Source: Hyphomicrobiales bacterium | Lineage (GTDB): Bacteria > Pseudomonadota > Alphaproteobacteria > Rhizobiales > JACESI01 | Length of the DNA: 64,000 nt | Direction: 5' to 3' | NCBI GenBank assembly: GCA_039973685.1 | Contig: JBDWKL010000046.1 | Coordinates: forward strand, 1 to 64,000 | Shown here: positions 1 through 64,000 of the stretch, one piece after another | How the letters are laid out: each line of letters opens with the position of its first letter | Position numbering within the stretch: the first letter of the stretch is position 1 | Position numbers and translations under genes: made by a program | Notes under the pieces: generated by a model | Database searches by the model: none | What the model was told of the DNA's origin: nothing | The model's input: only the letters and a program-made list of their open reading frames with translations

Positions 1-3
1 AAT

Positions 4-222
4 TTGGAACTAGACGATAGACAATTAAAGGGCCGTCATCCCACCGTGGTTACGTGTCGTTATCTCATCGACGAAATAGATGGAAGAAAACTACTACAAC
101 TGAATACTTACGGTTCTGAGCAACGTGAAGTTCCTAACAAACTAAGTCAGACCCTACAATTTGATGAACTTGCTGCTAAGCAGCTGTTTAACTTGCTCAA
201 ACGCGAATTTTCGCTCGAATAA
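4..222 (+). CDS. small conserved hypothetical protein, 5' end uncertain
   Basis: This reading frame of 72 residues ends 13 bases before the formate dehydrogenase start, so the two are probably one transcript. It can begin at a TTG three bases into the window, but the true start may lie upstream and outside it; no ribosome binding site can be judged. The protein is soluble, has no signal peptide or membrane segment, and carries the stretches DGRKLLQLNTYG and SQTLQFDELAAKQL, which look like a compact alpha/beta fold. I do not recognise a function. Its position suggests a role linked to the dehydrogenase, or simple co-transcription. Confidence 0.55.
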   Translation: MELDDRQLKGRHPTVVTCRYLIDEIDGRKLLQLNTYGSEQREVPNKLSQTLQFDELAAKQLFNLLKREFSLE

Positions 223-235
223 TTGGACGCTAATC

Positions 236-3037
236 ATGTTGGATACAAACCAAGATAACCGCGTTACCTTCACGCTGAATGGTAAAGAGATTAAAGCCAC
301 CAAAGGCAAAACCATTTGGGAAGTTGCGAAAGCAGATGGCAACACCATCCCACACCTTTGCCATAAAGATGCCAGCGGCTACCGCCCAGACGGCAATTGC
401 CGTGCTTGTATGGTGGAAGTGGAAGGTGAGCGCACGCTTGTGGCGTCCTGTATTCGCCCTGTAGCCGACGGCATGGTTGTGACGACTGACAGCGAGCGGG
501 CTGAGAAATCGCGCAAGATGGTGATGGAGCTATTGCTCGCGGACCAACCAGATCGCGATGTGGCGCATGATAAGTCATCTCATTTTTGGGACATGGCTGA
601 CGTCCAAGACATATCTGAAAGCCGCTTTCCAGCGATTGAAAAAGAATTCGTACCGCTGCTTGATTCAAGCCATGTCGCCATGCGCGTCAATCTTGATGCT
701 TGCATCCAATGTAACCTTTGCACCCGCGCTTGCCGTGAAGTGCAGGTGAATGATGTGATTGGCATGTCCGGCCGAGGCAAGACGTCTGAGATCACCTTCG
801 ATATTCACGACCCGATGGGCTCATCTACCTGTGTTGCCTGTGGCGAATGTGTTCAGGCCTGCCCAACAGGTGCACTGATGGAAGCCAATGTGCTTGATGA
901 CAGTCAAGTAGGTGACAGCGCTGACTTTGACCGCGAGGTGCAATCTGTTTGCCCTTATTGCGGTGTTGGTTGCCAGCTTTCTTTCAAAATCAAAGACGAG
1001 AAAATTGTTCGCGTTGAAGGTGTCGAAGGACCATCAAACGAGAACCGTCTCTGCGTAAAAGGCCGTTTTGGGTTCGATTATGTTGACCACCCTCACCGAC
1101 TAACCAAGCCAATGATCCGCCGTGATGATGCGCCAGAAAAAGGCCTCAACGTTGATCCGAACAATCCGTGGACTCATTTCCGTGAAGCCTCATGGGAAGA
1201 AGCCTTGGATGTTGCAGCAGGCGGTTGGAACAAGCTTAAAGAAACACATGGCGGCGCCTCTATCGCGGGCTTTGGTTCTGCGAAATGTTCGAATGAGGAA
1301 GCTTATCTTTTCCAAAAGCTTATCCGTCAGGCCTTCAAGCATAACAACGTTGACCACTGCACCCGTCTTTGCCACGCCTCTTCTGTGGCCGCTTTGATGG
1401 AGAACGTCGGTTCTGGTGCGGTAACGGCTACTTTCAACGAGATTGAAAATGCAGACGTTGCCATCGTAATTGGTGCGAACCCGACCGAGAACCATCCAGT
1501 TGCGGCGACCTATTTCAAGCAGTTCTCAAAACGTGGCGGCAAGCTGATTGTTATGGACCCTCGCGGCCAAGGCTTGAAGCGTCATGCCTCTCACATGCTA
1601 CAATTCCGCCCCGGTGCGGATGTGGCAATGCTCAACGCGATCATGCATGTGATCGTGGAAGAAAAGCTCTACGACGAACAATATATTCAAGCGTTCACCG
1701 AAAACTGGGACGCAATGAAAGAGCACCTCAAAGGCTTCCCGCCTGAGCGTATGGCTGATCTATGCGGCGTTGAAGCGGATGTGTTGCGCGATGTGGCTCG
1801 CACCTTTGCGAACGCCAAAGCAGGCATGATCTTCTGGGGCATGGGCATTAGCCAGCACATTCACGGCACGGACAATTCTCGTTGCTTAATCTCTCTTGCG
1901 CTGATGTGTGGTCATGTTGGTCGCTCTGGCGCTGGTTTGCACCCATTGCGCGGGCAAAACAACGTGCAAGGCGCATCGGATGCTGGATTGATCCCAATGT
2001 TCTTGCCTGATTACCAGCCTGTCTCGGATGATGGCGTGCGTGCTGCGTTCAACGATATTTGGCAGTCAGAAGATTGGTCAAGCGAACGCGGTCTGACCGT
2101 TGTCGAGATTATGGACGCAGTGCATGAGGGTCATATCAAAGGCATGTATGTGCTGGGCGAAAACCCTGCCATGTCTGATCCAGATGTTGAACACGCGCGT
2201 GATGCATTGGCAGCCCTTGATCATTTGGTTGTTCAAGACATCTTCCTAACGGAAACGGCAAACTATGCTGACGTTATCTTGCCTGCCTCTGCATGGGCTG
2301 AGAAAACGGGTACGGTGACAAACACCAATCGTCAGGTTCAAATGGGCCGTCCTGCAATTGCCCCTCCGGGAGAAGCGCGGGAAGATTGGTCGATCACTGT
2401 TGATCTAGCAAACCGCCTCGGCCTCAACTGGGATTATAAGCACCCAAGCGAAATCTTTGCTGAGATGAAACGCAGCATGAAGTCACTCGACAATATCACT
2501 TGGGATCGGTTGGAGAGCCAAGACGTGGTGACTTACCCGTCGCTTTCGCCAGAAGATCCGGGTCAACCGATTGTGTTTGGTGATGGCTTCCCGCGCCCTG
2601 AAGGCCGTGCACGGTTTACGCCAGCGCAGGTTACATCTCCGGCGGAAGTGCCAGATGATGAGTTCCCGATGATCTTAACCACGGGTCGCCAGTTGGAACA
2701 TTGGCATACTGGCTCAATGACACGCCGCACAATGGTGCTTGATGCTGTGGAACCACAAGCCAACGCCTCACTGCATCCGCGCACCTTGCGTAAGATGGGT
2801 GTTCAACCGGGTGAAATGATCGACATTGAAACCCGTCGTGGTGCTGTGTCTGTTATGGCGCGGGCTGATCGGGCCGTTGCAGAAGACATGGTGTTTATGC
2901 CGTTTGCCTTCGTGGAGGCTGCAGCCAACACACTGACCAATCCGCAGCTTGATCCCTTTGGCAAAATTCCAGAATTCAAATTCTCCGCCTGCCGTGTTGC
3001 GGCAACCAATAGTGGCGATTTAGAAGCCGCTGAGTAA
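236..3037 (+). CDS. fdhF: formate dehydrogenase, alpha (catalytic) subunit, NuoG-like N-terminus
   Basis: Molybdopterin enzyme of 933 residues that oxidises formate to CO2. The ATG at 236 is chosen because it starts the NuoG-like [2Fe-2S] domain (Cys42, 55, 58, 72); an in-frame start at 161 would overlap the preceding gene. Two [4Fe-4S] ferredoxin motifs follow (Cys156/159/162/166 and Cys199/202/205/209). The molybdopterin oxidoreductase domain begins with its own cluster (Cys239, 242, 246, 273). The likely metal ligand is Cys379 in TRLCHAS, so this is a Cys rather than a selenocysteine enzyme. The C-terminal part carries the molydopterin dinucleotide-binding domain. There are no adjacent beta or gamma subunits and no fdhD. 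The electron acceptor is therefore not given by context; a soluble NAD-linked or ferredoxin-type partner encoded elsewhere is possible. Confidence 0.9.
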   Translation: MLDTNQDNRVTFTLNGKEIKATKGKTIWEVAKADGNTIPHLCHKDASGYRPDGNCRACMVEVEGERTLVASCIRPVADGMVVTTDSERAEKSRKMVMELLLADQPDRDVAHDKSSHFWDMADVQDISESRFPAIEKEFVPLLDSSHVAMRVNLDACIQCNLCTRACREVQVNDVIGMSGRGKTSEITFDIHDPMGSSTCVACGECVQACPTGALMEANVLDDSQVGDSADFDREVQSVCPYCGVGCQLSFKIKDEKIVRVEGVEGPSNENRLCVKGRFGFDYVDHPHRLTKPMIRRDDAPEKGLNVDPNNPWTHFREASWEEALDVAAGGWNKLKETHGGASIAGFGSAKCSNEEAYLFQKLIRQAFKHNNVDHCTRLCHASSVAALMENVGSGAVTATFNEIENADVAIVIGANPTENHPVAATYFKQFSKRGGKLIVMDPRGQGLKRHASHMLQFRPGADVAMLNAIMHVIVEEKLYDEQYIQAFTENWDAMKEHLKGFPPERMADLCGVEADVLRDVARTFANAKAGMIFWGMGISQHIHGTDNSRCLISLALMCGHVGRSGAGLHPLRGQNNVQGASDAGLIPMFLPDYQPVSDDGVRAAFNDIWQSEDWSSERGLTVVEIMDAVHEGHIKGMYVLGENPAMSDPDVEHARDALAALDHLVVQDIFLTETANYADVILPASAWAEKTGTVTNTNRQVQMGRPAIAPPGEAREDWSITVDLANRLGLNWDYKHPSEIFAEMKRSMKSLDNITWDRLESQDVVTYPSLSPEDPGQPIVFGDGFPRPEGRARFTPAQVTSPAEVPDDEFPMILTTGRQLEHWHTGSMTRRTMVLDAVEPQANASLHPRTLRKMGVQPGEMIDIETRRGAVSVMARADRAVAEDMVFMPFAFVEAAANTLTNPQLDPFGKIPEFKFSACRVAATNSGDLEAAE

Positions 3038-3070
3038 TAACGCTTCAGCCCTTCTCGATGCTAGAAATAA

Positions 3071-3100
3071 AAAAGCCCCGCAACATGTGCGGGGCTTTTT
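3071..3100. terminator. bidirectional rho-independent terminator
   Basis: The arms AAAAGCCCCGC and GCGGGGCTTTTT flank a seven-base loop. The A-run on one side and T-run on the other let it work in both directions. It lies between the convergent formate dehydrogenase gene and the outer membrane protein gene and probably ends both transcripts. Confidence 0.9.
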
Positions 3101-3120
3101 AATTCAAACTATGTCGTCAA

Positions 3121-3801
3121 CTACCGACCTAAAATCTTATTCCAAAGCGGTGCCGTTTTGATGGAAACGCCAGCACGGATTGTGTGGATGCCACCAAGGT
3201 CAATGGTCACACCGCCCAATCCATTGGGTAGGAAGTCATCACTGCCCAAATCCGAATAAGTGTATTGCACACGCGCTGAAACGTAGTCAGTTAGCGCGGC
3301 TTCAACACCTGCACCCGCTGTCCAACCAAATTGAAATTGACTATCCGAACCGAGGTTGGCTGTACTAAATCGAACATTCCCGTACGCTAACCCGCCCGTG
3401 ACATAAGGTAAAACACCGTCGAAAGCATAACCAACACGACCACGAACAGATGACAAGGTTCTCAAATCAGTCGTTGCTATGCCAATAGAGCTATCGCCGC
3501 TGGTGAAAGAAAAATCATTATCAATACCAAAAACAATATTACCGCTTTGGAAGTTATAACCACCAAATATGCCGCCATGAACGCCGTCTAAATCAGAACC
3601 ATCAAGGAACAAAAATGGGGCGGCGGCTGGCGTAGATCCTGTTACATTAGAACCGAAAACTCCACCACCTTGGATACCAAAATAAGAACCACGCCAGTCG
3701 TGCGTTGGCTCTGCAACTGGAGTTGGTTCGATGTCAGCTGCTTGCACGCCTACACCTGCCAGCATGGTTGCTGCGAGGGCTAGTGAAATGATATATTTCA
3801 T
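3121..3801 (-). CDS. outer membrane beta-barrel protein, Omp25/Omp31-like
   Basis: A 226-residue protein with a clear signal peptide (cleavage after VGVQA near residue 21). A glycine- and aromatic-rich barrel of alternating strands follows, with motifs such as WRGSYFGIQGGGVFG and SSVRGRVGYAFDG typical of the OmpA-like/Omp25 family. The C-terminus ends with a hydrophobic strand pattern. Members of this family are abundant outer membrane proteins of Hyphomicrobiales, thought to act in envelope stability or as small pores. The gene stands alone, facing formate dehydrogenase across a shared terminator, with its own upstream region of about 170 bases. The exact substrate or role cannot be told from the sequence. 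Confidence 0.8.
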   Translation of the reverse strand: MKYIISLALAATMLAGVGVQAADIEPTPVAEPTHDWRGSYFGIQGGGVFGSNVTGSTPAAAPFLFLDGSDLDGVHGGIFGGYNFQSGNIVFGIDNDFSFTSGDSSIGIATTDLRTLSSVRGRVGYAFDGVLPYVTGGLAYGNVRFSTANLGSDSQFQFGWTAGAGVEAALTDYVSARVQYTYSDLGSDDFLPNGLGGVTIDLGGIHTIRAGVSIKTAPLWNKILGR

Positions 3802-3922
3802 GGATTAGTCCTGTTTTCCAAATCGAATCTCAGTGATTGCGGAACAGACGCCTATTCATATCAAAATACAACTCAATTCCCACAGGTGCGTGGAGTTCAA
3901 GAAATTTTGTGACCCAAACAGC

Positions 3923-3951
3923 ACAAAAGCCCGACAAGATCGGGCTTTTGT
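3923..3951. terminator. rho-independent terminator after pntB
   Basis: A perfect 12-base inverted repeat (ACAAAAGCCCGA / TCGGGCTTTTGT) with a five-base loop lies 19 bases beyond the pntB stop on the minus strand. T-rich flanks on both sides suggest it works mainly for the pntAB transcript. Confidence 0.85.
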
Positions 3952-3970
3952 TTGTTGAAACTGCGATTAA

Positions 3971-5404
3971 TCAGCTAATTTTTTGAAGCAATGCATCAAC
4001 GGATGCTTTTGCATCACCGTAGAACATACGTGTGTTTTCTTTGAAGAATAGTGGGTTTTCGATGCCAGAATAACCAGCACCCTGCCCGCGTTTTGAGACA
4101 AACACTTGCTTAGCTTTCCAAACTTCTAATACTGGCATGCCAGCAATTGGGGAGTTTGGATCATCTTGAGCTGCTGGGTTTACGATGTCATTTGAACCAA
4201 CAACGATCACCACGTCTGTGTCCGGTAGATCATCATTGATCTCATCCATCTCCAATACGATGTCGTATGGCACTTTTGCTTCTGCAAGCAGAACATTCAT
4301 GTGGCCTGGCAAACGACCAGCAACGGGATGAATTGCAAAGCGTACATTTTTACCCGCAGCGCGAAGGCGCTTCGTCAACTCAGAGACAGATTGCTGCGCC
4401 TGAGCAACGGCCATGCCGTAGCCGGGCACGATCACAACGCTATCAGCTTCTTCCAAAGCCGTTGCAACGCCGTCGGCATCGATTGCAACCTGTTCGCCCT
4501 CAATCTCCATGGCTGGGCCTGATGAACCACCAAAGCCGCCCAATATAACGGAGACGAAGGATCGGTTCATCGCCTTACACATGATGTATGAAAGGATCGC
4601 GCCAGAAGAACCGACCAGCGCACCAACCACGATCAAGAGATCGTTGCCAAGTGAGAAACCAATCGCGGCAGCGGCCCAACCTGAATAGGAATTCAGCATA
4701 GACACAACAACAGGCATATCAGCGCCACCAATACCCATGATGAGGTGATAACCAATGAAGAGCGCGAAGATGGTGAGCAGGATCAATGTCCAGCTGCCTG
4801 AGCCATTAAGGTACATTAGCATCATGATGACCGACAGTGCCGCAGCACCCGCATTGAGCATGTGACCACCCGGCAATTGGTTCGCGCCAGAATCAACCCG
4901 ACCAGCCAACTTGCCATAAGCAATCAGCGAGCCTGTGAAGGTTACCGCACCAATCCACACACCGAGAACAAGCTCGATACGTAGAATACCAATTTCAACG
5001 GCTGACTTCTTTGAGACAAGTTCTGCAAAAGTACCTGTTATCGCATCCCCGCCTTGTTGTGCTGCTTGCACACCAAGAATGGTAAGATCAGCATTAAAGC
5101 CAACAATGACAGCAGCTAAACCAACGAGCGAGTGCATGATAGCCACCAGCTCTGGCATTTGTGTCATTTGCACTTTGGTCGCCAGTTGATAACCAACGGC
5201 TGCACCAAGCGCTATAAGCACCAGCGACGCACCCCAAAGGCCACTACCCGGCCCCATAAGAGTTGCAAGCACGGCAATTGTCATACCCGCAATACCGTAC
5301 CATACCGCACGTTTTGCGCTTTCTTGATCGCTCAACCCACCCAATGAGAGGATGAAGAGAACGGCCGCAACAACATATGCTGCAATTGTAAATCCGAAAT
5401 CCAT
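3971..5404 (-). CDS. pntB: NAD(P) transhydrogenase, beta subunit
   Basis: Integral membrane subunit, 477 residues, of the proton-translocating transhydrogenase, which uses the proton gradient to reduce NADP+ with NADH. The N-terminal half has about nine hydrophobic helices. The C-terminal soluble domain III binds NADP(H) and shows [14 protein letters not shown] and the region around [16 protein letters not shown]. The start is supported by AAGGAGC about nine bases upstream on the minus strand. It lies 13 bases downstream of pntA, so the two are one operon ending at the hairpin just beyond the gene. Confidence 0.95.
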
Positions 5405-5417
5405 GACGCTATGCTCC

Positions 5418-6989
5418 TTATGACTTTTGGAACATGGCGAGCATGCGCCGTGTTACGAGGAAACCGCCGAAGATATTCACGGAAGCCATGAATATCCCTG
5501 CTGCGGACAAAATAGTAATCAGCCAAGAACTCGACCCAAGCTGGATCAGCGCACCAAGGATGATGATGGATGAAATCGCGTTCGTCACCGCCATAAGGGG
5601 GGTGTGCAGGCTGTGCGCGACATTCCAAATAACTTGGAAGCCGATAAAGACTGACAATACGAATACGATGAAGTGCTGCATAAAGCTTGCAGGAGCCACG
5701 AGGCCCATCAGCAAAAGGGCCGCTGCAGAAACACCAATCAGTGTAACTTGGTTTCTGGTCTGCTTTTTAAAGGCTGCCTCTTCTTCAGCTTTAATTTCTT
5801 CAGCTGTCTTTTCCGGTGCCTTAGGCTTTTGCGCTGCAATCGCCTGAACTTTTGGCGGCGGCGGTGGGAAGGTAATCTCACCAGCGTGCGTTACTGTTGC
5901 ACCACGGATCACATCATCTTCCATGTTGATGTTTGGAACGCCGTCTTTTTCTGGCGTTAAATCATCCATCATATGGCGAATGTTGGTGGAATAAAGCATT
6001 GATGACTGCGCGGACATTTGGCTTGGGAAATCTGTGTAACCAATAACGGTAACGCCGCCTTTAGTTTCGATTTTCTCATCCATGACAGTGTAATCACAGT
6101 TGCCGCCACGTTCGGCTGCAAGGTCGACCACAACTGAACCCGGCTTCATGGCATCAACCATGTCTGCAAGCCACAATTTCGGCGCATCGCGTCCTGGTAT
6201 CAGCGCTGTTGTTATGACGATATCAACGTCAGGCGCTTGCTCGCGGAAGAGTTCTAGCTGCTTCTCGCGGAACTCTGGTGACGACGGCGGGGCATAACCA
6301 CCCGTTGCAGCGCCATCTACCTGTGTATCAGTGAAATCGAGGAACAGAAATTCTGCGCCCATTGATTCAATTTGTTCGGCCACTTCAGGGCGCACATCAA
6401 AGGCGCGAACGATTGCGCCCATGCTTTGTGCTGCACCAATCGCTGCAAGACCAGCAACACCAGCACCCACGACCAAGATTTTAGCGGGTGGTACTTTACC
6501 AGCGGCTGTAATTTGACCCGTGAAGAAACGACCGAAGTTGTTACCAGCTTCAATAACTGAGCGGTAACCTGCGATGTTTGCCATCGAAGACAACGCATCC
6601 ATTTTTTGGGCCCGAGAAATACGCGGCACCATGTCCATTGCAAGACAAGTCACGTTTTTCTTCTTGAGCGCTTTAAGAAGCTTCTCGTTTTGGGCAGGCC
6701 AAATGAACGAGATGAGCGTTTGCCCCTCTTGCACGCGCTTGAGCTCAGTTGCCCCTTCAGGCGCGCGAACTTTCACAATAATTTCGCAAGCTTTCCAAAG
6801 GGCTGCAGCGGTTTTGATAACCTCAACGCCGGCCTCTTTGTAATCTGCGTCTGAGAAACGTGCGCCTGCTCCAGCACCACTTTCAACGGCAACTTCATAG
6901 CCAAGCTTTTGCAATTGCAAAGCGCTTTGAGGACTTAAAGCGACCCGCGCCTCACCCTCAAATATTTCTTTGGGACAACCAATTTTCAT
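5418..6989 (-). CDS. pntA: NAD(P) transhydrogenase, alpha subunit (fused form)
   Basis: A 523-residue alpha subunit combining the soluble NAD(H)-binding domain I (Rossmann motif [16 protein letters not shown]) and a C-terminal membrane domain of about four helices. A proline- and lysine-rich linker ([21 protein letters not shown]) joins them. Many alphaproteobacteria split this subunit into two genes; here it is one polypeptide as in enteric bacteria. I chose the ATG at 6989 ([10 protein letters not shown]), which matches the conserved family N-terminus; an in-frame start 57 bases upstream would add an unlikely basic tail. It is the first gene of pntAB. Confidence 0.93.
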
Positions 6990-7090
6990 TAAGTGTTTCC
7001 ATTCAAAATTATTCTTAACGCGGCATCTCAACAAAATGCGCCGCAAATAACAGCCAGTAACAGTTACACCATCATTGAATCAAAAATTCA

Positions 7091-7148
7091 ACTTTCGTCT
7101 AACTTAAATCTGGCAGGTTCTCTGTTTAGGCAAGCAAAAGACGAAAGT
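7091..7148. promoter_or_regulatory. spaced inverted repeat upstream of pntAB
   Basis: A nine-base inverted repeat (ACTTTCGTC at 7091-7099, GACGAAAGT at 7140-7148) lies in the 214-base gap between pntA and the ArsC-like gene. Beside it, at 7075-7091, is a second repeat, TTGAAT-N5-ATTCAA. Either could be an operator for pntAB or leader structure. No matching known motif is claimed. Confidence 0.25.
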
Positions 7149-7203
7149 CCAGCCGCAGCTAACTGAAAAATGACGTTTTTATGGTATTTTTTTTACTGCC
7201 AAA

Positions 7204-7539
7204 CTAAATAGGCGTTTTGCTCGACCAACCAATATGGATTGCATTGGGCGTTTTGACGACAGGTCGCTTAATAAGCGTTGGATGGTCTGAAAGCAATTTA
7301 ACTAAACCCGCTTCGCCCTCATAACTGCGGTCACCTTCTGACAGGCCACGCCACGTTGTAGAACGCGTGTTTAGAATTTTGTCAGGCGTGGTTGAAGCAA
7401 CCCATTCGCTTAAAACGGCTGATGAAGGCGTGTCTTCTCGAATATCAATAAATGACACGTCTTTGCCCTGCGCCTTTAGTTCTTTTAAAGCAGCACGGCA
7501 TTTGTCGCAGTTTTTCAAACCATAAAGTTCGATCGTCAT
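7204..7539 (-). CDS. ArsC/Spx/MgsR-family thioredoxin-fold protein
   Basis: A 111-residue protein of the arsenate-reductase-like family. The N-terminus MTIELYGLKNCDKCRAAL has the beta-alpha start of the fold with a CxxC in place of the single Cys of classical ArsC. The later LNTRSTTWRGL and LIKRPVV match the family's conserved Arg and Pro positions. It resembles the YffB branch, whose substrate is uncertain, more than true arsenate reductases; no ars genes are nearby. It starts 14 bases after the stop of the quinone oxidoreductase gene on the same strand, so the two probably form an operon. Confidence 0.75.
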   Translation of the reverse strand: MTIELYGLKNCDKCRAALKELKAQGKDVSFIDIREDTPSSAVLSEWVASTTPDKILNTRSTTWRGLSEGDRSYEGEAGLVKLLSDHPTLIKRPVVKTPNAIHIGWSSKTPI

Positions 7540-7553
7540 CTTCGGTATTACCT

Positions 7554-8534
7554 TTATGGAATAAGAACTGTTGTGCCTGTTGTTTGGCGACCTTCAAGTG
7601 CTTCATGGGCCGCGACCGCATCCCGCAAATCAAATTGCTGATTGATCGATATATCGACATGCCCTTGACCGACAACATCAAACAAATCTTTCGCCATTGC
7701 TTCCAAATCTTCGCGCTTGGCGGTGTAGTTGAATAATGTTGGACGCGTTGCAAACAACGAGCCTTTTTGCGCAAGCGATGCGAGGTTGAAATCGGTGATC
7801 GGTCCGGACGATTGGCCGAATGATACCCACGTACCCAAGGGCTTCAAACAATCGAGTGATCCCGGATGCGTATCCTTACCAACGGAATCGTAGACAACAT
7901 CTGCGCCATTGCCATCAGTAATTTCAGCAACCTTGGCGACAAAATCCTCATCACGGTACAAAATTGTGTGGTCGCACCCATTGGCTTTTGCAAGAGCTGC
8001 TTTTTCTTCAGAGCCGACGGTGCCAATAACCTTGGCACCCAAATGCTGAGCCCATTGGCAAACGATAAGCCCGACACCACCAGCGGCGGCATGAATAAGA
8101 ATGGTGTCGCCTGCTTTGACATCATAAGTACGGCGCAACAAATATTGAGCCGTTAAGCCCTTAAGCATCATGGCAGCGGCTGTTTTGTCGTCTACAGAAT
8201 CTGGAATACTAACAAGCTTATCGACAGGCACCACACGGTCGGTGGTGTAGGCACCAAGTGGCAAAACGTAAGCAACACGGTCGCCTATTTCCAAATTGGT
8301 AACGCCTGCACCGATCATCTCAACGACACCCGCAGCCTCAGCGCCTGGCGTGAACGGCAATCCACCAGCCGCTGGATAAAGCCCTGAACGGAAATAAGTG
8401 TCGATGAAATTCACACCAATGGCCGTGTGACGCACCAAAACTTCACCGGAGCCAGGTGTTTGCGTGTCTGTCGTTTCAAATTTCATCACATCTGGCCCGC
8501 CTGTTTCGCGAACGATCATCGAATTTGTCATCAA
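7554..8534 (-). CDS. NADPH:quinone oxidoreductase (zinc-free MDR family)
   Basis: A 326-residue medium-chain reductase of the QOR/zeta-crystallin type. The N-terminal GroES-like domain contains FIDTYFRSGLYP, followed by the nucleotide-binding domain with HAAAGGVGLIVCQWAQ, the usual AxxGGVG dinucleotide motif. Cysteine and histidine ligands for zinc are absent, as expected for this branch. It probably reduces quinones or enone electrophiles with NADPH in the cytoplasm. Two closely spaced Met codons allow starts at 8534 or 8531. It is upstream of, and probably transcribed with, the ArsC-like gene, which fits a redox or electrophile stress role, though that link is inference. Confidence 0.85.
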   Translation of the reverse strand: MMTNSMIVRETGGPDVMKFETTDTQTPGSGEVLVRHTAIGVNFIDTYFRSGLYPAAGGLPFTPGAEAAGVVEMIGAGVTNLEIGDRVAYVLPLGAYTTDRVVPVDKLVSIPDSVDDKTAAAMMLKGLTAQYLLRRTYDVKAGDTILIHAAAGGVGLIVCQWAQHLGAKVIGTVGSEEKAALAKANGCDHTILYRDEDFVAKVAEITDGNGADVVYDSVGKDTHPGSLDCLKPLGTWVSFGQSSGPITDFNLASLAQKGSLFATRPTLFNYTAKREDLEAMAKDLFDVVGQGHVDISINQQFDLRDAVAAHEALEGRQTTGTTVLIP

Positions 8535-8648
8535 TTATGCCTTCCGTAATGAGAACTTATCTAAATACTCTATTTGGTTTTGTGGTAATATGTTAGAGCC
8601 TGTTCCGCAATTAAAATAACCCACTACACCCGATAAAGAGGACCAATC

Positions 8649-9815
8649 TTGGCAGACGCCGTTATAAAAGCAAATGTAGTCGTGGTTGGCGCTGGTCCGC
8701 TTGGTTTAATGGCGGCTCTTGCGCTTGCGAAATCATCAAACAGCATTGTCCTCATCGGCCCCAAAGCACCCGTAGATGGCCGCACAACGGCGATCTTGAA
8801 TGAAGGTGTCTCTTTTTTGGAGCAAATCGGCGTATGGGACGCCCTCCAAACTCAAACGGCGCCCTTGCGTATTATGCGGTTGGTTGATGGAACAAACCGC
8901 CTCATCCGCGCACCTGAAGCAAGCTTTGATGCCAATGAATTAGACCTGCCAGCTTTTGGCTATAACGTCAAAAACAACGACCTGCTTACCGTCCTCCAAA
9001 ATGCGATCAACGAAAACGCCAATATCAAATGGTACGAAAACCTAGTTGAAGAGTGCACATTAGATGAGGCCCCTCACCTAACTTTAGACAATGGCACGCG
9101 TGTCGAAGGCTCGCTCATTGTCGCAGCTGACGGTCGAGGCTCCAGACTTCGCGATGCGGCAGGTATCGAAACCAAGACATGGCAATATCCACAAACAGCC
9201 TTGGTAATGAACCTGAGGCACACCCGCGACCATCAAAACGCTTCGACTGAGTTCCACACAGAAACTGGCCCTTTTACGCTGGTGCCATTGCCAGGCAAGC
9301 AATCAAGTCTTGTTTGGGTTGAAACACCAGAAAAAGCGGCTGAGCTTAAAACCTTGCCCCTCGAAGAATTGAGCGCGCTTGTATCCGAAAAATCCCATCA
9401 CCTACTTGGGGACGTGACCGTTCAAAACAAACCGATGGCCTATCCCTTATCTGGCCTAACGGCATTAGAATACGGACGAAACAAAGTCGTCTTAATTGGA
9501 GAAAGCGCGCATGTCTTCCCGCCCATTGGGGCACAGGGCATGAACCTTGGTATTCGTGACATCAAAGTTGTGAGTGAATTGTTGGAAGGACAAACAATCA
9601 ATAACGCAGGTGAAGTTGACGCCCTTGTCGATCAGTATTCTGCGAAGCGTAAAATTGATATTTCTGTTCGAACCCGCGCGGTAGATGCATTGAACCGATC
9701 TTTGCTAACCGACTTATTGCCCGTGCATCTTGGGCGTGGTCTTGGTCTTTATGCTCTTAATAAAATCCCGTCTGCGCGCAAGTTCGTTATGCGTCAGGGC
9801 CTTGGTGCTCGTTGA
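8649..9815 (+). CDS. UbiH/UbiF/Coq6-type FAD-dependent hydroxylase
   Basis: A 388-residue flavoprotein monooxygenase of the ubiquinone-hydroxylase family. The FAD dinucleotide fold is at the N-terminus (VVGAGPLGLMAALAL), the ring-proximal motif is AADGRGSRLRDAAG, and the late FAD motif is GESAHVFPPIGAQGMNLGIRD. Such enzymes insert ring hydroxyl groups in ubiquinone synthesis; which position cannot be told from sequence. The start is a TTG preceded by AGAGGA at good spacing. The stop overlaps the TTG start of the acyltransferase gene, so translation is probably coupled. Confidence 0.85.
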   Translation: MADAVIKANVVVVGAGPLGLMAALALAKSSNSIVLIGPKAPVDGRTTAILNEGVSFLEQIGVWDALQTQTAPLRIMRLVDGTNRLIRAPEASFDANELDLPAFGYNVKNNDLLTVLQNAINENANIKWYENLVEECTLDEAPHLTLDNGTRVEGSLIVAADGRGSRLRDAAGIETKTWQYPQTALVMNLRHTRDHQNASTEFHTETGPFTLVPLPGKQSSLVWVETPEKAAELKTLPLEELSALVSEKSHHLLGDVTVQNKPMAYPLSGLTALEYGRNKVVLIGESAHVFPPIGAQGMNLGIRDIKVVSELLEGQTINNAGEVDALVDQYSAKRKIDISVRTRAVDALNRSLLTDLLPVHLGRGLGLYALNKIPSARKFVMRQGLGAR

Positions 9816-10801
9816 AGTTGGCTGATCAATTGACAAAAGCACAAGAACCTCAGCCGCCAATTTCGCATCGATTTGAATTATATGGGCTGAAATTTCTACG
9901 CGCCATTTTGCTCGCCTTACGAATAGATGCGGCTTCTTGGGTGATGGGGAAAGTGTGGCGATTAATTGGCCCCCTCAATGTTCGCCATAAAAGAGTATTA
10001 CGGCATATGGAATGGGCGCTTGGGGATGAAACCACGCCCTCGCAGCGCGATAAAATTGCGCGTGACATGTGGGAGAATTTGGGACGCACATTTGCTGAAG
10101 CGCTTATTGTCGACAAAATCGTTCAAGACCGAAGCCGCATCCAAGTTGACCAAGCTGTACTTTCTCAATGGACAGATAGCGGCGACAAAGCTGCTGTATT
10201 CATGAGCCATCACTTCGGCAATTGGGAACTTAATGCGGTCCCTGCTTTATGGCACACAGATCACGATGTTTTGGGCGTTTATAAGCGGGTTAAAAATCGA
10301 TTGGTCGAAGATTGGTTCAAATCAATCCGTGATGAACTTTATAAAGGTGGCCTTTATACTGAAAGCGACAAGCCTGCCCGCACCATATTACAGAAGCTTC
10401 GCAAAGGGGTGAGCTTCGCAATGATCTCTGATTTGCGCGATGGTAAAGGCGTTGATGTCGACTTGTTTGGTATGCCCACAAAAGTATCCATATTTCCCAC
10501 TAGCTTAGCGGTGAAGGTTGGCTTGCCTGTATTCTTAACTCAAATTCGGCGAACTAATGGTGCTAATTTCACGTTGGATATGGTCAAAATCGACATTGAG
10601 AAATCAGGCGATCAACAACATGATATTGAAACACTAACACAAGCCTGCCACAGCCAGTTTGAAGAATGGATAAAAGATCAACCAGAACAGTGGATGTGGG
10701 CGCCTTACCGTTGGAAGGGTCGTTATGAAGGCGACGAAAAACCAATGTCATGGACAAAATTTAATGCAAAAAATGAAACCGCAGGATCCAGTTCGTCTTG
10801 A
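9812..10801 (+). CDS. lysophospholipid/lipid A acyltransferase (LpxL/HtrB superfamily)
   Basis: A 329-residue inner-membrane-associated acyltransferase. The catalytic HX4E motif is His134-Glu139 in SHHFGNWEL, followed by a region typical of the family (VLGVYKRVKNRLVEDW) and the C-terminal WMWAPYRWKGR. Family members transfer acyl chains to Kdo2-lipid A or similar lipids. The gene starts with TTG inside the stop of the upstream hydroxylase gene (TTGA overlap); a TTG at 9818 is an alternative. A pairing with a UbiH-type enzyme is not the usual lipid A context, so the substrate could be a different lipid such as an ornithine-type lipid. Confidence 0.75.
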   Translation: MKLADQLTKAQEPQPPISHRFELYGLKFLRAILLALRIDAASWVMGKVWRLIGPLNVRHKRVLRHMEWALGDETTPSQRDKIARDMWENLGRTFAEALIVDKIVQDRSRIQVDQAVLSQWTDSGDKAAVFMSHHFGNWELNAVPALWHTDHDVLGVYKRVKNRLVEDWFKSIRDELYKGGLYTESDKPARTILQKLRKGVSFAMISDLRDGKGVDVDLFGMPTKVSIFPTSLAVKVGLPVFLTQIRRTNGANFTLDMVKIDIEKSGDQQHDIETLTQACHSQFEEWIKDQPEQWMWAPYRWKGRYEGDEKPMSWTKFNAKNETAGSSSS

Positions 10802-10862
10802 CATTTCGGCTTCAAAGCCCAAGTTTAAACAGTAATCTCCCGTAAGAAGGCTCATTTAGAAA

Positions 10863-11201
10863 ATGAATTTGAGTGCCCCAAAAACTGCCCGTTTTCAGAT
10901 TGGTCAGGTCGTTAAACACCGTATCTTCGATTTTCGGGGTGTTATTTTTGATATTGATCCTGAATTCGGCAATACAGAGGAATGGTGGTTGTCCATTCCA
11001 GAAGATGTTCGCCCTCGTAAAGACCAACCGTTTTACCACCTCCTCGCTGAAAATGAGGAAACTGAGTATATTGCCTATGTGTCTGAGCAAAATTTGCTCA
11101 TTGATGGAACAGGCCTACCTGTTCGGCATCCACAAATTCCAGAGGTCTTTGGCGAATTGCGCGATGGTGTTTATGAAAACAATAACCAGATCTTGCATTA
11201 A
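10863..11201 (+). CDS. hspQ: HspQ / YccV-like hemimethylated-DNA-binding protein
   Basis: A 112-residue small protein with the YccV fold: FQIGQVVKHRIFDFRGVIFD at the start, then PFYHLLAENEETEYIAYVSEQNL. In E. coli HspQ is a heat-shock protein that modulates Lon and destabilises mutant DnaA; DNA binding has also been reported. The gene is monocistronic, followed at once by a strong terminator. The upstream neighbour ends 61 bases before it. Confidence 0.85.
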   Translation: MNLSAPKTARFQIGQVVKHRIFDFRGVIFDIDPEFGNTEEWWLSIPEDVRPRKDQPFYHLLAENEETEYIAYVSEQNLLIDGTGLPVRHPQIPEVFGELRDGVYENNNQILH

Positions 11202-11229
11202 GCGCTTAGATTTCAGTTTCTACCCATAA

Positions 11230-11256
11230 AAAAACCGGCAATTGATGCCGGTTTTT
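11230..11256. terminator. bidirectional rho-independent terminator
   Basis: The arms AAAAACCGGCA and TGCCGGTTTTT flank a five-base loop, with an A-run and T-run on opposite sides. The hairpin lies between the convergent hspQ and the ialB-family gene and probably serves both. Confidence 0.9.
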
Positions 11257-11289
11257 GTTTTTGTTCAAACGTAATTTGAAGATCACGTC

Positions 11290-11934
11290 TTACTCAGAAG
11301 CGGCTTCTTCTTTTTTCTTTTCTTCAAGCAAACGTTGACGCGCTTCATCGGCCTTACGTTGAAGTTTTTGTTGAAGCGTTTCTGTTTTTTCCTGCAGTTC
11401 TTTCGGATCGATTGGGTCGCCATCATAGGCAGCGGTAAAGCCTGATAATGTCACCTTGAATCCAGCCTGTTTACGGGCTTGATCAATTCCAACGATATTC
11501 ATCTCGTTGCCGCGCTTCAAACTACCAATAAATTTACTGCCTAAGGTTGTTTCTGCAATACATGCTTGCGGTGTGCAAACTTGAAATTTGGCAGTGCCAA
11601 TATTTGTTTTATCAACTTGAATACGCATACCAGGCTGAATCAATAATCCAGGAGGCATAATAATTGATAACAGTTTTTTGGCGGCACCCTTTTGTTCAAC
11701 AATCCGAACCTGCGCAATCGGTTTTTGTTCTGGGCTGAGAACTTGAATGTTCATGACACAAATTTCTTTTTTCGTGTCTTTGTTAACTTCACAAATTTTG
11801 AGCCAAGGATTGTTGGCTGGCTTTTTAGCAGCCGCTTCTTCTGTTTTTTCTTGAGCACTTGCACCGCCAATTGCGATGGTTGCACCGAGCGCGATGCTCA
11901 TTACCGATTTTAATGTCCACGACATTACAGTCAT
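11290..11934 (-). CDS. invasion-associated locus B (IalB) family periplasmic protein
   Basis: A 214-residue exported protein with a signal peptide (ending GGASAQ) and the IalB core: WLKICEVNKDTKKEIC, a central strand region, and VCTPQACIAE. The four Cys probably form two disulphides. The last 40 residues are a highly charged Lys/Glu-rich helix, a tail often seen in this family in Hyphomicrobiales. In Bartonella, IalB affects erythrocyte invasion, but most members are in free-living bacteria and the general role is unknown. The gene is single and shares a terminator with hspQ. Confidence 0.85.
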   Translation of the reverse strand: MTVMSWTLKSVMSIALGATIAIGGASAQEKTEEAAAKKPANNPWLKICEVNKDTKKEICVMNIQVLSPEQKPIAQVRIVEQKGAAKKLLSIIMPPGLLIQPGMRIQVDKTNIGTAKFQVCTPQACIAETTLGSKFIGSLKRGNEMNIVGIDQARKQAGFKVTLSGFTAAYDGDPIDPKELQEKTETLQQKLQRKADEARQRLLEEKKKEEAASE

Positions 11935-12215
11935 ATAAACCTCTTGTATTGGATCCTACCAAGCTTGTTGCTTATCTAGAGATTGACGTAGCCTAAAATA
12001 AGGCAGCTTTAAACTTCGCTACCACAATTCTTTTGCTTAAACCACCCAAAACGGTGTGATCGCAGGACCGTGTGTTGGGCGCCAATTTATCGGTGAAAGC
12101 AATTAATGTTGATTATCACCTTTGTTTCAATCGAAAAACTGGTTCATCATTAGACAGCGATTCGGAAAACGTGGCGTCCCTGATTGACTGCAATAACCAA
12201 TTATTTGAGGTGATA

Positions 12216-14048
12216 TTGACCAACCGTTCGATAAATATGGCGACATTCTATGTCTTGATGATGGCAGTGCTCGTTTGGCCGCAATTTGGTTTGGCGAACG
12301 ACAACGGACCTGTACATGGCATTTCAATGCACGGAACGCCGACGCTTGCCGTTGATTTCACTCATCTTCCCTATGCAAACGTTGACGCACCTAAGGGCGG
12401 CAAAATCACCTATGGGGTTAGAGGATCGTTTGACAGCGTAAATCCATTCATCCTGCGCGGCCAAAAAGTCGGCGGATTGCGAGATGGTTTTTATGGCAAC
12501 AATGTCTATGAGAGCCTCTTGATGCGGAACCGCGATGAACCCTTCACCATGTACGGCTTGCTTGCTGAGAGTGTCGTGACACCGGATGATCGGTCTTACA
12601 TTGAGTTCAAGATTAATCCAAAAGCAGCGTTCTCAGATGGACACCCAGTAACGGCGGATGATGTCATTTTTTCAGCCGAGCTGTTAGCCGAAAAAGGTCG
12701 TCCTAACTATCAAAAATATTATTCAAAAATTGCCTCAATCGATAAAATTGATGAGCGCACCGTCCGCATTGTATTCAACGACGAAGCTGATCGAGAAATT
12801 CCTTTGTTGCTTGGGCTCCTCCCTATTTTGCCAGAACACGCAATCGACAAAGAAACCTTCGATAAAACGACACTTACGCCCATACTTGGCAGCGGACCTT
12901 ATGTTTTATCCAAAGTTGAACAAGGAACCAGCGTAACGCTCACTCGCAATCCAGATTATTGGGCCAAAGACCTGCCGATCAAACAGGGGCTCCATAATTT
13001 TGATACGATTGAATTTACGTATTATCGTGACAAGAACGCATTGTTTGAAGCGTTTAAGAAAGGCATTGTTGATGTCTATTTTGAATCCAACCCAGACAAT
13101 TGGAAAACTGCCTATGGTGGAGGCGCACTCGCAGAGGGCCGAATTACTCAATCGGAAGTAACACCGCGCAGTTCAACTGGTTTGCGTGGTTATGCGTTCA
13201 ACACACGAAGACCTAATTTTATGAACATCAAAATACGCGAAGCGCTAACGATGCTTTTTGATTTTGAATGGATGAATTCAAATTTGTTCAACAAAGGCTT
13301 CCAACGCACTGAAAGCTTTTTCCACGGCTCCAATCTTTCTAGTATCGGCGTTGCGGCCTCTGCTCACGAGAGAGAGCTATTAAAAGATCATATCGACCTA
13401 ATAAGACCCGATATTTTGGATGGAACGTTCCTGCAAACAAAGAGCGATGGTTCTGGACGAGATCGCACAATCTTACGCAAAGCGCTCGGCCTATTTCGTG
13501 AAGCTGGTTACTCTCTCAAAAATCGGATTATGGTCGATGCCCAAGGCAAACCATTTGAAATTGAACTGCTACTGCCCGGCGGCTCATCGTCGGAGCGAAT
13601 TGCTCTTTCTTACGCCGCTAATCTGCGTAACTTAGGGATCGATTTAAACATCAGAAATGTTGATGCGGCGCAATTTGAAGAACGCCGCAAGAATTTTGAT
13701 TTTGATATGATTTCGTGGCGTTGGAACGGTTCCTTATCGCCTGGCAATGAACAGTATTTTCGCTGGAGCAGTCCCTTCGCCGATCGCAAGGGATCATACA
13801 ATTTTTCCGGCGTTAAAAACCCAGGTGTCGATGCGATGATTGATGAGCTTTTGAAAGCTCGCAAGCGCGAAGATTTCGTGGATGCAGTACGCGCATTGGA
13901 CCGCCTCTTAGTTTCCGGCTTTTACGTGCTTCCTCATTATCACCTTGGCAACCAGTTGATTGCGCTGAGCAGCCATATTCACATGCCCGATTATTCATCA
14001 CTATACGGCACACAGCCTACAACATGGTGGGCGGAGAAAAACAAATGA
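12216..14048 (+). CDS. extracellular solute-binding protein family 5 (YejA/microcin C-type)
   Basis: A periplasmic binding protein of about 610 residues resembling YejA, the oligopeptide/microcin C receptor of YejABEF. I prefer the TTG at 12216 because GAGG lies five bases upstream and the resulting N-terminus, MTNRSINMATFYVLMM, gives the signal peptide a positive charge; the ATG at 12237 leaves none. Cleavage is likely after FGLA. The SBP_bac_5 core follows (APKGGKITYGVRGSFDSVNP and SDGHPVTADDVIFSAE). No permease or ATPase genes (yejB, E, F) follow. Instead the stop overlaps the next start as ATGA, tying it to the AMP-ligase-like gene. A weak possible -35 element, TTGACG, lies at 11983. Confidence 0.85.
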   Translation: MTNRSINMATFYVLMMAVLVWPQFGLANDNGPVHGISMHGTPTLAVDFTHLPYANVDAPKGGKITYGVRGSFDSVNPFILRGQKVGGLRDGFYGNNVYESLLMRNRDEPFTMYGLLAESVVTPDDRSYIEFKINPKAAFSDGHPVTADDVIFSAELLAEKGRPNYQKYYSKIASIDKIDERTVRIVFNDEADREIPLLLGLLPILPEHAIDKETFDKTTLTPILGSGPYVLSKVEQGTSVTLTRNPDYWAKDLPIKQGLHNFDTIEFTYYRDKNALFEAFKKGIVDVYFESNPDNWKTAYGGGALAEGRITQSEVTPRSSTGLRGYAFNTRRPNFMNIKIREALTMLFDFEWMNSNLFNKGFQRTESFFHGSNLSSIGVAASAHERELLKDHIDLIRPDILDGTFLQTKSDGSGRDRTILRKALGLFREAGYSLKNRIMVDAQGKPFEIELLLPGGSSSERIALSYAANLRNLGIDLNIRNVDAAQFEERRKNFDFDMISWRWNGSLSPGNEQYFRWSSPFADRKGSYNFSGVKNPGVDAMIDELLKARKREDFVDAVRALDRLLVSGFYVLPHYHLGNQLIALSSHIHMPDYSSLYGTQPTTWWAEKNK

Positions 14049-15745
14049 TCCTCGCAGATGACAACACAATAAAAGATCATGTTTCCAAAGGGTTATGGGG
14101 CTCTGAGAGCCAAGACTTTAGTTTGGCTGGATTGTTGGCCAAATGTGCGAACGAACGTCCTGACCACGTGGCTGTATGTGATGATTTTCGTTCAGAAAAA
14201 TGGTCTCAACACCAACCAAGACAACTTACGTGGCGCGCGCTTAATCAAGAGGTAGAAACACTCGCTCTATTCTTCCGCGGACTTGGATTACCAGAAGACG
14301 CCGTTATCGCCACTTACGGTGCAAACACTGTCGATTTTTATGCAACAATTCTTGCGATACATCGCGCTGGTTTCGTTGCCGCACCTCTACCACTGTATTG
14401 GCGTGAACATGAATTAAGCGCTTATTGTCGCGAAACAGAAATCAGTATGCTCATAGCGGCTGACCGCGTGGAAGACGATGAGCCAGCTCTGCGCATTCGC
14501 GATTTGTCTCAAGACCTGCTTGATGTCAAATACGTATTTGGTTTTGGGAGTAATTTGCCAGATGGTGTTTTGAATGTTGGCGAGATTTTAAAATCAATCG
14601 GAGGAATGGTTGAAGCTGCCGATCCCCTACCCCTGCCAGATCCTAATGCGGTGGTTAGTATTCACCCTGCAGATCTTGATTGGAACAAGACTGAAACTGT
14701 TCTGCCCCGCTCTTCCAATCAATGGCTTGCACTTGAACAAGCTTGTTTCGCCGATCAAGATACAAAGCCAATCACAACCCTTAATCCATACGCATTATCG
14801 GGTCTAACCGGCTTTTTAATCAGTATCGTTCAAGGGCTGAAATCTGGAAACAAAACGCAATTACACCACTACCACAACGAGCACAGCCTCAAATATGCGC
14901 TCAACCAATGTGACGCGACACGAATTGTCGTGCCGGGTGCTCTGACTGACGCAATGGCCGCTCTTGATTCAACGGATGAAAAGCAGGTGTGCCTCGTTTG
15001 GAAGAACCATGAAGCGGCAACGAAACAAGCGTCATCTCTACCAAATTGCCGTTCCATTTTTGATCTTACAGTTTTGAATAATGTTGGGGCAATCACGCAA
15101 ACACGAAACGCAGGCGACTTAAGCTGCGCTCCTCTTCCTCTCGATGCTGATAATAACGCGGTGAGTTTGAGCATCAAAGGCGCCACGGGCAAAGTGCAAG
15201 CGGTTAAAACGGGCGGCGAACTTGTAATGACAGGTGCTGCTATCCCGACTGACCTTTATCCTACAAACAACGAACACCGCGCATTAAGGCGGCTACGCAA
15301 CAAGAATAAAGATAACTTTGCCAGCACCCACCTTGCCTGTCGGTTTGCCGATGAAAACAAAGAAACGGTAGAACCAATCGGTTTCTTACCAGACTGCATT
15401 TTCCATTCGGGCCAATGTGTCTTGCGTGAAGATTTGGAAAAAACATTTCGCTCGATCGAAGGTATTGAAGACCTCGCTTTATACCATGACACAATGAACG
15501 ACACGCTTAACCTTGCTATTGTTCTTGAACGTGGAAGAGCGATGACAGTGGCAACGTTTGAACATCACTTGAAACAGAAAAACCTGTCCCTCACCAAGTA
15601 TCCTGACATAATTATTGAAGTCGACAAGATTGAAACCGGCCCCACGGGCATGGCTGATACAAAGGCGTTACAGGGGATTTTCGAGGAAGATGCCGTACAC
15701 ATCTATGAGCTTGAGAAAAAAATCAATTTACTGAAATCTGCCTAA
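14045..15745 (+). CDS. ANL-fold (acyl-CoA synthetase/AMP-ligase-like) protein lacking catalytic motifs
   Basis: A 566-residue protein. The N-terminus has the adenylate-forming fold (LTWRALNQEVETLALFF, YATILAIHRAGFVAAPLP). The glycine/serine-rich P-loop that should follow near residues 190-220 is missing. The TGD motif region reads THLACRFADENKET, and the C-terminal PTGK lysine motif is PTGM (Met536). All three are normally needed for adenylation, so this is probably a pseudoenzyme used for binding or regulation. The ATG at 14045 has GGAG seven bases upstream and overlaps the stop of the binding-protein gene (ATGA), indicating translational coupling. Substrate unknown. Confidence 0.75.
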   Translation: MILADDNTIKDHVSKGLWGSESQDFSLAGLLAKCANERPDHVAVCDDFRSEKWSQHQPRQLTWRALNQEVETLALFFRGLGLPEDAVIATYGANTVDFYATILAIHRAGFVAAPLPLYWREHELSAYCRETEISMLIAADRVEDDEPALRIRDLSQDLLDVKYVFGFGSNLPDGVLNVGEILKSIGGMVEAADPLPLPDPNAVVSIHPADLDWNKTETVLPRSSNQWLALEQACFADQDTKPITTLNPYALSGLTGFLISIVQGLKSGNKTQLHHYHNEHSLKYALNQCDATRIVVPGALTDAMAALDSTDEKQVCLVWKNHEAATKQASSLPNCRSIFDLTVLNNVGAITQTRNAGDLSCAPLPLDADNNAVSLSIKGATGKVQAVKTGGELVMTGAAIPTDLYPTNNEHRALRRLRNKNKDNFASTHLACRFADENKETVEPIGFLPDCIFHSGQCVLREDLEKTFRSIEGIEDLALYHDTMNDTLNLAIVLERGRAMTVATFEHHLKQKNLSLTKYPDIIIEVDKIETGPTGMADTKALQGIFEEDAVHIYELEKKINLLKSA

Positions 15746-15820
15746 CTCATTCAATTTGTCTCGATTGTTTTCACTGAACTTTTAAAGTTCGTCGGTATAG
15801 TTTCGCTACTTAGTATCTGT

Positions 15821-17143
15821 ATGACGGTTTTTGTAATGGTTCGAAACATCAACGCATTGCTTATTCAATGCACACCCAGTGGTCTCAACGACACGTCTCA
15901 ATCGCTCGTTAAATTACAACGATTTGGGATAGGGTTAGAAGCAATCATTACAGACAAAAAGCCTGATCTGAGCGCTGTGGAAGCTGTTCCGGATATCATA
16001 ATCCTTAATGCTATTGATGATGACCATCATGAAAAACTTGTGCAAGTTGCCGCTGATTTGCGGGAGGCAAAATTAATTGAAAACCTGCCAGTGGTGGTTA
16101 TCGGACCGATTTCACGTTTTGCAGATTTTGATGTCGATGCTCACCTAGATCACAGAGCACCAGCAAACGTCCTTGCCCAAAAATTGAAGCACACGATCCG
16201 GTTGCATTCAATGAAGACCGAGTACAATCACCGCTTCCATACAATATCGACCTTTGGTGTTAAGACCGAGAACTTGTCAGACACATCACTCAATAATGTC
16301 ACTCGATTGCTGGTTGTTGGTAAGGGTGAACGTTATTTCGAATTAGCAGGCCTCTTCCAAGGTGAGGCGCAATTGCGAGCTGTCGGCAGCTTTGAAGAAG
16401 CCCGCCCTGAGCTTGAAAGCAACACTTATGATTGTTTGGTTGTTGATAGTGTGAGCACCGCAGATCTGACGGTTTCCGCGCTGAAAGATTTTAAATTCAA
16501 CGCAAAGTTTTTCAATTTCCCTGTGGTGATATTCCAAGAAGGGTTACATGAGGTTGCTCAGCAAGAATTCTTGCAATGCAGTGGATGCGCCCTGTTTGAT
16601 CTTCATTCTACGGCAAAAGAAGTTGTCACCCATATCAAGACCGTGGTTGAGGGCGAAGATATACGCAAAGGTTTGTTGAGAGCCTTTAGTTCCGATGCAT
16701 TCCTCTCCATCAAGGATGAAATGACAGGCTTACCAAGTTTGAATTTCTTCGAACGACATTTGGAACGACTAGCCAATCAAAGCACGGCTTGGAACCAACC
16801 TCTCACCTTTGGTGTATTCCAAGTGCATCCAATGCTCACCACTGGCGTGGATGAAGGCGACGAGATTGTTATAAATCTCATGCGCCAAGTCGGACAAACC
16901 ATCCATTCGCTCATGCGTGCAGAGGACATTGCCACCTATTTAGGCGATGGACGATTTGTTGTCGCTACGCCCAACACATCAGGTTTGTCGATCTCCGCGC
17001 TAATTGGTCGTATAGGTTCCGTTATCAAGATGACTGAATTTCATATCGGTAGCGATACATCGCGTGTTGATGTGGATAGCCACTATTTTGACAATACGAA
17101 GTCGAAATCTGCGCCTGAAATTATGCAACGATTGTACGCATAA
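15821..17143 (+). CDS. PleD-like protein with degenerate receiver and GGDEF domains
   Basis: A 440-residue protein with the overall layout of PleD: two receiver-like domains, then a diguanylate-cyclase-like domain. In the first receiver the phospho-acceptor position reads DIIILNAIDDD (Asn63). The cyclase domain keeps an entry motif (DEMTGLPSLNFFERH) but the signature is GDGRF at residues 375-379 instead of GG[DE]EF, and the C-terminus is short. It is therefore unlikely to make cyclic di-GMP. Binding of the nucleotide, or dimerisation with an active partner, is possible. Starts at 15821 and 15836 are both plausible, neither with a good ribosome binding site. It lies 75 bases after the AMP-ligase-like gene. 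Confidence 0.7.
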   Translation: MTVFVMVRNINALLIQCTPSGLNDTSQSLVKLQRFGIGLEAIITDKKPDLSAVEAVPDIIILNAIDDDHHEKLVQVAADLREAKLIENLPVVVIGPISRFADFDVDAHLDHRAPANVLAQKLKHTIRLHSMKTEYNHRFHTISTFGVKTENLSDTSLNNVTRLLVVGKGERYFELAGLFQGEAQLRAVGSFEEARPELESNTYDCLVVDSVSTADLTVSALKDFKFNAKFFNFPVVIFQEGLHEVAQQEFLQCSGCALFDLHSTAKEVVTHIKTVVEGEDIRKGLLRAFSSDAFLSIKDEMTGLPSLNFFERHLERLANQSTAWNQPLTFGVFQVHPMLTTGVDEGDEIVINLMRQVGQTIHSLMRAEDIATYLGDGRFVVATPNTSGLSISALIGRIGSVIKMTEFHIGSDTSRVDVDSHYFDNTKSKSAPEIMQRLYA

Positions 17144-17267
17144 CACACCAGCCATACTTTTCTTACGAACTTGATAGTTCACAAGCGCGCCTGATGTCTC
17201 TATAAGACCCCTTATAATTAATCTGGCGCTCTTTTAGCCTGATAAAATACTGGCTTAGGAGAACCCC

Positions 17268-17918
17268 ATGCAAACCAAACCAATCATTGTTGATGTTGTT
17301 TCTGATGTAATGTGCCCTTGGTGCTATATTGGCAAACGTCGATTGGAAAAAGCATTGGAGCTTGCTGGCAATATTGACGTGGAAATTCGCTGGCGGCCTT
17401 TTCAGTTGGATGGCACTATTCCAGAAAACGGCATGTCTCGCAGCGAGTACCTATCAAACAAATTCGGCGGCGACGAACGGGCGAAGCAGGTTTATTCACA
17501 AATCGAAGAAGCCGGGGAAGCTGAAGAGCTGCCATTCGCATTTGATCTCATCGAAAAATCGCCCAACACACTCAATGCTCACCGCCTTATTCGCTGGTCG
17601 CAGACAACTGACAATCAAAATGCTTTGGTCGAAATTTTGTTCCGCATGTTCTTCATTGACGGCGCAGACATTGGTGACAAAGAAATTCTTGCAAATGCGG
17701 CAGAAGAAGCGGGCATGGACCGTGATGTTGTTGAACGCCTCTTTGATGGTGACAACGACATGAAAGAGGTTAAGGCCGAAATTGCTCACGCACAGCAAAT
17801 TGGCGTAACAGGTGTACCGTGTTTCATTATTGATGAGAAATACGCCGTTATGGGTGCTCAGCAGCCAGAAACACTTGCTCAAGCGCTAGAACAAGCTTTG
17901 GCTGAACGCGACGCCTAG
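17268..17918 (+). CDS. DsbA-family FrnE-like oxidoreductase
   Basis: A 216-residue cytoplasmic thioredoxin-fold protein of the FrnE/2-hydroxychromene-2-carboxylate isomerase group. The CxxC is CPWC in VVSDVMCPWCYIGKRRLEKA, and the C-terminal cis-Pro loop reads GVTGVPCFIIDEKYAVMGAQ. There is no signal peptide. FrnE of Deinococcus is a disulphide oxidoreductase involved in oxidative stress tolerance; function here is inferred from the family. GGAG lies nine bases before the ATG. The gene converges on mfd with one base between the stop codons. Confidence 0.85.
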   Translation: MQTKPIIVDVVSDVMCPWCYIGKRRLEKALELAGNIDVEIRWRPFQLDGTIPENGMSRSEYLSNKFGGDERAKQVYSQIEEAGEAEELPFAFDLIEKSPNTLNAHRLIRWSQTTDNQNALVEILFRMFFIDGADIGDKEILANAAEEAGMDRDVVERLFDGDNDMKEVKAEIAHAQQIGVTGVPCFIIDEKYAVMGAQQPETLAQALEQALAERDA

Positions 17919-17919
17919 T

Positions 17920-20900
17920 TTATGCAGGTTGTTTAGCAAGCTTTGCTAGCTGACTTAAAATCACCGCACTGCCTTTAAGCCGTTTTTCAGGCACAGGCCA
18001 ATCGCGTAATATGACGATGCGTTGGTCTGGCTTGATCTTGGCAAGCGTCCCCTGCTCTCCAATATAACGCACAAGCGCTGTCGGATTTGGGAACTCTTTG
18101 TTGCGGAAGGTAATCACGAGACCTTTTGGCCCTGCATCCACCTTTTCAACATTGGCAATACGGCAAAGCCCTTTGATGAAGACGATCTTCAACAAGTGCT
18201 CAACTTCATCGGGCAAGGGACCGAAACGGTCAATCAATTCAGCGCCAAAGCCGTCGATCTCTTTTGAATCAGTTAGATCTGCAAGACGACGATAGAGCGA
18301 CAAGCGCAGGTTCAAATCGGGCACATACTCTTCTGGAATAAGAACGGGCGTTCCAACCGTAATTTGCGGTGACCACTTGCCGTCATCCTCAACTTCACCA
18401 CCTGCTTTTTGTTGGGCAACGGCTTCTTCCAGCATTTGCTGATAAAGCTCAAAGCCAACTTCGCGCACATGACCAGATTGCTCTTCACCCAACAGATTAC
18501 CAGAACCACGTTGGTCAAGGTCATGGCTTGCAAGTTGGAAACCAGCGCCAAGGCTGTCGAGTGATTGCAACACTTTAAGACGACGTTCAGCGGCTTTGGT
18601 CAGCACCTTGTTTACTGGCGTGGTCAAGATTGCATAAGCACGCGTTTTAGAACGGCCGACGCGGCCACGAATTTGGTATAATTGAGCAAGACCGAACATA
18701 TCGGCGCGGTGAACAATCAGCGTGTTGGCGCGCGGTACATCAAGGCCAGACTCAACGATGGTGGTTGATAAAAGCACATCGAACTGACCTTCATAAAAAG
18801 CGTTCATCACGTCTTCAAGCTCAGTCGGCGCCATTTGTCCGTGGGCGACGGTGACCTTTAGCTCGGGCACTTTCTCATCCAAGAATTCTTTGATTTGGCG
18901 AATATCAGAAATGCGCGGGCAAACGTAGAAACTCTGCCCACCGCGATACCGTTCCCGCAAGAGCGCCTCGCGAATGGTAAGCCCATCAAACGGTGAGACG
19001 AATGTGCGAACAGCAAGGCGGTCAATCGGTGCTGTTGTGATCAGTGAGAGTTCACGCACACCTGTAAGCGCCAATTGCAACGTGCGTGGGATCGGCGTTG
19101 CTGACAGTGTAAGTACATGGACATCAGACTTCAGTTCTTTAAGCCGTTCCTTATGCTTCACCCCGAAGCGTTGTTCTTCATCAATGATGAGAAGGCCTAA
19201 ATCTTTAAACTCAATCGCCTTACCAAGCAGCGCGTGGGTGCCAACCACGATTTCCACATCACCTTCTTTAAGGCCACGTTTGGTGTTGCTGAGTGCTTTA
19301 CCGCCAACCAAACGAGAGGCTTGCTCCACGCGGATCGGCAAGCCTGCGAAGCGTTCTTTGAAGGTCTTATAATGTTGACGAGCAAGCAGTGTTGTTGGCA
19401 CGACGATTGCGACTTGTTTGCCATTTAAAGCCGCAACAAAGGCCGCACGTAGTGCGACTTCGGTTTTACCGAAACCAACATCACCACAAACCAAGCGATC
19501 CATTGGACGGCCAGAAACGAGATCATCAAGAACGCTTTCGATTGCGCCTAATTGGTCTTCAGTTTCATCATACGGAAAGCGGGCAACGAACTCGCCATAA
19601 AGGCCATCTGGTGTTGGTAGCGGCGTGCCTTTTCGCAATGCACGTTGAGCGGCAACAGCAATGAGTTGATCTGCCATATCAAGCAGACGTTTTTTAAGCT
19701 TCGCTTTACGTGCTTGCCACGCAGTGCCGCCCAACCGATCAAGCTGCGCATCACCCTCGCCTGAACCGTAACGAGATAACAACTCGATATTTTCAACCGG
19801 CAGGAACAAGCGGTCACCACCGTGATAAACAAGCTCCAAACAATCATGCGGCGCGCCCGTTACATCAATCGTTTTCAGCCCTTCAAATCGACCGATACCG
19901 TGGTCAATGTGAACAACCAAATCACCTTCTGAAAGGCTCGCCACTTCTGAGATGAAATCAGCGTCTTTGCGGCGGCGTTTTGATTTTCTGACGAGACGGT
20001 CGCCGAGAATATCTTGCTCACCAATGATGGTGACACTGGCGCCCTCGAACCCCTGCTCCAGCGGCAAAACAATCAAGGCCGCCTTCTTTTGCGGCAGCGC
20101 TAAAACATCATCCCACGTATCGCAAATTGTCATGGTTTGCAGACCATGATCCGTCAGCATTTGCCCCATGCGTTCAGCTGTACCGCGAGACCAACAGGCG
20201 ATCGCGACACGTTGCTCCGCTTTGTGCTGGGCAATAATATGATCGCTCACTTCATCAAAGACGTTCACCGCTTCACTAGACCGTTCAACCGAGAAGCTGC
20301 GACCCGCTTTGCCTGAGAGTTCAATCACAGGGCGGTCTGTTTGCATCACATTGAAAATAGATAAATCAATCCGTTGCAGACTTTGCAATGATGTGAAGAA
20401 ATCATCTTTTGAAAGATAAAGCGTATCTGGCTCTACGGGCTTATAAGGCGACGAACCATCCGATAGCCCAATTTCCATAGCCTCAAGACGCGCGTCATAA
20501 TGGTCTTTCATCTGCGTGCTGCGAGACGCCATAGCTTCAGCAGCCAAATGATCGACAACAAAAGGCGCATCACCGCTATAATCGGTCAGATCGCTCAACT
20601 CATCTAAAAAGAGCGGCAGCCAATGCTCCATGCCTGCAAAGCGTCTGCCTTCGCTGATTGCCTGATAAAGTGCATCATCTCTCGTCGTGGCGCCAAACAA
20701 GCGCACATAAGATTCGCGGAACCGACGGATCACCGCTTCATCGAGTTGTATCTCACTCATCGGTACAAGCTCAAAGCTTTTCAGCTGAGCAATTGAGCGC
20801 TGACTGTCTGGATCAAAGGTGCGGATTGATTCCAATGTATCACCGAAGAAATCGAGCCGCAGCGCGTCACCACTCCCCGGTGAATAAAGATCAATGATAC

Positions 20901-21417
20901 CACCACGCACCGCGTATTCACCCCGCTCGCGAACGGTGGGTGTACGGTCGAAGCCGTTATTCTCAAGCCATTCCACAATCTGCTTCATGTCAAAGCGATT
21001 GCCCGGACGACCAGCCAGCGCTTTACCGTTCAACGCGGATGCACTTGGCATTTTTTGTAAGACGGCATTGGCCGATGTCAGCAAGATCGTCGGCTTTGCA
21101 AGACTATCTGGTGCCGCCAAACGCGCCAGTGTCGCCATACGCTGAGAAGATACCGCAGATGACGGTGAAACCCGATCATAAGGCAAGCAATCCCAAGCGG
21201 GCAGGATTAGCGTTTCCATTTCTGGTGCAAAAAACTGAAGTGCCTCTTCAATCATCGAAAGACGATTGCCGTCTCGCGCAACAAACACCAGACACAAACC
21301 AATTTTCTTGCGCGCACGAGCAAGGTCCGCCAACACCAAGCCTTCCATGCCATCGGCAACACCAGAAAGAATGACGTCTTCCTGATTACTGATAATGTCG
21401 GAGATCGGGTTTTGCAT
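17920..21417 (-). CDS. mfd: transcription-repair coupling factor Mfd
   Basis: An 1165-residue ATP-dependent translocase that removes stalled RNA polymerase at DNA lesions and recruits UvrA. The order is a UvrB-like N-terminal region, the CarD-like RNA polymerase interaction domain (DLVVHIDHGIGRFEGL), a RecG-like helicase core with Walker A GDVGFGKTE and Walker B DEEQRFG, the motif LSATPIPRTLQLA, the TRG motif region, and a C-terminal UvrA-binding TRCF domain (VPDLNLRLSLYRRLADL). Length matches the family. It follows sdhE on the same strand by 33 bases. Confidence 0.97.
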   Translation of the reverse strand: MQNPISDIISNQEDVILSGVADGMEGLVLADLARARKKIGLCLVFVARDGNRLSMIEEALQFFAPEMETLILPAWDCLPYDRVSPSSAVSSQRMATLARLAAPDSLAKPTILLTSANAVLQKMPSASALNGKALAGRPGNRFDMKQIVEWLENNGFDRTPTVRERGEYAVRGGIIDLYSPGSGDALRLDFFGDTLESIRTFDPDSQRSIAQLKSFELVPMSEIQLDEAVIRRFRESYVRLFGATTRDDALYQAISEGRRFAGMEHWLPLFLDELSDLTDYSGDAPFVVDHLAAEAMASRSTQMKDHYDARLEAMEIGLSDGSSPYKPVEPDTLYLSKDDFFTSLQSLQRIDLSIFNVMQTDRPVIELSGKAGRSFSVERSSEAVNVFDEVSDHIIAQHKAEQRVAIACWSRGTAERMGQMLTDHGLQTMTICDTWDDVLALPQKKAALIVLPLEQGFEGASVTIIGEQDILGDRLVRKSKRRRKDADFISEVASLSEGDLVVHIDHGIGRFEGLKTIDVTGAPHDCLELVYHGGDRLFLPVENIELLSRYGSGEGDAQLDRLGGTAWQARKAKLKKRLLDMADQLIAVAAQRALRKGTPLPTPDGLYGEFVARFPYDETEDQLGAIESVLDDLVSGRPMDRLVCGDVGFGKTEVALRAAFVAALNGKQVAIVVPTTLLARQHYKTFKERFAGLPIRVEQASRLVGGKALSNTKRGLKEGDVEIVVGTHALLGKAIEFKDLGLLIIDEEQRFGVKHKERLKELKSDVHVLTLSATPIPRTLQLALTGVRELSLITTAPIDRLAVRTFVSPFDGLTIREALLRERYRGGQSFYVCPRISDIRQIKEFLDEKVPELKVTVAHGQMAPTELEDVMNAFYEGQFDVLLSTTIVESGLDVPRANTLIVHRADMFGLAQLYQIRGRVGRSKTRAYAILTTPVNKVLTKAAERRLKVLQSLDSLGAGFQLASHDLDQRGSGNLLGEEQSGHVREVGFELYQQMLEEAVAQQKAGGEVEDDGKWSPQITVGTPVLIPEEYVPDLNLRLSLYRRLADLTDSKEIDGFGAELIDRFGPLPDEVEHLLKIVFIKGLCRIANVEKVDAGPKGLVITFRNKEFPNPTALVRYIGEQGTLAKIKPDQRIVILRDWPVPEKRLKGSAVILSQLAKLAKQPA

Positions 21418-21450
21418 TTAGGCCGCTCAGAGGTTTGGTAGGTGTCTTAA

Positions 21451-21738
21451 TTACACACCATGAAACTTTTGGATTTTGATCAATACATCTGTTTGATACT
21501 TTGCAGGTGTTGGCTCTTCGCCACTGATCCACTTAAACAAATCACGATCAGGCGCGGACATAAGGTGCTCAAGCAAATCGAGTTCATCCTCACTCAATTT
21601 AGCAATGTTAGCGTCTGCAAATGTACCAAAGACAATATCCATTTCTTTGGTACCTCGATGCCAAGCGCGAAACAGAATTTTCTTGCGTCTTGGGTCAAGA
21701 CCATCGGAAGTAATTGTAGGGCCGCTGCGGTCAGTCAT
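21451..21738 (-). CDS. sdhE: succinate dehydrogenase flavinylation/assembly factor SdhE
   Basis: A small soluble protein of 95 residues from the ATG at 21738 (MTDRSGPTITS). An upstream in-frame ATG at 21774 is possible but lacks support. The conserved RGxxE motif is RGTKEMD, followed by the acidic helix LSEDELDLLEHLMSAPDRDL and WISGEEP, diagnostic of the Sdh5/SdhE family. It promotes covalent FAD attachment to SdhA. The placement between mfd and recG is a frequent alphaproteobacterial arrangement. Confidence 0.9.
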   Translation of the reverse strand: MTDRSGPTITSDGLDPRRKKILFRAWHRGTKEMDIVFGTFADANIAKLSEDELDLLEHLMSAPDRDLFKWISGEEPTPAKYQTDVLIKIQKFHGV

Positions 21739-21886
21739 AATTGGTTCGTCCAATGGGCGTTGTGTTATGATCAAAAACGATTGTGGAAGCCGTAAAAGTT
21801 CGTTCTTAAGGCGGTTCTATAGCGTCTTGAAAGCAGCTAGGCTATAGCCGAGTTTTGTAAATACACAGATAGGCCTAAACCAAACC

Positions 21887-24001
21887 ATGGCAACGCGCCC
21901 AAATGACCTTGATCCACTGTTTAGACCAGCAACGGTACTGGATGGTATTGGCCCAAAACTCGCCAAGGTTTTGGTGAAGCTTTTTCCATCCCTAAAGCTG
22001 GAACAAGATGCCCGTGTGCTCGATATGATTTTGCATATGCCAAGCGGTGCAATTGATCGACGCAATCAACCGGGCATAGCAAATGCCATCCCCGGTGAGA
22101 TTGTCACGCTTAAGGTGATGATTGACGAACACCGCGCACCCCCGCGCGGCAATAAACGTGTGCCTTACCGCATTGCCGTGCATGACGAGACGGGCGCTTT
22201 GAACCTGATATTCTTTCACGCGCACGGTGATTATCTCGCCAAGCAAATACCCGTTGGTGAAATGCGATACATCAGCGGCAAAATCGAGGTCTTTGGCGAC
22301 CTGCCTCAAATGCCGCACCCTGATCATATTGTTGATGAAGAGGCCTTCAAAGCTCTGCCTTTAATTGAGCCTGTTTATCCAATGACGGCAGGTCTATCGC
22401 CGAAGACATTCGGCAAGGCACTGCGCCAAAGTCTGACCTTTATCCCTGATATGAAGGAATGGATTGATCCTTCCATCATGGAGCGCGAACGCTGGCCATC
22501 GTTTAAAACAGCCATGCAGACCGCCCATGTGCCACCTGACGCGAAAGCTTTTGGTGCGGAGAGCATATCAAACAGACGCTTGGCCTATGATGAATTACTC
22601 GCAAGCCAATTAGCTCTAGGATTGATGCGGGCAAAGGTTCGCAAAACTAAAGGTATTCAAAAATTTGGTACGGGTAAGCTCAAAAACCAGATCATCAATG
22701 CCCTGCCCTTTACGTTGACTGAAACCCAGCAAGCAGCTGTTAAAGATATGGAGCATGACCTCGAAGCGCCAGAACGCATGTTGCGCTTGCTGCAAGGTGA
22801 TGTGGGTGCTGGTAAGACGGTTGTGGGTCTTCTCGCTATGGCAAGGGCTGCTGAGGCTGGTTTTCAATCGGCTCTTATGGCGCCAACGGAAATACTCGCC
22901 CGTCAGCATATGAAAACCATCCAACCACTTTGTGAGGCAGCTGGGCTAAAAGCTGCGATCTTAACCGGACGGGAAAAAGGCGCGGAACGAAAAGCCATCC
23001 TTGAAGGTCTTCGCGATGGCAGCATTGATGTCGTGACGGGAACTCATGCACTCTTCCAAGAAGCAGTCGAATTTCAGCGTCTTGGTTTTGTGGTGATTGA
23101 TGAGCAACATCGCTTTGGTGTGCAGCAACGCTTGGCGCTAACCTCTAAGGGCGAAGCGACTGATTTGATGGTGATGACCGCCACGCCAATTCCTCGCACG
23201 TTGGTGCTGACTTATTTTGGCGATATGGACGTTTCCAAACTGGCGGGCAAGCCAAAGGGACGCAAGCCAATTGAAACTCGCACGGTATCACTCGACCGGA
23301 TCGAGGATGTAGCGCAACGGATTATCAATGCGGTAGAGCAAGGTGAAAAGGTATATTGGGTTTGCCCTCTTGTTGAAGAAAACGAAGAGCTCAACTTCAC
23401 CGCTGCTGAGGAGCGCCACCGCACTCTGTTTAATTTGGTTGGTGATCGTGCTGCCCTCGTGCACGGGCAAATGCCTGCGGAGCAAAAAGATGAAGCCATG
23501 CAACGCTTCCAAAACGGTGATGCGCGTATTTTGGTGGCAACCACGGTTATTGAAGTTGGCGTTGATGTGCCAGATGCAACAATCATCGTGATTGAACATG
23601 CTGAACGTTTTGGCCTTGCACAATTACACCAGTTGCGCGGACGTGTTGGCCGTGGCGAAAAGCAATCAACCTGCCTCCTACTTTATAAGGGGCCATTGGG
23701 GGAAGTGAGCCGCGCGCGCTTGCAGGTGATGAAAGATACAGAAGACGGCTTTGTTATCGCGGAAGAAGATTTGAAACTGCGCGGTGAAGGCGATGTATTG
23801 GGCACCCGACAAAGCGGCATGCCAGGCTTTAAAGTCGCAGACCTTGCCGTTCATTCTGATTTGCTCGCAACCGCACGCGATGATGCACGGCTGTTTTTAA
23901 CCCGCGACCCAGACCTCACCAGCGAGCGCGGTGATGCGCTGCGTCGATTGCTTTATGTATTTGATAGAGATGAGGCAATCCGACTTCTAAGAGCTGGATA
24001 A
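21887..24001 (+). CDS. recG: ATP-dependent DNA helicase RecG
   Basis: A 704-residue branch-migration helicase that remodels stalled forks and Holliday junctions. The N-terminal wedge/OB domain (VTLKVMIDEHRAPP, YRIAVHDETGALNLIFF) precedes a superfamily 2 helicase core with Walker A GDVGAGKTV, DEQH box DEQHRFG, TATPIPRTL, and the C-terminal LHQLRGRVGRG and TRQSGMPGF. It is divergent from sdhE and convergent with the DUF502 gene, with only four bases between the stops. Confidence 0.97.
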   Translation: MATRPNDLDPLFRPATVLDGIGPKLAKVLVKLFPSLKLEQDARVLDMILHMPSGAIDRRNQPGIANAIPGEIVTLKVMIDEHRAPPRGNKRVPYRIAVHDETGALNLIFFHAHGDYLAKQIPVGEMRYISGKIEVFGDLPQMPHPDHIVDEEAFKALPLIEPVYPMTAGLSPKTFGKALRQSLTFIPDMKEWIDPSIMERERWPSFKTAMQTAHVPPDAKAFGAESISNRRLAYDELLASQLALGLMRAKVRKTKGIQKFGTGKLKNQIINALPFTLTETQQAAVKDMEHDLEAPERMLRLLQGDVGAGKTVVGLLAMARAAEAGFQSALMAPTEILARQHMKTIQPLCEAAGLKAAILTGREKGAERKAILEGLRDGSIDVVTGTHALFQEAVEFQRLGFVVIDEQHRFGVQQRLALTSKGEATDLMVMTATPIPRTLVLTYFGDMDVSKLAGKPKGRKPIETRTVSLDRIEDVAQRIINAVEQGEKVYWVCPLVEENEELNFTAAEERHRTLFNLVGDRAALVHGQMPAEQKDEAMQRFQNGDARILVATTVIEVGVDVPDATIIVIEHAERFGLAQLHQLRGRVGRGEKQSTCLLLYKGPLGEVSRARLQVMKDTEDGFVIAEEDLKLRGEGDVLGTRQSGMPGFKVADLAVHSDLLATARDDARLFLTRDPDLTSERGDALRRLLYVFDRDEAIRLLRAG

Positions 24002-24007
24002 AGCTCT
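23990..24007. terminator. short hairpin across convergent recG / DUF502 stops
   Basis: AGAGCT and AGCTCT flank a six-base loop and span both stop codons. There is no T-run, so this is at best a weak intrinsic terminator or RNA 3'-end structure. Confidence 0.3.
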
Positions 24008-24740
24008 ATTCAGCCGCGTCTTTTGCTTCTTCAGCCAGCGCTTCTAATTCGTTTTGAGAATTAGGTGCAACGAGACCTGCTGAAATCACCAATTTTGCCG
24101 CGTCTTCAACGGACATATCCAGCATTTGGATGTCTTTCTCTTTCACAAACAGCAAAAAGCCAGATGTTGGGTTGGGCGTTGTCGGCAGAAAGACGCTGAT
24201 CATCTTATCGCCATTACTACCTTCCAACTTGTCCTTCACCTCACCCAACGCTTCGGTCGAGATAAACACCACAGCAAAGAGCCCTTTGCGCGGGTATTCG
24301 ATGATACCTGCTTTTTGGAAACTCTTTTGTTGTTGCGAAAGTACCGTCTCAAAAATCTGTTTTAAAGCACTGTATACATTGCGAATAAGCGGCATTCCGA
24401 AAAGCATGCGCTGACCAAATGCAATGACGCTGCGGCCCAAATAATTCGCGGTGAAAAAGCCAAGTAATGTCAGCACCAAAATCGCAACGATAAGGCCGAC
24501 ACCCGGTACTGAGAATGGTAGGTAATTATCTGGATTGTAGATTGCCGGAATAAGCGGCTTTACCCGCACATCGACAAAAGAAACAAACGCCCATGTTAGA
24601 TAGATGGTGATGCTAATTGGCGCGGCAATGACCAAGCCAGTCAGAAAATAATTTCTGATTCTCGCCGAAGCCTTGGGCTTTTTCTTAGTGCCAACCTGCA
24701 AGCCGGCAACTTCTACTTCTGTTTTGTTCTTCTTAGCCAT
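24006..24740 (-). CDS. DUF502 family inner membrane protein
   Basis: About 244 residues with two membrane helices: one near IRNYFLTGLVIAAPISITIYLTW and one in VGLIVAILVLTLLGFFTANYL. A conserved soluble part follows (MLFGMPLIRNVYSALKQIFETV, STEALGEVKDKLEG, FLPTTPNPTSGFLLFV) that identifies DUF502. The function is not established. The gene sits between recG and glmS, a recurring order in Hyphomicrobiales. Starts at 24746 and 24740 differ by two residues; I prefer the second, with GGA upstream at usable spacing. Confidence 0.85.
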   Translation of the reverse strand: MAKKNKTEVEVAGLQVGTKKKPKASARIRNYFLTGLVIAAPISITIYLTWAFVSFVDVRVKPLIPAIYNPDNYLPFSVPGVGLIVAILVLTLLGFFTANYLGRSVIAFGQRMLFGMPLIRNVYSALKQIFETVLSQQQKSFQKAGIIEYPRKGLFAVVFISTEALGEVKDKLEGSNGDKMISVFLPTTPNPTSGFLLFVKEKDIQMLDMSVEDAAKLVISAGLVAPNSQNELEALAEEAKDAAE

Positions 24741-24856
24741 GACCATCCAATGAATAACGGGGATATAAATGTGTCCCGTCCGGTCATTAGATAGTCATTT
24801 TGAGCCAGATGCCAAGCTTATAAAGCGACTTCCAGCAAACAAATCGTTATCAAAGA

Positions 24857-26683
24857 CTATTCTACCGTCACTGATTTCGCGAGGTTGCGCGGCTGATCCA
24901 CATCAGTACCCATGAATACAGCCGTATGATAGGCTAATAGTTGGATAGGAATGGAATATACCAGTGGCGCTATAACTGCAGGCATGTCTGGCATAACAAT
25001 CGTTTCTAGAGCTTCAATCGCCGCCTCTTGGGCACCACGACGATCCGTAATCAAAATGATCTTACCGCCCCGTGCTGCAACTTCTTGCATATTGGAAACT
25101 GTCTTTTCAAAAATTTCATCATATGGCGCAATAACGACCACAGGCATATTTTCATCAATCAGCGCGATTGGACCATGTTTCAACTCACCCGCTGCATAGC
25201 CTTCTGCGTGGATGTATGAGATTTCCTTAAGCTTCAACGCTCCTTCCATAGCAAGCGCAAAGCTGGTGCCGCGACCGAGATAAAGAACGTCTTTTGCCTT
25301 TGAAAGATCTTTCGACATGCCGTCTATTTCTTTTTCAAGCTGCAGTGCTTGCTCGATATAAGACGGTACATCATTCAAGATGTTGATGAGATCACGCTCT
25401 TGCTCGTCATTCAGCATACCGCGCTCTACGGCGGCAGCAACTACCAATGATAGTAATGTCGCAAGTTGGCAGGTGAAGGCTTTTGTTGACGCAACACCAA
25501 TTTCAGGGCCAGCAAGTGTCGGGAAAACAACAGTGCTTTCACGGGCAATGGTTGATTCTTGAACATTAACGACGGCTGCAATCGGCAGACCATTTTCTTT
25601 ACAATAGCGAAGCGAGGCAAGCGTATCTGCTGTTTCGCCAGATTGGGAAATGAACAGAGCTAGGCCGTCCTTGTCCAATGGCATTTCGCGATAACGAAAT
25701 TCAGAAGCGACATCCATGTCAACGGGGATGCCTGCAATCTTTTCAAACCAATATTTAGCAACCACGCCCGCATAGTAAGCCGTGCCACATGCTGTAATAT
25801 AGATCCGACCAATATCTTTGAAACTAAAAGGGATTTCCTGATGCAGGCGCACTTTAGCCTCATCAAGATCAAGATAGTGAGCAAAGGTATGGGCAATAAC
25901 ATCACCCTGTTCGTAAATCTCTTTTTGCATGAAGTGGCGGTGGTTACCCTTTTCCGCCATGCGTGCGACAGCAGTCGATGTTTGTTTCGCACGCTCTACT
26001 GGTGTGTCATCTTCATCGAAAATATCGATTGAGTTACGGGTTACAATCGCCCAATCGCCATCTTGGAGATAGGTGATTGAGTTAGTGAATGGTGATAGCG
26101 CAATCGCGTCAGAACCGATGAAATTCTCGCCCTCCCCGTGACCAATGGCCAACGGGCTACCAAGACGCGCACAAACCATGAGGTCGTCTTCGCCTTCAAA
26201 CAACACAGCAAGCGCGAAGGCTCCGGTGAATTGTTTAATCGCCAAGCGCGCAGCGTTTACAGGCGTTTCACCCGCTTCAAGGTGAGAATCAATTAGGTGA
26301 GCCACGACTTCAGTGTCTGTCTCAGATTCAAATTGATAACCCTTGGCTTTAAGTTCACGACGCAATTCGCGGAAATTCTCGATAATACCGTTATGAACAA
26401 CAGCTACCCGTTTACTTCTGTGCGGGTGTGCATTTGCAATGCTGGGACGGCCGTGGGTTGCCCAACGTGTATGCCCTATCCCGCTCATTCCAGAAAGAGA
26501 TTGACTGTCAAGCGCGGCTTCCAAGTTAATGAGCTTACCTTCAGCGCGGCACCGCTCCAATGCATTGCCTTCTAACGTTGCAACGCCTGCGGAATCATAA
26601 CCGCGATATTCCAACCGTTTCAGCGCATCAACTAATAATGGCGCAACTGGTTTGTTCCCCAAAATCCCAACAATACCGCACAT
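24857..26683 (-). CDS. glmS: glutamine-fructose-6-phosphate aminotransferase
   Basis: A 608-residue enzyme making glucosamine-6-phosphate, the first committed step to UDP-GlcNAc. Met is followed by the N-terminal nucleophile Cys (MCGIVGILGN), with the class II glutamine amidotransferase domain. Two SIS sugar isomerase domains follow (FISQSGETADTLASLRYCKENG and GRGTSFALAMEGALKLKEISY), and the C-terminus ends LAKSVTVE as in the family. It lies downstream of glmU on the same strand, 121 bases away, so the two pathway genes are probably co-regulated. No glmS ribozyme is expected or seen. Confidence 0.97.
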   Translation of the reverse strand: MCGIVGILGNKPVAPLLVDALKRLEYRGYDSAGVATLEGNALERCRAEGKLINLEAALDSQSLSGMSGIGHTRWATHGRPSIANAHPHRSKRVAVVHNGIIENFRELRRELKAKGYQFESETDTEVVAHLIDSHLEAGETPVNAARLAIKQFTGAFALAVLFEGEDDLMVCARLGSPLAIGHGEGENFIGSDAIALSPFTNSITYLQDGDWAIVTRNSIDIFDEDDTPVERAKQTSTAVARMAEKGNHRHFMQKEIYEQGDVIAHTFAHYLDLDEAKVRLHQEIPFSFKDIGRIYITACGTAYYAGVVAKYWFEKIAGIPVDMDVASEFRYREMPLDKDGLALFISQSGETADTLASLRYCKENGLPIAAVVNVQESTIARESTVVFPTLAGPEIGVASTKAFTCQLATLLSLVVAAAVERGMLNDEQERDLINILNDVPSYIEQALQLEKEIDGMSKDLSKAKDVLYLGRGTSFALAMEGALKLKEISYIHAEGYAAGELKHGPIALIDENMPVVVIAPYDEIFEKTVSNMQEVAARGGKIILITDRRGAQEAAIEALETIVMPDMPAVIAPLVYSIPIQLLAYHTAVFMGTDVDQPRNLAKSVTVE

Positions 26684-26752
26684 ATTCCAAAGCCCTCGTG
26701 AATCTGATTGCTAATTTTTAGCGCCTTTAATGCGCCAATAAAAATCAAGCTA

Positions 26753-26795
26753 TGTGAAAATTATTACAGCTATTCTGTGAAATAAGTGTTCACAA
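26753..26795. promoter_or_regulatory. cluster of TGTGAA repeats between glmU and glmS
   Basis: TGTGAAAA at 26753 and TGTGAAA at 26777 are direct repeats 24 bases apart. The second also forms an inverted repeat with TTCACA at 26790-26795 (seven-base spacer). The cluster lies in the glmU-glmS gap and could be an operator upstream of glmS. The spacing is not that of a CRP site. Confidence 0.3.
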
Positions 26796-26804
26796 TACTC
26801 AAGT

Positions 26805-28160
26805 TCATTTAGTGTTCTTATCCCTGAAGGTATCCGCCCAACCTTTGAACTCAACTTGACGCCCACGTGCTAAGGCCAAGGCGTTCGGTGAGACGTCATC
26901 GGTAATGACACTGCCGGATCCAATAAAAGAACCCTCTGCAATGGTAACAGGCGCAACCAATGCAGAGTTTGACCCGACAAACGCGCCCGCTCCAATAATA
27001 GTTTTAAACTTCGAGAACCCGTCGTAGTTGCACGTGATGGTGCCAGCGCCGATATTACACCCCTCGCCCAATTCACTATCACCGATGTAGGTGAGATGGT
27101 TGATCTTCGCACCTTTAGCGACCTTGGCATTTTTCACTTCGCAAAAATTACCGACCTTAACATCTTCGCCAATATCAGCACCGGGGCGCAGCCTCGCATA
27201 GGGGCCGATTTCCGCGCCAGTTGAGATTTCGACGTAAAGACCTTTTTTCAAGTCACCTTCAAAATAGGAATTCGCTTTAATCATTACACCGTCCGCAATT
27301 TTCACACCGGGTGCGAAAAAGCAGTTTGGTTCAATGATGGTGTCGCGGCCAATCTCAGTATCGAATGAAAAATGAACTGTATCGGGCGCCCTTAAGGTAA
27401 CACCATCCAGCATAAATTGAAGACGACGACGGGATTGATAGATTGTTTCTGCTTCACTCAACTCTGCGCGGTTGTTTACGCCAAGAGTGTCTTCTTCCGC
27501 GCCACTAACTGCGCGCACATCAAGACCGCGCTCACGAGCAATCTCCACAGCATCAGTGAGATAATACTCACCCTTCAAATTGTCGTTGCCGATTGCTTCA
27601 AGCAGCGATAGGGCATGATCCCCTTTAAGGCCCATAATGCCGCTATTACAAAACGTCACTTTACGCTCTTCATCGCTGGCATCTTTTTCTTCTCGAATGG
27701 CCATCAACTGATCGCCTTTCATCAAAAGGCGGCCATATCCTGTTGGTTGTTCTGTTTCAAAACCTAAAACAGCAACATCCGCACCGGCGGTTAGGCAGTC
27801 TGAGATTGATTTGAACAAATCAGAAGTAACAAGAGGTGTATCGCCATATCCAATAATCACATCCATTTGTCCGTTGGCGATTGCGTCTTTTGCAGCCAAC
27901 ACGGCATGAGCCGTACCAAGACGTTCTGTTTGGATGAAAGTATCCATTGCCACGCCAAGCGCACCCGCTTCCGCTGATACTTTTTCTGCGCCATTGCCAA
28001 CGACAAGTGCCATTTTTTGGCATCCAGCATCTTTGACCGCATGGATCACATGCCCCACCATGGCAAGCCCACCGACTTTGTGGAGAACCTTTGGTAAGGA
28101 CGAGCGCATCCGAGTTCCCTCGCCCGCTGCCAATATGATTGCCAAGAAAGTACCAGACAT
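26805..28160 (-). CDS. glmU: bifunctional UDP-GlcNAc pyrophosphorylase / GlcN-1-P acetyltransferase
   Basis: About 451 residues. The N-terminal nucleotidyltransferase has LAAGEGTRMRSSLPKVLHK; the C-terminal left-handed beta-helix has hexapeptide repeats (GVMIKANSYFEGDLKKGL, NFCEVKNAKVAKGAKINHL) and the acetyltransferase segment GAGTITCNYDGFSK. It completes UDP-GlcNAc for peptidoglycan and lipid A. I start at 28160 (MSGTFLAII) because a GGGG-rich ribosome site precedes it; an in-frame ATG six codons upstream is less likely. Confidence 0.95.
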   Translation of the reverse strand: MSGTFLAIILAAGEGTRMRSSLPKVLHKVGGLAMVGHVIHAVKDAGCQKMALVVGNGAEKVSAEAGALGVAMDTFIQTERLGTAHAVLAAKDAIANGQMDVIIGYGDTPLVTSDLFKSISDCLTAGADVAVLGFETEQPTGYGRLLMKGDQLMAIREEKDASDEERKVTFCNSGIMGLKGDHALSLLEAIGNDNLKGEYYLTDAVEIARERGLDVRAVSGAEEDTLGVNNRAELSEAETIYQSRRRLQFMLDGVTLRAPDTVHFSFDTEIGRDTIIEPNCFFAPGVKIADGVMIKANSYFEGDLKKGLYVEISTGAEIGPYARLRPGADIGEDVKVGNFCEVKNAKVAKGAKINHLTYIGDSELGEGCNIGAGTITCNYDGFSKFKTIIGAGAFVGSNSALVAPVTIAEGSFIGSGSVITDDVSPNALALARGRQVEFKGWADTFRDKNTK

Positions 28161-28252
28161 ACCCACCCCATATTTCATTACTCGCCGAGAATCAGCGAAT
28201 CTCTTATGTTCATGCGTAACATAAGAACTTTAACAAATTTGCGAGCCAAGTA

Positions 28253-29209
28253 ATGACGATCAAATCAATCACGCACAAAGTTGTTCAGGTCGAAAAACGT
28301 AAACTGGAGAATGAGCGCACGAGCACATTTTCAACCTTTGCATTGTTTGCTTTTTGGACGCTGGCCACCACTGGCGCTTTGTTTGTGGCAGCGATATCGT
28401 TTTATACAGCAGAACCCCGCGTAGAGTTGGCGGATCAACCATTTGGCATTGATAACGTAACGACAGCGGGTGTTAGCAAATCCTCTCGCCCTGAGAGCGC
28501 CAACCAACAAAGACGCAACTCGCCCCTGGTTAAACGCAATAACCAACGGATCGATGATGTGACTCGCGTTATTAGCCGTTTGCGTGGAGAACAATCTAGT
28601 TTGAACGAGCGGATTGCTGAATTGGATCTATCCGTTCGACACCTGCGCAGCGAAAACAAAACTCTAAAATCTCAAGTATCTGACTTAGTGAACAATACAC
28701 AGATTGCAACCGCGCCCATAATAATACCAGCCAACCCTAAAAACGCGCGATTACCAGAACAAACCAACAAATTGATCCCTCGCACTGTGGATACCAAACG
28801 CGTGAGTAATGAAGCTGATGTCACTCTCAACAAACCCTTGGATGACATCGCTCTAAAAGACAAACCGGCGGACACAAGCAGCTTTCCAAAATCCGCGGCA
28901 TCAGGCTTAGAAAATACAATTGATGGCATAAAAGTGGGAAGTATCCCAATTGCACAAACCTCACGATTTGCCCTCGATCTGGGCGCAAGCTCTACCGCTG
29001 CTCGCGCTAAAAACCTTTGGAACGAAATTGGGACGCAAAAACCAAGTGTCATATCAGCCCTCACACCCAAATTTATTGCAACAGGTGTTGAAGACGGTCA
29101 AACGCGCTTGATCGCTGGCCCATTCGAAAATGCGGGTGATGCGATACAGGCCTGCGTGCAGCTTCGCCAAGTTGACGCGTTCTGCAAAACAACTTTGTTT
29201 CCTCAATAA
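28253..29209 (+). CDS. single-pass membrane protein with coiled coil and SPOR-like C-terminus
   Basis: A 318-residue protein with a basic N-terminus, one membrane helix at about residues 28-50 (FALFAFWTLATTGALFVAAI), a coiled coil near 100-145 (SRLRGEQSSLNERIAELD), a polar linker, and a C-terminal domain of about 70 residues. That domain contains RLIAGPFENAGDAIQACVQL, which resembles a SPOR repeat. SPOR domains bind septal peptidoglycan lacking stem peptides, so a periplasmic division or envelope role is a reasonable guess. It is divergent from glmU, and no clear operon partner is seen. Confidence 0.6.
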   Translation: MTIKSITHKVVQVEKRKLENERTSTFSTFALFAFWTLATTGALFVAAISFYTAEPRVELADQPFGIDNVTTAGVSKSSRPESANQQRRNSPLVKRNNQRIDDVTRVISRLRGEQSSLNERIAELDLSVRHLRSENKTLKSQVSDLVNNTQIATAPIIIPANPKNARLPEQTNKLIPRTVDTKRVSNEADVTLNKPLDDIALKDKPADTSSFPKSAASGLENTIDGIKVGSIPIAQTSRFALDLGASSTAARAKNLWNEIGTQKPSVISALTPKFIATGVEDGQTRLIAGPFENAGDAIQACVQLRQVDAFCKTTLFPQ

Positions 29210-29261
29210 CCGATCAACGCTCTAAATTAGGCGTTGAATGGCTCCGCCAGAAATACAGCTG

Positions 29262-30023
29262 CTAGCCGATGGTTGCGAGCGCTGGGAAAAACTCGATCAA
29301 GTAATTTGCGATCAAGGTCATTGATCCGGTGATGAATAACACACCAGTTGCAACCAATAGACCGCCCATTAGTTTTTCAACTGACCCAAGATGTTTCTTA
29401 AATCGGTTCATGAAAGACAAGAACGGCTTAGCAAAGAGGGCTGCCAGCATAAACGGCACACCAATCCCAATTGAATAAGCGCCCAGCAGCAACGCGCCTT
29501 TAGACGCGCTCGCTTCAGCGCCTGCAACCGCGAGGATTGCAGCTAAGATAGGCCCGATGCAGGGGGTCCAGCCAAAGGCAAAGGCAAGGCCCATCACATA
29601 AGAACCCAACGGTCCAGAGGAGACGTGGGTCGAATCAGCGCGGGCTTCTTTATACATAAAGGCAAACCGGAAGACGCCGAGGAAGTGCAGCCCCATGATG
29701 ATGATCACAACACCAGATATCTGAGACATAATGACTTGGTGCTTCAGCAAGAACTGGCCAATGAACGACGCACCTGTGCCAAGGGCTACAAACACCGTTG
29801 TGAAGCCGAGTACGAAGCACAGCGACACAAAGGAAATATAAGCCTGCGAACGCGGTGATTCTTCCTCACCTGTAAGCTGATCCAACGACACGCCTGCCAT
29901 ATAGCAAAGATACGGCGGTACGAGCGGCAAAACGCAGGGCGAGATAAAAGAGATAAAACCACCCAATAGTGCTGCCCATATTGTAACATCACTAAGGTCT
30001 ATGCCTAATGAGGAAAGATCCAT
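29262..30023 (-). CDS. ccdA: cytochrome c biogenesis protein CcdA
   Basis: A 253-residue polytopic inner membrane protein of the CcdA/DsbD transmembrane family, with about six hydrophobic helices. The redox-active cysteines are in SFISPCVLPLVPPYL and FGWTPCIGPILAAIL, each next to conserved prolines. It passes electrons from cytoplasmic thioredoxin to periplasmic thiol proteins used in haem ligation. No ccm genes are adjacent. The gene converges on the SPOR-like gene across a 52-base gap without a clear hairpin. Confidence 0.9.
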   Translation of the reverse strand: MDLSSLGIDLSDVTIWAALLGGFISFISPCVLPLVPPYLCYMAGVSLDQLTGEEESPRSQAYISFVSLCFVLGFTTVFVALGTGASFIGQFLLKHQVIMSQISGVVIIIMGLHFLGVFRFAFMYKEARADSTHVSSGPLGSYVMGLAFAFGWTPCIGPILAAILAVAGAEASASKGALLLGAYSIGIGVPFMLAALFAKPFLSFMNRFKKHLGSVEKLMGGLLVATGVLFITGSMTLIANYLIEFFPALATIG

Positions 30024-30252
30024 TTATATTCGCCGTTCTAATTCGATTGAATTTAATGCGCCCCATAAAGCCGCACAGCCTCTAGTTGATGAAATGCAAA
30101 TCAATCATGCAAATTGCTTGAGCCTTCATCGGCAGTCATACCCCCATGACTAAGTAGGCACAACTCACGGGATCTAACAACTTCGAGAAGAGTAAGAAAT
30201 GACGAAAATCAACCACTGTTAGGGATAGTGTAAAACAAACTGAAAAAACAGG

Positions 30253-30281
30253 TTGACTGTCGGTATAACAGCGCCTATCAA
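30253..30281 (+). promoter_or_regulatory. sigma-70-type promoter of tRNA-Lys
   Basis: A -35 element TTGACT (30253-30258) and a -10 element TATCAA (30276-30281) are separated by exactly 17 bases. The -10 ends 20 bases before the mature tRNA 5' end, as expected for a tRNA promoter. Confidence 0.7.
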
Positions 30282-30301
30282 GCCGCCTATTGAATTGGAT
30301 C

Positions 30302-30377
30302 GAGCCGGTAGCTCAGTTGGTAGAGCAACTGACTTTTAATCAGTAGGTCCAGGGTTCGAACCCCTGCCGGCTCACCA
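30302..30377 (+). tRNA. tRNA-Lys (anticodon TTT)
   Basis: A complete 76-base cloverleaf including encoded CCA. The acceptor stem GAGCCGG pairs with CCGGCTC, the anticodon stem ACTGA/TCAGT encloses CTTTTAA, and the T-arm is CAGGG-TTCGAAC-CCCTG. It is transcribed from its own promoter just upstream and followed by a short T-run. Confidence 0.97.
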
Positions 30378-30443
30378 TTTTTCTCAGCGAAAACAATAAA
30401 CTAAAGTTCGTTTTGCGTCTTCATGCGCCAAAACCGCACGCTT

Positions 30444-30596
30444 TCACGCACTTACCCAAAATACACACTGTTTGTGGTGTCGATACAGACGACACAAAAC
30501 TTCATATCTAAGTCCATTGCGTCGAATCGTTTTTTGATTTGCCGAGGAACCTTCTGCCAGCCGCGCAAAATTGAAGGCCAGCAACAAAATCAATAA
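30444..30596 (-). pseudogene. possible degraded transposase C-terminal fragment (IS481-like)
   Basis: The 362-base gap between the two tRNA genes has no intact gene. On the minus strand an open frame of 50 residues contains AFNFARLAEG and, after a gap, QKTIRRNGLRYEVLCRLY. These resemble the family C-terminal pattern AYNFARRLKTL followed by TPYEFICK of IS481-type transposases, but with an insertion and no upstream portion. There is no start signal and no terminal inverted repeat. This is recognition by eye of a decayed remnant; chance similarity is possible. Confidence 0.25.
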
Positions 30597-30739
30597 CAGC
30601 TAAGTTTGAATTTGAGCGCGAGGTAAACTGGAAAAGGTCAGACGCCTTTTAAAAATAAGAGCTTGAGGTAATTTATCACACGCCCAATTAGTCTTACTAT
30701 TCAGGTGGTTCGATAGCATTTCAAAGGGAGGTTATGAAA

Positions 30740-30826
30740 TGGTGCGGCCGAGAAGACTCGAACTTCCACGGGTTTTACCCCACAGCGACCTCAACGCTGC
30801 GCGTCTACCAATTCCGCCACGGCCGC
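30740..30826 (-). tRNA. tRNA-Leu (anticodon GAG)
   Basis: An 87-base class II tRNA on the minus strand with encoded CCA. The acceptor GCGGCCG pairs with CGGCCGC; the anticodon stem CAGCG/CGCTG encloses TTGAGGT; a long variable arm follows (TGGGGTAAAACCCG region), and the T-arm contains GTTCGAGTC. It lies 100 bases downstream of the FliN-like gene on the same strand. Confidence 0.96.
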
Positions 30827-30926
30827 AACCAAATACCGAAGATTTCTCTTCAGTTGCGCTGACTTAGCAAATGCGGACTGTGAGAACAAGCCGCAATTTC
30901 GCTATTACGCGTTTTTTAAAAAGAAA

Positions 30927-31259
30927 TTATCCAGCCGTTTCGGGTGGTTTGACGAACTTATCAGATGGCGCGCGATAAACTTGGCCGCGCAATTGATTCT
31001 CACTCACCGTTACTTCGATCTGTTCGCCGTTGAGACGCAGTTGACCGCTTGCAATTTGAGTGTCACCCGCAAGAATGCGAACATCGTCATCTTCCGTGGA
31101 ATCAAGAGCAATCACTGCCCCTCGCCCAAGACGGAACAATTCGTGCAAAGCCATTTCGGTTTCGCCTAAAACAACATCAAGAGCAATGACGACATCATCA
31201 ATTGGCGTATCTTGAGGCTTTTCGCTTACGCTACCTGCTGATATTAACTCTTCTGACAA
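30927..31259 (-). CDS. FliN/YscQ-type SpoA-domain protein, outside a flagellar cluster
   Basis: A 110-residue protein whose C-terminal 75 residues match the SpoA (FliN C-terminal) domain: ALDVVLGETEMALHELFRLG, then GAVIAL, DTQIASGQLRLNGEQIEVTV. FliN forms the lower ring of the flagellar switch complex. No other flagellar or secretion gene is in the window, so this is either a dispersed flagellar gene or a paralogue with another role. The start is TTG with AGAGG upstream. It is divergent from lipB with 94 bases between them. Confidence 0.75.
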   Translation of the reverse strand: MSEELISAGSVSEKPQDTPIDDVVIALDVVLGETEMALHELFRLGRGAVIALDSTEDDDVRILAGDTQIASGQLRLNGEQIEVTVSENQLRGQVYRAPSDKFVKPPETAG

Positions 31260-31353
31260 ACTGGCCTCTTTACAGATACAACCCGATGCTTACAAAACGG
31301 GGTTACTATAGTGAATTTGCCCTTTTAAAATGCCTCTTTATGGTTACTGAAAC

Positions 31354-32094
31354 ATGAATCAAAGCAGAACTATTTGCGAAAGACCGCTATTTTTTCCTAG
31401 CGCCAATCAACAACCGGTTGAATGGCTTATTTCTGATGGGGTGAGCGACTACGAAACGGCCCTGACCGCGATGGAAAATCGCGCGCAACAGATCGCCGAT
31501 GGAACCGCCAATGAATGTGTATGGTTATTAGAGCATCCGCCGCTATACACCGCAGGCACCAGCGCAGATAGCAAAGATCTTGTTAGTCCAGATCGCTTTC
31601 CAGTGCACCAAACAGGACGTGGCGGCCAGTATACCTATCATGGACCCGGACAACGCGTTGCTTATGTCATGCTAGACCTTAAGACCCGCGCCCAAGATGT
31701 GCGCCTTTATGTGCAAGCGCTGGAACAATGGCTGATTGATACTCTCGATGCTTTCAACATTAAAGGTGAGCGCCGTGAGGATCGGGTTGGGGTTTGGGTG
31801 TCACGGCCAGAACGGCCCCGCTCTATCGATGGCAGTATGGCAGAAGACAAGATTGCAGCACTCGGCATTCGCCTGCGTAAATGGGTAAGCTTCCATGGGG
31901 TTAGCCTAAATGTCAGCCCCGATCTATCACACTTTGAAGGGATCATAGCCTGCGGCGTGCAAGATCACGGCGTCACCAGCTTTGAAGACCTTGGTTATTT
32001 GCTACCGATGAGTGACATCGACGTGGCGATGAAACAGGCGTTTGAACAGACGTTTGGCCCTGTTGGGGAAACGACTGCTATTCAAACTCCATAA
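31354..32094 (+). CDS. lipB: octanoyl-[acyl-carrier protein]:protein N-octanoyltransferase LipB
   Basis: A 246-residue transferase that moves octanoyl from ACP to lipoyl domains. Conserved motifs are [36 protein letters not shown] (catalytic Lys) and [17 protein letters not shown] (catalytic Cys). The length is normal for the family. Its 3' end overlaps the convergent pccA gene by 17 bases, with no visible terminator. Confidence 0.95.
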
Positions 32095-34093
32095 TCACCG
32101 CATCAACGGCGAGGCTCTCGCCTACCTCTGCATTGATTTTAGAAATCACAACGTCTTGCTCTGCGCGCAATACGTTTTCCATTTTCATGGCTTCAACGCT
32201 CGCAAGCGTCTCGCCTGCCTGCACAGTTTGGCCTTCTTCCACAACAATGGAAACAACCAAGCCCGGCATAGGGCATAGAAGTAGTTTCGACGTATCCGGT
32301 GGTAGTTTGATCGGCATGTGCCCCATCAATGCCGCATCTTGCGGGCGCATCAAGCGAGCCTTAACCGTAGAACCGCGCTGGCTGAGTTCAATAACGCTAC
32401 CAGTCTGATTAACTTGCAAATTCACAATACGGCCATCAATTTGGGCGGTGAATAGTTTTTCTCCTGCTTCCCAATTTGTCACGATGGTGATCGGGTCTTC
32501 CCCTTCATACAAAACGGCTTCAATGATGGTGTCTTCGTCTTGTTCGAAGCCTGCCAAGATGACTGGATGGGCATCACGGCCCAACATTGCCACCCAGTTG
32601 GGGTTCAGCGCGCCATTGTGCGGTCGTAGGCGATTGCCGAGATTATCGGTTCTAACGCGCTGTAGAAGGCCAATTGCAAGCGTTGCAGCCACAAAGGCTT
32701 CTTGTGTCACATCATCCGCTTCAACGCCTTCAAAGCCCTCTGGGTACTCGGCAGCGATGAAGTTTGTGGAAATATCGCCGCTCATCCATTTTGGGTGAGC
32801 CATTAGCGCTGAGAGGAATGGCACATTGTGCTGAATGCCTTCAACGATGAATTGATCAAGCGCCTCGCTCATGGCAAGCGTTGCCTCTTCCCGCGTTGCG
32901 GCATGGGTGCAGAGTTTTGCGATCATCGGATCGTAAAACATTGAGATTTCCGAACCTTCGGTCACACCTGTATCGTTTCGGATAGTAATCCCGTCAAAAT
33001 CGCCTTCTTCTGGCGGTCGGTAGGTTGTTAGGCGTCCAATGGATGGCAAGAAGTTACGGAATGGGTCTTCGGCATAAATGCGGCTTTCAATCGCCCAACC
33101 ATTTAGCGTGATGTCTTCTTGCGCCAGCGCCAGCTTTTCACCATGCGCAACACGAATCATCTGCTCAACCAGATCAACGCCTGTAATCATCTCGGTCACT
33201 GGGTGCTCGACCTGAAGGCGGGTGTTCATCTCAAGGAAGTAAAAGTTTCTGTCCTTATCAACGATGAACTCAACCGTGCCGGCACTTTCATAATCAACTG
33301 CTTTAGCAAGAGCCACAGACTGCTCGCCCATAGCGCGGCGGGTTGCTTCGTCCAAGAAGGCTGATGGTGCTTCTTCGATAACTTTTTGATTGCGGCGCTG
33401 GATAGAACACTCACGCTCACCCAAATAGATCGCATTGCCGTGCTTATCGCCTAGAACCTGAATTTCAATATGGCGTGGTTCTTCGACATATTTTTCGATG
33501 AAGACGCGATCATCACCGAAAGAGTTTTTAGCTTCAGACTTTGCAAGCTGGTAGCCTTCGGGAACCTCGGAGGCAGAACGAGCAATACGCATACCCTTGC
33601 CGCCGCCGCCAGCTGATGCTTTGATCATCACGGGAAAGCCGATGTCTTCAGCAATTTTCAGCGCTTCTTCAGGGCTTTCAATCTCGCCGAGATAACCTGG
33701 CACGGTGCTGACATTCGCAGCATTGGCGAACTTCTTGGATTCAATTTTGTCACCCATCACCTCAATGGCGCGGATATTAGGACCGATAAAAGCAATGCCC
33801 TCTTTGTCGAGTGCTTTCGCGAATACTGGATTTTCGGAGAGGAAGCCATAACCGGGGTGAACCGCTTGAGCGCCGGTCTGTTTGCAAGCATCGATAATTT
33901 TGTCGATCACCAAATAGGATTCAGACGCTGTGGGCGGACCGATGTTGACCGCTTCATCTGCCATCAAGACATGGGGAGCACGCGCGTCAGCATCAGAATA
34001 AACAGCAACCGTTTTAATGCCCATGAGGCTCGCCGTCTTCATAACACGACAAGCGATTTCGCCACGGTTTGCAATGAGTATCTTATCGAACAT
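32078..34093 (-). CDS. pccA: propionyl-CoA/acetyl-CoA carboxylase, biotin-containing alpha subunit
   Basis: A 671-residue subunit with biotin carboxylase ([20 protein letters not shown]-grasp glycine loop [14 protein letters not shown]; the [13 protein letters not shown] segment), a BT linker domain, and a C-terminal biotinyl domain with EAMKMEN (biotinylated Lys637). With PccB it carboxylates propionyl-CoA to methylmalonyl-CoA. AGGAAAC precedes the start. The order on the minus strand is pccB, DMT transporter, pccA, all closely spaced, so one operon is likely. Confidence 0.93.
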
Positions 34094-34130
34094 TGTCTTT
34101 AGTTTCCTATTTCGGTTGTCGCGCAGGTCT

Positions 34131-35114
34131 TCACGACTTCCCTTCTGATTTTGAGATCATTGCCTCACGCCAAAAGATATAAATGCCTGATCCAACGATG
34201 ATTGAAATACCAACCCATTTGATGAGATCAGGAAAATCACGGAACACCACATAACCAAGGATCGTGCCGCTGACGATCTCGATATATTGGAACGGGGCTA
34301 AAATACTGGCTGGAGCACGCGCGAAGGCGAAAACGATCAACAGATGGCTCGCGGTACCAAGCAACCCTAAAGCGACGACGAGAGACCATGTGAAGGTGGT
34401 TTGAGGCCATGTGGCGACCAACGGATCAATGCCTAGCATGTTGCCGCCAACGATGAGCGCAATCAGCATCGTCAATGCACCACCGACACCAGCCGTTAGT
34501 TGCATGGAAAACGGATCATCCTGCCCTGCATATTTGCGGGTTAAAATGAGATAGAGCGCAAAGATAAAGGCTGTGACAACAGGTAGAAACGCCACGGCAC
34601 CAAGTTCTTGGAAACTTGGCTGGATAATCAACAGCGCACCGCCAAAGCCGACTAAGACTGCAATGCGTCGACGCCAACCCACAGTTTCACCCAACAAGAG
34701 CGCTGAGAAGATTGTCAAAATGAACGGCTCAACAAAGAAGATCGCAATCGCATCAGCCACGGGCATGAAGGTGACGGCAGTAAAAAACAGGAAGGCGGCC
34801 ATCCCCATCATCGCGCCACGTAGCAAGTTGACGGCGATGTTCTTCGGCCAAATGCGCTTTCTGCGGGAGGTTGCAACCAATAACAACATCAAGGCAAACA
34901 AGATAACCGCTTGCACCACGAAACGGCCAAAAGTCACGACACCAGGTGCCACCTCGCCCACCGTACCTAAATACTTAGCGATGATATCCATGGCAGGTGC
35001 GCCAATCATGGCAGCACACATTAAGACCATGCCGAGAATGATATTCGGTTGCGGAGCAGATGGTAACATCTCCACAATCTCATTCGCAGCTTTTGGGCGG
35101 TCGTAGCGAGCCAT
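34131..35114 (-). CDS. EamA-family (DMT) transporter within the pcc operon
   Basis: A 327-residue polytopic protein with about ten membrane helices in two EamA repeats (first around MGMAAFLFFTAVTFMPVADAI, second around VVALGLLGTASHLLIVFAFA). The first repeat is followed by FVEPFILTIFSALLLGE, a common DMT motif. These proteins export or import small metabolites; the substrate is unknown. It starts 10 bases after the pccB stop and ends 37 bases before pccA, so it is co-transcribed with both carboxylase subunits. Cargo linked to propionate or organic acids is a guess. Confidence 0.85.
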   Translation of the reverse strand: MARYDRPKAANEIVEMLPSAPQPNIILGMVLMCAAMIGAPAMDIIAKYLGTVGEVAPGVVTFGRFVVQAVILFALMLLLVATSRRKRIWPKNIAVNLLRGAMMGMAAFLFFTAVTFMPVADAIAIFFVEPFILTIFSALLLGETVGWRRRIAVLVGFGGALLIIQPSFQELGAVAFLPVVTAFIFALYLILTRKYAGQDDPFSMQLTAGVGGALTMLIALIVGGNMLGIDPLVATWPQTTFTWSLVVALGLLGTASHLLIVFAFARAPASILAPFQYIEIVSGTILGYVVFRDFPDLIKWVGISIIVGSGIYIFWREAMISKSEGKS

Positions 35115-35124
35115 TTAGGAACCT

Positions 35125-36657
35125 TTAGAGCGGAATATTGTCGTGCTTCTTCCAAGGATTTTGCAAATCCTTGTCACGCAACATTTGCAACGCACGAGAA
35201 ACGCGTTTTCGGGTGGAACGTGGGAAAATCACCTCATCCACATAGCCGCGCTCGGCAGCAACGAATGGTGAGAGGAAACGCTCCTCATATTCTTGGGTCA
35301 ATTCTTCGATCTTCTCATCATCACCAATATGCTGACGATGGATAATCTCAACGGCACCCTTTGCGCCCATAACCGCGATTTGCGCCGACGGCCATGCATA
35401 ATTGATGTCACCGCGCAAATGCTTAGAGGCCATCACGTCGTAAGCACCACCAAAGGCTTTACGCGTAATCACAGTCACTTTCGGTACTGTTGCTTCTGCA
35501 TAAGCAAACAAGAGTTTCGCGCCGTGCTTGATTAAGCCGCCATATTCTTGCGCTGTACCCGGCAAGAAGCCCGGCACATCAACAAGGGTGACAATTGGAA
35601 TACCAAAACAATCGCAGAAACGAACGAACCGCGCAGCTTTCCGGCTGGCATCACTATCCAGAACACCTGCAAGCACCATGGGCTGATTTGCAACGAAACC
35701 AACCGTCTTGCCTTCCATGCGACCAAACCCCGTAACGATATTGGCGGCAAAGCTTGCTTGAAGCTCAAAGAAGTCGCCCTCGTCCACAATCTTATGGATC
35801 AGCTCTTTTACGTCATAAGGCTTGTTCGCGCTATCTGGGATCAACGTATCAAGCGATTCATCAACGCGGTCATAAGCGTCGCTTGTTTCCAACACAGGCA
35901 CATCGTCCGTGTTTGATAGTGGCAAGAAGTCGATGAAACGGCGCAGCTCAATCAGCGCGTCAATATCGTTGTCAAAAGCACCGTCTGCGATAGATGACTT
36001 GGTGGTGTGAATAGAGGCACCGCCGAGTTCTTCATGGGTCACGGTTTCATTCGTCACCGTCTTCACCACATCAGGGCCAGTTACATACATGTAGCTAGTA
36101 TCACGCACCATGAAGATGAAATCAGTCATCGCAGGTGAATAAACGTCACCACCCGCACATGGGCCCATGATCATAGAAATCTGCGGGATAACGCCAGAAG
36201 CCAACACATTGCGCTGGAAGACTTCCGCATATCCACCAAGGGCTGCAACGCCTTCTTGAATACGGGCACCGCCTGCATCCATCAAACCAATGATCGGCGC
36301 ACGATTGCGCAAAGCCATGTCTTGCAGCTTACAAATTTTCTCTGCATGAGCTTCAGACAGCGAGCCACCAAAAATAGTGAAATCTTTTGCAAAGACGAAA
36401 ATCTTGCGGCCATTAACAGTGCCCCAACCGGTCACAACACCGTCGCCGGGTATCTTGTTATCAGCCATACCAAAGTCTGTGGCGCGGTGTTGGACAAACA
36501 TGCCGAATTCTTCAAACGAGCCTTCGTCAAGCAGCACATCAATGCGTTCGCGTGCCGTCAGTTTGCCGCGTTCATGTTGGCGATCAATACGCTTATCGCC
36601 GCCGCCCTTAAGGGCCAATTCACGGCGGTCCTTTAACTCGTCAATAATATCGCGCAA
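35125..36657 (-). CDS. pccB: propionyl-CoA carboxylase, beta (carboxyltransferase) subunit
   Basis: A 510-residue carboxyltransferase with two crotonase-fold halves. Evidence includes [21 protein letters not shown] near the N-terminus, [38 protein letters not shown] (acyl-CoA site) and [23 protein letters not shown] (biotin side). The C-terminus [11 protein letters not shown] is typical for PccB. It is the first gene of the three-gene carboxylase operon on the minus strand. Confidence 0.95.
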
Positions 36658-36765
36658 TCTGTCCTCCCAAGGTCAATTAAGTCACCTACTAGACAGAATC
36701 TTAAAGCCCTGCAATGACCTAACGTCTAATCAGGCCATGCAAAACAGTTTTGCGCAAGGTCGCAA

Positions 36766-38178
36766 CTAGTAAACCTTTTTTTTCTTTGGAGCGTAAGGGT
36801 TGTTACCTTCACGCATAATCAGCCGAAGGGGCACACCTGGGATCTCAAAATCCTCACGAATCGCATTCAACAAATAGCGCTTGTAAGATTCTGGCACCGC
36901 ATCCGCACGGGTACAAAACACCACGAATGTCGGCGGGCGTGTTTTTGCCTGCGTGATATAGCGCAGCTTAACCCGACGACCAGCAACGGCGGGAGGTGGG
37001 TGATACTGCGTGATATTGTCGAACCAACGATTAAGCCGAGACGTTGAAAGTCTGGTGTTCCAAACTTCGTGGGTCTCGGTTACCGCCTTCAAAAGCTTTT
37101 CAAGGTTATAACCTGTTTGACCAGACATCGGCACCATCGGAACACCGCGCACTTGTGGCAGCAGACGTTCGCATTTTTCACGCAGATCAAGCATGGTCTG
37201 GTGGCGATCTTCGATGAGGTCCCATTTGTTAAGCGCAATCACGAGGGATCGCCCTTCACGGATCACCAAAGCGGCAATCTGCAAATCTTGCTTTTCAAAA
37301 GGCATCGTGGCGTCAAGCGTGACAACAACAACTTCCGCAAATCGAATAGCGCGCAGGCCATCGGCAACGGAAAGCTTTTCTAGCTTCGCGTTCACTTTGG
37401 CTTTTTTGCGGATACCAGCGGTATCAAACAGCTTAAGGCGACGGCCTTCCCATTCCCAATCGATTGAGATGGAATCGCGGGTGATGCCTGCTTCTGGACC
37501 TGTCAGCAGTCTATCTTCGCCAAGTAACGTATTGATGAGTGTCGACTTACCCGCATTCGGACGTCCAACCACGGCGATCTTCATCGGCTTTTCGCGGTCA
37601 TATTTGATAGTTTCGTCGAACTCGCCTATTTCATCATCTTGCCAATCTGAATTGGCAGCAAGTTCTGCGGCTTCTTCAACTTCAGCGTCATCAACGAATG
37701 GGCGCAAAGCATCGTAAAGCGAACCGAGCCCCTCGCCGTGTTCAGCAGAAATCGCAACCGGATCACCAAGGCCAAGTGAAAAGGCTTCATAAGCACCCAT
37801 CTCACCACGGCCTTCTGATTTATTCGCAAGCAGAATAACGGGCTTTGATGATTTACGTAGGAGCGATCCAAAATGCGCATCAATGGGGGTAACCCCTGCC
37901 CGTACATCCATCATGAACAAACAAACATCAGCGTCTTCAATCGCTGCCTCGGTTTGTTGGCGCATGCGTGCTTCTAGGCTGTCATCGGTTGCGTCTTCAA
38001 GTCCGGCTGTATCTATGATCGTGAAGGTGAGATCACCAAGCTTGCCATCACCTTCACGGCGATCGCGTGTAACACCTGGTGTATCATCCACGAGAGCGAG
38101 TTTGCGCCCAACCAGTCTGTTAAACAGGGTGGACTTGCCAACATTGGGGCGACCGACAATTGCGACGGTAAACGACAT
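36766..38178 (-). CDS. der: ribosome assembly GTPase Der (EngA)
   Basis: A 470-residue protein with two tandem G domains ([16 protein letters not shown] at the start; [16 protein letters not shown] near residue 205), each with its DTAG switch motif and an NKSEG or NKWD base motif. A C-terminal KH-like domain follows ([22 protein letters not shown]). It acts in 50S subunit maturation. It is the last gene of the group panB, TPR protein, bamB, der, 52 bases after bamB. Confidence 0.96.
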
Positions 38179-38230
38179 AAACGGACCTACTTAAAACCAA
38201 AGAGGCCCCATCCATAGAGATTGGCGCGTG

Positions 38231-39589
38231 TCAAAGTCGAAACACCTTGCCATTAGCCGCTATGATATAAAGCCTACCACTTGCCACAATCGGCGCTGAA
38301 TTAATGGGCGCATTGATGTTGCGCAACAAAATTAGCTTACCGTCATCGGCATTGAATGACGCGACATAGCCTGTATTGCTAGCAAGATGCAAGCGCCCAC
38401 CCGCCAATATTGGCCTGCTCCAGCGTGTTGCCGTGCCATTCGTCTTGATTTCTGGCAATTTTGACCGCCAATTGAGCTTACCATTTGTACGTTTAAAGGC
38501 GCGCAACGCGTTGTCTATGCCCGTCGAAAAGACCGCATCGCCCGAAGCAATGATCCGCCCCTCAACCCCGTTTTTCTGGTTCCACAATATTTTAGTGCGC
38601 CGAGGTGTGTAGCGAGTAAGACCATTTTTGCCAGAAATAATAAGATCGTCGGTCGTGGCAATAAGCTGATTAGCTTCAACTACGGCAGAAACCTCGTTCT
38701 TGGTTTTCTGTTTTCCTGTGTCAGCGTCTAACCGTAAAAAGCTATTCTTGTTATCGAGCAATTGGATTGATCCATTAGAGACCGCCAAAGAGCTGATGGG
38801 ATGGGTAGATTTATAGCGCCATCCGGCTTCCGCCTTATCTTTTGACAAGGTGATCAGCTGATCATTCCCCATTTGAAGGAGCAGCGTCTTGCCCAATGAA
38901 CGCAATGCGCCCTTAATTGAACCGTCGCCACTTCCAGTTATTTTCTTCTTCCAAAGAATGGCGCCGTCTTTTACAGATACAGCAATGACATGCCCATTTT
39001 TCGTTGCCGCATAAAGTACATTTTGATCGGCAAATAATGTCGCGATTGGTTGATGTATCTTCCCGTCCGACAAGCGAACAGTCCATAACGACGCCCCATT
39101 GCTTGCAGAAACCGCATGAAGACCGCCTTTGTCATCGCCATAAAATAGGCGCCCAGCATTCAAAACCAGCGGCGTCGTAACCTGCCCTGCCTTCTTCGTT
39201 GGTTGCGATTGCCACGATGCACCGCCGCCTAGCAATAGATGGTCTATATTATTGCCGCTAAACCCATAGGTACTGGGAAACTCTTGATTGAGTGCGGGCA
39301 AATCAAAGCTTGCCTTTGCCACAAATTGATACGCGAGCGGCTTGGGTGATTTCGTTTCGGACGCTGTGGCCGTGCTCGCATCAGGGGCCAATTCTTTATC
39401 ATTAGACACCACCTTGGTATCTGCCGACTTCGCCACTGGTGTTTCTAGATCGGGATTAAGGGCTGCGATGTCGGGTGCTGCTTGCTTGGCCACACAGCCT
39501 GTGAGAGCAACACACGCAATCACCATACTCAGCGTATTTAAACGCCACGCGTGATTACCGCCAACTGACCCAAATGGTGCCATCGACAT
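38231..39589 (-). CDS. bamB: outer membrane assembly lipoprotein BamB (PQQ-like beta-propeller)
   Basis: A 452-residue protein with a signal peptide ending in a lipobox (VALTGC, lipidated Cys near residue 32), a polar linker of about 80 residues, and repeated beta-propeller blades (GGLHAVSASNGASLWTVRL, GHVIAVSVKDGAILWKKKI, NALRAFKRTNGKLNWRSKL). This is the BamB arrangement; BamB helps BamA insert outer membrane proteins. The gene lies between a YfgM-like TPR protein and der, the same order as in enteric bacteria. Confidence 0.85.
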   Translation of the reverse strand: MSMAPFGSVGGNHAWRLNTLSMVIACVALTGCVAKQAAPDIAALNPDLETPVAKSADTKVVSNDKELAPDASTATASETKSPKPLAYQFVAKASFDLPALNQEFPSTYGFSGNNIDHLLLGGGASWQSQPTKKAGQVTTPLVLNAGRLFYGDDKGGLHAVSASNGASLWTVRLSDGKIHQPIATLFADQNVLYAATKNGHVIAVSVKDGAILWKKKITGSGDGSIKGALRSLGKTLLLQMGNDQLITLSKDKAEAGWRYKSTHPISSLAVSNGSIQLLDNKNSFLRLDADTGKQKTKNEVSAVVEANQLIATTDDLIISGKNGLTRYTPRRTKILWNQKNGVEGRIIASGDAVFSTGIDNALRAFKRTNGKLNWRSKLPEIKTNGTATRWSRPILAGGRLHLASNTGYVASFNADDGKLILLRNINAPINSAPIVASGRLYIIAANGKVFRL

Positions 39590-39652
39590 ATTTCATTCCT
39601 TCCAACGGCCACCGTGGAGGAACGCATCCAGCAATATTATAGGAACTTTATA

Positions 39653-40330
39653 CTACGAATCGGAAGTTGATGGAAGCTTACCGCCGCGCGAAATGATCAG
39701 ATCCTCAATGATCTGTATACGCGAACGCATGCCCTGCGGCAGTTCATCATTTGATTTCAACTCTTGCACCCATTTAGCCGCTTCTTCTAAATTGCCAGCT
39801 TTCCAAGCAGCCAAGGCGCGTGCTTCCCGCGCAAAATTGCTCCATGCGCTCTCTGGACCAAGCAGGCCACCGGTACGTGTAACAATTTGATCAAAGCTCT
39901 CAATATCCACGGCTGCCATTGCGGCCTGTACCCTGGCATAGTCTTGTAGGTCGCCTGACAATGCGCTGTTCGTTGAAAGAGCATCGAGGGCATCAATGCC
40001 TTCTTTGGTTTTTCCTTCAGCAATCAAAGTCGTTGCAGAACGAAGGCCAGCAAGGATCGGGTAACCGCCCCATCCATCTTGTGCCAAATTGTCCAAAATC
40101 TTGCGGGCACCTGCACGGTCACCATCATTGGCAAGGTCGAGCGCTTGCAAATATTGATCACCAGCGGCACCAGCCTGCTGCTCTTGCCAATGTAGATAAT
40201 ACCGATAGCCAGCGGTCGCGGCGATAAGCAATACGGCCACTCCGATGATAATCTTGCCGTAGTTCGTCCAAACGGCTTTCATTCGGTCATTGCGAAGCTC
40301 TTCATCTACTTCACGAAAAAAATCTGACAT
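39653..40330 (-). CDS. YfgM-like tetratricopeptide membrane protein
   Basis: A 225-residue protein. The N-terminus is cytoplasmic (MSDFFREVDEELRNDRMKAVW) and a single membrane helix (IIIGVAVLLIAATAGYRYYL) precedes a TPR-like helical domain with repeats such as ALDLANDGDRAGARKILDNLA and ARALAAWKAGNLEEAAKWVQ. YfgM of E. coli binds the SecYEG translocon and links to periplasmic chaperones. Here it is 63 bases upstream of bamB, consistent with outer membrane protein delivery and folding. Confidence 0.8.
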   Translation of the reverse strand: MSDFFREVDEELRNDRMKAVWTNYGKIIIGVAVLLIAATAGYRYYLHWQEQQAGAAGDQYLQALDLANDGDRAGARKILDNLAQDGWGGYPILAGLRSATTLIAEGKTKEGIDALDALSTNSALSGDLQDYARVQAAMAAVDIESFDQIVTRTGGLLGPESAWSNFAREARALAAWKAGNLEEAAKWVQELKSNDELPQGMRSRIQIIEDLIISRGGKLPSTSDS

Positions 40331-40412
40331 TCTGCAACCAGTTATAAGAGTTTGTAAGGTTCGCGGACATTATGCGCCACGTTCGAAAATTGCAACAAAA
40401 AGCAAGCTGTAA

Positions 40413-41249
40413 TCAATCGTCTTTCTTTTGCTTTTTCATCGCATAGGTATGTTCAGCCGCTGGAAATGACTGATCACGAACCGCATCTGCGTAAGATGTA
40501 ACGCTTTCTTCGATGTGATCTTTGATTGAACCAAATTTCTTGACGAACTTTGGCACCCAATCAGACAGGCCCAGCATATCTTCAAGTACGAGAATTTGAC
40601 CATCACAATTCGCCGATGCGCCGATGCCAACCGTCGGGATTGGCACAAGCTCTGTCAGCTTATCCGCCAAAGGTGCAGCAACCCCCTCAATCACAACAGA
40701 AAACGCGCCCGCATCACTCACCGCACGCGCATCTTCTTCGATAATTGCCCATTCATCTTTGCTCTTACCTTGGACCTTAAAGCCGCCCATCGTGTTGACG
40801 CTTTGTGGTGTGAGGCCGATGTGAGCCATCACAGGAATGCCTCTGCTTGTGAGAAAGTCGATGGTCGGCGCCATTAACGCGCCACCCTCTAATTTAATCG
40901 CACCACAACCCGTTTCTTTCATGATCCGCGCTGCATTTCGAAATGCGACTTCTGGGCTTTCTTCATAAGAACCAAATGGCATATCAACAACGATCAGCGC
41001 CTGCTTAGAGCCACGCATAACGGCATGTCCCTGCAAGATCATCATATCCACAGTAACGGGGATCGTGGTCTCTAGCCCATGCATCACCATGCCGAGGCTA
41101 TCGCCTACGAGAATGAAGTCCACATGGGAGTCGATAATGCCTGCCGTGTGCGCGTGATACGCCGTCAGCGAGACGATCTTGCGATCACCCTTCATTTTGA
41201 GAATATCAAGCGCGGTTTTGCGACGAACCGTTTCGGTTTGCGAAGACAT
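40413..41249 (-). CDS. panB: 3-methyl-2-oxobutanoate hydroxymethyltransferase
   Basis: A 278-residue TIM-barrel enzyme making ketopantoate from alpha-ketoisovalerate and 5,10-methylene-THF, the first step of pantothenate synthesis. Conserved segments are [25 protein letters not shown] (Mg-binding Asp), [31 protein letters not shown] and [21 protein letters not shown]. It heads the panB-TPR-bamB-der group on the minus strand, though the 82-base gap may hold a separate promoter. panC is not adjacent. Confidence 0.96.
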
Positions 41250-41438
41250 GGATCAAAGCCTCATCTTTGTAATTTCATCAGTGAGCATGGGTCATACACA
41301 AATTTTCTAAAATGTGCGAGCATTGTGCCATGAATTGACTGCAACAATGTATGAGTTCGGCGATGTCGGTTGGTCGTCTCTCGCGTATGGATGCGCTTTG
41401 CATCAACTGTGCAGGATTAAGCGAACGCTGAAAAGCGT

Positions 41439-42176
41439 CTAGCTCGCCTCTTCTTCAAGAATATATTTCTTCATGATGTCCGCCATTTGTTGCGGCTCTA
41501 AGATCGGCGGCACCAAGGTTTTAACTTTGCCGTCTGGACCAAGCAGATAGATGAAGCTGCCGTGGTTATAGATCGGGTTATTGTCAATATCTGTCCCGAC
41601 AAATTCAATCCGCACTTGAAACTTCTTGCGTACATCCGCCAACTGACCTTCAGAACCCGTCATACCGACAAGTGCTGGATGATATTCCGCCAGTTTCTCA
41701 CGCATGAAGTCAGGCGTATCATTTTCAGGATCGACCGTGATCATCAGCGGCACTAGGTCTGCTTTGGCTTTATCGCCCAGCAAATCAATCGTATCAGCCA
41801 TCAAAGGCAAGGCAGCAGAGCAAATGGCGAGGCAATTGGCATAGCCAAAAAATACCATCACATGCTTGCCCGCATAATCTTCCAACTGTTTCGGCTGACC
41901 AAAATGGTCAATTAGATCGAACGAACCGCCGAGATTAGTGCCAAACAATGCTGCTTGGAGGTCATCCGCTGACAGCGGGGCATTTGGAAGTGCTGCTGTT
42001 TGCGAGGATGTTTGCGGCTTTGCAACACTTGAAGAAGGCGCAGCATTGTCCGGAGTGCTCACTGATGCACTCGCGATCTTTGCTCCCTCATCTTGAGGCG
42101 CAAAAAAGAAGGCCGCCGCACTAAAACTAAGTGCGGCAAGCCCTGTTATGTATAGACCAGCAAAAAGCGGTTTCAT
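41439..42176 (-). CDS. SCO1/SenC-family copper chaperone/thiol protein
   Basis: A 245-residue membrane-anchored periplasmic thioredoxin-fold protein. An N-terminal helix (LYITGLAALSFSAAAFFFA) is followed by a Ser/Pro-rich linker and the SCO domain. The copper/redox motif is Cys115-Cys119 in GYANCLAICSAA, with the partner His205 in NHGSFIYLL. SCO proteins deliver copper to the CuA site of cytochrome oxidase or reduce thiols. It starts 11 bases after the upstream Cys-rich gene and is the third gene of a compact unit. No cox genes are nearby, so its client may be its neighbours. Confidence 0.88.
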   Translation of the reverse strand: MKPLFAGLYITGLAALSFSAAAFFFAPQDEGAKIASASVSTPDNAAPSSSVAKPQTSSQTAALPNAPLSADDLQAALFGTNLGGSFDLIDHFGQPKQLEDYAGKHVMVFFGYANCLAICSAALPLMADTIDLLGDKAKADLVPLMITVDPENDTPDFMREKLAEYHPALVGMTGSEGQLADVRKKFQVRIEFVGTDIDNNPIYNHGSFIYLLGPDGKVKTLVPPILEPQQMADIMKKYILEEEAS

Positions 42177-42187
42177 TACGTAATCAA

Positions 42188-42739
42188 CTAGTAGTTTTCA
42201 GCAATGAATTTCTTATCAACATCAGCACCAAGGCCAAGCCAACCGTCTTTTTCAAGTTGAGCTTTCACCCGTGGGTCACGACGGAACCAAGGACCTTTTC
42301 CACCAGCGTCAGGATATTTCTTTTTCCATGTTTTAGTGTGCAAATTAGCCTTCGCCCACTCACCACCTTCAACTTTAATCAGCTGAATTTGATAAAGTTG
42401 CTCAGGAATATCTGCACCAACAAGAAGTCCGTCCACTTCGACGTTCTTGCCGCAGTATGGAAGAAGATCATCGATTGCACCGTTGAACGATGTTTGGCCG
42501 TTTTTCATTGGCGGAATAAGCTTGCCGTCTGTGGTCAAAATGCCAAGTTGGTAAGCACCAGCTCCGCATTCGTCAGCGCAGTTGCCTGTAACTTCACAAC
42601 GAATATCAACAATCTTACCAGAGAAAATTGCTTTCTTTTCGTCAACAAGGTTCCAGTTTTTCGCCTTACTGTTGGGATCATCAGCCATTGCAGCAAATGG
42701 GAACGAAGCGGCGCACAAAGCTATAATTAGTTTTTTCAT
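42188..42739 (-). CDS. Cys-rich periplasmic protein B, SCO-linked, unknown function
   Basis: A 183-residue exported protein (signal peptide ending AAMA, residue 19). The core SGKIVDIRCEVTGNCADECG (Cys48, 54, 58) leads into a beta-rich part (LGILTTDGKL, VEVDGLLVG, YQIQLIKVEGG). This lines up well with the upstream protein A, so the two look like paralogues with an OB-like fold. The C-terminal 55 residues are extra: charged, aromatic, with WKKKYPDAGG and GPWFRRDPR. I do not know the function. Four conserved-looking Cys (with Cys96) in an operon with SCO suggest metal binding or thiol exchange. Confidence 0.75.
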   Translation of the reverse strand: MKKLIIALCAASFPFAAMADDPNSKAKNWNLVDEKKAIFSGKIVDIRCEVTGNCADECGAGAYQLGILTTDGKLIPPMKNGQTSFNGAIDDLLPYCGKNVEVDGLLVGADIPEQLYQIQLIKVEGGEWAKANLHTKTWKKKYPDAGGKGPWFRRDPRVKAQLEKDGWLGLGADVDKKFIAENY

Positions 42740-42743
42740 GGTG

Positions 42744-43211
42744 TTAGCCTCCTCGTGCAGATTTTGGAATTGAGAACGCAGGGATCACGCCAAAATCTTC
42801 GTGGTTGAGATTGGTGATGCCTTCGTTTGACACAACTTTTTCAACGACAAGATATTTAAATCCATCACGCTCATAAAGCATCGCGTCTGCAGTGATCCGA
42901 TCAGATTGGATATCTAGGAGGGTATCGTTACCATCACCGGTACCAGAACCTTCAACTTCAAGAACCAAGTAAACTTCGCCTTCATCGGTCAACAATCCAA
43001 CAGGAATGCCGCCCGCAGCACACCAAACAGCGCAGGTATGGTGAGCAGAACCCACAACGGCATCTTGACCGCCCATAACGCCAGAATAATAACACCAAGT
43101 GTCCATAATTTCGCCAGATACTTGAACCCGTTGTGGTTCAGTGGCGGCAAATGCAGATACCGAGCTTGCTGCAACAATACATGCTGCCAAGGTCGATTTT
43201 AAAACTTTCAT
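42744..43211 (-). CDS. Cys/His-rich periplasmic protein A, SCO-linked, unknown function
   Basis: A 155-residue exported protein with a clear signal peptide (VSAFA). The conserved core is SGEIMDTWCYYSG (Cys40), then AHHTCAVWC (His57, His58, Cys60, Cys64) and GGIPVGLLTDEGEVYLVL. The spacing suits a metal site or a disulphide relay. GGGAG-type sequence precedes the ATG, and the gene is followed after four bases by protein B. Proteins with this GEVxDxxCY...C...C...PxGLL pattern occur in many bacteria without assigned function, to my knowledge. It is the first gene of the unit with B and SCO. Confidence 0.75.
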   Translation of the reverse strand: MKVLKSTLAACIVAASSVSAFAATEPQRVQVSGEIMDTWCYYSGVMGGQDAVVGSAHHTCAVWCAAGGIPVGLLTDEGEVYLVLEVEGSGTGDGNDTLLDIQSDRITADAMLYERDGFKYLVVEKVVSNEGITNLNHEDFGVIPAFSIPKSARGG

Positions 43212-43344
43212 AGCGATCTCCCAATTAACTAAGTCTCAGAAGATAACATATATGAGAAGAGGTCAATACCGCCCGTCTCAAACTATCGTTATTCTCCTTG
43301 GCGTTATGGTCTTAAAGTTCGAGCGCACTTGAAGCGGAACTCTC

Positions 43345-46300
43345 CTATTCCGCTGCTTCTTTCAAGCGTTTTGGCTCAATCGCTGGTGGATTGTCGAGAC
43401 GGTTCATCAAATCCGCATTTTTTGCATAATATTCAGCAATAGCCTTTTCTTTAATCGGGCCATACCCTCGAACATCTTTTGGCAAGGCTGCGATTTCGAT
43501 GCCGAGTGATTCGGTTTTTCGCGAAACTTGTCTCAACACATGACGGATTGTCTTTTCGTAATCCTTGATCAATTGACGCTCAGCACGACGCTCTTCTGTG
43601 TAACCGAAGATATCAAATGGCGTCCCTCGCAAGAACTTAAATTTCTTCATCAAACGGAACATGCGCAGCATGGACGGACCATATTTCTTTTTCTTTGGTC
43701 GGCCATTATTCGGATCAATTTTCGACATTAACGGCGGCGCCAAATGGAAGTTTAAACGCCCGCCTTTTTCAAATGTTTGAGCGACTTCTGCCTCAAATTC
43801 TGGCGTAGTGAAGAGACGCGCAACTTCATACTCATCTTTGTAAGAAAGCAGTTTTGCGTAATTTCTGGCAATCTCAACCGTAATCGTATCGCTCACTCCA
43901 GCGTTCAACGTTCCATCCTGACATTTTGCCATGAAGGCGCGGAAACGTTTGGCGAGTGCTTTATTTTGATACTTCGTCAAATGCTGGGCGCGGTGTTCAA
44001 CGATCTCTTCCAAGGTTTGCGGAATGACCACATGCTTCGGCATAGAGTCACCAAGCAGGTTTTTTAAGCGTTCTGGATCATGAGCCAGCAAGCGCCCCCA
44101 GTTAAAGGCACGCAAGTTAAATTCAACAGCAACGCCGTTTAGTTCAACCGCTCGTTCAATGGCCTCGCGTGTTACTGGCAATTTACCTGTTTGATAGGCG
44201 TAACCAACCATCATGATGTTGGTCGCAATGGTGTCACCACATGCTGCTTCAGCAATCTCTGTGAAGTTGTGGGTGCTGAGATCATCGCCAACGGCATCTT
44301 TGATTTTACCCATCACCGCATATTCTTGGAAATCAAAATCGCGCTCACGCACAAATTCTTGCGTTGGAGTTAGGTGGGAATTAACGACACCTGATGTGTG
44401 ATCCTCTTCGCAAAGCACAACACCATCCACGGTGCCAGCAACAACATTATCAGCCGCGATCAGCAAATCAGCAGATCCTGTCGACAAGCGAGCAGATCCG
44501 ATGTCTTCTGTATTCTCGGCAAGTCTCAAATGACTAATAACCGCCCCGCCCTTTTGGGCAATGCCAGACATATCGAGGATGTTTGCAGCTTTTCCGTCAA
44601 GGTGCGCGGCCATGCCGATGATTGCGCCAACAGTCAAAACACCCGTTCCGCCCACGCCTGTCACAGCAATATTATACGGTTTGTTTAATGCAGGCGTTTT
44701 TTGCGCATCTGGCAGAAAGGAGAAATCGACGTTTTGAAGGCCTTCGCTCTTCTTCAAATCAGCACCCTCAACCGTCACAAAGGACGGGCAGAAGCCGTTT
44801 ACGCAGGAGAAGTCCTTGTTACAGGAAGATTGATTGATCTTACGCTTACGTCCAAGTGGCGTTTCCAGTGGTTCTACCGAAACGCAATTTGATTGAACGG
44901 AACAATCACCACAGCCTTCACAAACGGCTGAATTGATCAAGACGCGTTTTGATGGGTCTTCCATCAAACCACGCTTACGACGACGTCGTTTTTCCGCAGC
45001 ACAGGTCTGATCATAAACGATTGCCGTACAACCTGGTGTTTCTTTCAAATCAAGCATAGCAGCATCAAGTGTGTCGCGATGGCCTAGGGTTACGCCCGGC
45101 GCCAAAGATGATTGTGGGTAGCGCTCTGGTTCATCTGAAATCAGATAGATTTTATTGACACCTTCATGGTGCAACTGGTGCGTGATTTGCGGAGGCGTTA
45201 AGCTGCCGTCCACCGATTGCCCGCCTGTCATGGCGACAGCGTCATTATAGAGAATTTTGTAGGTTATATTCGCACCACTGGATACAGCTTGGCGGATGGC
45301 CAATGAGCCAGAGTGGAAGTAAGTTCCGTCGCCTAAGTTAGCGAAAATATGATTTTCTTTGGTGTAAGGCGCTGATCCTGTCCACGCGATACCTTCACCA
45401 CCCATATGGCTAAAGGTTTCCGTATTGCGGTCCATCCAAAGCACCATAAAATGGCACCCAATCCCGCCAAGCGCACGGCTACCGTCTGGCAGTTTTGTTG
45501 ATGAGTTATGCGGGCAGCCAGAACAGAAATAAGGCAATCTTTCAGTCGCGGCCACATGCTTCTTGCGCATTTCTGCACGGCGAGCAAACCAATCTAGTTT
45601 TTTCTGCAATTGCTCTTTTAGGCCAGAATCCATTTGCACCTTCATCACAAGGTTACAAATTGCACGGGCAATAACGCCTGTGGTCAGCTCTGTGCCCAAT
45701 GGCAACAACGGTTTGTCTTCATGGTCAAATTTGCCGATCACCGTTGGTCGCTTGTTCGGCGTCCAATTGTAGAGCTGCTGTTTGATTTGATTTTCAATGA
45801 TTTCACGACGTTCTTCGACCACAAGTATGGTATCCAAACCTTCAGCAAATTCTCGCACGCCATAAGGTTCTAGTGGCCAAGGCATCGCTACTTTGTAGAC
45901 ACGAAGACCGAGACGGTCGGCCGTTACCTCGTCTATCTCTAATTCACGCAGTGCTTGACGCACGTCTTCATACGATTTGCCAGACGCAATGATGCCAATG
46001 CGCGGACGTTTGGTGTCCATCACAACATGATCAAGCTTGTTTGCTCGTGCCCACGCAAGAGCGGCATATGCTTTTTGCTCTTGCAAGCGTTGGTCCTGTG
46101 CCCAGCGATCATCTGGCCAACGAATATTGAGCCCGCCTTCAGGCATATCAAAATCAGTCGGCTCAACGAATTGGCGCATCTCACCTGCAAGATCAACCAC
46201 GCCGGTGGTTTCAATCGTATCGGCGATCACTTTCATGCCTGTCCAGCAACCAGAATAACGCGACATCGCAATGCCTGCCAAACCCAGTTCCAAAAACTCA

Positions 46301-46842
46301 CCTGCATGACTTGGATAAAGCATCGGCATCACAGCGCTCATAAAGGCGTGATCAGACTGATGCGGTAATGTTGATGATTTGGCTGCATGGTCATCACCCG
46401 CCAAACACAAAACGCCGCCATGCTTGCTGCTACCTGCAGCATTACCGTGTTTGAAAACATCGCCCGAACGATCAACGCCCGGCCCTTTGCCGTACCAAAT
46501 GCCAAACACGCCATCATATTCAGCGCCCGGCGACAAATGGAGTTGTTGGCTTCCCCACACAGCGGTCGCGGCCAATTCTTCATTTACACCGGGTTGAAAT
46601 TTTACGTTGTGTTGATCCAGCCAGATTTTACTTTTTTGAAGTTGCTGGTCGTAATTACCAAGGGGCGAACCGCGATAGCCTGAAATGAAGCCACCAGTTT
46701 TCAAGCCCGCAGCACGGTCTCGTTTAATCTGCGTCATCGGCAAGCGAATGAGGGTTTGAATCCCACTCATAAAGACCTTACCACTTTCTGCGTTGTACTT
46801 GTCTTCCAAAGTCACATGTGCATTCGGCAGTTCGTGCTTCAT
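43345..46842 (-). CDS. fused indolepyruvate:ferredoxin oxidoreductase-type enzyme
   Basis: An 1165-residue thiamine-dependent 2-oxoacid oxidoreductase in which the alpha and beta functions of IorA/IorB are one chain. The N-terminal half binds TPP (FISGYRGSPLGNYDQQL; GCHFMVLWMDRNTETFSHMGGEG; FANLGDGTYFHSGSLAIRQAV). A ferredoxin-like segment has CEGCGDCSVQSNCVSVE, and CSGCPHNSS gives further Cys. The C-terminal part is the IorB-like gamma domain (GVGGTGVLTVGAIIGMAAHLDG). It oxidises aromatic or branched 2-oxoacids to acyl-CoA; substrate specificity is inferred only from the family. It is a single gene with no terminator on either side. Confidence 0.88.
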   Translation of the reverse strand: MKHELPNAHVTLEDKYNAESGKVFMSGIQTLIRLPMTQIKRDRAAGLKTGGFISGYRGSPLGNYDQQLQKSKIWLDQHNVKFQPGVNEELAATAVWGSQQLHLSPGAEYDGVFGIWYGKGPGVDRSGDVFKHGNAAGSSKHGGVLCLAGDDHAAKSSTLPHQSDHAFMSAVMPMLYPSHAGEFLELGLAGIAMSRYSGCWTGMKVIADTIETTGVVDLAGEMRQFVEPTDFDMPEGGLNIRWPDDRWAQDQRLQEQKAYAALAWARANKLDHVVMDTKRPRIGIIASGKSYEDVRQALRELEIDEVTADRLGLRVYKVAMPWPLEPYGVREFAEGLDTILVVEERREIIENQIKQQLYNWTPNKRPTVIGKFDHEDKPLLPLGTELTTGVIARAICNLVMKVQMDSGLKEQLQKKLDWFARRAEMRKKHVAATERLPYFCSGCPHNSSTKLPDGSRALGGIGCHFMVLWMDRNTETFSHMGGEGIAWTGSAPYTKENHIFANLGDGTYFHSGSLAIRQAVSSGANITYKILYNDAVAMTGGQSVDGSLTPPQITHQLHHEGVNKIYLISDEPERYPQSSLAPGVTLGHRDTLDAAMLDLKETPGCTAIVYDQTCAAEKRRRRKRGLMEDPSKRVLINSAVCEGCGDCSVQSNCVSVEPLETPLGRKRKINQSSCNKDFSCVNGFCPSFVTVEGADLKKSEGLQNVDFSFLPDAQKTPALNKPYNIAVTGVGGTGVLTVGAIIGMAAHLDGKAANILDMSGIAQKGGAVISHLRLAENTEDIGSARLSTGSADLLIAADNVVAGTVDGVVLCEEDHTSGVVNSHLTPTQEFVRERDFDFQEYAVMGKIKDAVGDDLSTHNFTEIAEAACGDTIATNIMMVGYAYQTGKLPVTREAIERAVELNGVAVEFNLRAFNWGRLLAHDPERLKNLLGDSMPKHVVIPQTLEEIVEHRAQHLTKYQNKALAKRFRAFMAKCQDGTLNAGVSDTITVEIARNYAKLLSYKDEYEVARLFTTPEFEAEVAQTFEKGGRLNFHLAPPLMSKIDPNNGRPKKKKYGPSMLRMFRLMKKFKFLRGTPFDIFGYTEERRAERQLIKDYEKTIRHVLRQVSRKTESLGIEIAALPKDVRGYGPIKEKAIAEYYAKNADLMNRLDNPPAIEPKRLKEAAE

Positions 46843-46978
46843 AACCTTCTCCCGATAACGGTCTCTCCAACAATTAGGTCAACAATACTGACCTTTTTTG
46901 AAAAATCAATCTACAATTGATAGCTCGCCCAATATTATAATATCAATATAGCCCTACAACCCAGCAAAACCAAGGGTT

Positions 46979-47716
46979 TCATGGTGTTATGGTTGACCCG
47001 TCCCATGAAATAAGATTGCCAGAATTGGGGAACTCAAGATCATTTAGGACTGACAACAATTGCGTTGCGGCTTTGTTTTGATCAAATAATTTGCCTGGCT
47101 GGACATTGGCTTGAAAAGGCGCGGACAGGTCGGTTGCGACCGTGCCGGGGTGTAACCCAACACAGATGGCGTTCTTGTTTTTGCGCCCAAGTTCTATCGC
47201 GCTACATTTGATATATTGATTGAGTGCCGCCTTGGAGGCGCGGTACGTGTACCAGCCACCTAGTTCATTATCTGATATTGACCCGACCTTAGCTGAGAGT
47301 GCGGCGAAGACCGATTTTTGTTCGCTGTTTAATTTTGCCAAGAAATGTTTAGCGATTAACATTGGGCCAAAAGCATTTACCCGAAATATTTTCTCAGCAT
47401 CACTCACGGAAAATTGCCGCCAAGTTTTCTCTGGTCCTGTATCATCGTCATGCAAAAGGCCCGTGGCCACGATTACCATATCCAACGGCGCTTTAATGGC
47501 GGAGGCTGCTGCAATCACGCTGCTTTCGTCCAGCATATCGGCTGAGATAAGAACGGACTTATTTCCGATTTTTTCGGGCTTGGTACGTCCCAGTTCAAAA
47601 ATTACTTCAACTTTTTGGCTGGCCGTCAACGCTTTGACTATCGCTGATCCTATGCCACCATTTGAACCTACGACGGCAACGTTTAGCTCTTCGCCAAAAC
47701 TGGTTAAATCTATCAA
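46979..47716 (-). CDS. short-chain dehydrogenase/reductase (SDR)
   Basis: A 245-residue Rossmann-fold enzyme. The nucleotide motif is VVGSNGGIGSAIVKAL and the active site is a Tyr-Lys pair in YTYRASKAALNQY, with catalytic Ser in the preceding strand (AALSAKVGSISD). The closest recognisable relatives are the C-factor/CsgA-like SDRs. The start is TTG at 47716 with AAGG upstream. Substrate unknown. It lies 61 bases downstream of the FAD oxidoreductase on the same strand and may be in its operon. Confidence 0.8.
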   Translation of the reverse strand: MIDLTSFGEELNVAVVGSNGGIGSAIVKALTASQKVEVIFELGRTKPEKIGNKSVLISADMLDESSVIAAASAIKAPLDMVIVATGLLHDDDTGPEKTWRQFSVSDAEKIFRVNAFGPMLIAKHFLAKLNSEQKSVFAALSAKVGSISDNELGGWYTYRASKAALNQYIKCSAIELGRKNKNAICVGLHPGTVATDLSAPFQANVQPGKLFDQNKAATQLLSVLNDLEFPNSGNLISWDGSTITP

Positions 47717-47777
47717 GTGATATACCTTTCAAGCTGCCCCCTAGATGAGTATGGAGTGTTCGCCAGAAAGGTAAAGC

Positions 47778-49112
47778 TTAAAGCCTGTCTCTAATTGCAT
47801 AATAAGTCATAGCAGCAGTCAGCAATGGCCAGCGCAAGAGTGAATTTCCAGGGAAACCCATCTTTGGTACTTTTTGGAAGAGATCGAAACGCTCACTATC
47901 GCCAAGCACCACATCAGCCAGCATTTTGCCGCCCATGGTTGCCATGCCGACCCCATGGCCTGAATAACCACTGGCTGAATACATATTTGCACTGAGACGC
48001 TGGAAAGCAGGCATTCGTGGCACGGTGATCGCAAGCGTACCACCCCACCCATAATCGATCACCCGCGGCACCATTTGCGGATAAACCTTGACCATCGGCT
48101 TTTTCACAAAGGCTTTAATATCTTTTGGAAATTTATAGCCATAATTCTCACCACCACCAAAAAGCAGTCGTTTCGGTTTATCAGGCGCATCGCGCACCAT
48201 TCTGAAATAATTCACGACGAAACGGCTATCAGCCACAGCATAATCGTTCTTCAGCACACTATCAGCGAAATCACCATCCAAGGGCTCACTAACAACGATG
48301 AAATTGTTGATCGGCATAACGCGGTGACGGCATGGGGCCGTTGCCTTACCGCCTAGATTGCCGAGATAGCCATTGGTGGCAAAGAGAAGCGTATCGCAAT
48401 GGACTTCCCCAGTGGCCGTTTTAACAATGGCCTTCTCGCCTTCGCGAACCTCGGTTACGAAACTATTTTCATAAATTTGGACGCCTGCCTCAATCGCGGC
48501 CTTGGCGAGGCCAATGGCAAATTTGAGGGGATGAAGATGCCCTGCTCCTAAATCGAGCGTTCCGCCATAATATCCTTCAGACCCAACGATCTCGCGCGCA
48601 GATGTTTGATCAAGGAACGAAATTTCATCGTACCCATATTCCTTTTGAAGAAAGTCGGCATATTGCTCGCTTTCCTTCACATAGGATCTTTTGTGGTCTG
48701 CGTGCACAATGCCTGCGCGGTAATCACAATCAATATCAAGATCGCTGATCAGGGATTTTACGAGCCTTTTGGCATCTTCTGCCAAGGTCCACATGTCGCG
48801 CGCGGCTGACTTGCCGAGCATTGCTTCCAGCTCATCTTGGTCGCGACGTTGCCCTGTTCCAAGCTGTCCACCATTGCGCCCTGATGCGCCCCACCCCACA
48901 CGATGAGCCTCCAGCACCACAACGCGCCGTCCTGCTCGTGCAAGATGAAGGGCGGCAGATAAGCCTGTATATCCCGCGCCAATAATGCAGACCTCGGCTG
49001 AAACTTTGTCATTCAATGTCGGTTGAAGCGGCGCTTGAGACGCAGTTGCCGTATAGTAGGATGACGGATATTCACCCAACGTATCATTCACGGTCAGCAG
49101 ATTTAACGCCAA
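47778..49112 (-). CDS. FAD-dependent oxidoreductase, PuuB/gamma-glutamylputrescine oxidase-like
   Basis: A 444-residue DAO-family flavoprotein. The FAD fold is at residues 40-70 (VCIIGAGYTGLSAALHLARAG) followed by the family signature GWGASGRNGGQLGTGQRRD. The later segments VMPINNFIVVSEPL, DSRFVVNYFRM and YSGHGVGMATMGGKMLADVVLG fit the PuuB/OrdL group. It probably oxidises an amine such as gamma-glutamylputrescine. No other puu genes are in the window. Its downstream partner is the SDR above. Confidence 0.85.
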   Translation of the reverse strand: MALNLLTVNDTLGEYPSSYYTATASQAPLQPTLNDKVSAEVCIIGAGYTGLSAALHLARAGRRVVVLEAHRVGWGASGRNGGQLGTGQRRDQDELEAMLGKSAARDMWTLAEDAKRLVKSLISDLDIDCDYRAGIVHADHKRSYVKESEQYADFLQKEYGYDEISFLDQTSAREIVGSEGYYGGTLDLGAGHLHPLKFAIGLAKAAIEAGVQIYENSFVTEVREGEKAIVKTATGEVHCDTLLFATNGYLGNLGGKATAPCRHRVMPINNFIVVSEPLDGDFADSVLKNDYAVADSRFVVNYFRMVRDAPDKPKRLLFGGGENYGYKFPKDIKAFVKKPMVKVYPQMVPRVIDYGWGGTLAITVPRMPAFQRLSANMYSASGYSGHGVGMATMGGKMLADVVLGDSERFDLFQKVPKMGFPGNSLLRWPLLTAAMTYYAIRDRL

Positions 49113-49205
49113 GCTTTACCTCAATCCAATACAATCAATACCCACCCCTATCTTTGGCATAATCGGATCATTCAATCCAGCATCACATGCGCCTCACTAG
49201 AAGAT

Positions 49206-49241
49206 GAGAACGGTTTATTCGCTTCCCATCTCACCGTTCTC
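49206..49241 (+). promoter_or_regulatory. hairpin upstream of the 33-residue membrane protein gene
   Basis: Nine-base perfect inverted repeat, GAGAACGGT (49206-49214) and ACCGTTCTC (49233-49241), with an 18-base loop, ending 28 bases before the small gene's ATG. There is no T-run, so it is more likely an operator or leader structure than a terminator. Confidence 0.4.
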
Positions 49242-49269
49242 TAGCCTTAAATCAAGAAAGGGGAATAAC

Positions 49270-49371
49270 ATGGCGAACAAAAACAAAAATTCGATTTGGC
49301 GGCATTTTGCAATTGCCCTTGGATTTGCGCTTGTTTTATGGATTGGCGTTATAGCATCACTTATGGTGTAG
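49270..49371 (+). CDS. 33-residue single-pass membrane microprotein
   Basis: This short gene is supported by a strong ribosome site (AAAGGGG, about five bases before the ATG) and by its translation: a basic, polar N-terminus (MANKNKNSIWRH) followed by one hydrophobic helix (FAIALGFALVLWIGVIASL) and a stop. A single helix with a positive cytoplasmic face is typical of real bacterial small membrane proteins. It is divergent from the FAD oxidase gene and 104 bases upstream of nadK on the same strand. No family is recognised. It could regulate or stabilise a larger membrane complex. Expression is unproven. Confidence 0.6.
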   Translation: MANKNKNSIWRHFAIALGFALVLWIGVIASLMV

Positions 49372-49475
49372 GCTTGTGATGCCTCGTTGGAAATTGCCTT
49401 AAACGCGGTAATTGATCATACGATGCTAGGTGTGATAAGACGAGTTCTCGTAACTTATGGGCATGGCGCGACACA

Positions 49476-50246
49476 GTGACTATTACTTTCCATTTTGTCG
49501 CCTCACAGGCGGATGACGCGCAACAAGCGCTGCAAGAATGCCTCGACCTTTATGGCCAGTGCGATGCGGAAAGTGCTGATGTTATTGTTGCCCTTGGTGG
49601 TGACGGTATGATGCTGCAAGCAGTCAATTCTGTCCTCAACAAAAACAAACCAATTTACGGTATGAACAAAGGAACCATTGGTTTCTTGATGAATGAATAT
49701 AGCGCGGAAGACCTACCAAAGCGGGTTGAGCAAGCGGTATCAACGCGTATTTATCCGCTCTCCATGACGACAGTCGATGTCGAAGGCGATATTTCTCATG
49801 CCCTCGCCCTCAATGAGGTTTCGCTGTTTCGCCAATCTTATCAAGCGGCAAAATTGCGTATTTCAATTGATGGCAAAGTGCGGCTTCCAGAACTGATTTG
49901 TGATGGTATTTTGTGTGCAACGCCGCAAGGCAGCACGGCCTATAACTTTTCTGCTCAAGGCCCAATTATCCCAATCCGTGCGCCTTTATTGGCACTAACG
50001 CCGATCAGCCCCTTTAGACCAAGACGCTGGAATGGTGCTTTGTTGCCAAACCAATCCCACGTAAAGATTGAAGTGTTGGAGCACGAAAAACGCCCTGTGA
50101 ACGCCGTTGCAGACCATAGCGAAGTTAAATCTGTGGCTGAGGTGCGCATCCATGAAGATCAAAGCCAAAGTGCTGTGATCATGTTTGATGCAAGCCATTC
50201 ATGGGAAGACCGGATTTTGGACGAACAGTTTAGAAACTCAGGCTAA
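49476..50246 (+). CDS. nadK: NAD kinase
   Basis: A 256-residue enzyme that phosphorylates NAD+ to NADP+. Motifs are VIVALGGDGMMLQAVN (GGDG), YGMNKGTIGFLMNEY (NxGxxGFL) and DGILCATPQGSTAYNFSAQGPI (the catalytic and NAD-binding segment). The start is GTG at 49476. The gene converges with prfB, and a hairpin spans its stop codon. Together with pntAB it supplies NADPH. Confidence 0.93.
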   Translation: MTITFHFVASQADDAQQALQECLDLYGQCDAESADVIVALGGDGMMLQAVNSVLNKNKPIYGMNKGTIGFLMNEYSAEDLPKRVEQAVSTRIYPLSMTTVDVEGDISHALALNEVSLFRQSYQAAKLRISIDGKVRLPELICDGILCATPQGSTAYNFSAQGPIIPIRAPLLALTPISPFRPRRWNGALLPNQSHVKIEVLEHEKRPVNAVADHSEVKSVAEVRIHEDQSQSAVIMFDASHSWEDRILDEQFRNSG

Positions 50247-50259
50247 CCCTTTAGCCTGA
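50238..50259. terminator. hairpin between convergent nadK and prfB
   Basis: TCAGGCTAA and TTAGCCTGA form a perfect nine-base stem with a CCCT loop, and the left arm contains the nadK stop codon. No T-run follows on either strand. It may mark transcript ends or protect 3' ends. Confidence 0.4.
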
Positions 50260-50262
50260 AAC

Positions 50263-51394
50263 CTAAGCGTCCAAATCCTCGACAGGTTCACCGCCGCCCA
50301 TAACCCGCTGAGCAAGCGCTGCTTCCATATATTTATCCAAGTCACCATCGAGGACTGCTTGCGGATTTCCGCTTTCAACGCCTGTGCGCAAATCTTTGAC
50401 CATTTGGTATGGCTGCAACACATAAGAGCGAATTTGGTGGCCCCAACCAATATCTGTCTTGGTGACGGACGTGGCATTGGCTTCTTCTTCGCGACGTTTC
50501 AGCTCTTCTTCATAAAGCCGCGCGCGCAACATTTGCCAAGCAGTTGCTTTGTTTTGGTGCTGTGAACGACCATTTTGACACTGGGCAACGATGCCCGTTT
50601 CAATATGAGTGATACGAACAGCACTATCGGTCGTATTAACGTGCTGCCCACCTGCGCCAGAGGCACGGTAGGTATCAATGCGCACGTCACTTTCAGACAC
50701 TTCTATCTCAATTGAATCGTCAACAACGGGATAGACCCAAACGCTTGCAAAACTGGTGTGGCGACGATTTTGGCTATCAAACGGGGAAATGCGGACCAGA
50801 CGGTGTACGCCTGACTCTGTCTTACCCCAGCCATAGGCATTTTGGCCCTTAATCAACAAAGTCACGGATTTGATGCCAGCTTCTTCGCCGTCCTGCATCT
50901 CCAGCACTTCAACCTTGTATTTGCTGCGTTCAGCCCAGCGCGTGTACATGCGCATGAGCATAGACGCCCAATCTTGGCTTTCTGTACCGCCCGCGCCTGA
51001 ATGGACTTCAATATAGGTGTCATTGCCGTCAGCTTCGCCAGATAGAAGCGTTTCCACCTGCTTGCGGGCAATCATCTCGAGCATGTCGGCTAGACCTGCC
51101 TCAGCTTCCGCGACAACATCGGCGTCGTCTTCCATCTCGCCAAGTTCAATCAACTCGATGGCGTCATTAAGGTCTGTCTCAACTTTGGAAACAGATGACA
51201 TTTGGTCATCTAGTTGTTGACGCTCACGCATAACCTTTTGCGCGTTGGCGGCATCGTCCCAAAGGTTTGGGTCTTCGACCTTGGCATTTAACGCAGCTAA
51301 TCGTTTGACGGCGCTATCCCAGTCAAAGATGCCTCCTTAGCAAGCTAAGAGCCTGCTTGATTTCTTCAATGGTAGATAGGGTTTCTGCGCGCAT
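50263..51394 (-). CDS. prfB: peptide chain release factor 2, with programmed +1 frameshift
   Basis: RF2 of 376 residues made by frameshifting. Translation starts at the ATG at 51394, runs 23 codons to an in-frame TGA (51325-51323), then shifts +1 and continues to the stop at 50263. The main frame alone would start only at an internal Met near 51231 and lose the first helix. The SPF anticodon-like motif is [11 protein letters not shown] and the catalytic GGQ is [12 protein letters not shown]. It recognises UGA and UAA. The internal stop gives negative feedback: when RF2 is scarce, the shift is favoured. Confidence 0.95.
51322..51337 (-). other. prfB programmed frameshift site
   Basis: On the minus strand the order is AGGAGG, CAT, CTT, TGA, C. 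The internal Shine-Dalgarno AGGAGG lies three bases before the slippery CTT, followed by the TGA and C context. The spacing equals that of the E. coli site, which has AGGGGG at the same distance. CTT-TGA shifts to the frame TTT-GAC. Confidence 0.95.
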
Positions 51395-51475
51395 AGTTTT
51401 CTAGCCTTTAACGATCTGCCGCGACAATAGTCATACGCGGCAAACCGTCAAGGATGGAATTTGCTTGTTAGCTAC

Positions 51476-53950
51476 TTAATAAAGTCCGCCAGTACCCGAG
51501 ATGATTGCTCGGTCTGTTTCTTGCGAACGTGTGATTGGTGCGCCGCCAAGGGATGCTGAATAGCCAATAACGTCTGTTTGGCTAGGTGGAGCAGTACCCG
51601 GTTTGAAAGCTTCCAATATTGTCCCGTCTCCGCTGGCACTCGTACGAAGGCCAGTTTTCGCATTAATCGAAATCAGTGTCAGACCTTCAGGAACACGAAA
51701 CTCTACAGGCGGCTTACCCTTTAGCGCTTCTTTCATGAAATCAGCAAAGATCGGTGCTGCCAACTGACCACCCGTGTTGCCTTTACCCATAGCGCGTGGT
51801 GTGTCGTAACCGACATAAACACCAACCACGAGGTCAGGTGCATAGCCAACAAACCATGCGTCTTTCTCATCGTTTGTTGTACCAGTTTTACCAGCAATCG
51901 GCTTGCCAAGAGCTTTAACAGCAACACCAGTACCGCGCTTCACAACGCCTTCCATCATGGAAGTCACTTGATAAGCAGTCATTGGGTCAAGCACTTGTTC
52001 GCGCTCGTCAATCAGAACTGGTTCATTTTGGTTTTCCCACTCAGTCGCCTCACAACCCTCGCAAACACGTTTATCATGCTTAAACACGGTCTTGCCGTAG
52101 CGATCTTGAATGCGGTCAATCAAAGTTGGTTCAATCTTACGGCCACCATTTGCAAGCACTGAATAAGCACTCACCATTCTAATAGCTGTGGTTTCACCAG
52201 CTCCAAGAGACATAGCAAGCACTGGAGATAGATTGTCATAAATACCAAAACGCTTTGAGTATTCTGCAACAAGCGGCATACCCATGTCTTTCGCCAAGCG
52301 AACGGTCATAGCGTTTCTAGAACGCTCAATACCGAGACGAAGGGTCGACGGACCATAGAATTTTTTGCCATAGTTTTTAGGCTTCCAAATACCAAGACCG
52401 TTACCTTGGTCGATGGCAATTTCAGCATCAAGCACAACAGACGATGGCGTGTAGCCATTATCGAGAGCTGCAGCATAAACAAACGGCTTGAACGAAGAAC
52501 CAGGCTGTCGTTTTGCTTGTGATGCACGGTTGAATTGGCTGTCTGCGAAACTGAAGCCGCCGACCATAGCAAGAACGCGGCCCGTGTATGGGTCCATTGC
52601 TGTAATAGCACCCTCAATTTCAGGCAACTGTCTCAGCGCATAATCACCAGCTGTCGCCCGACGGTTTTTAGGTTCAACAAAAACCACGTCACCAATTGAG
52701 AGAATATCTCTTGGGGTTTTAACCGCGATACCGCGACGATCACCTTTCGCCCAACGTGCCCATTTCATCGTGTCAAGAGGAACGCTCACTTTATTGCGTT
52801 CATCTGAAAGAGCGCCCGAAACGAGTTTAGCAGGCTGCAAGCCAACTGTTGCGGCTTGATCATCCAAATCTAATACAACAGCAAGTTGCCATTCAGGAAC
52901 ATCACGAAGGCCTTTAACGTCGCCAAGTTCTTTGCCCCACTCATCTTTAAGCTCTAGTGTCGCATGTGGCCCACGCCATCCACGGCGGCGATCAAAGGCC
53001 AACAAGCCATTTTGCAACGCGCGGCGTGCTTTAACCTGCAATGAAGGGTCAAGCGTTGTACGAACAGAAAGTCCACCTTCATAAAGGCCCTTCGTTCCAT
53101 ATAGTTTAATCAATTCACGGCGAACATCTTCAGCGAAGTAATCGGCTGCAAAGAGTTTTGTGCCTTTCTTGCGCGGACGTACGACTAAATCTTCTTCTTT
53201 TGCCGCCTCACCATCTTCTGTCGAGATATAACCGTTAGCGACCATTCGATCGATAACCCAGTTACGGCGCCCGATTGCGCGATCTTTGTTTCTGAATGGG
53301 TGATAGTTTGTTGGACCTTTCGGCAAAGCTGCCAAATAGGCCGCTTCGGCAAGTGAAATTTCACTGACTGAACGATCGAAATAAACCAACGACGCAGCCC
53401 CTACGCCGTAAGCGCCAAGGCCGAGATAAATTTCATTCAAATAAAGCTCAAGGATTTTCTCTTTCGAATAAGCTGCTTCAATGCGCAGCGACAAGAGCAT
53501 TTCTTGTACTTTGCGTTCGAATTTCTGCTCACTCGTCAAAAGAAAGTTTTTCGCAACCTGCTGCGTAATCGTAGACGCACCAACAAGCCGGCGGTTACGG
53601 CCACCCAGTTTGTTTTGGATGTTCACATAAACCGCACGACCAATACCCGTCAGGTCAATACCCGTATGGCTGTAGAAGTTTTTGTCTTCAGCAGAAATAA
53701 ACGCCGCTTTGATGAGGTCCGGAATGGTCGGGCTTGGCAAGAACAGGCGACGCTGTTTTGCGTATTCCGCCATCAACGCACCATCTGAGGCGTGAATGCG
53801 GGTCATCACTGGCGGTTCATATTGGCTCAGCACTTCGTAATCAGGCAAAACCTTGTTCTGTTCGCTGATATAATAGGTGACACCTGCAGCAACAATGATG
53901 AAACACACCGTGCCGATGCCAAACAAATATCCAAAAAACCTGAAAAACAT
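51476..53950 (-). CDS. mrcA: penicillin-binding protein 1A
   Basis: An 824-residue bifunctional peptidoglycan synthase. A single N-terminal helix (FFGYLFGIGTVCFIIVAAGV) anchors it. The glycosyltransferase domain has the ISAEDKNFYSHTGIDLTGIG motif with catalytic Glu and GASTITQQVAKN. The transpeptidase domain has SxxK in PGSSFKPFVYAAAL, SxN in RSRNAMTVRLA, and KTG in GKTGTTNDEKD. The Cys-rich CEGCEATE insert near residue 630 is less usual. The order prfB, mrcA, amidase and rne in this window is a frequent Hyphomicrobiales arrangement. Confidence 0.95.
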   Translation of the reverse strand: MFFRFFGYLFGIGTVCFIIVAAGVTYYISEQNKVLPDYEVLSQYEPPVMTRIHASDGALMAEYAKQRRLFLPSPTIPDLIKAAFISAEDKNFYSHTGIDLTGIGRAVYVNIQNKLGGRNRRLVGASTITQQVAKNFLLTSEQKFERKVQEMLLSLRIEAAYSKEKILELYLNEIYLGLGAYGVGAASLVYFDRSVSEISLAEAAYLAALPKGPTNYHPFRNKDRAIGRRNWVIDRMVANGYISTEDGEAAKEEDLVVRPRKKGTKLFAADYFAEDVRRELIKLYGTKGLYEGGLSVRTTLDPSLQVKARRALQNGLLAFDRRRGWRGPHATLELKDEWGKELGDVKGLRDVPEWQLAVVLDLDDQAATVGLQPAKLVSGALSDERNKVSVPLDTMKWARWAKGDRRGIAVKTPRDILSIGDVVFVEPKNRRATAGDYALRQLPEIEGAITAMDPYTGRVLAMVGGFSFADSQFNRASQAKRQPGSSFKPFVYAAALDNGYTPSSVVLDAEIAIDQGNGLGIWKPKNYGKKFYGPSTLRLGIERSRNAMTVRLAKDMGMPLVAEYSKRFGIYDNLSPVLAMSLGAGETTAIRMVSAYSVLANGGRKIEPTLIDRIQDRYGKTVFKHDKRVCEGCEATEWENQNEPVLIDEREQVLDPMTAYQVTSMMEGVVKRGTGVAVKALGKPIAGKTGTTNDEKDAWFVGYAPDLVVGVYVGYDTPRAMGKGNTGGQLAAPIFADFMKEALKGKPPVEFRVPEGLTLISINAKTGLRTSASGDGTILEAFKPGTAPPSQTDVIGYSASLGGAPITRSQETDRAIISGTGGLY

Positions 53951-54175
53951 GCAGCTTTAGTCCTTGAGCCATTCAATTAGTGTGCGCATTTAAACTGTTT
54001 ACCAGCAAAATGCGAGACACACTTTGTTAACTATACGCAGTGAGTCCCTAAATATTAGTTATTAATCCACAACAAACCAAATTGAGACCGCAATATGGCA
54101 AGCCGTTAAAACCATGCCATATTTTACCCGACACATCCAATTTCCTCAAATTTTTCTAAATGAGTTGCGATGTTG

Positions 54176-55486
54176 TCACTCCCCTAGCCCCGACAACGGG
54201 ACTTTAAAGTAGGATGCAATTGTTCCAGCCATTTCCAAAGCAATACGCTCGCGCCATTCATTAGAAGATAAAAGCGCAGCATCAGCATTGTTTGATAAAA
54301 AGCCGAGTTCTATCAGGGCAGATGGAACGTCTGGCACTTGTAACACCGTGAAAGCACCACGCTGGAGGGGGATTTTGAAAAACCTGACCTTCCCTTTCAT
54401 ATCTTGCAAAAAGTGGCGCGCAAACAAGACGGAGAGATTGCTCGTTTCCCGCCTCGTGAGATCGAACAAAATATCCACCACCTCATTCGGCCCGTCTTTT
54501 ATATCGTAACCTGCAATTGCATCAGATTGGTTTTGTTGAGCAACCAAAGTGGCGGCCATACTGTCTGAGGCTTTTTTGGAAATGGTGTAAATCGCAGTAC
54601 CTCGGACGCGACGGTCTCGAGGAAAGCTGTCAGAATGGATTGAAACGAACAAATCAGCATCGTTGTCGCGCGCTATTTTCACCCGCTCTTTCAAGGGCAC
54701 AAATGTATCTGATGTCCGCGTCAAAATGACATCGAACTGCCCGCTTCCACTTAAAGCTGACGCAAGATGTTCGGCAAACGAAAGAACAATTTCTTTCTCC
54801 AACACCCCTTTTCGGGTTTTTGCGCCACCATCTTTTCCACCGTGCCCAGGATCCACAACAATTCGCCACCGCCGTCTCAGCCTAGGTGAATCGCCTTTGC
54901 TGGCTGCTTTCGTTTCCTGTTTTTTTGCTTCTTCCTGTCTGTCTTTTTCAAGGCGCGCTTCTTCTGCTTGCCGCGCCATAGCGATGCGAAACTGGGATTC
55001 TGTCGCTTTGCTGAAATCAAATACTAGCCTCGTTGGTTGATCGCCTTGCTTGGGAACGACAAACGAGTCTTTCAAAACAAAAGGCACTTCCGTGCCGACG
55101 ATGAGGCGTAGCTCGTTGTTTTCATTTCGGCCATATTTGATCGATTTTAGAAAACCTGGGTCACCTTTTATCGCTTTGCCTGTCAGACCGACTTTTGTGT
55201 TGGGAAGATCAATCGCATATCGAAACGGCGCACTAGACAGGAAGCCCGTTGGCACAAGAAACCCATCGATCTCTAAAACAAGGCGCGCTTTTTCCTCGTT
55301 GCCCGCAATCTTAAACCCAACCAATTTCGCAACCGATTCTTCTGTGGATGGCTGCTGTGCAAAGGCTTTATCGACCGAGATCTCAACGGCGAGCACAAAA
55401 ATCAAAACCTTCAACAAACCGAACAAGGTGACTAAACATCCCTGCTTCAACTTTGATAAAACGTATATATCCTCGAGGAATTTCAA
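54176..55486 (-). CDS. amiC: N-acetylmuramoyl-L-alanine amidase with AMIN domain
   Basis: A 436-residue periplasmic zinc amidase that cleaves septal peptidoglycan. An N-terminal signal sequence (VLIFVLAVEISVDKAFAQQ) precedes an AMIN domain for peptidoglycan binding (LVGFKIAGNEEKARLVLEID, SIKYGRNENNELRLIVGTE), a charged linker, and an Amidase_3 domain. That domain has the zinc motif VVDPGHGGKDGGA, a catalytic-site Glu in KEIVLSFAEHLA, and FVSIHSDSF. It is transcribed away from rne, separated by a long leader region, and lies upstream of mrcA. Confidence 0.9.
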   Translation of the reverse strand: MKFLEDIYVLSKLKQGCLVTLFGLLKVLIFVLAVEISVDKAFAQQPSTEESVAKLVGFKIAGNEEKARLVLEIDGFLVPTGFLSSAPFRYAIDLPNTKVGLTGKAIKGDPGFLKSIKYGRNENNELRLIVGTEVPFVLKDSFVVPKQGDQPTRLVFDFSKATESQFRIAMARQAEEARLEKDRQEEAKKQETKAASKGDSPRLRRRWRIVVDPGHGGKDGGAKTRKGVLEKEIVLSFAEHLASALSGSGQFDVILTRTSDTFVPLKERVKIARDNDADLFVSIHSDSFPRDRRVRGTAIYTISKKASDSMAATLVAQQNQSDAIAGYDIKDGPNEVVDILFDLTRRETSNLSVLFARHFLQDMKGKVRFFKIPLQRGAFTVLQVPDVPSALIELGFLSNNADAALLSSNEWRERIALEMAGTIASYFKVPLSGLGE

Positions 55487-56182
55487 GCTTTTATCACCTT
55501 TGGATAGTCAATCATAACGGTCTCTAAGCCCCACCTACCTAGCAGAACTATTTTCTTTATCCTTGAATTATTATAGATTCGCACCTAGAGATATAAATGC
55601 GGCAAAATTTTTGACGCTTTGTACAGCTATCTCAGGCGTAACAAAGGCGAGCAAAGTAGCAGGAAGCTTTTTGATCACGTTATCAAAGCATCCGATTGAA
55701 TTCGACCCCACACTTTATAGGGGCATGTTCAAACCACTTTGCGATGACCGTTTGATACCATGGGAACGTGGATAAAGATGCATCTTTGGAACGCAACTCG
55801 TTCAAGATCTTTAACTTCCGCGCAATGCTAACTGAAGCGCCAAGATTGCCGCCATAACAGATTTTCCCTCTATCGGAACTTCAGTTGTGCCTACTTCTTC
55901 ATTTGGAACAAATTTGTTCCTTCAGGTATTAAAATTGCCAAGCGAACTGTTAAACGACGAAACCTTTATTCTTGCAGCGCTCGCGTCTGCAGCACTCCTA
56001 TACGCTGGTTTCGCAACACGTATGTCTATGATCAGTGTTGAAACAAAAAGTTTAACCTCGTCTAGCTTGGCCCATAACCCAACCAACCTCCTCGCACAAA
56101 ACGGCTCTAGTCTAGTGGATCGGCATTCTGATCACTATGACGCTTGCCATGATTTGCGGCGCGGTTGTGGAGACCAGACTAC
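55487..56182. other. intergenic leader between amidase and RNase E genes
   Basis: About 700 bases without a convincing gene. It must hold the divergent promoters of amiC and rne and probably a long rne 5' leader; rne is autoregulated through such leaders in E. coli, so this is an analogy. A possible -35 TTGAAT is at 55563. A 136-residue frame at 55887-56297 overlaps rne and looks like chance. A 16-base palindrome (separate entry) is the clearest element. I see no tRNA or known ncRNA. Confidence 0.5.
55905..55920. promoter_or_regulatory. perfect 16-base palindrome in the rne leader region
   Basis: GGAACAAATTTGTTCC reads the same on both strands. It lies 263 bases before the rne start. It could be an operator for a dimeric regulator or a hairpin in the rne leader. 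The GAAC-N6-GTTC spacing does not match the LexA motifs I know. Confidence 0.4.
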
Positions 56183-59014
56183 ATGGACAACAAGATGCTC
56201 ATTGATGCCGCCCACCCCGAGGAAACTCGGGTTGTGGTGGTTCGCGGCAACCGGGTCGAGGAATTCGATTTTGAAGCTGAAAACAAGAAACAACTAAAAG
56301 GTAATATCTACCTTGCGAAAGTAACGCGAGTAGAGCCATCACTACAGGCAGCCTTTGTCGACTATGGCGGAAACCGTCATGGCTTCCTTGCTTTCTCGGA
56401 AATTCATCCAGACTATTATCAAATTCCAGTTGCAGACCGTCAGGCTTTGCTTGAGGAAGAAGCGGCAGCCCACAAAGCAGCCAACGAAGAAGACGAAGAA
56501 GAAGCGCCGAAAAAGCGTGGACGTCGTCGTCGTGGCTCAAGTAAGGCTGCCCGCGCCAAGCAAGACGAAGTTCAATCTGATGTTGTTGAGGAAGCTGCAA
56601 GTGATGCTGCTGAAGATGGCGCAAAAGATGAAGCCACCGCTTCAACTGAAGGCGAAGACGCTGCAGTAGAAGCATCATCAGAAAATGCTGAAGAAGCAGC
56701 GGCTGAAGACGCACCGAAAACAGACGTTGCTGCTGAGGCTGATGCTGGCGAAGAAACAGAAGCTGAAAGCGCACCCGAAGCGAAAGCTGATGCTGAAGAC
56801 AGCGACGAAGACGACGATGATACGGATGAAGACGATTCTGGCGACGACGCTGAAGAAGGCGTTGAATCAGTTGGTTCAGAAGATGCCTTAGAAGAAGTTC
56901 CAGAGCGTCGCTCTCGCCCTCGTGCGAAACAATATAAAATTCAAGAAGTCATCAAGCGTCGCCAAATCATTTTGGTGCAAGTTGTAAAAGAAGAGCGCGG
57001 CAACAAGGGTGCAGCCCTCACCACGTATCTCTCTCTTGCTGGTCGCTATTCAGTGTTGATGCCAAATACGGACCGTGGTGGTGGGATTTCTCGCAAGATT
57101 ACCAATCAATCTGACCGCAAACGTCTGCGGGCAATTGCAACTGATCTTGATGTTGCTGAAGGCATGGGCGTGATTTTGCGTACTGCTGGTGCAAACCGCA
57201 CTAAGCCTGAAATCAATCGCGACTTTGAATACCTGATGCGCCTTTGGGAAAATGTGCGTGATTTCACCTTGAAATCATCGGCCCCTTCCCTCGTTTATGA
57301 GGAAGGCAGTCTGCTGAAACGCTCCATTCGTGACCTCTATAACAAAGACATCAAGCAGGTGCTTGTGTCTGGTGATGAGGGTTATCGCGAAGCAAAAGAA
57401 TTCATGCGGATGTTGATGCCGAGCCACGCGAAGAACGTGCAACCTTATAAGGATTTGCAACCGATCTTTGCCCGTCACGGTGTTGAAGCTCAACTGGATG
57501 CCATGTTCTCCACACGGGTAACATTGAAATCTGGCGGTTATATCATCATCAACCAGACGGAAGCCTTGGTTTCCATTGATGTGAACTCAGGCCGTTCAAC
57601 TCGTGAAAGCTCGATTGAAGAAACAGCACTCAGCACAAACCTAGAGACTGCCGAAGAAGTTGCCCGTCAGCTCCGTTTGCGCGATCTTGCTGGCCTTGTC
57701 GTGATCGACTTCATCGACATGGAAGAAAACCGCAACAATCGTGCTGTTGAACGCAAACTCAAAGAGTGTTTGCGCAATGACCGTGCCCGTATACAAGTCG
57801 GTCGCATCTCTCACTTTGGTCTACTTGAAATGTCACGCCAGCGTATTCGCGCAAGCGTGCTTGAAAGCACCATGGAAGAATGCCCGCATTGTGAAGGCAC
57901 TGGCTATGTGCGCGATCCCGCTTCTGTTTCACTGCATGTGTTGCGAGCGATTGAAGACCATTTAAACAAAGGGTCTAAGCACAATCTAATTGTTCGCACC
58001 CGTGGGTCTGTCGCTCTTTACGTCCTAAACCATAAGCGCGCCAATTTGATAGAACTGGAAGAACGTTTTGGCCTTGCCATCACGTTTGATTCTGATGAAA
58101 CGATTATTGGTGAATATTGCACAATTAGCCGTGGCGAACGCGCTGAAGCGCCGAAATCACCGACTATTGTGACGCCTGAAACTGTCGATATTGATGCTGA
58201 ACTTGCCCGCGATGCGGAACTTGATGCAGCAGCAGAAGCGGCTGAAGCAGAATTGATTGCCAAGGATGTTGCTGAAGAAGAAATCAGTGACGAAGAAGAT
58301 AAATCTCCGCGCAAACGCCGCAGAAGACGGGGCCGTAGACGCGGCAAGTCTGATGCAGATGCGTCAAATAATGAAGAAGGCAATGAAGAGGACGGCGATA
58401 ACCAAGCTCAATCTTCTAATTCTGACGAAGAAACCGAAGACGGCGAAGGCGAAGGCAAAAAGAAGCGTCGCAGACGTGGTCGTCGTGGTGGTCGCCGTGA
58501 TCGTGGTGGTGCAGAGGCAACTGAAAATGCTGATGCTTCAGAAGGTGAAGCGGTAGACGCAAAGCCTCAAGAAGATGGCGCTCCGGCTGAAGCAACAGCA
58601 GAGGCTCCTAGCGATAGCGTTTCAGAAGCAACCAGCGGCGAGCCGGAAGCTGACGAGAAACCTGCGAAAAAACCTCGCAAACGCGCGCCTCGTAAGAAGA
58701 AAGACGAAGCAGCGGAAGCTTCTGAAGCGACAGAAGTGTCAGAAGCAACTGAGACAGTTCAAGAAAATGCTGTTGAGGAAGAGCCTAAAAAGCTGACCCC
58801 TGCAGAAAAGAGAGCTGCGACAATCGCTAAGAAGAAAGCGGCGAAAGCAGCAGAAGAACAAGCTGAAGCAGCCCAACAGGCCGAGCCAGAAGCTAAATCT
58901 GAACCTGAGGCGAAGGCTGAACCAGAAACTAAGGCTGAGCCTGAGGCGAAAGCTGAGGAGAAAGAAAAGAAACCAGCAAAATCTGGTTGGTGGCAACGCC
59001 GTTCTTTCTTTTAG
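56183..59014 (+). CDS. rne: ribonuclease E
   Basis: A 943-residue endoribonuclease that starts RNA decay and processes rRNA and tRNA. The ATG at 56183 (MDNKMLIDAAHPEETR) fits the conserved N-terminus, with GGAG before it. The S1 domain (GNIYLAKVTRVEPSLQAAFVDYG) is interrupted by an acidic and Arg-rich low-complexity insert of about 170 residues (roughly residues 85-255). The catalytic core continues with VSIDVNSGRST, VIDFIDMEENRNN and the zinc-link CPHCEGTGYV near residue 566. The C-terminal 280 residues are disordered, Glu/Ala-rich with Arg clusters (RKRRRRRGRRRG), a probable RNA- and partner-binding scaffold. Confidence 0.95.
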   Translation: MDNKMLIDAAHPEETRVVVVRGNRVEEFDFEAENKKQLKGNIYLAKVTRVEPSLQAAFVDYGGNRHGFLAFSEIHPDYYQIPVADRQALLEEEAAAHKAANEEDEEEAPKKRGRRRRGSSKAARAKQDEVQSDVVEEAASDAAEDGAKDEATASTEGEDAAVEASSENAEEAAAEDAPKTDVAAEADAGEETEAESAPEAKADAEDSDEDDDDTDEDDSGDDAEEGVESVGSEDALEEVPERRSRPRAKQYKIQEVIKRRQIILVQVVKEERGNKGAALTTYLSLAGRYSVLMPNTDRGGGISRKITNQSDRKRLRAIATDLDVAEGMGVILRTAGANRTKPEINRDFEYLMRLWENVRDFTLKSSAPSLVYEEGSLLKRSIRDLYNKDIKQVLVSGDEGYREAKEFMRMLMPSHAKNVQPYKDLQPIFARHGVEAQLDAMFSTRVTLKSGGYIIINQTEALVSIDVNSGRSTRESSIEETALSTNLETAEEVARQLRLRDLAGLVVIDFIDMEENRNNRAVERKLKECLRNDRARIQVGRISHFGLLEMSRQRIRASVLESTMEECPHCEGTGYVRDPASVSLHVLRAIEDHLNKGSKHNLIVRTRGSVALYVLNHKRANLIELEERFGLAITFDSDETIIGEYCTISRGERAEAPKSPTIVTPETVDIDAELARDAELDAAAEAAEAELIAKDVAEEEISDEEDKSPRKRRRRRGRRRGKSDADASNNEEGNEEDGDNQAQSSNSDEETEDGEGEGKKKRRRRGRRGGRRDRGGAEATENADASEGEAVDAKPQEDGAPAEATAEAPSDSVSEATSGEPEADEKPAKKPRKRAPRKKKDEAAEASEATEVSEATETVQENAVEEEPKKLTPAEKRAATIAKKKAAKAAEEQAEAAQQAEPEAKSEPEAKAEPETKAEPEAKAEEKEKKPAKSGWWQRRSFF

Positions 59015-59039
59015 ATAGTTCTAAGCTGTTGAATTAAAA

Positions 59040-59070
59040 AAAAATGCCCGCGTTATTCGCGGGCATTTTT
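59040..59070. terminator. bidirectional rho-independent terminator
   Basis: The arms AAAAATGCCCGCG and CGCGGGCATTTTT form a 13-base stem with a five-base loop, flanked by an A-run and a T-run. It ends rne on one strand and the aminotransferase gene on the other. Confidence 0.95.
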
Positions 59071-59072
59071 CG

Positions 59073-60224
59073 TTAGAGCCAGTTGCCTAATCGCTCCATT
59101 GCGCGCTGCATATTGTCGGCGGAACCTGCGAAGGAAAACCGTAGATATTGATGCCCACGCACCGGATCAAAATCTGCACCCGGTGTTGCTGCAACATGAA
59201 TTTCGTCCAGCATTTTTTGTGAGAACTGCAACGAATCGTTCGTGTGGTTTTTGACATTCACATAGAAATAAAACGCGCCATCAACAGGGTGATAATCGGT
59301 CAGGTTCATTTCTTTCAGTGCTGCCATGATGATTGTTCGATTATCGGCATAACCCGATTTAATAACTTCAAACTCCGCCATTGCATCAAAAGCAGCGATC
59401 CCTGCCCTTTGTGATAACTCTGGTGCGGATATAAACAGGTTTTGCGCCAACCGCTCTACAGTTCGGACCATGTTTTCAGGCAAAATCATCCAACCAACGC
59501 GCCAACCTGTCATGCAGAAATATTTGCTGAACGAATTTACGACAATCACCTCGTCGCTATAACGAAGGGCTGTCTCTTCTTCTCCTTCAAAGACGAGGCC
59601 ATGATAAATCTCGTCTGAAATAAAGCGAATACCAAGCTCTTTGCATGTCTCACATACCCTTTTCAGCATATCAGATGTCAGCATTGTGCCGCTTGGATTG
59701 GCAGGGCTTGCGACTAAGACGCCTTTTAATCCATGCAGTTCATGCGCTTCACGCAACGCCCGCTCACTCAGGGTCCAGCGGTCATCAGCGGTGGTTTCAA
59801 TCTCAACCACTTCAAGACCAAGGGCCGCCAAAATATTGCGGTAAGCAGGGTAACCGGGCGACGGCAGGCCAATTTTATCCCCAACATCAAAGGCTGCAAG
59901 AAAAGCGAGGTTAAAGCCTCCAGATGAGCCGGTGGTTACCGCGACACGCTGCGGATCAATCTCTACCGCATATTTTTCAAAATAATGCTGGGCAATACGT
60001 TTTCGTAAATCATCAAGGCCCAGCGCGTCGGTATAGCCTAAGCGCCCTTTGGCCAACCATTTTTGGGCCTCATCAATGACAATAGAGGGTGCGGATGCCG
60101 CAGGCTGGCCCACCTCCATGTGGATAACATCCTTACCCTCGCGCTCGGCCGCATTTGCGCGTCGCAGCACATCCATTGCAAGAAATGACGAGATCTCACT
60201 TCGATTTGACGTAGATATTATCAA
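59073..60224 (-). CDS. PLP-dependent class I/II aminotransferase
   Basis: A 383-residue fold type I enzyme. The cofactor Lys is in VVNSFSKYFCMTGWRVGW, with other conserved segments GSSGGFNLAFLAAFDVGDKIG, VASPANPSGTMLT and FISDEIYHGLVFEGE. The Arg that binds the substrate carboxylate is in LRFSFAGS near the C-terminus. Substrate is not determined; it resembles aspartate/aromatic-type aminotransferases. It ends at the terminator shared with rne and is divergent from the M48 protease gene. Confidence 0.87.
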   Translation of the reverse strand: MIISTSNRSEISSFLAMDVLRRANAAEREGKDVIHMEVGQPAASAPSIVIDEAQKWLAKGRLGYTDALGLDDLRKRIAQHYFEKYAVEIDPQRVAVTTGSSGGFNLAFLAAFDVGDKIGLPSPGYPAYRNILAALGLEVVEIETTADDRWTLSERALREAHELHGLKGVLVASPANPSGTMLTSDMLKRVCETCKELGIRFISDEIYHGLVFEGEEETALRYSDEVIVVNSFSKYFCMTGWRVGWMILPENMVRTVERLAQNLFISAPELSQRAGIAAFDAMAEFEVIKSGYADNRTIIMAALKEMNLTDYHPVDGAFYFYVNVKNHTNDSLQFSQKMLDEIHVAATPGADFDPVRGHQYLRFSFAGSADNMQRAMERLGNWL

Positions 60225-60368
60225 TTGTCCCTCTCTTGCCCATAGCGATATGGCGCGGATGAATCTATGCTAGGTTTATGAAGCTTAGCCATATTTCAGC
60301 CATGACCATTGGGCAAGTCTGATATAAGAGAGTTATGCACGAACGACGCGATGATGATTGGAACCAGT

Positions 60369-61751
60369 ATGACAACCTCTATAGTTGCAAACGCAATTAG
60401 GTCTTTGAAATTGATGCTTGCTGCAATGCTAGCCGCTTCGATGACCATCGGGCCTGCTGCTGCTCAAGGCGGTGTACCACTCGTTCGTGATGCTGAGATG
60501 GAAGCTTTGATCCGAGATTACTCACAGCCGATCTTCAAGGCCGCTGGCTTAAAATCCAATTTTGTCGCGATCCACCTTGTCCGCTCCAACCAATTCAACG
60601 CTTTCGTTGCCAATGGTCGCCGCATGTTCATCAATCTTGGAACACTCAGACAGGCAAACACACCAAACGAAGTAATCGGTGTTATTGCTCACGAAGCAGG
60701 CCACATTGCTGGCGGACACCTTTCACGCATTCGACAAGCTGTTTCCGGTGCCCGAACCATCTCAATTGTCTCAAGCATTCTTGCTGGTGCAGCTATTGTT
60801 GCAGGTGCGGCATCTGGTAGCACTACAACCGCACAAGCAGGCGCAGGTCTCCTACAAGGCAGCGGCAACATTGCTGCACGGACAATCCTCGCGCACCAAC
60901 GTACCGAGGAAGTTGCGGCGGACCGTGCCGCGGTCACTTATTTGGAAAAAACCGGCCAATCGGCTGTTGGCATGTTGAAAACATTTGAGACTTTGCAGCG
61001 CCAGATCCCTGTAACGGCGACATCAATTGATCCCTATGTCCTTTCCCACCCATTGCCGCGAGAACGCATAGGTTTGATCGAAAACCTTGTGAACAAAAGC
61101 AAATTTAGAGACAAAAAAGACAGCGCATCGCTAATCGCCCGCCACAAACTGATGCAGGCCAAGATCTCTGCCTTCACAGAACATCCGCAGCGTGTTGGTC
61201 GTCGTTATCCGACAAAAGATAAATCCCTCGCCGCAGATTACGCGCGCGCAATTGTTGGCTATCGTTTTGGCAAGGTAAAACGAGCACAAAAGAACATCGA
61301 TAAATTGATTAAGCGGGCACCTAATTACCCTTATTTTTGGGAACTCAAGGGCCAAGCTTACCTAGAAGGCGGCCAGCCTCAAAATGCTATAGCGCCTTTG
61401 CGTAAAGCGTTGAAATTGGCCCCAGGACAACCGCTTATGCAAACGCTACTCGGCCATGCGCTGGTTGCTACAAACAATCCCAAAAACAACAAAGAAGCGA
61501 TCAGCGTTCTAACAAAAGCGATTTCTCGGGACCAAACAATAGCAAACGCACATACCCAACTTGCAATCGCTCATTCTCGCGCAGGACAATCTGGTTTGGC
61601 GAGCTTAGCAACGGCTAATGGTCTATTCTATTTAGGCGATTTACGTGGGTCCAAATTTCATGCATCGCGCGCCAAAAAGAAGCTTAAAAGAGGAACCAGA
61701 GGTTGGCTTCAAGCTGATGATATTTTGACATACAAAAATCCTCGCCTCTAA
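60369..61751 (+). CDS. M48-family metalloprotease with TPR domain (BepA-like)
   Basis: About 460 residues from the ATG at 60369 (MTTSIVANAIRSLKLML), which gives a signal peptide ending GPAAAQ; upstream in-frame starts are less likely. The zinc motif HEAGH is near residue 107, with GGHLSRIRQAV after it and the third ligand in RTEEVAADRAAV. The C-terminal part carries TPR repeats (PYFWELKGQAYLEGGQPQNA, ANAHTQLAIAHSRAGQS). BepA acts in the periplasm on outer membrane protein and LptD quality control, which fits bamB in this window. Neighbours are the DsbA-like gene downstream. Confidence 0.85.
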   Translation: MTTSIVANAIRSLKLMLAAMLAASMTIGPAAAQGGVPLVRDAEMEALIRDYSQPIFKAAGLKSNFVAIHLVRSNQFNAFVANGRRMFINLGTLRQANTPNEVIGVIAHEAGHIAGGHLSRIRQAVSGARTISIVSSILAGAAIVAGAASGSTTTAQAGAGLLQGSGNIAARTILAHQRTEEVAADRAAVTYLEKTGQSAVGMLKTFETLQRQIPVTATSIDPYVLSHPLPRERIGLIENLVNKSKFRDKKDSASLIARHKLMQAKISAFTEHPQRVGRRYPTKDKSLAADYARAIVGYRFGKVKRAQKNIDKLIKRAPNYPYFWELKGQAYLEGGQPQNAIAPLRKALKLAPGQPLMQTLLGHALVATNNPKNNKEAISVLTKAISRDQTIANAHTQLAIAHSRAGQSGLASLATANGLFYLGDLRGSKFHASRAKKKLKRGTRGWLQADDILTYKNPRL

Positions 61752-61827
61752 AACTTGGCGGTTTTCATATTAGTCTATATGGTTCTTGCTACATGGGGAT
61801 GAATCAAAAAGGTTTACGTACAGACTG

Positions 61828-62598
61828 ATGAAAAGAGCTTGGCTTAAACTTAAAATATTGGTTCTGCTAGGGTTTTTGGGTGTGGCAATGTCCAACGCCC
61901 ATGCCCAGTCCCCGCAAAGCCGCACAGATGCAGATATCGAAAAACTGGTTCATGAATACATTTTGAAGAACCCTGAAGTTATCATCGAGGCGCTGCAAGC
62001 ATTTGAACGTCAGCGCGAAGAACAACTGGCAGCCGATCAACAGCGACAAATCCAAGCGAACGCAGATATTCTGCATTCATCTGACCATCAAATCGTGATC
62101 GGCAACCCTGAGGGTGATGTCACGCTGATTGAGTTCTTTGATTATAACTGCGGATTTTGCCGTCAAACATTAGCAACCGTTGAAGCCTTGATTGAGCAAG
62201 ATCCGAAAATCAAAGTTATCTTGAAAGAATTTCCTGTCCTTGGCCCGGGCTCTCAAGAAGCCGCCCGCATTTCAATAGCAGCATCAAAAATTGCACCAGC
62301 GAAATACAAAGATCTGCACACACAGCTTTTGAGCTCTCAAGGTCAGGTCAATGAACGTATCGCCCTTGCGCTATCCGCCAATCTTGGCATCGACACTGAC
62401 GAGCTTCAAAGCTTATCGCAAACGCGACAGGTGGAAGAAGCCATCGGTGAAGTCTATCAACTTGCCTCTGAATTAGGCATCAACGGTACACCTTCGTTTA
62501 TTATCGGCAATGAGTTGATACCCGGCGCGGTAGATCTTGATGTATTGCAACAAAAAGTGAGTGCCATGCGCGAATGCGGTAAAACCACCTGCTCCTAG
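61828..62598 (+). CDS. DsbA-family periplasmic thiol-disulphide protein
   Basis: A 256-residue protein from the ATG at 61828. A signal peptide ends at MSNAHAQ, followed by an N-terminal helical region (VHEYILKNPEVIIEALQAFERQ), typical of the Com1/DsbA-like group. The thioredoxin fold has the active site Cys108-Gly-Phe-Cys111 (NCGFCRQTL), a cis-Pro loop GINGTPSFIIGNELIPGA, and a C-terminal CGKTTC pair. It probably oxidises or isomerises disulphides in periplasmic proteins. It lies 76 bases after the M48 protease gene. Confidence 0.87.
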   Translation: MKRAWLKLKILVLLGFLGVAMSNAHAQSPQSRTDADIEKLVHEYILKNPEVIIEALQAFERQREEQLAADQQRQIQANADILHSSDHQIVIGNPEGDVTLIEFFDYNCGFCRQTLATVEALIEQDPKIKVILKEFPVLGPGSQEAARISIAASKIAPAKYKDLHTQLLSSQGQVNERIALALSANLGIDTDELQSLSQTRQVEEAIGEVYQLASELGINGTPSFIIGNELIPGAVDLDVLQQKVSAMRECGKTTCS

Positions 62599-62712
62599 TA
62601 TTTTGATGCGGTGAACAAAGCACGCTACCGTATAGTTTCCCTTTTGATTTGGCCGCCTCTCGCCTATAAAGAGTGCCAATACGAATAAAGTAAGAATAAG
62701 AAAGCTTAGATT

Positions 62713-63144
62713 ATGACCAATGTTTTGGTTCTAAACGGCCCTAACCTAAATTTGTTAGGAACCAGAGAACCTGAAATTTATGGTGCGACCACTTTGGAGA
62801 TGCTTGAGCAGGAATGTAAAAGCGTTGGCGAAAAGCTTGGGTTTACCGTGCAATGCCAACAGTCCAACCACGAAGGTGAACTTGTTGATGCACTTCAAGA
62901 ATCTGGTGCTGCAGGCACATGGGTTGTCTTCAATCCTGGCGCCTACACACACACATCCGTCGCGCTGCATGACGCTATTGCAGGCAGTAATTGCAAGGTC
63001 ATTGAAGTGCATATTTCCAATGTTCATGCGCGCGAAGCTTTCCGCCACCATTCATATGTTTCCCCAGTTTCAAAAGGAACTATTGTAGGCTTGGGCACTT
63101 ACGGATATACACTCGCAATGCAAGCAATCGCAGCTACCTCCTAA
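62713..63144 (+). CDS. aroQ: type II 3-dehydroquinate dehydratase
   Basis: A 143-residue enzyme of the shikimate pathway. Hallmarks are VLVLNGPNLNLLGTREPEIYG (catalytic Tyr), CQQSNHEGELVDALQ, VFNPGAYTHTSVALHDAI and the C-terminal VHISNVHAREAFRHHSYVSP (catalytic His). It forms a dodecamer in known cases. It is followed 45 bases later by accB, an arrangement common in alphaproteobacteria. Confidence 0.96.
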   Translation: MTNVLVLNGPNLNLLGTREPEIYGATTLEMLEQECKSVGEKLGFTVQCQQSNHEGELVDALQESGAAGTWVVFNPGAYTHTSVALHDAIAGSNCKVIEVHISNVHAREAFRHHSYVSPVSKGTIVGLGTYGYTLAMQAIAATS

Positions 63145-63189
63145 AAGGGCTAGATACCTAAAGCCCGATAGAGAATTAGAAGAATTAAA

Positions 63190-63663
63190 ATGGCAAAAAA
63201 CGAACCAATCGATCACGAACTCATCCGCAAATTGGCAGAACTTCTTTCAGAAACCGATTTGAATGAAATTGAAATTGAGCATGAGACATTGCGTCTACGC
63301 TTATCGAGAAACAGCGCAGTTACTCAAGTGGTTCAAGCGGCACCCGTCGCAGCAGCGCCTGTCGCAGCAGCGCCTGCTCCTAGCACAGCACCTGCCGCAG
63401 TCGCTGCACCAGCAGACAGCGCAGCATCAGAAAATGCACTTAAATCACCAATGGTTGGTACAGCGTACCTTTCCGCAGAACCAGGCAAACCTGCGTTTGT
63501 TTCTGTAGGTGACAAGGTAAAAGTCGGCCAGACTGTTTTGATCATTGAAGCCATGAAAACCATGAACCAAATTCCTGCCGATAAAGCAGGTACGGTGAAA
63601 GCCATTTTGGTTGATGATGCACAGCCAGTAGAATTTGGCGAGCCGCTCTTCGTGATCGAATAA
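63190..63663 (+). CDS. accB: biotin carboxyl carrier protein of acetyl-CoA carboxylase
   Basis: A 157-residue BCCP. The N-terminal half is the oligomerisation helix and an Ala/Pro-rich linker (residues 50-78), and the C-terminal biotinyl domain has [13 protein letters not shown] with biotinylated Lys123. It carries the carboxybiotin in the first step of fatty-acid synthesis. accC follows 12 bases later. Confidence 0.96.
63343..63372 (+). repeat. two tandem 15-base repeats in the accB linker
   Basis: CCCGTCGCAGCAGCG is followed by CCTGTCGCAGCAGCG, encoding Pro-Val-Ala-Ala-Ala twice. This lies in the flexible Ala/Pro-rich linker, where length is free to change by slippage or unequal crossover. 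Confidence 0.85.
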
Positions 63664-63675
63664 GGGAGCGTTGGT

Positions 63676-64000
63676 TTGTTCAATAAACTTCTAATTGCCA
63701 ATCGCGGCGAAATCGCGCTTCGTATTCTTCGTGCTTGTAAAGAGCTTGGCATTCAAACTGTCGCCGCTCACTCAACTGCGGATGCTGACGCAATGCATGT
63801 ACGCCTTGCAGATGAGAGCGTTTGTATTGGGCCGCCTCCGGCGCGCGATTCTTATTTAAAAATACCGGAAATTTTGGCCGCTTGTGAAATCACAGGCGCT
63901 GAAGCGGTTCACCCAGGATATGGTTTTCTTTCTGAAAACGCCCGTTTTGCTGAGATTTTGGAAGCCCATAGCCTCACATTCGTTGGCCCTTCGGCGAAAC
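63676..64000 (+). CDS. accC: biotin carboxylase, 5' part (runs off window)
   Basis: The start of AccC, truncated by the window edge after 108 codons. The start is a TTG at 63676 with AAGGGAG upstream. The visible sequence, [38 protein letters not shown] and [19 protein letters not shown], is the conserved N-terminal biotin carboxylase domain. It follows accB closely and is surely co-transcribed. It forms the acetyl-CoA carboxylase complex with AccB and AccAD. Confidence 0.95.

Follow-up and report, generated by a model that had tools for sequence, protein, structure and literature searches.

Two paralogous cysteine-rich exported proteins and a dedicated SCO protein form a conserved alphaproteobacterial operon with a possible role in periplasmic copper or thiol handling

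Periplasmic copper delivery in alphaproteobacteria is currently framed in terms of PCuAC, SCO and CtaG. SCO proteins contribute to assembly of the Cu-A site in oxidase subunit II, and they can also work as thiol-disulfide reductases that deliver no copper. CusF is a small OB-fold periplasmic Cu(I) chaperone whose His/Met/Trp site contains no Cys. PCuAC has been proposed to transfer copper to SCO or together with it (PMC12617631). In Caulobacter, oxidase activity does not need the two SCOs (PMC12617631); hence, the presence of an SCO is not in itself proof of copper delivery to an oxidase. In the mtoX-SCO-mauG operon (PMC5739008) and in the iox cluster with the iodide oxidase IoxA (PMC9415286), SCO is encoded beside a presumed copper-enzyme client.

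The window, a 64,000-nucleotide stretch from a Hyphomicrobiales bacterium, also holds an SCO gene within one operon, but where the mtoX and iox systems contain a copper enzyme, this operon contains two small proteins of no assigned function, A and B. The three genes run in tandem along the minus strand (41439-43211) in the order A, B, SCO, with gaps of 4 bases between A and B and 11 bases between B and SCO. The original prediction had described this three-gene run with SCO 11 bases past B, and all three open reading frames are present (Table 1). Read from the sequence, the N-termini of A and B carry typical export signals and that of SCO a hydrophobic anchor. From these signals, we infer that the module is periplasmic and that SCO is probably anchored in the inner membrane. 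In the intergenic region upstream of A, a promoter scan returned one weak promoter-like site, no excess over shuffled sequences; there was no clear conserved motif across four congeners and no match in an Rfam scan. A gene on the same strand (43345-46842), 133 bp upstream of A, encodes a 1165-aa fused protein of the indolepyruvate-ferredoxin-oxidoreductase type with POR, TPP and DUF6537 domains. It is kept within the genus and was seen beside A in no other lineage.

Table 1. Features of the A-B-SCO locus (positions in the window)
Feature	Position	Strand	Description	Basis
Protein A	42744..43211	-	155 aa, exported, Cys-rich, predicted OB-like fold	ORF and translation, AF2 model, invariant residues
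Protein A signal			Sec-type: MKVLKSTLAACIVAASSVSAFA	Read from sequence
Protein B	42188..42739	-	183 aa, exported paralogue of A	ORF and translation, AF2 model, homology to A
SCO1/SenC-family protein	41439..42176	-	245 aa, apparently membrane-anchored	PF02630, human SCO1 match, tree
Upstream intergenic region	43212..43344	.	133 bp	Promoter, motif and Rfam scans

The operon is conserved in many alphaproteobacteria. Counting the window, we collected 31 separate loci from order-level genomes, GTDB contigs and class-level genomes. B directly follows A in 31/31 of them, and SCO directly follows B in 28/31. In a class sample of 289 alphaproteobacterial genomes, strong-scoring matches of A and of B came from one and the same set of 10 genomes (hypergeometric p = 1e-18), with one extra marginal B match (E = 9.5e-4); the A profile also gave weak matches to the membrane-bound A-like proteins dealt with further on. 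All matches in a phylum sample of 398 genomes, whose make-up is not given, were alphaproteobacterial. Plasmids yielded no A of the operon type and a single distant A-domain protein, and no A was found in viral contigs. Pairing of A with B is near-obligate. The co-occurrence of A, B and SCO in other genomes, which the original prediction had proposed to check, holds as well: A-B without SCO is not widespread, and for one of the three loci that have no adjacent SCO, a same-clade SCO lies elsewhere in the genome.

No recognisable cuproenzyme lies inside the operon, and no neighbouring gene recurs at all loci. Recurrent neighbours are restricted to single lineages: at four Rhodobacterales loci (L039, L040, L042 and L070) the next gene after the operon encodes a rhodanese-like exported protein, and at three of these an esterase comes next that has a relative near the A-like locus L078. 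At L025 a metallo-beta-lactamase-fold protein is divergent from A. A related thiamine-diphosphate enzyme lies near A-B-SCO, A-like or orphan SCO loci at L026, L078, L142, L153 and L154, a recurrence that may be due to chance.

The SCO protein matches PF02630 (E = 2e-36; 125 bits against a cut-off of 22.8) and human SCO1 (E = 1e-23), with which its CxxxC motif and distal His align; both are invariant in the aligned A-B-linked SCOs. It shares these residues and an N-terminal hydrophobic anchor with human SCO1 and with Bradyrhizobium ScoI (Blr1131), but it differs from these SCO1/SenC proteins in that its clade has so far been seen only in A-B genomes and lies neither beside PCuAC nor, generally, beside oxidase genes. 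In a tree of 55 sequences, all 28 A-B-linked SCOs fell into one clade (support 100/99). Its sole unlinked member, L139, comes from G347, where A-B lacks a neighbouring SCO; L139 itself is on a different contig, behind a thiamine-diphosphate enzyme. In G140 and G255, two genomes of one family, A-B likewise has no adjacent SCO; their tree-placed SCOs fell outside the clade, one further G255 SCO having been left out of the tree. Genome G000 has a second SCO, on contig C16. We conclude that this SCO clade is dedicated to A-B, having so far been found only in A-B genomes.

Might A and B simply stand in for PCuAC? Like PCuAC/PccA (PF04314), they are small exported proteins encoded next to SCO. However, they have Cys-rich sites instead of its His/Met motif, and PCuAC is encoded separately in the same genomes. 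Within 22 operon genomes, PCuAC lay within 2 kb of 12/35 other SCOs but of 0/20 A-B-clade SCOs (Fisher p = 0.002). PCuAC itself was present in 22/22 of these genomes. We therefore reject A-B as a substitute for PCuAC and regard it as an addition to the standard route.

The core order that the original prediction had assigned to both A and B is present in the translations. The core starts with SGEIMD in A and SGKIVD in B, each followed by a Cys (C40 in A, C48 in B). Next come two further Cys (C60-x3-C64 in A, C54-x3-C58 in B), the segment VGLLTDEG or LGILTTDG, and a closing strand ending in EKV or IKV, respectively. The predicted H57-H58-x-C60-x3-C64 cluster of A was confirmed, as was the greater length of B (183 against 155 aa), which has its own C-terminal extension. 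The core of A, with invariants taken over 16 diverse members, is C40-x5-M46...H57-H58-x-C60-x3-C64, which adds M46 to the motifs named earlier. The pattern C-x5-M...H-x2-C-x3-C is conserved, with Met and His nearly invariant; His58 is replaced by Tyr in two members and by Phe in one. B has four conserved Cys (C48, C54, C58 and C96), a core without His or Met. CxxxC is common to A, B and SCO.

In 30/31 cases, the Cys count is exactly three in mature A and exactly four in B. With three Cys, at least one thiol of A is unable to form an internal disulfide, and this odd number argues against purely structural disulfides. The exception to these counts is G246, in which an in-frame TGA (L069 8133-8135) replaces a conserved Trp just before C40 of A (DT*CYV) and the B gene (8453-8971) has lost C96. 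These changes may reflect gene decay, a sequencing or assembly error, or recoding.

A and B had also been proposed to be paralogues, and pairwise and profile comparisons bear this out. BLASTP of A against B gave E = 1e-4, and a profile-profile comparison with 12 members per side gave P = 4e-7. With 16-member alignments, hhalign scored the pair at 65.4 (P = 3.5e-10), whereas column shuffles reached at most 24.0 in 200 trials and a reversed control 11.5. The score was still 53.9 with the Cys columns masked; hence, the similarity is independent of the cysteines. Judged by sequence, A and B are genuine paralogues. Their AF2 models, built from 12-sequence alignments (mean pLDDT 67.6 for A and 78.4 for B), have one predicted topology: the A model has strands at 27-37, 71-74, 80-86, 105-115 and 118-129 and a helix at 56-68, and the strand order of the B model matches it. 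Foldseek searches with both models returned mostly what we take to be OB-fold proteins (LysRS and AspRS anticodon domains, RPA, SSB, eIF5A and S1). Since no hit was better than E = 0.04 with B or E = 0.075 with A, we regard an OB fold, predicted by models of moderate confidence, as likely rather than established for both proteins.

Database searches assigned no function to either family, in line with the original prediction, which knew of none. Searches of Pfam, NCBIfam and PHROGs returned nothing significant for either protein; the families of PCuAC (PF04314), CusF and DUF2946/CutF (PF11162) are among those without a match. A sequence profile of A matched nothing in the PDB, B alone gave nothing convincing there, and PDB searches with A and B returned no copper redox protein. 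A PARP identity for A (E = 6e-4) was dropped because the matches vanish with a profile. Although A and B can be likened to CusF as putative small periplasmic carriers with a likely OB fold, their sites would be Cys-based. The portions of the literature on copper trafficking, SCO operons and OB-fold chaperones reached by our searches contain no mention of either family.

Relatives of A occur outside the operon. A copy of the A domain is carried by membrane-anchored two-domain proteins (hhalign 97.7%, P = 1.3e-12) in which the Cys, Met, His, Cys and Cys of the core are invariant. At 14/14 of their loci, the preceding gene on the same strand encodes a fusion of a ferric-reductase-like membrane domain and a Rieske [2Fe-2S] domain (L031-L033, L074-L082, L153 and L154); one Rhizobium copy of this gene pair has a CopD-family gene nearby. 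These A-like proteins, such as WP_168302242.1 ('hypothetical protein'), have a domain homologous to A with the same Cys-Met-His-Cys-Cys core, but they differ from A in having two domains and a membrane anchor, and neither SCO nor B was found in the neighbourhoods examined. None of three members scanned matched a Pfam family. A distant single-domain relative (31% identity, E = 7e-4) is encoded on the Phycisphaera plasmid pPSMK1, among genes for a DUF326 copper-binding protein, a CsoR-type repressor, DUF2946, heavy-metal-binding and YHS domains, a Rieske protein and TolC. This planctomycete locus is the one copper context seen beyond the operon. The three groups have in common the core G-x3-D-x2-C...H-x2-C-x3-C-x3-G-x-P; the Met of the A core is not kept in the Phycisphaera relative. 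The A-B pair belongs to a wider family of Cys/His OB-like domains.

What might the operon do? The original reading of a copper- or thiol-handling system survives these comparisons, since A and B are related and seldom lack SCO, and together they probably represent a new type of copper protein or carrier. We tentatively favour, at somewhat short of even confidence, a self-contained Cu(I)/thiol module of the periplasm, with copper exchanged between the dedicated SCO and its two partners, A and B. A would provide a soft-ligand site of Cys3-His plus Met, and B a Cys4 site. The two would function only as a pair, with their own SCO as partner, and would fill the position held by PCuAC beside canonical SCOs. 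The most likely mechanism is that SCO would swap Cu(I) with A and B, or would reduce and load their CxxxC motifs. Copper as the metal, and direct contact of A and B with SCO, are what we infer. In favour of the module are the constant A-B pairing, the dedicated SCO clade, the distribution of PCuAC, the odd Cys number of A and the copper cluster in Phycisphaera. Counting against it are the lack of a recognisable cuproenzyme in the operon and of a gene common to all loci, the ability of SCO proteins to act as reductases alone, the single Phycisphaera locus, the two A-B genomes with no SCO of the clade among those placed in the tree, and the dispensable SCOs of Caulobacter.

Perhaps A and B are instead the target of SCO? 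In this main rival to the exchange module, A and B would be copper proteins under assembly, a new OB-fold copper redox class whose Cys/Met/His site is built by SCO. Dedicated SCOs elsewhere sit with the copper enzyme that they presumably mature, namely MtoX (PMC5739008) and IoxA (PMC9415286), and the operon holds no other candidate enzyme. The near-invariant CxxxC, His and Met of A are consistent with such a site, and the constant position of A-like domains after the ferric-reductase/Rieske fusion fits an electron-transfer setting. However, the PDB searches returned no copper redox protein, the A-like loci have no detected SCO, and the conserved Cys core of B is without His or Met. We consider this reading unlikely. 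Its fuller form, a new copper protein class consisting of an obligate OB-fold pair with Cys-Met-His-Cys-Cys (A) and Cys4 (B) sites, assembled by its own SCO and related to the ferric-reductase/Rieske electron-transfer and planctomycete copper-cluster domain, strikes us as rather unlikely.

A metal-free relay would have SCO work as a thiol-disulfide reductase and maintain reduced cysteines in A and B, or in a client of theirs. It would agree with the CxxxC of all three proteins, with the rhodanese-like protein at the four Rhodobacterales loci and with the metallo-beta-lactamase-fold neighbour at L025. Yet SCO retains its distal copper-ligand His, the conserved His and Met of A are unnecessary for simple dithiol chemistry, and a distant relative of A lies in a copper cluster; we judge the relay quite doubtful. 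Dedicated maturation of one known cuproenzyme encoded elsewhere is improbable: although G000 encodes MtoX without an adjacent SCO (on contig C12, not next to A-B-SCO) and in G009 an unusual COX2-COX1-cupredoxin cluster (L028:2367-5399) is some 2 kb away from the operon, neither is a general partner, as MtoX occurs in just 3/10 operon genomes against 20/289 overall (p = 0.11 with the window genome left out) and, of 44 genomes tested, just two, both from one family, have the G009-type haem-copper oxidase.

Because A and B form a near-obligate pair and have an SCO clade of their own, a copper module is an idea that can be tested directly. If it is true, two undescribed protein families and a private SCO would constitute a third, widely scattered module of periplasmic copper handling in alphaproteobacteria, and would mean that a route, or a class of copper protein, is missing from the current picture.
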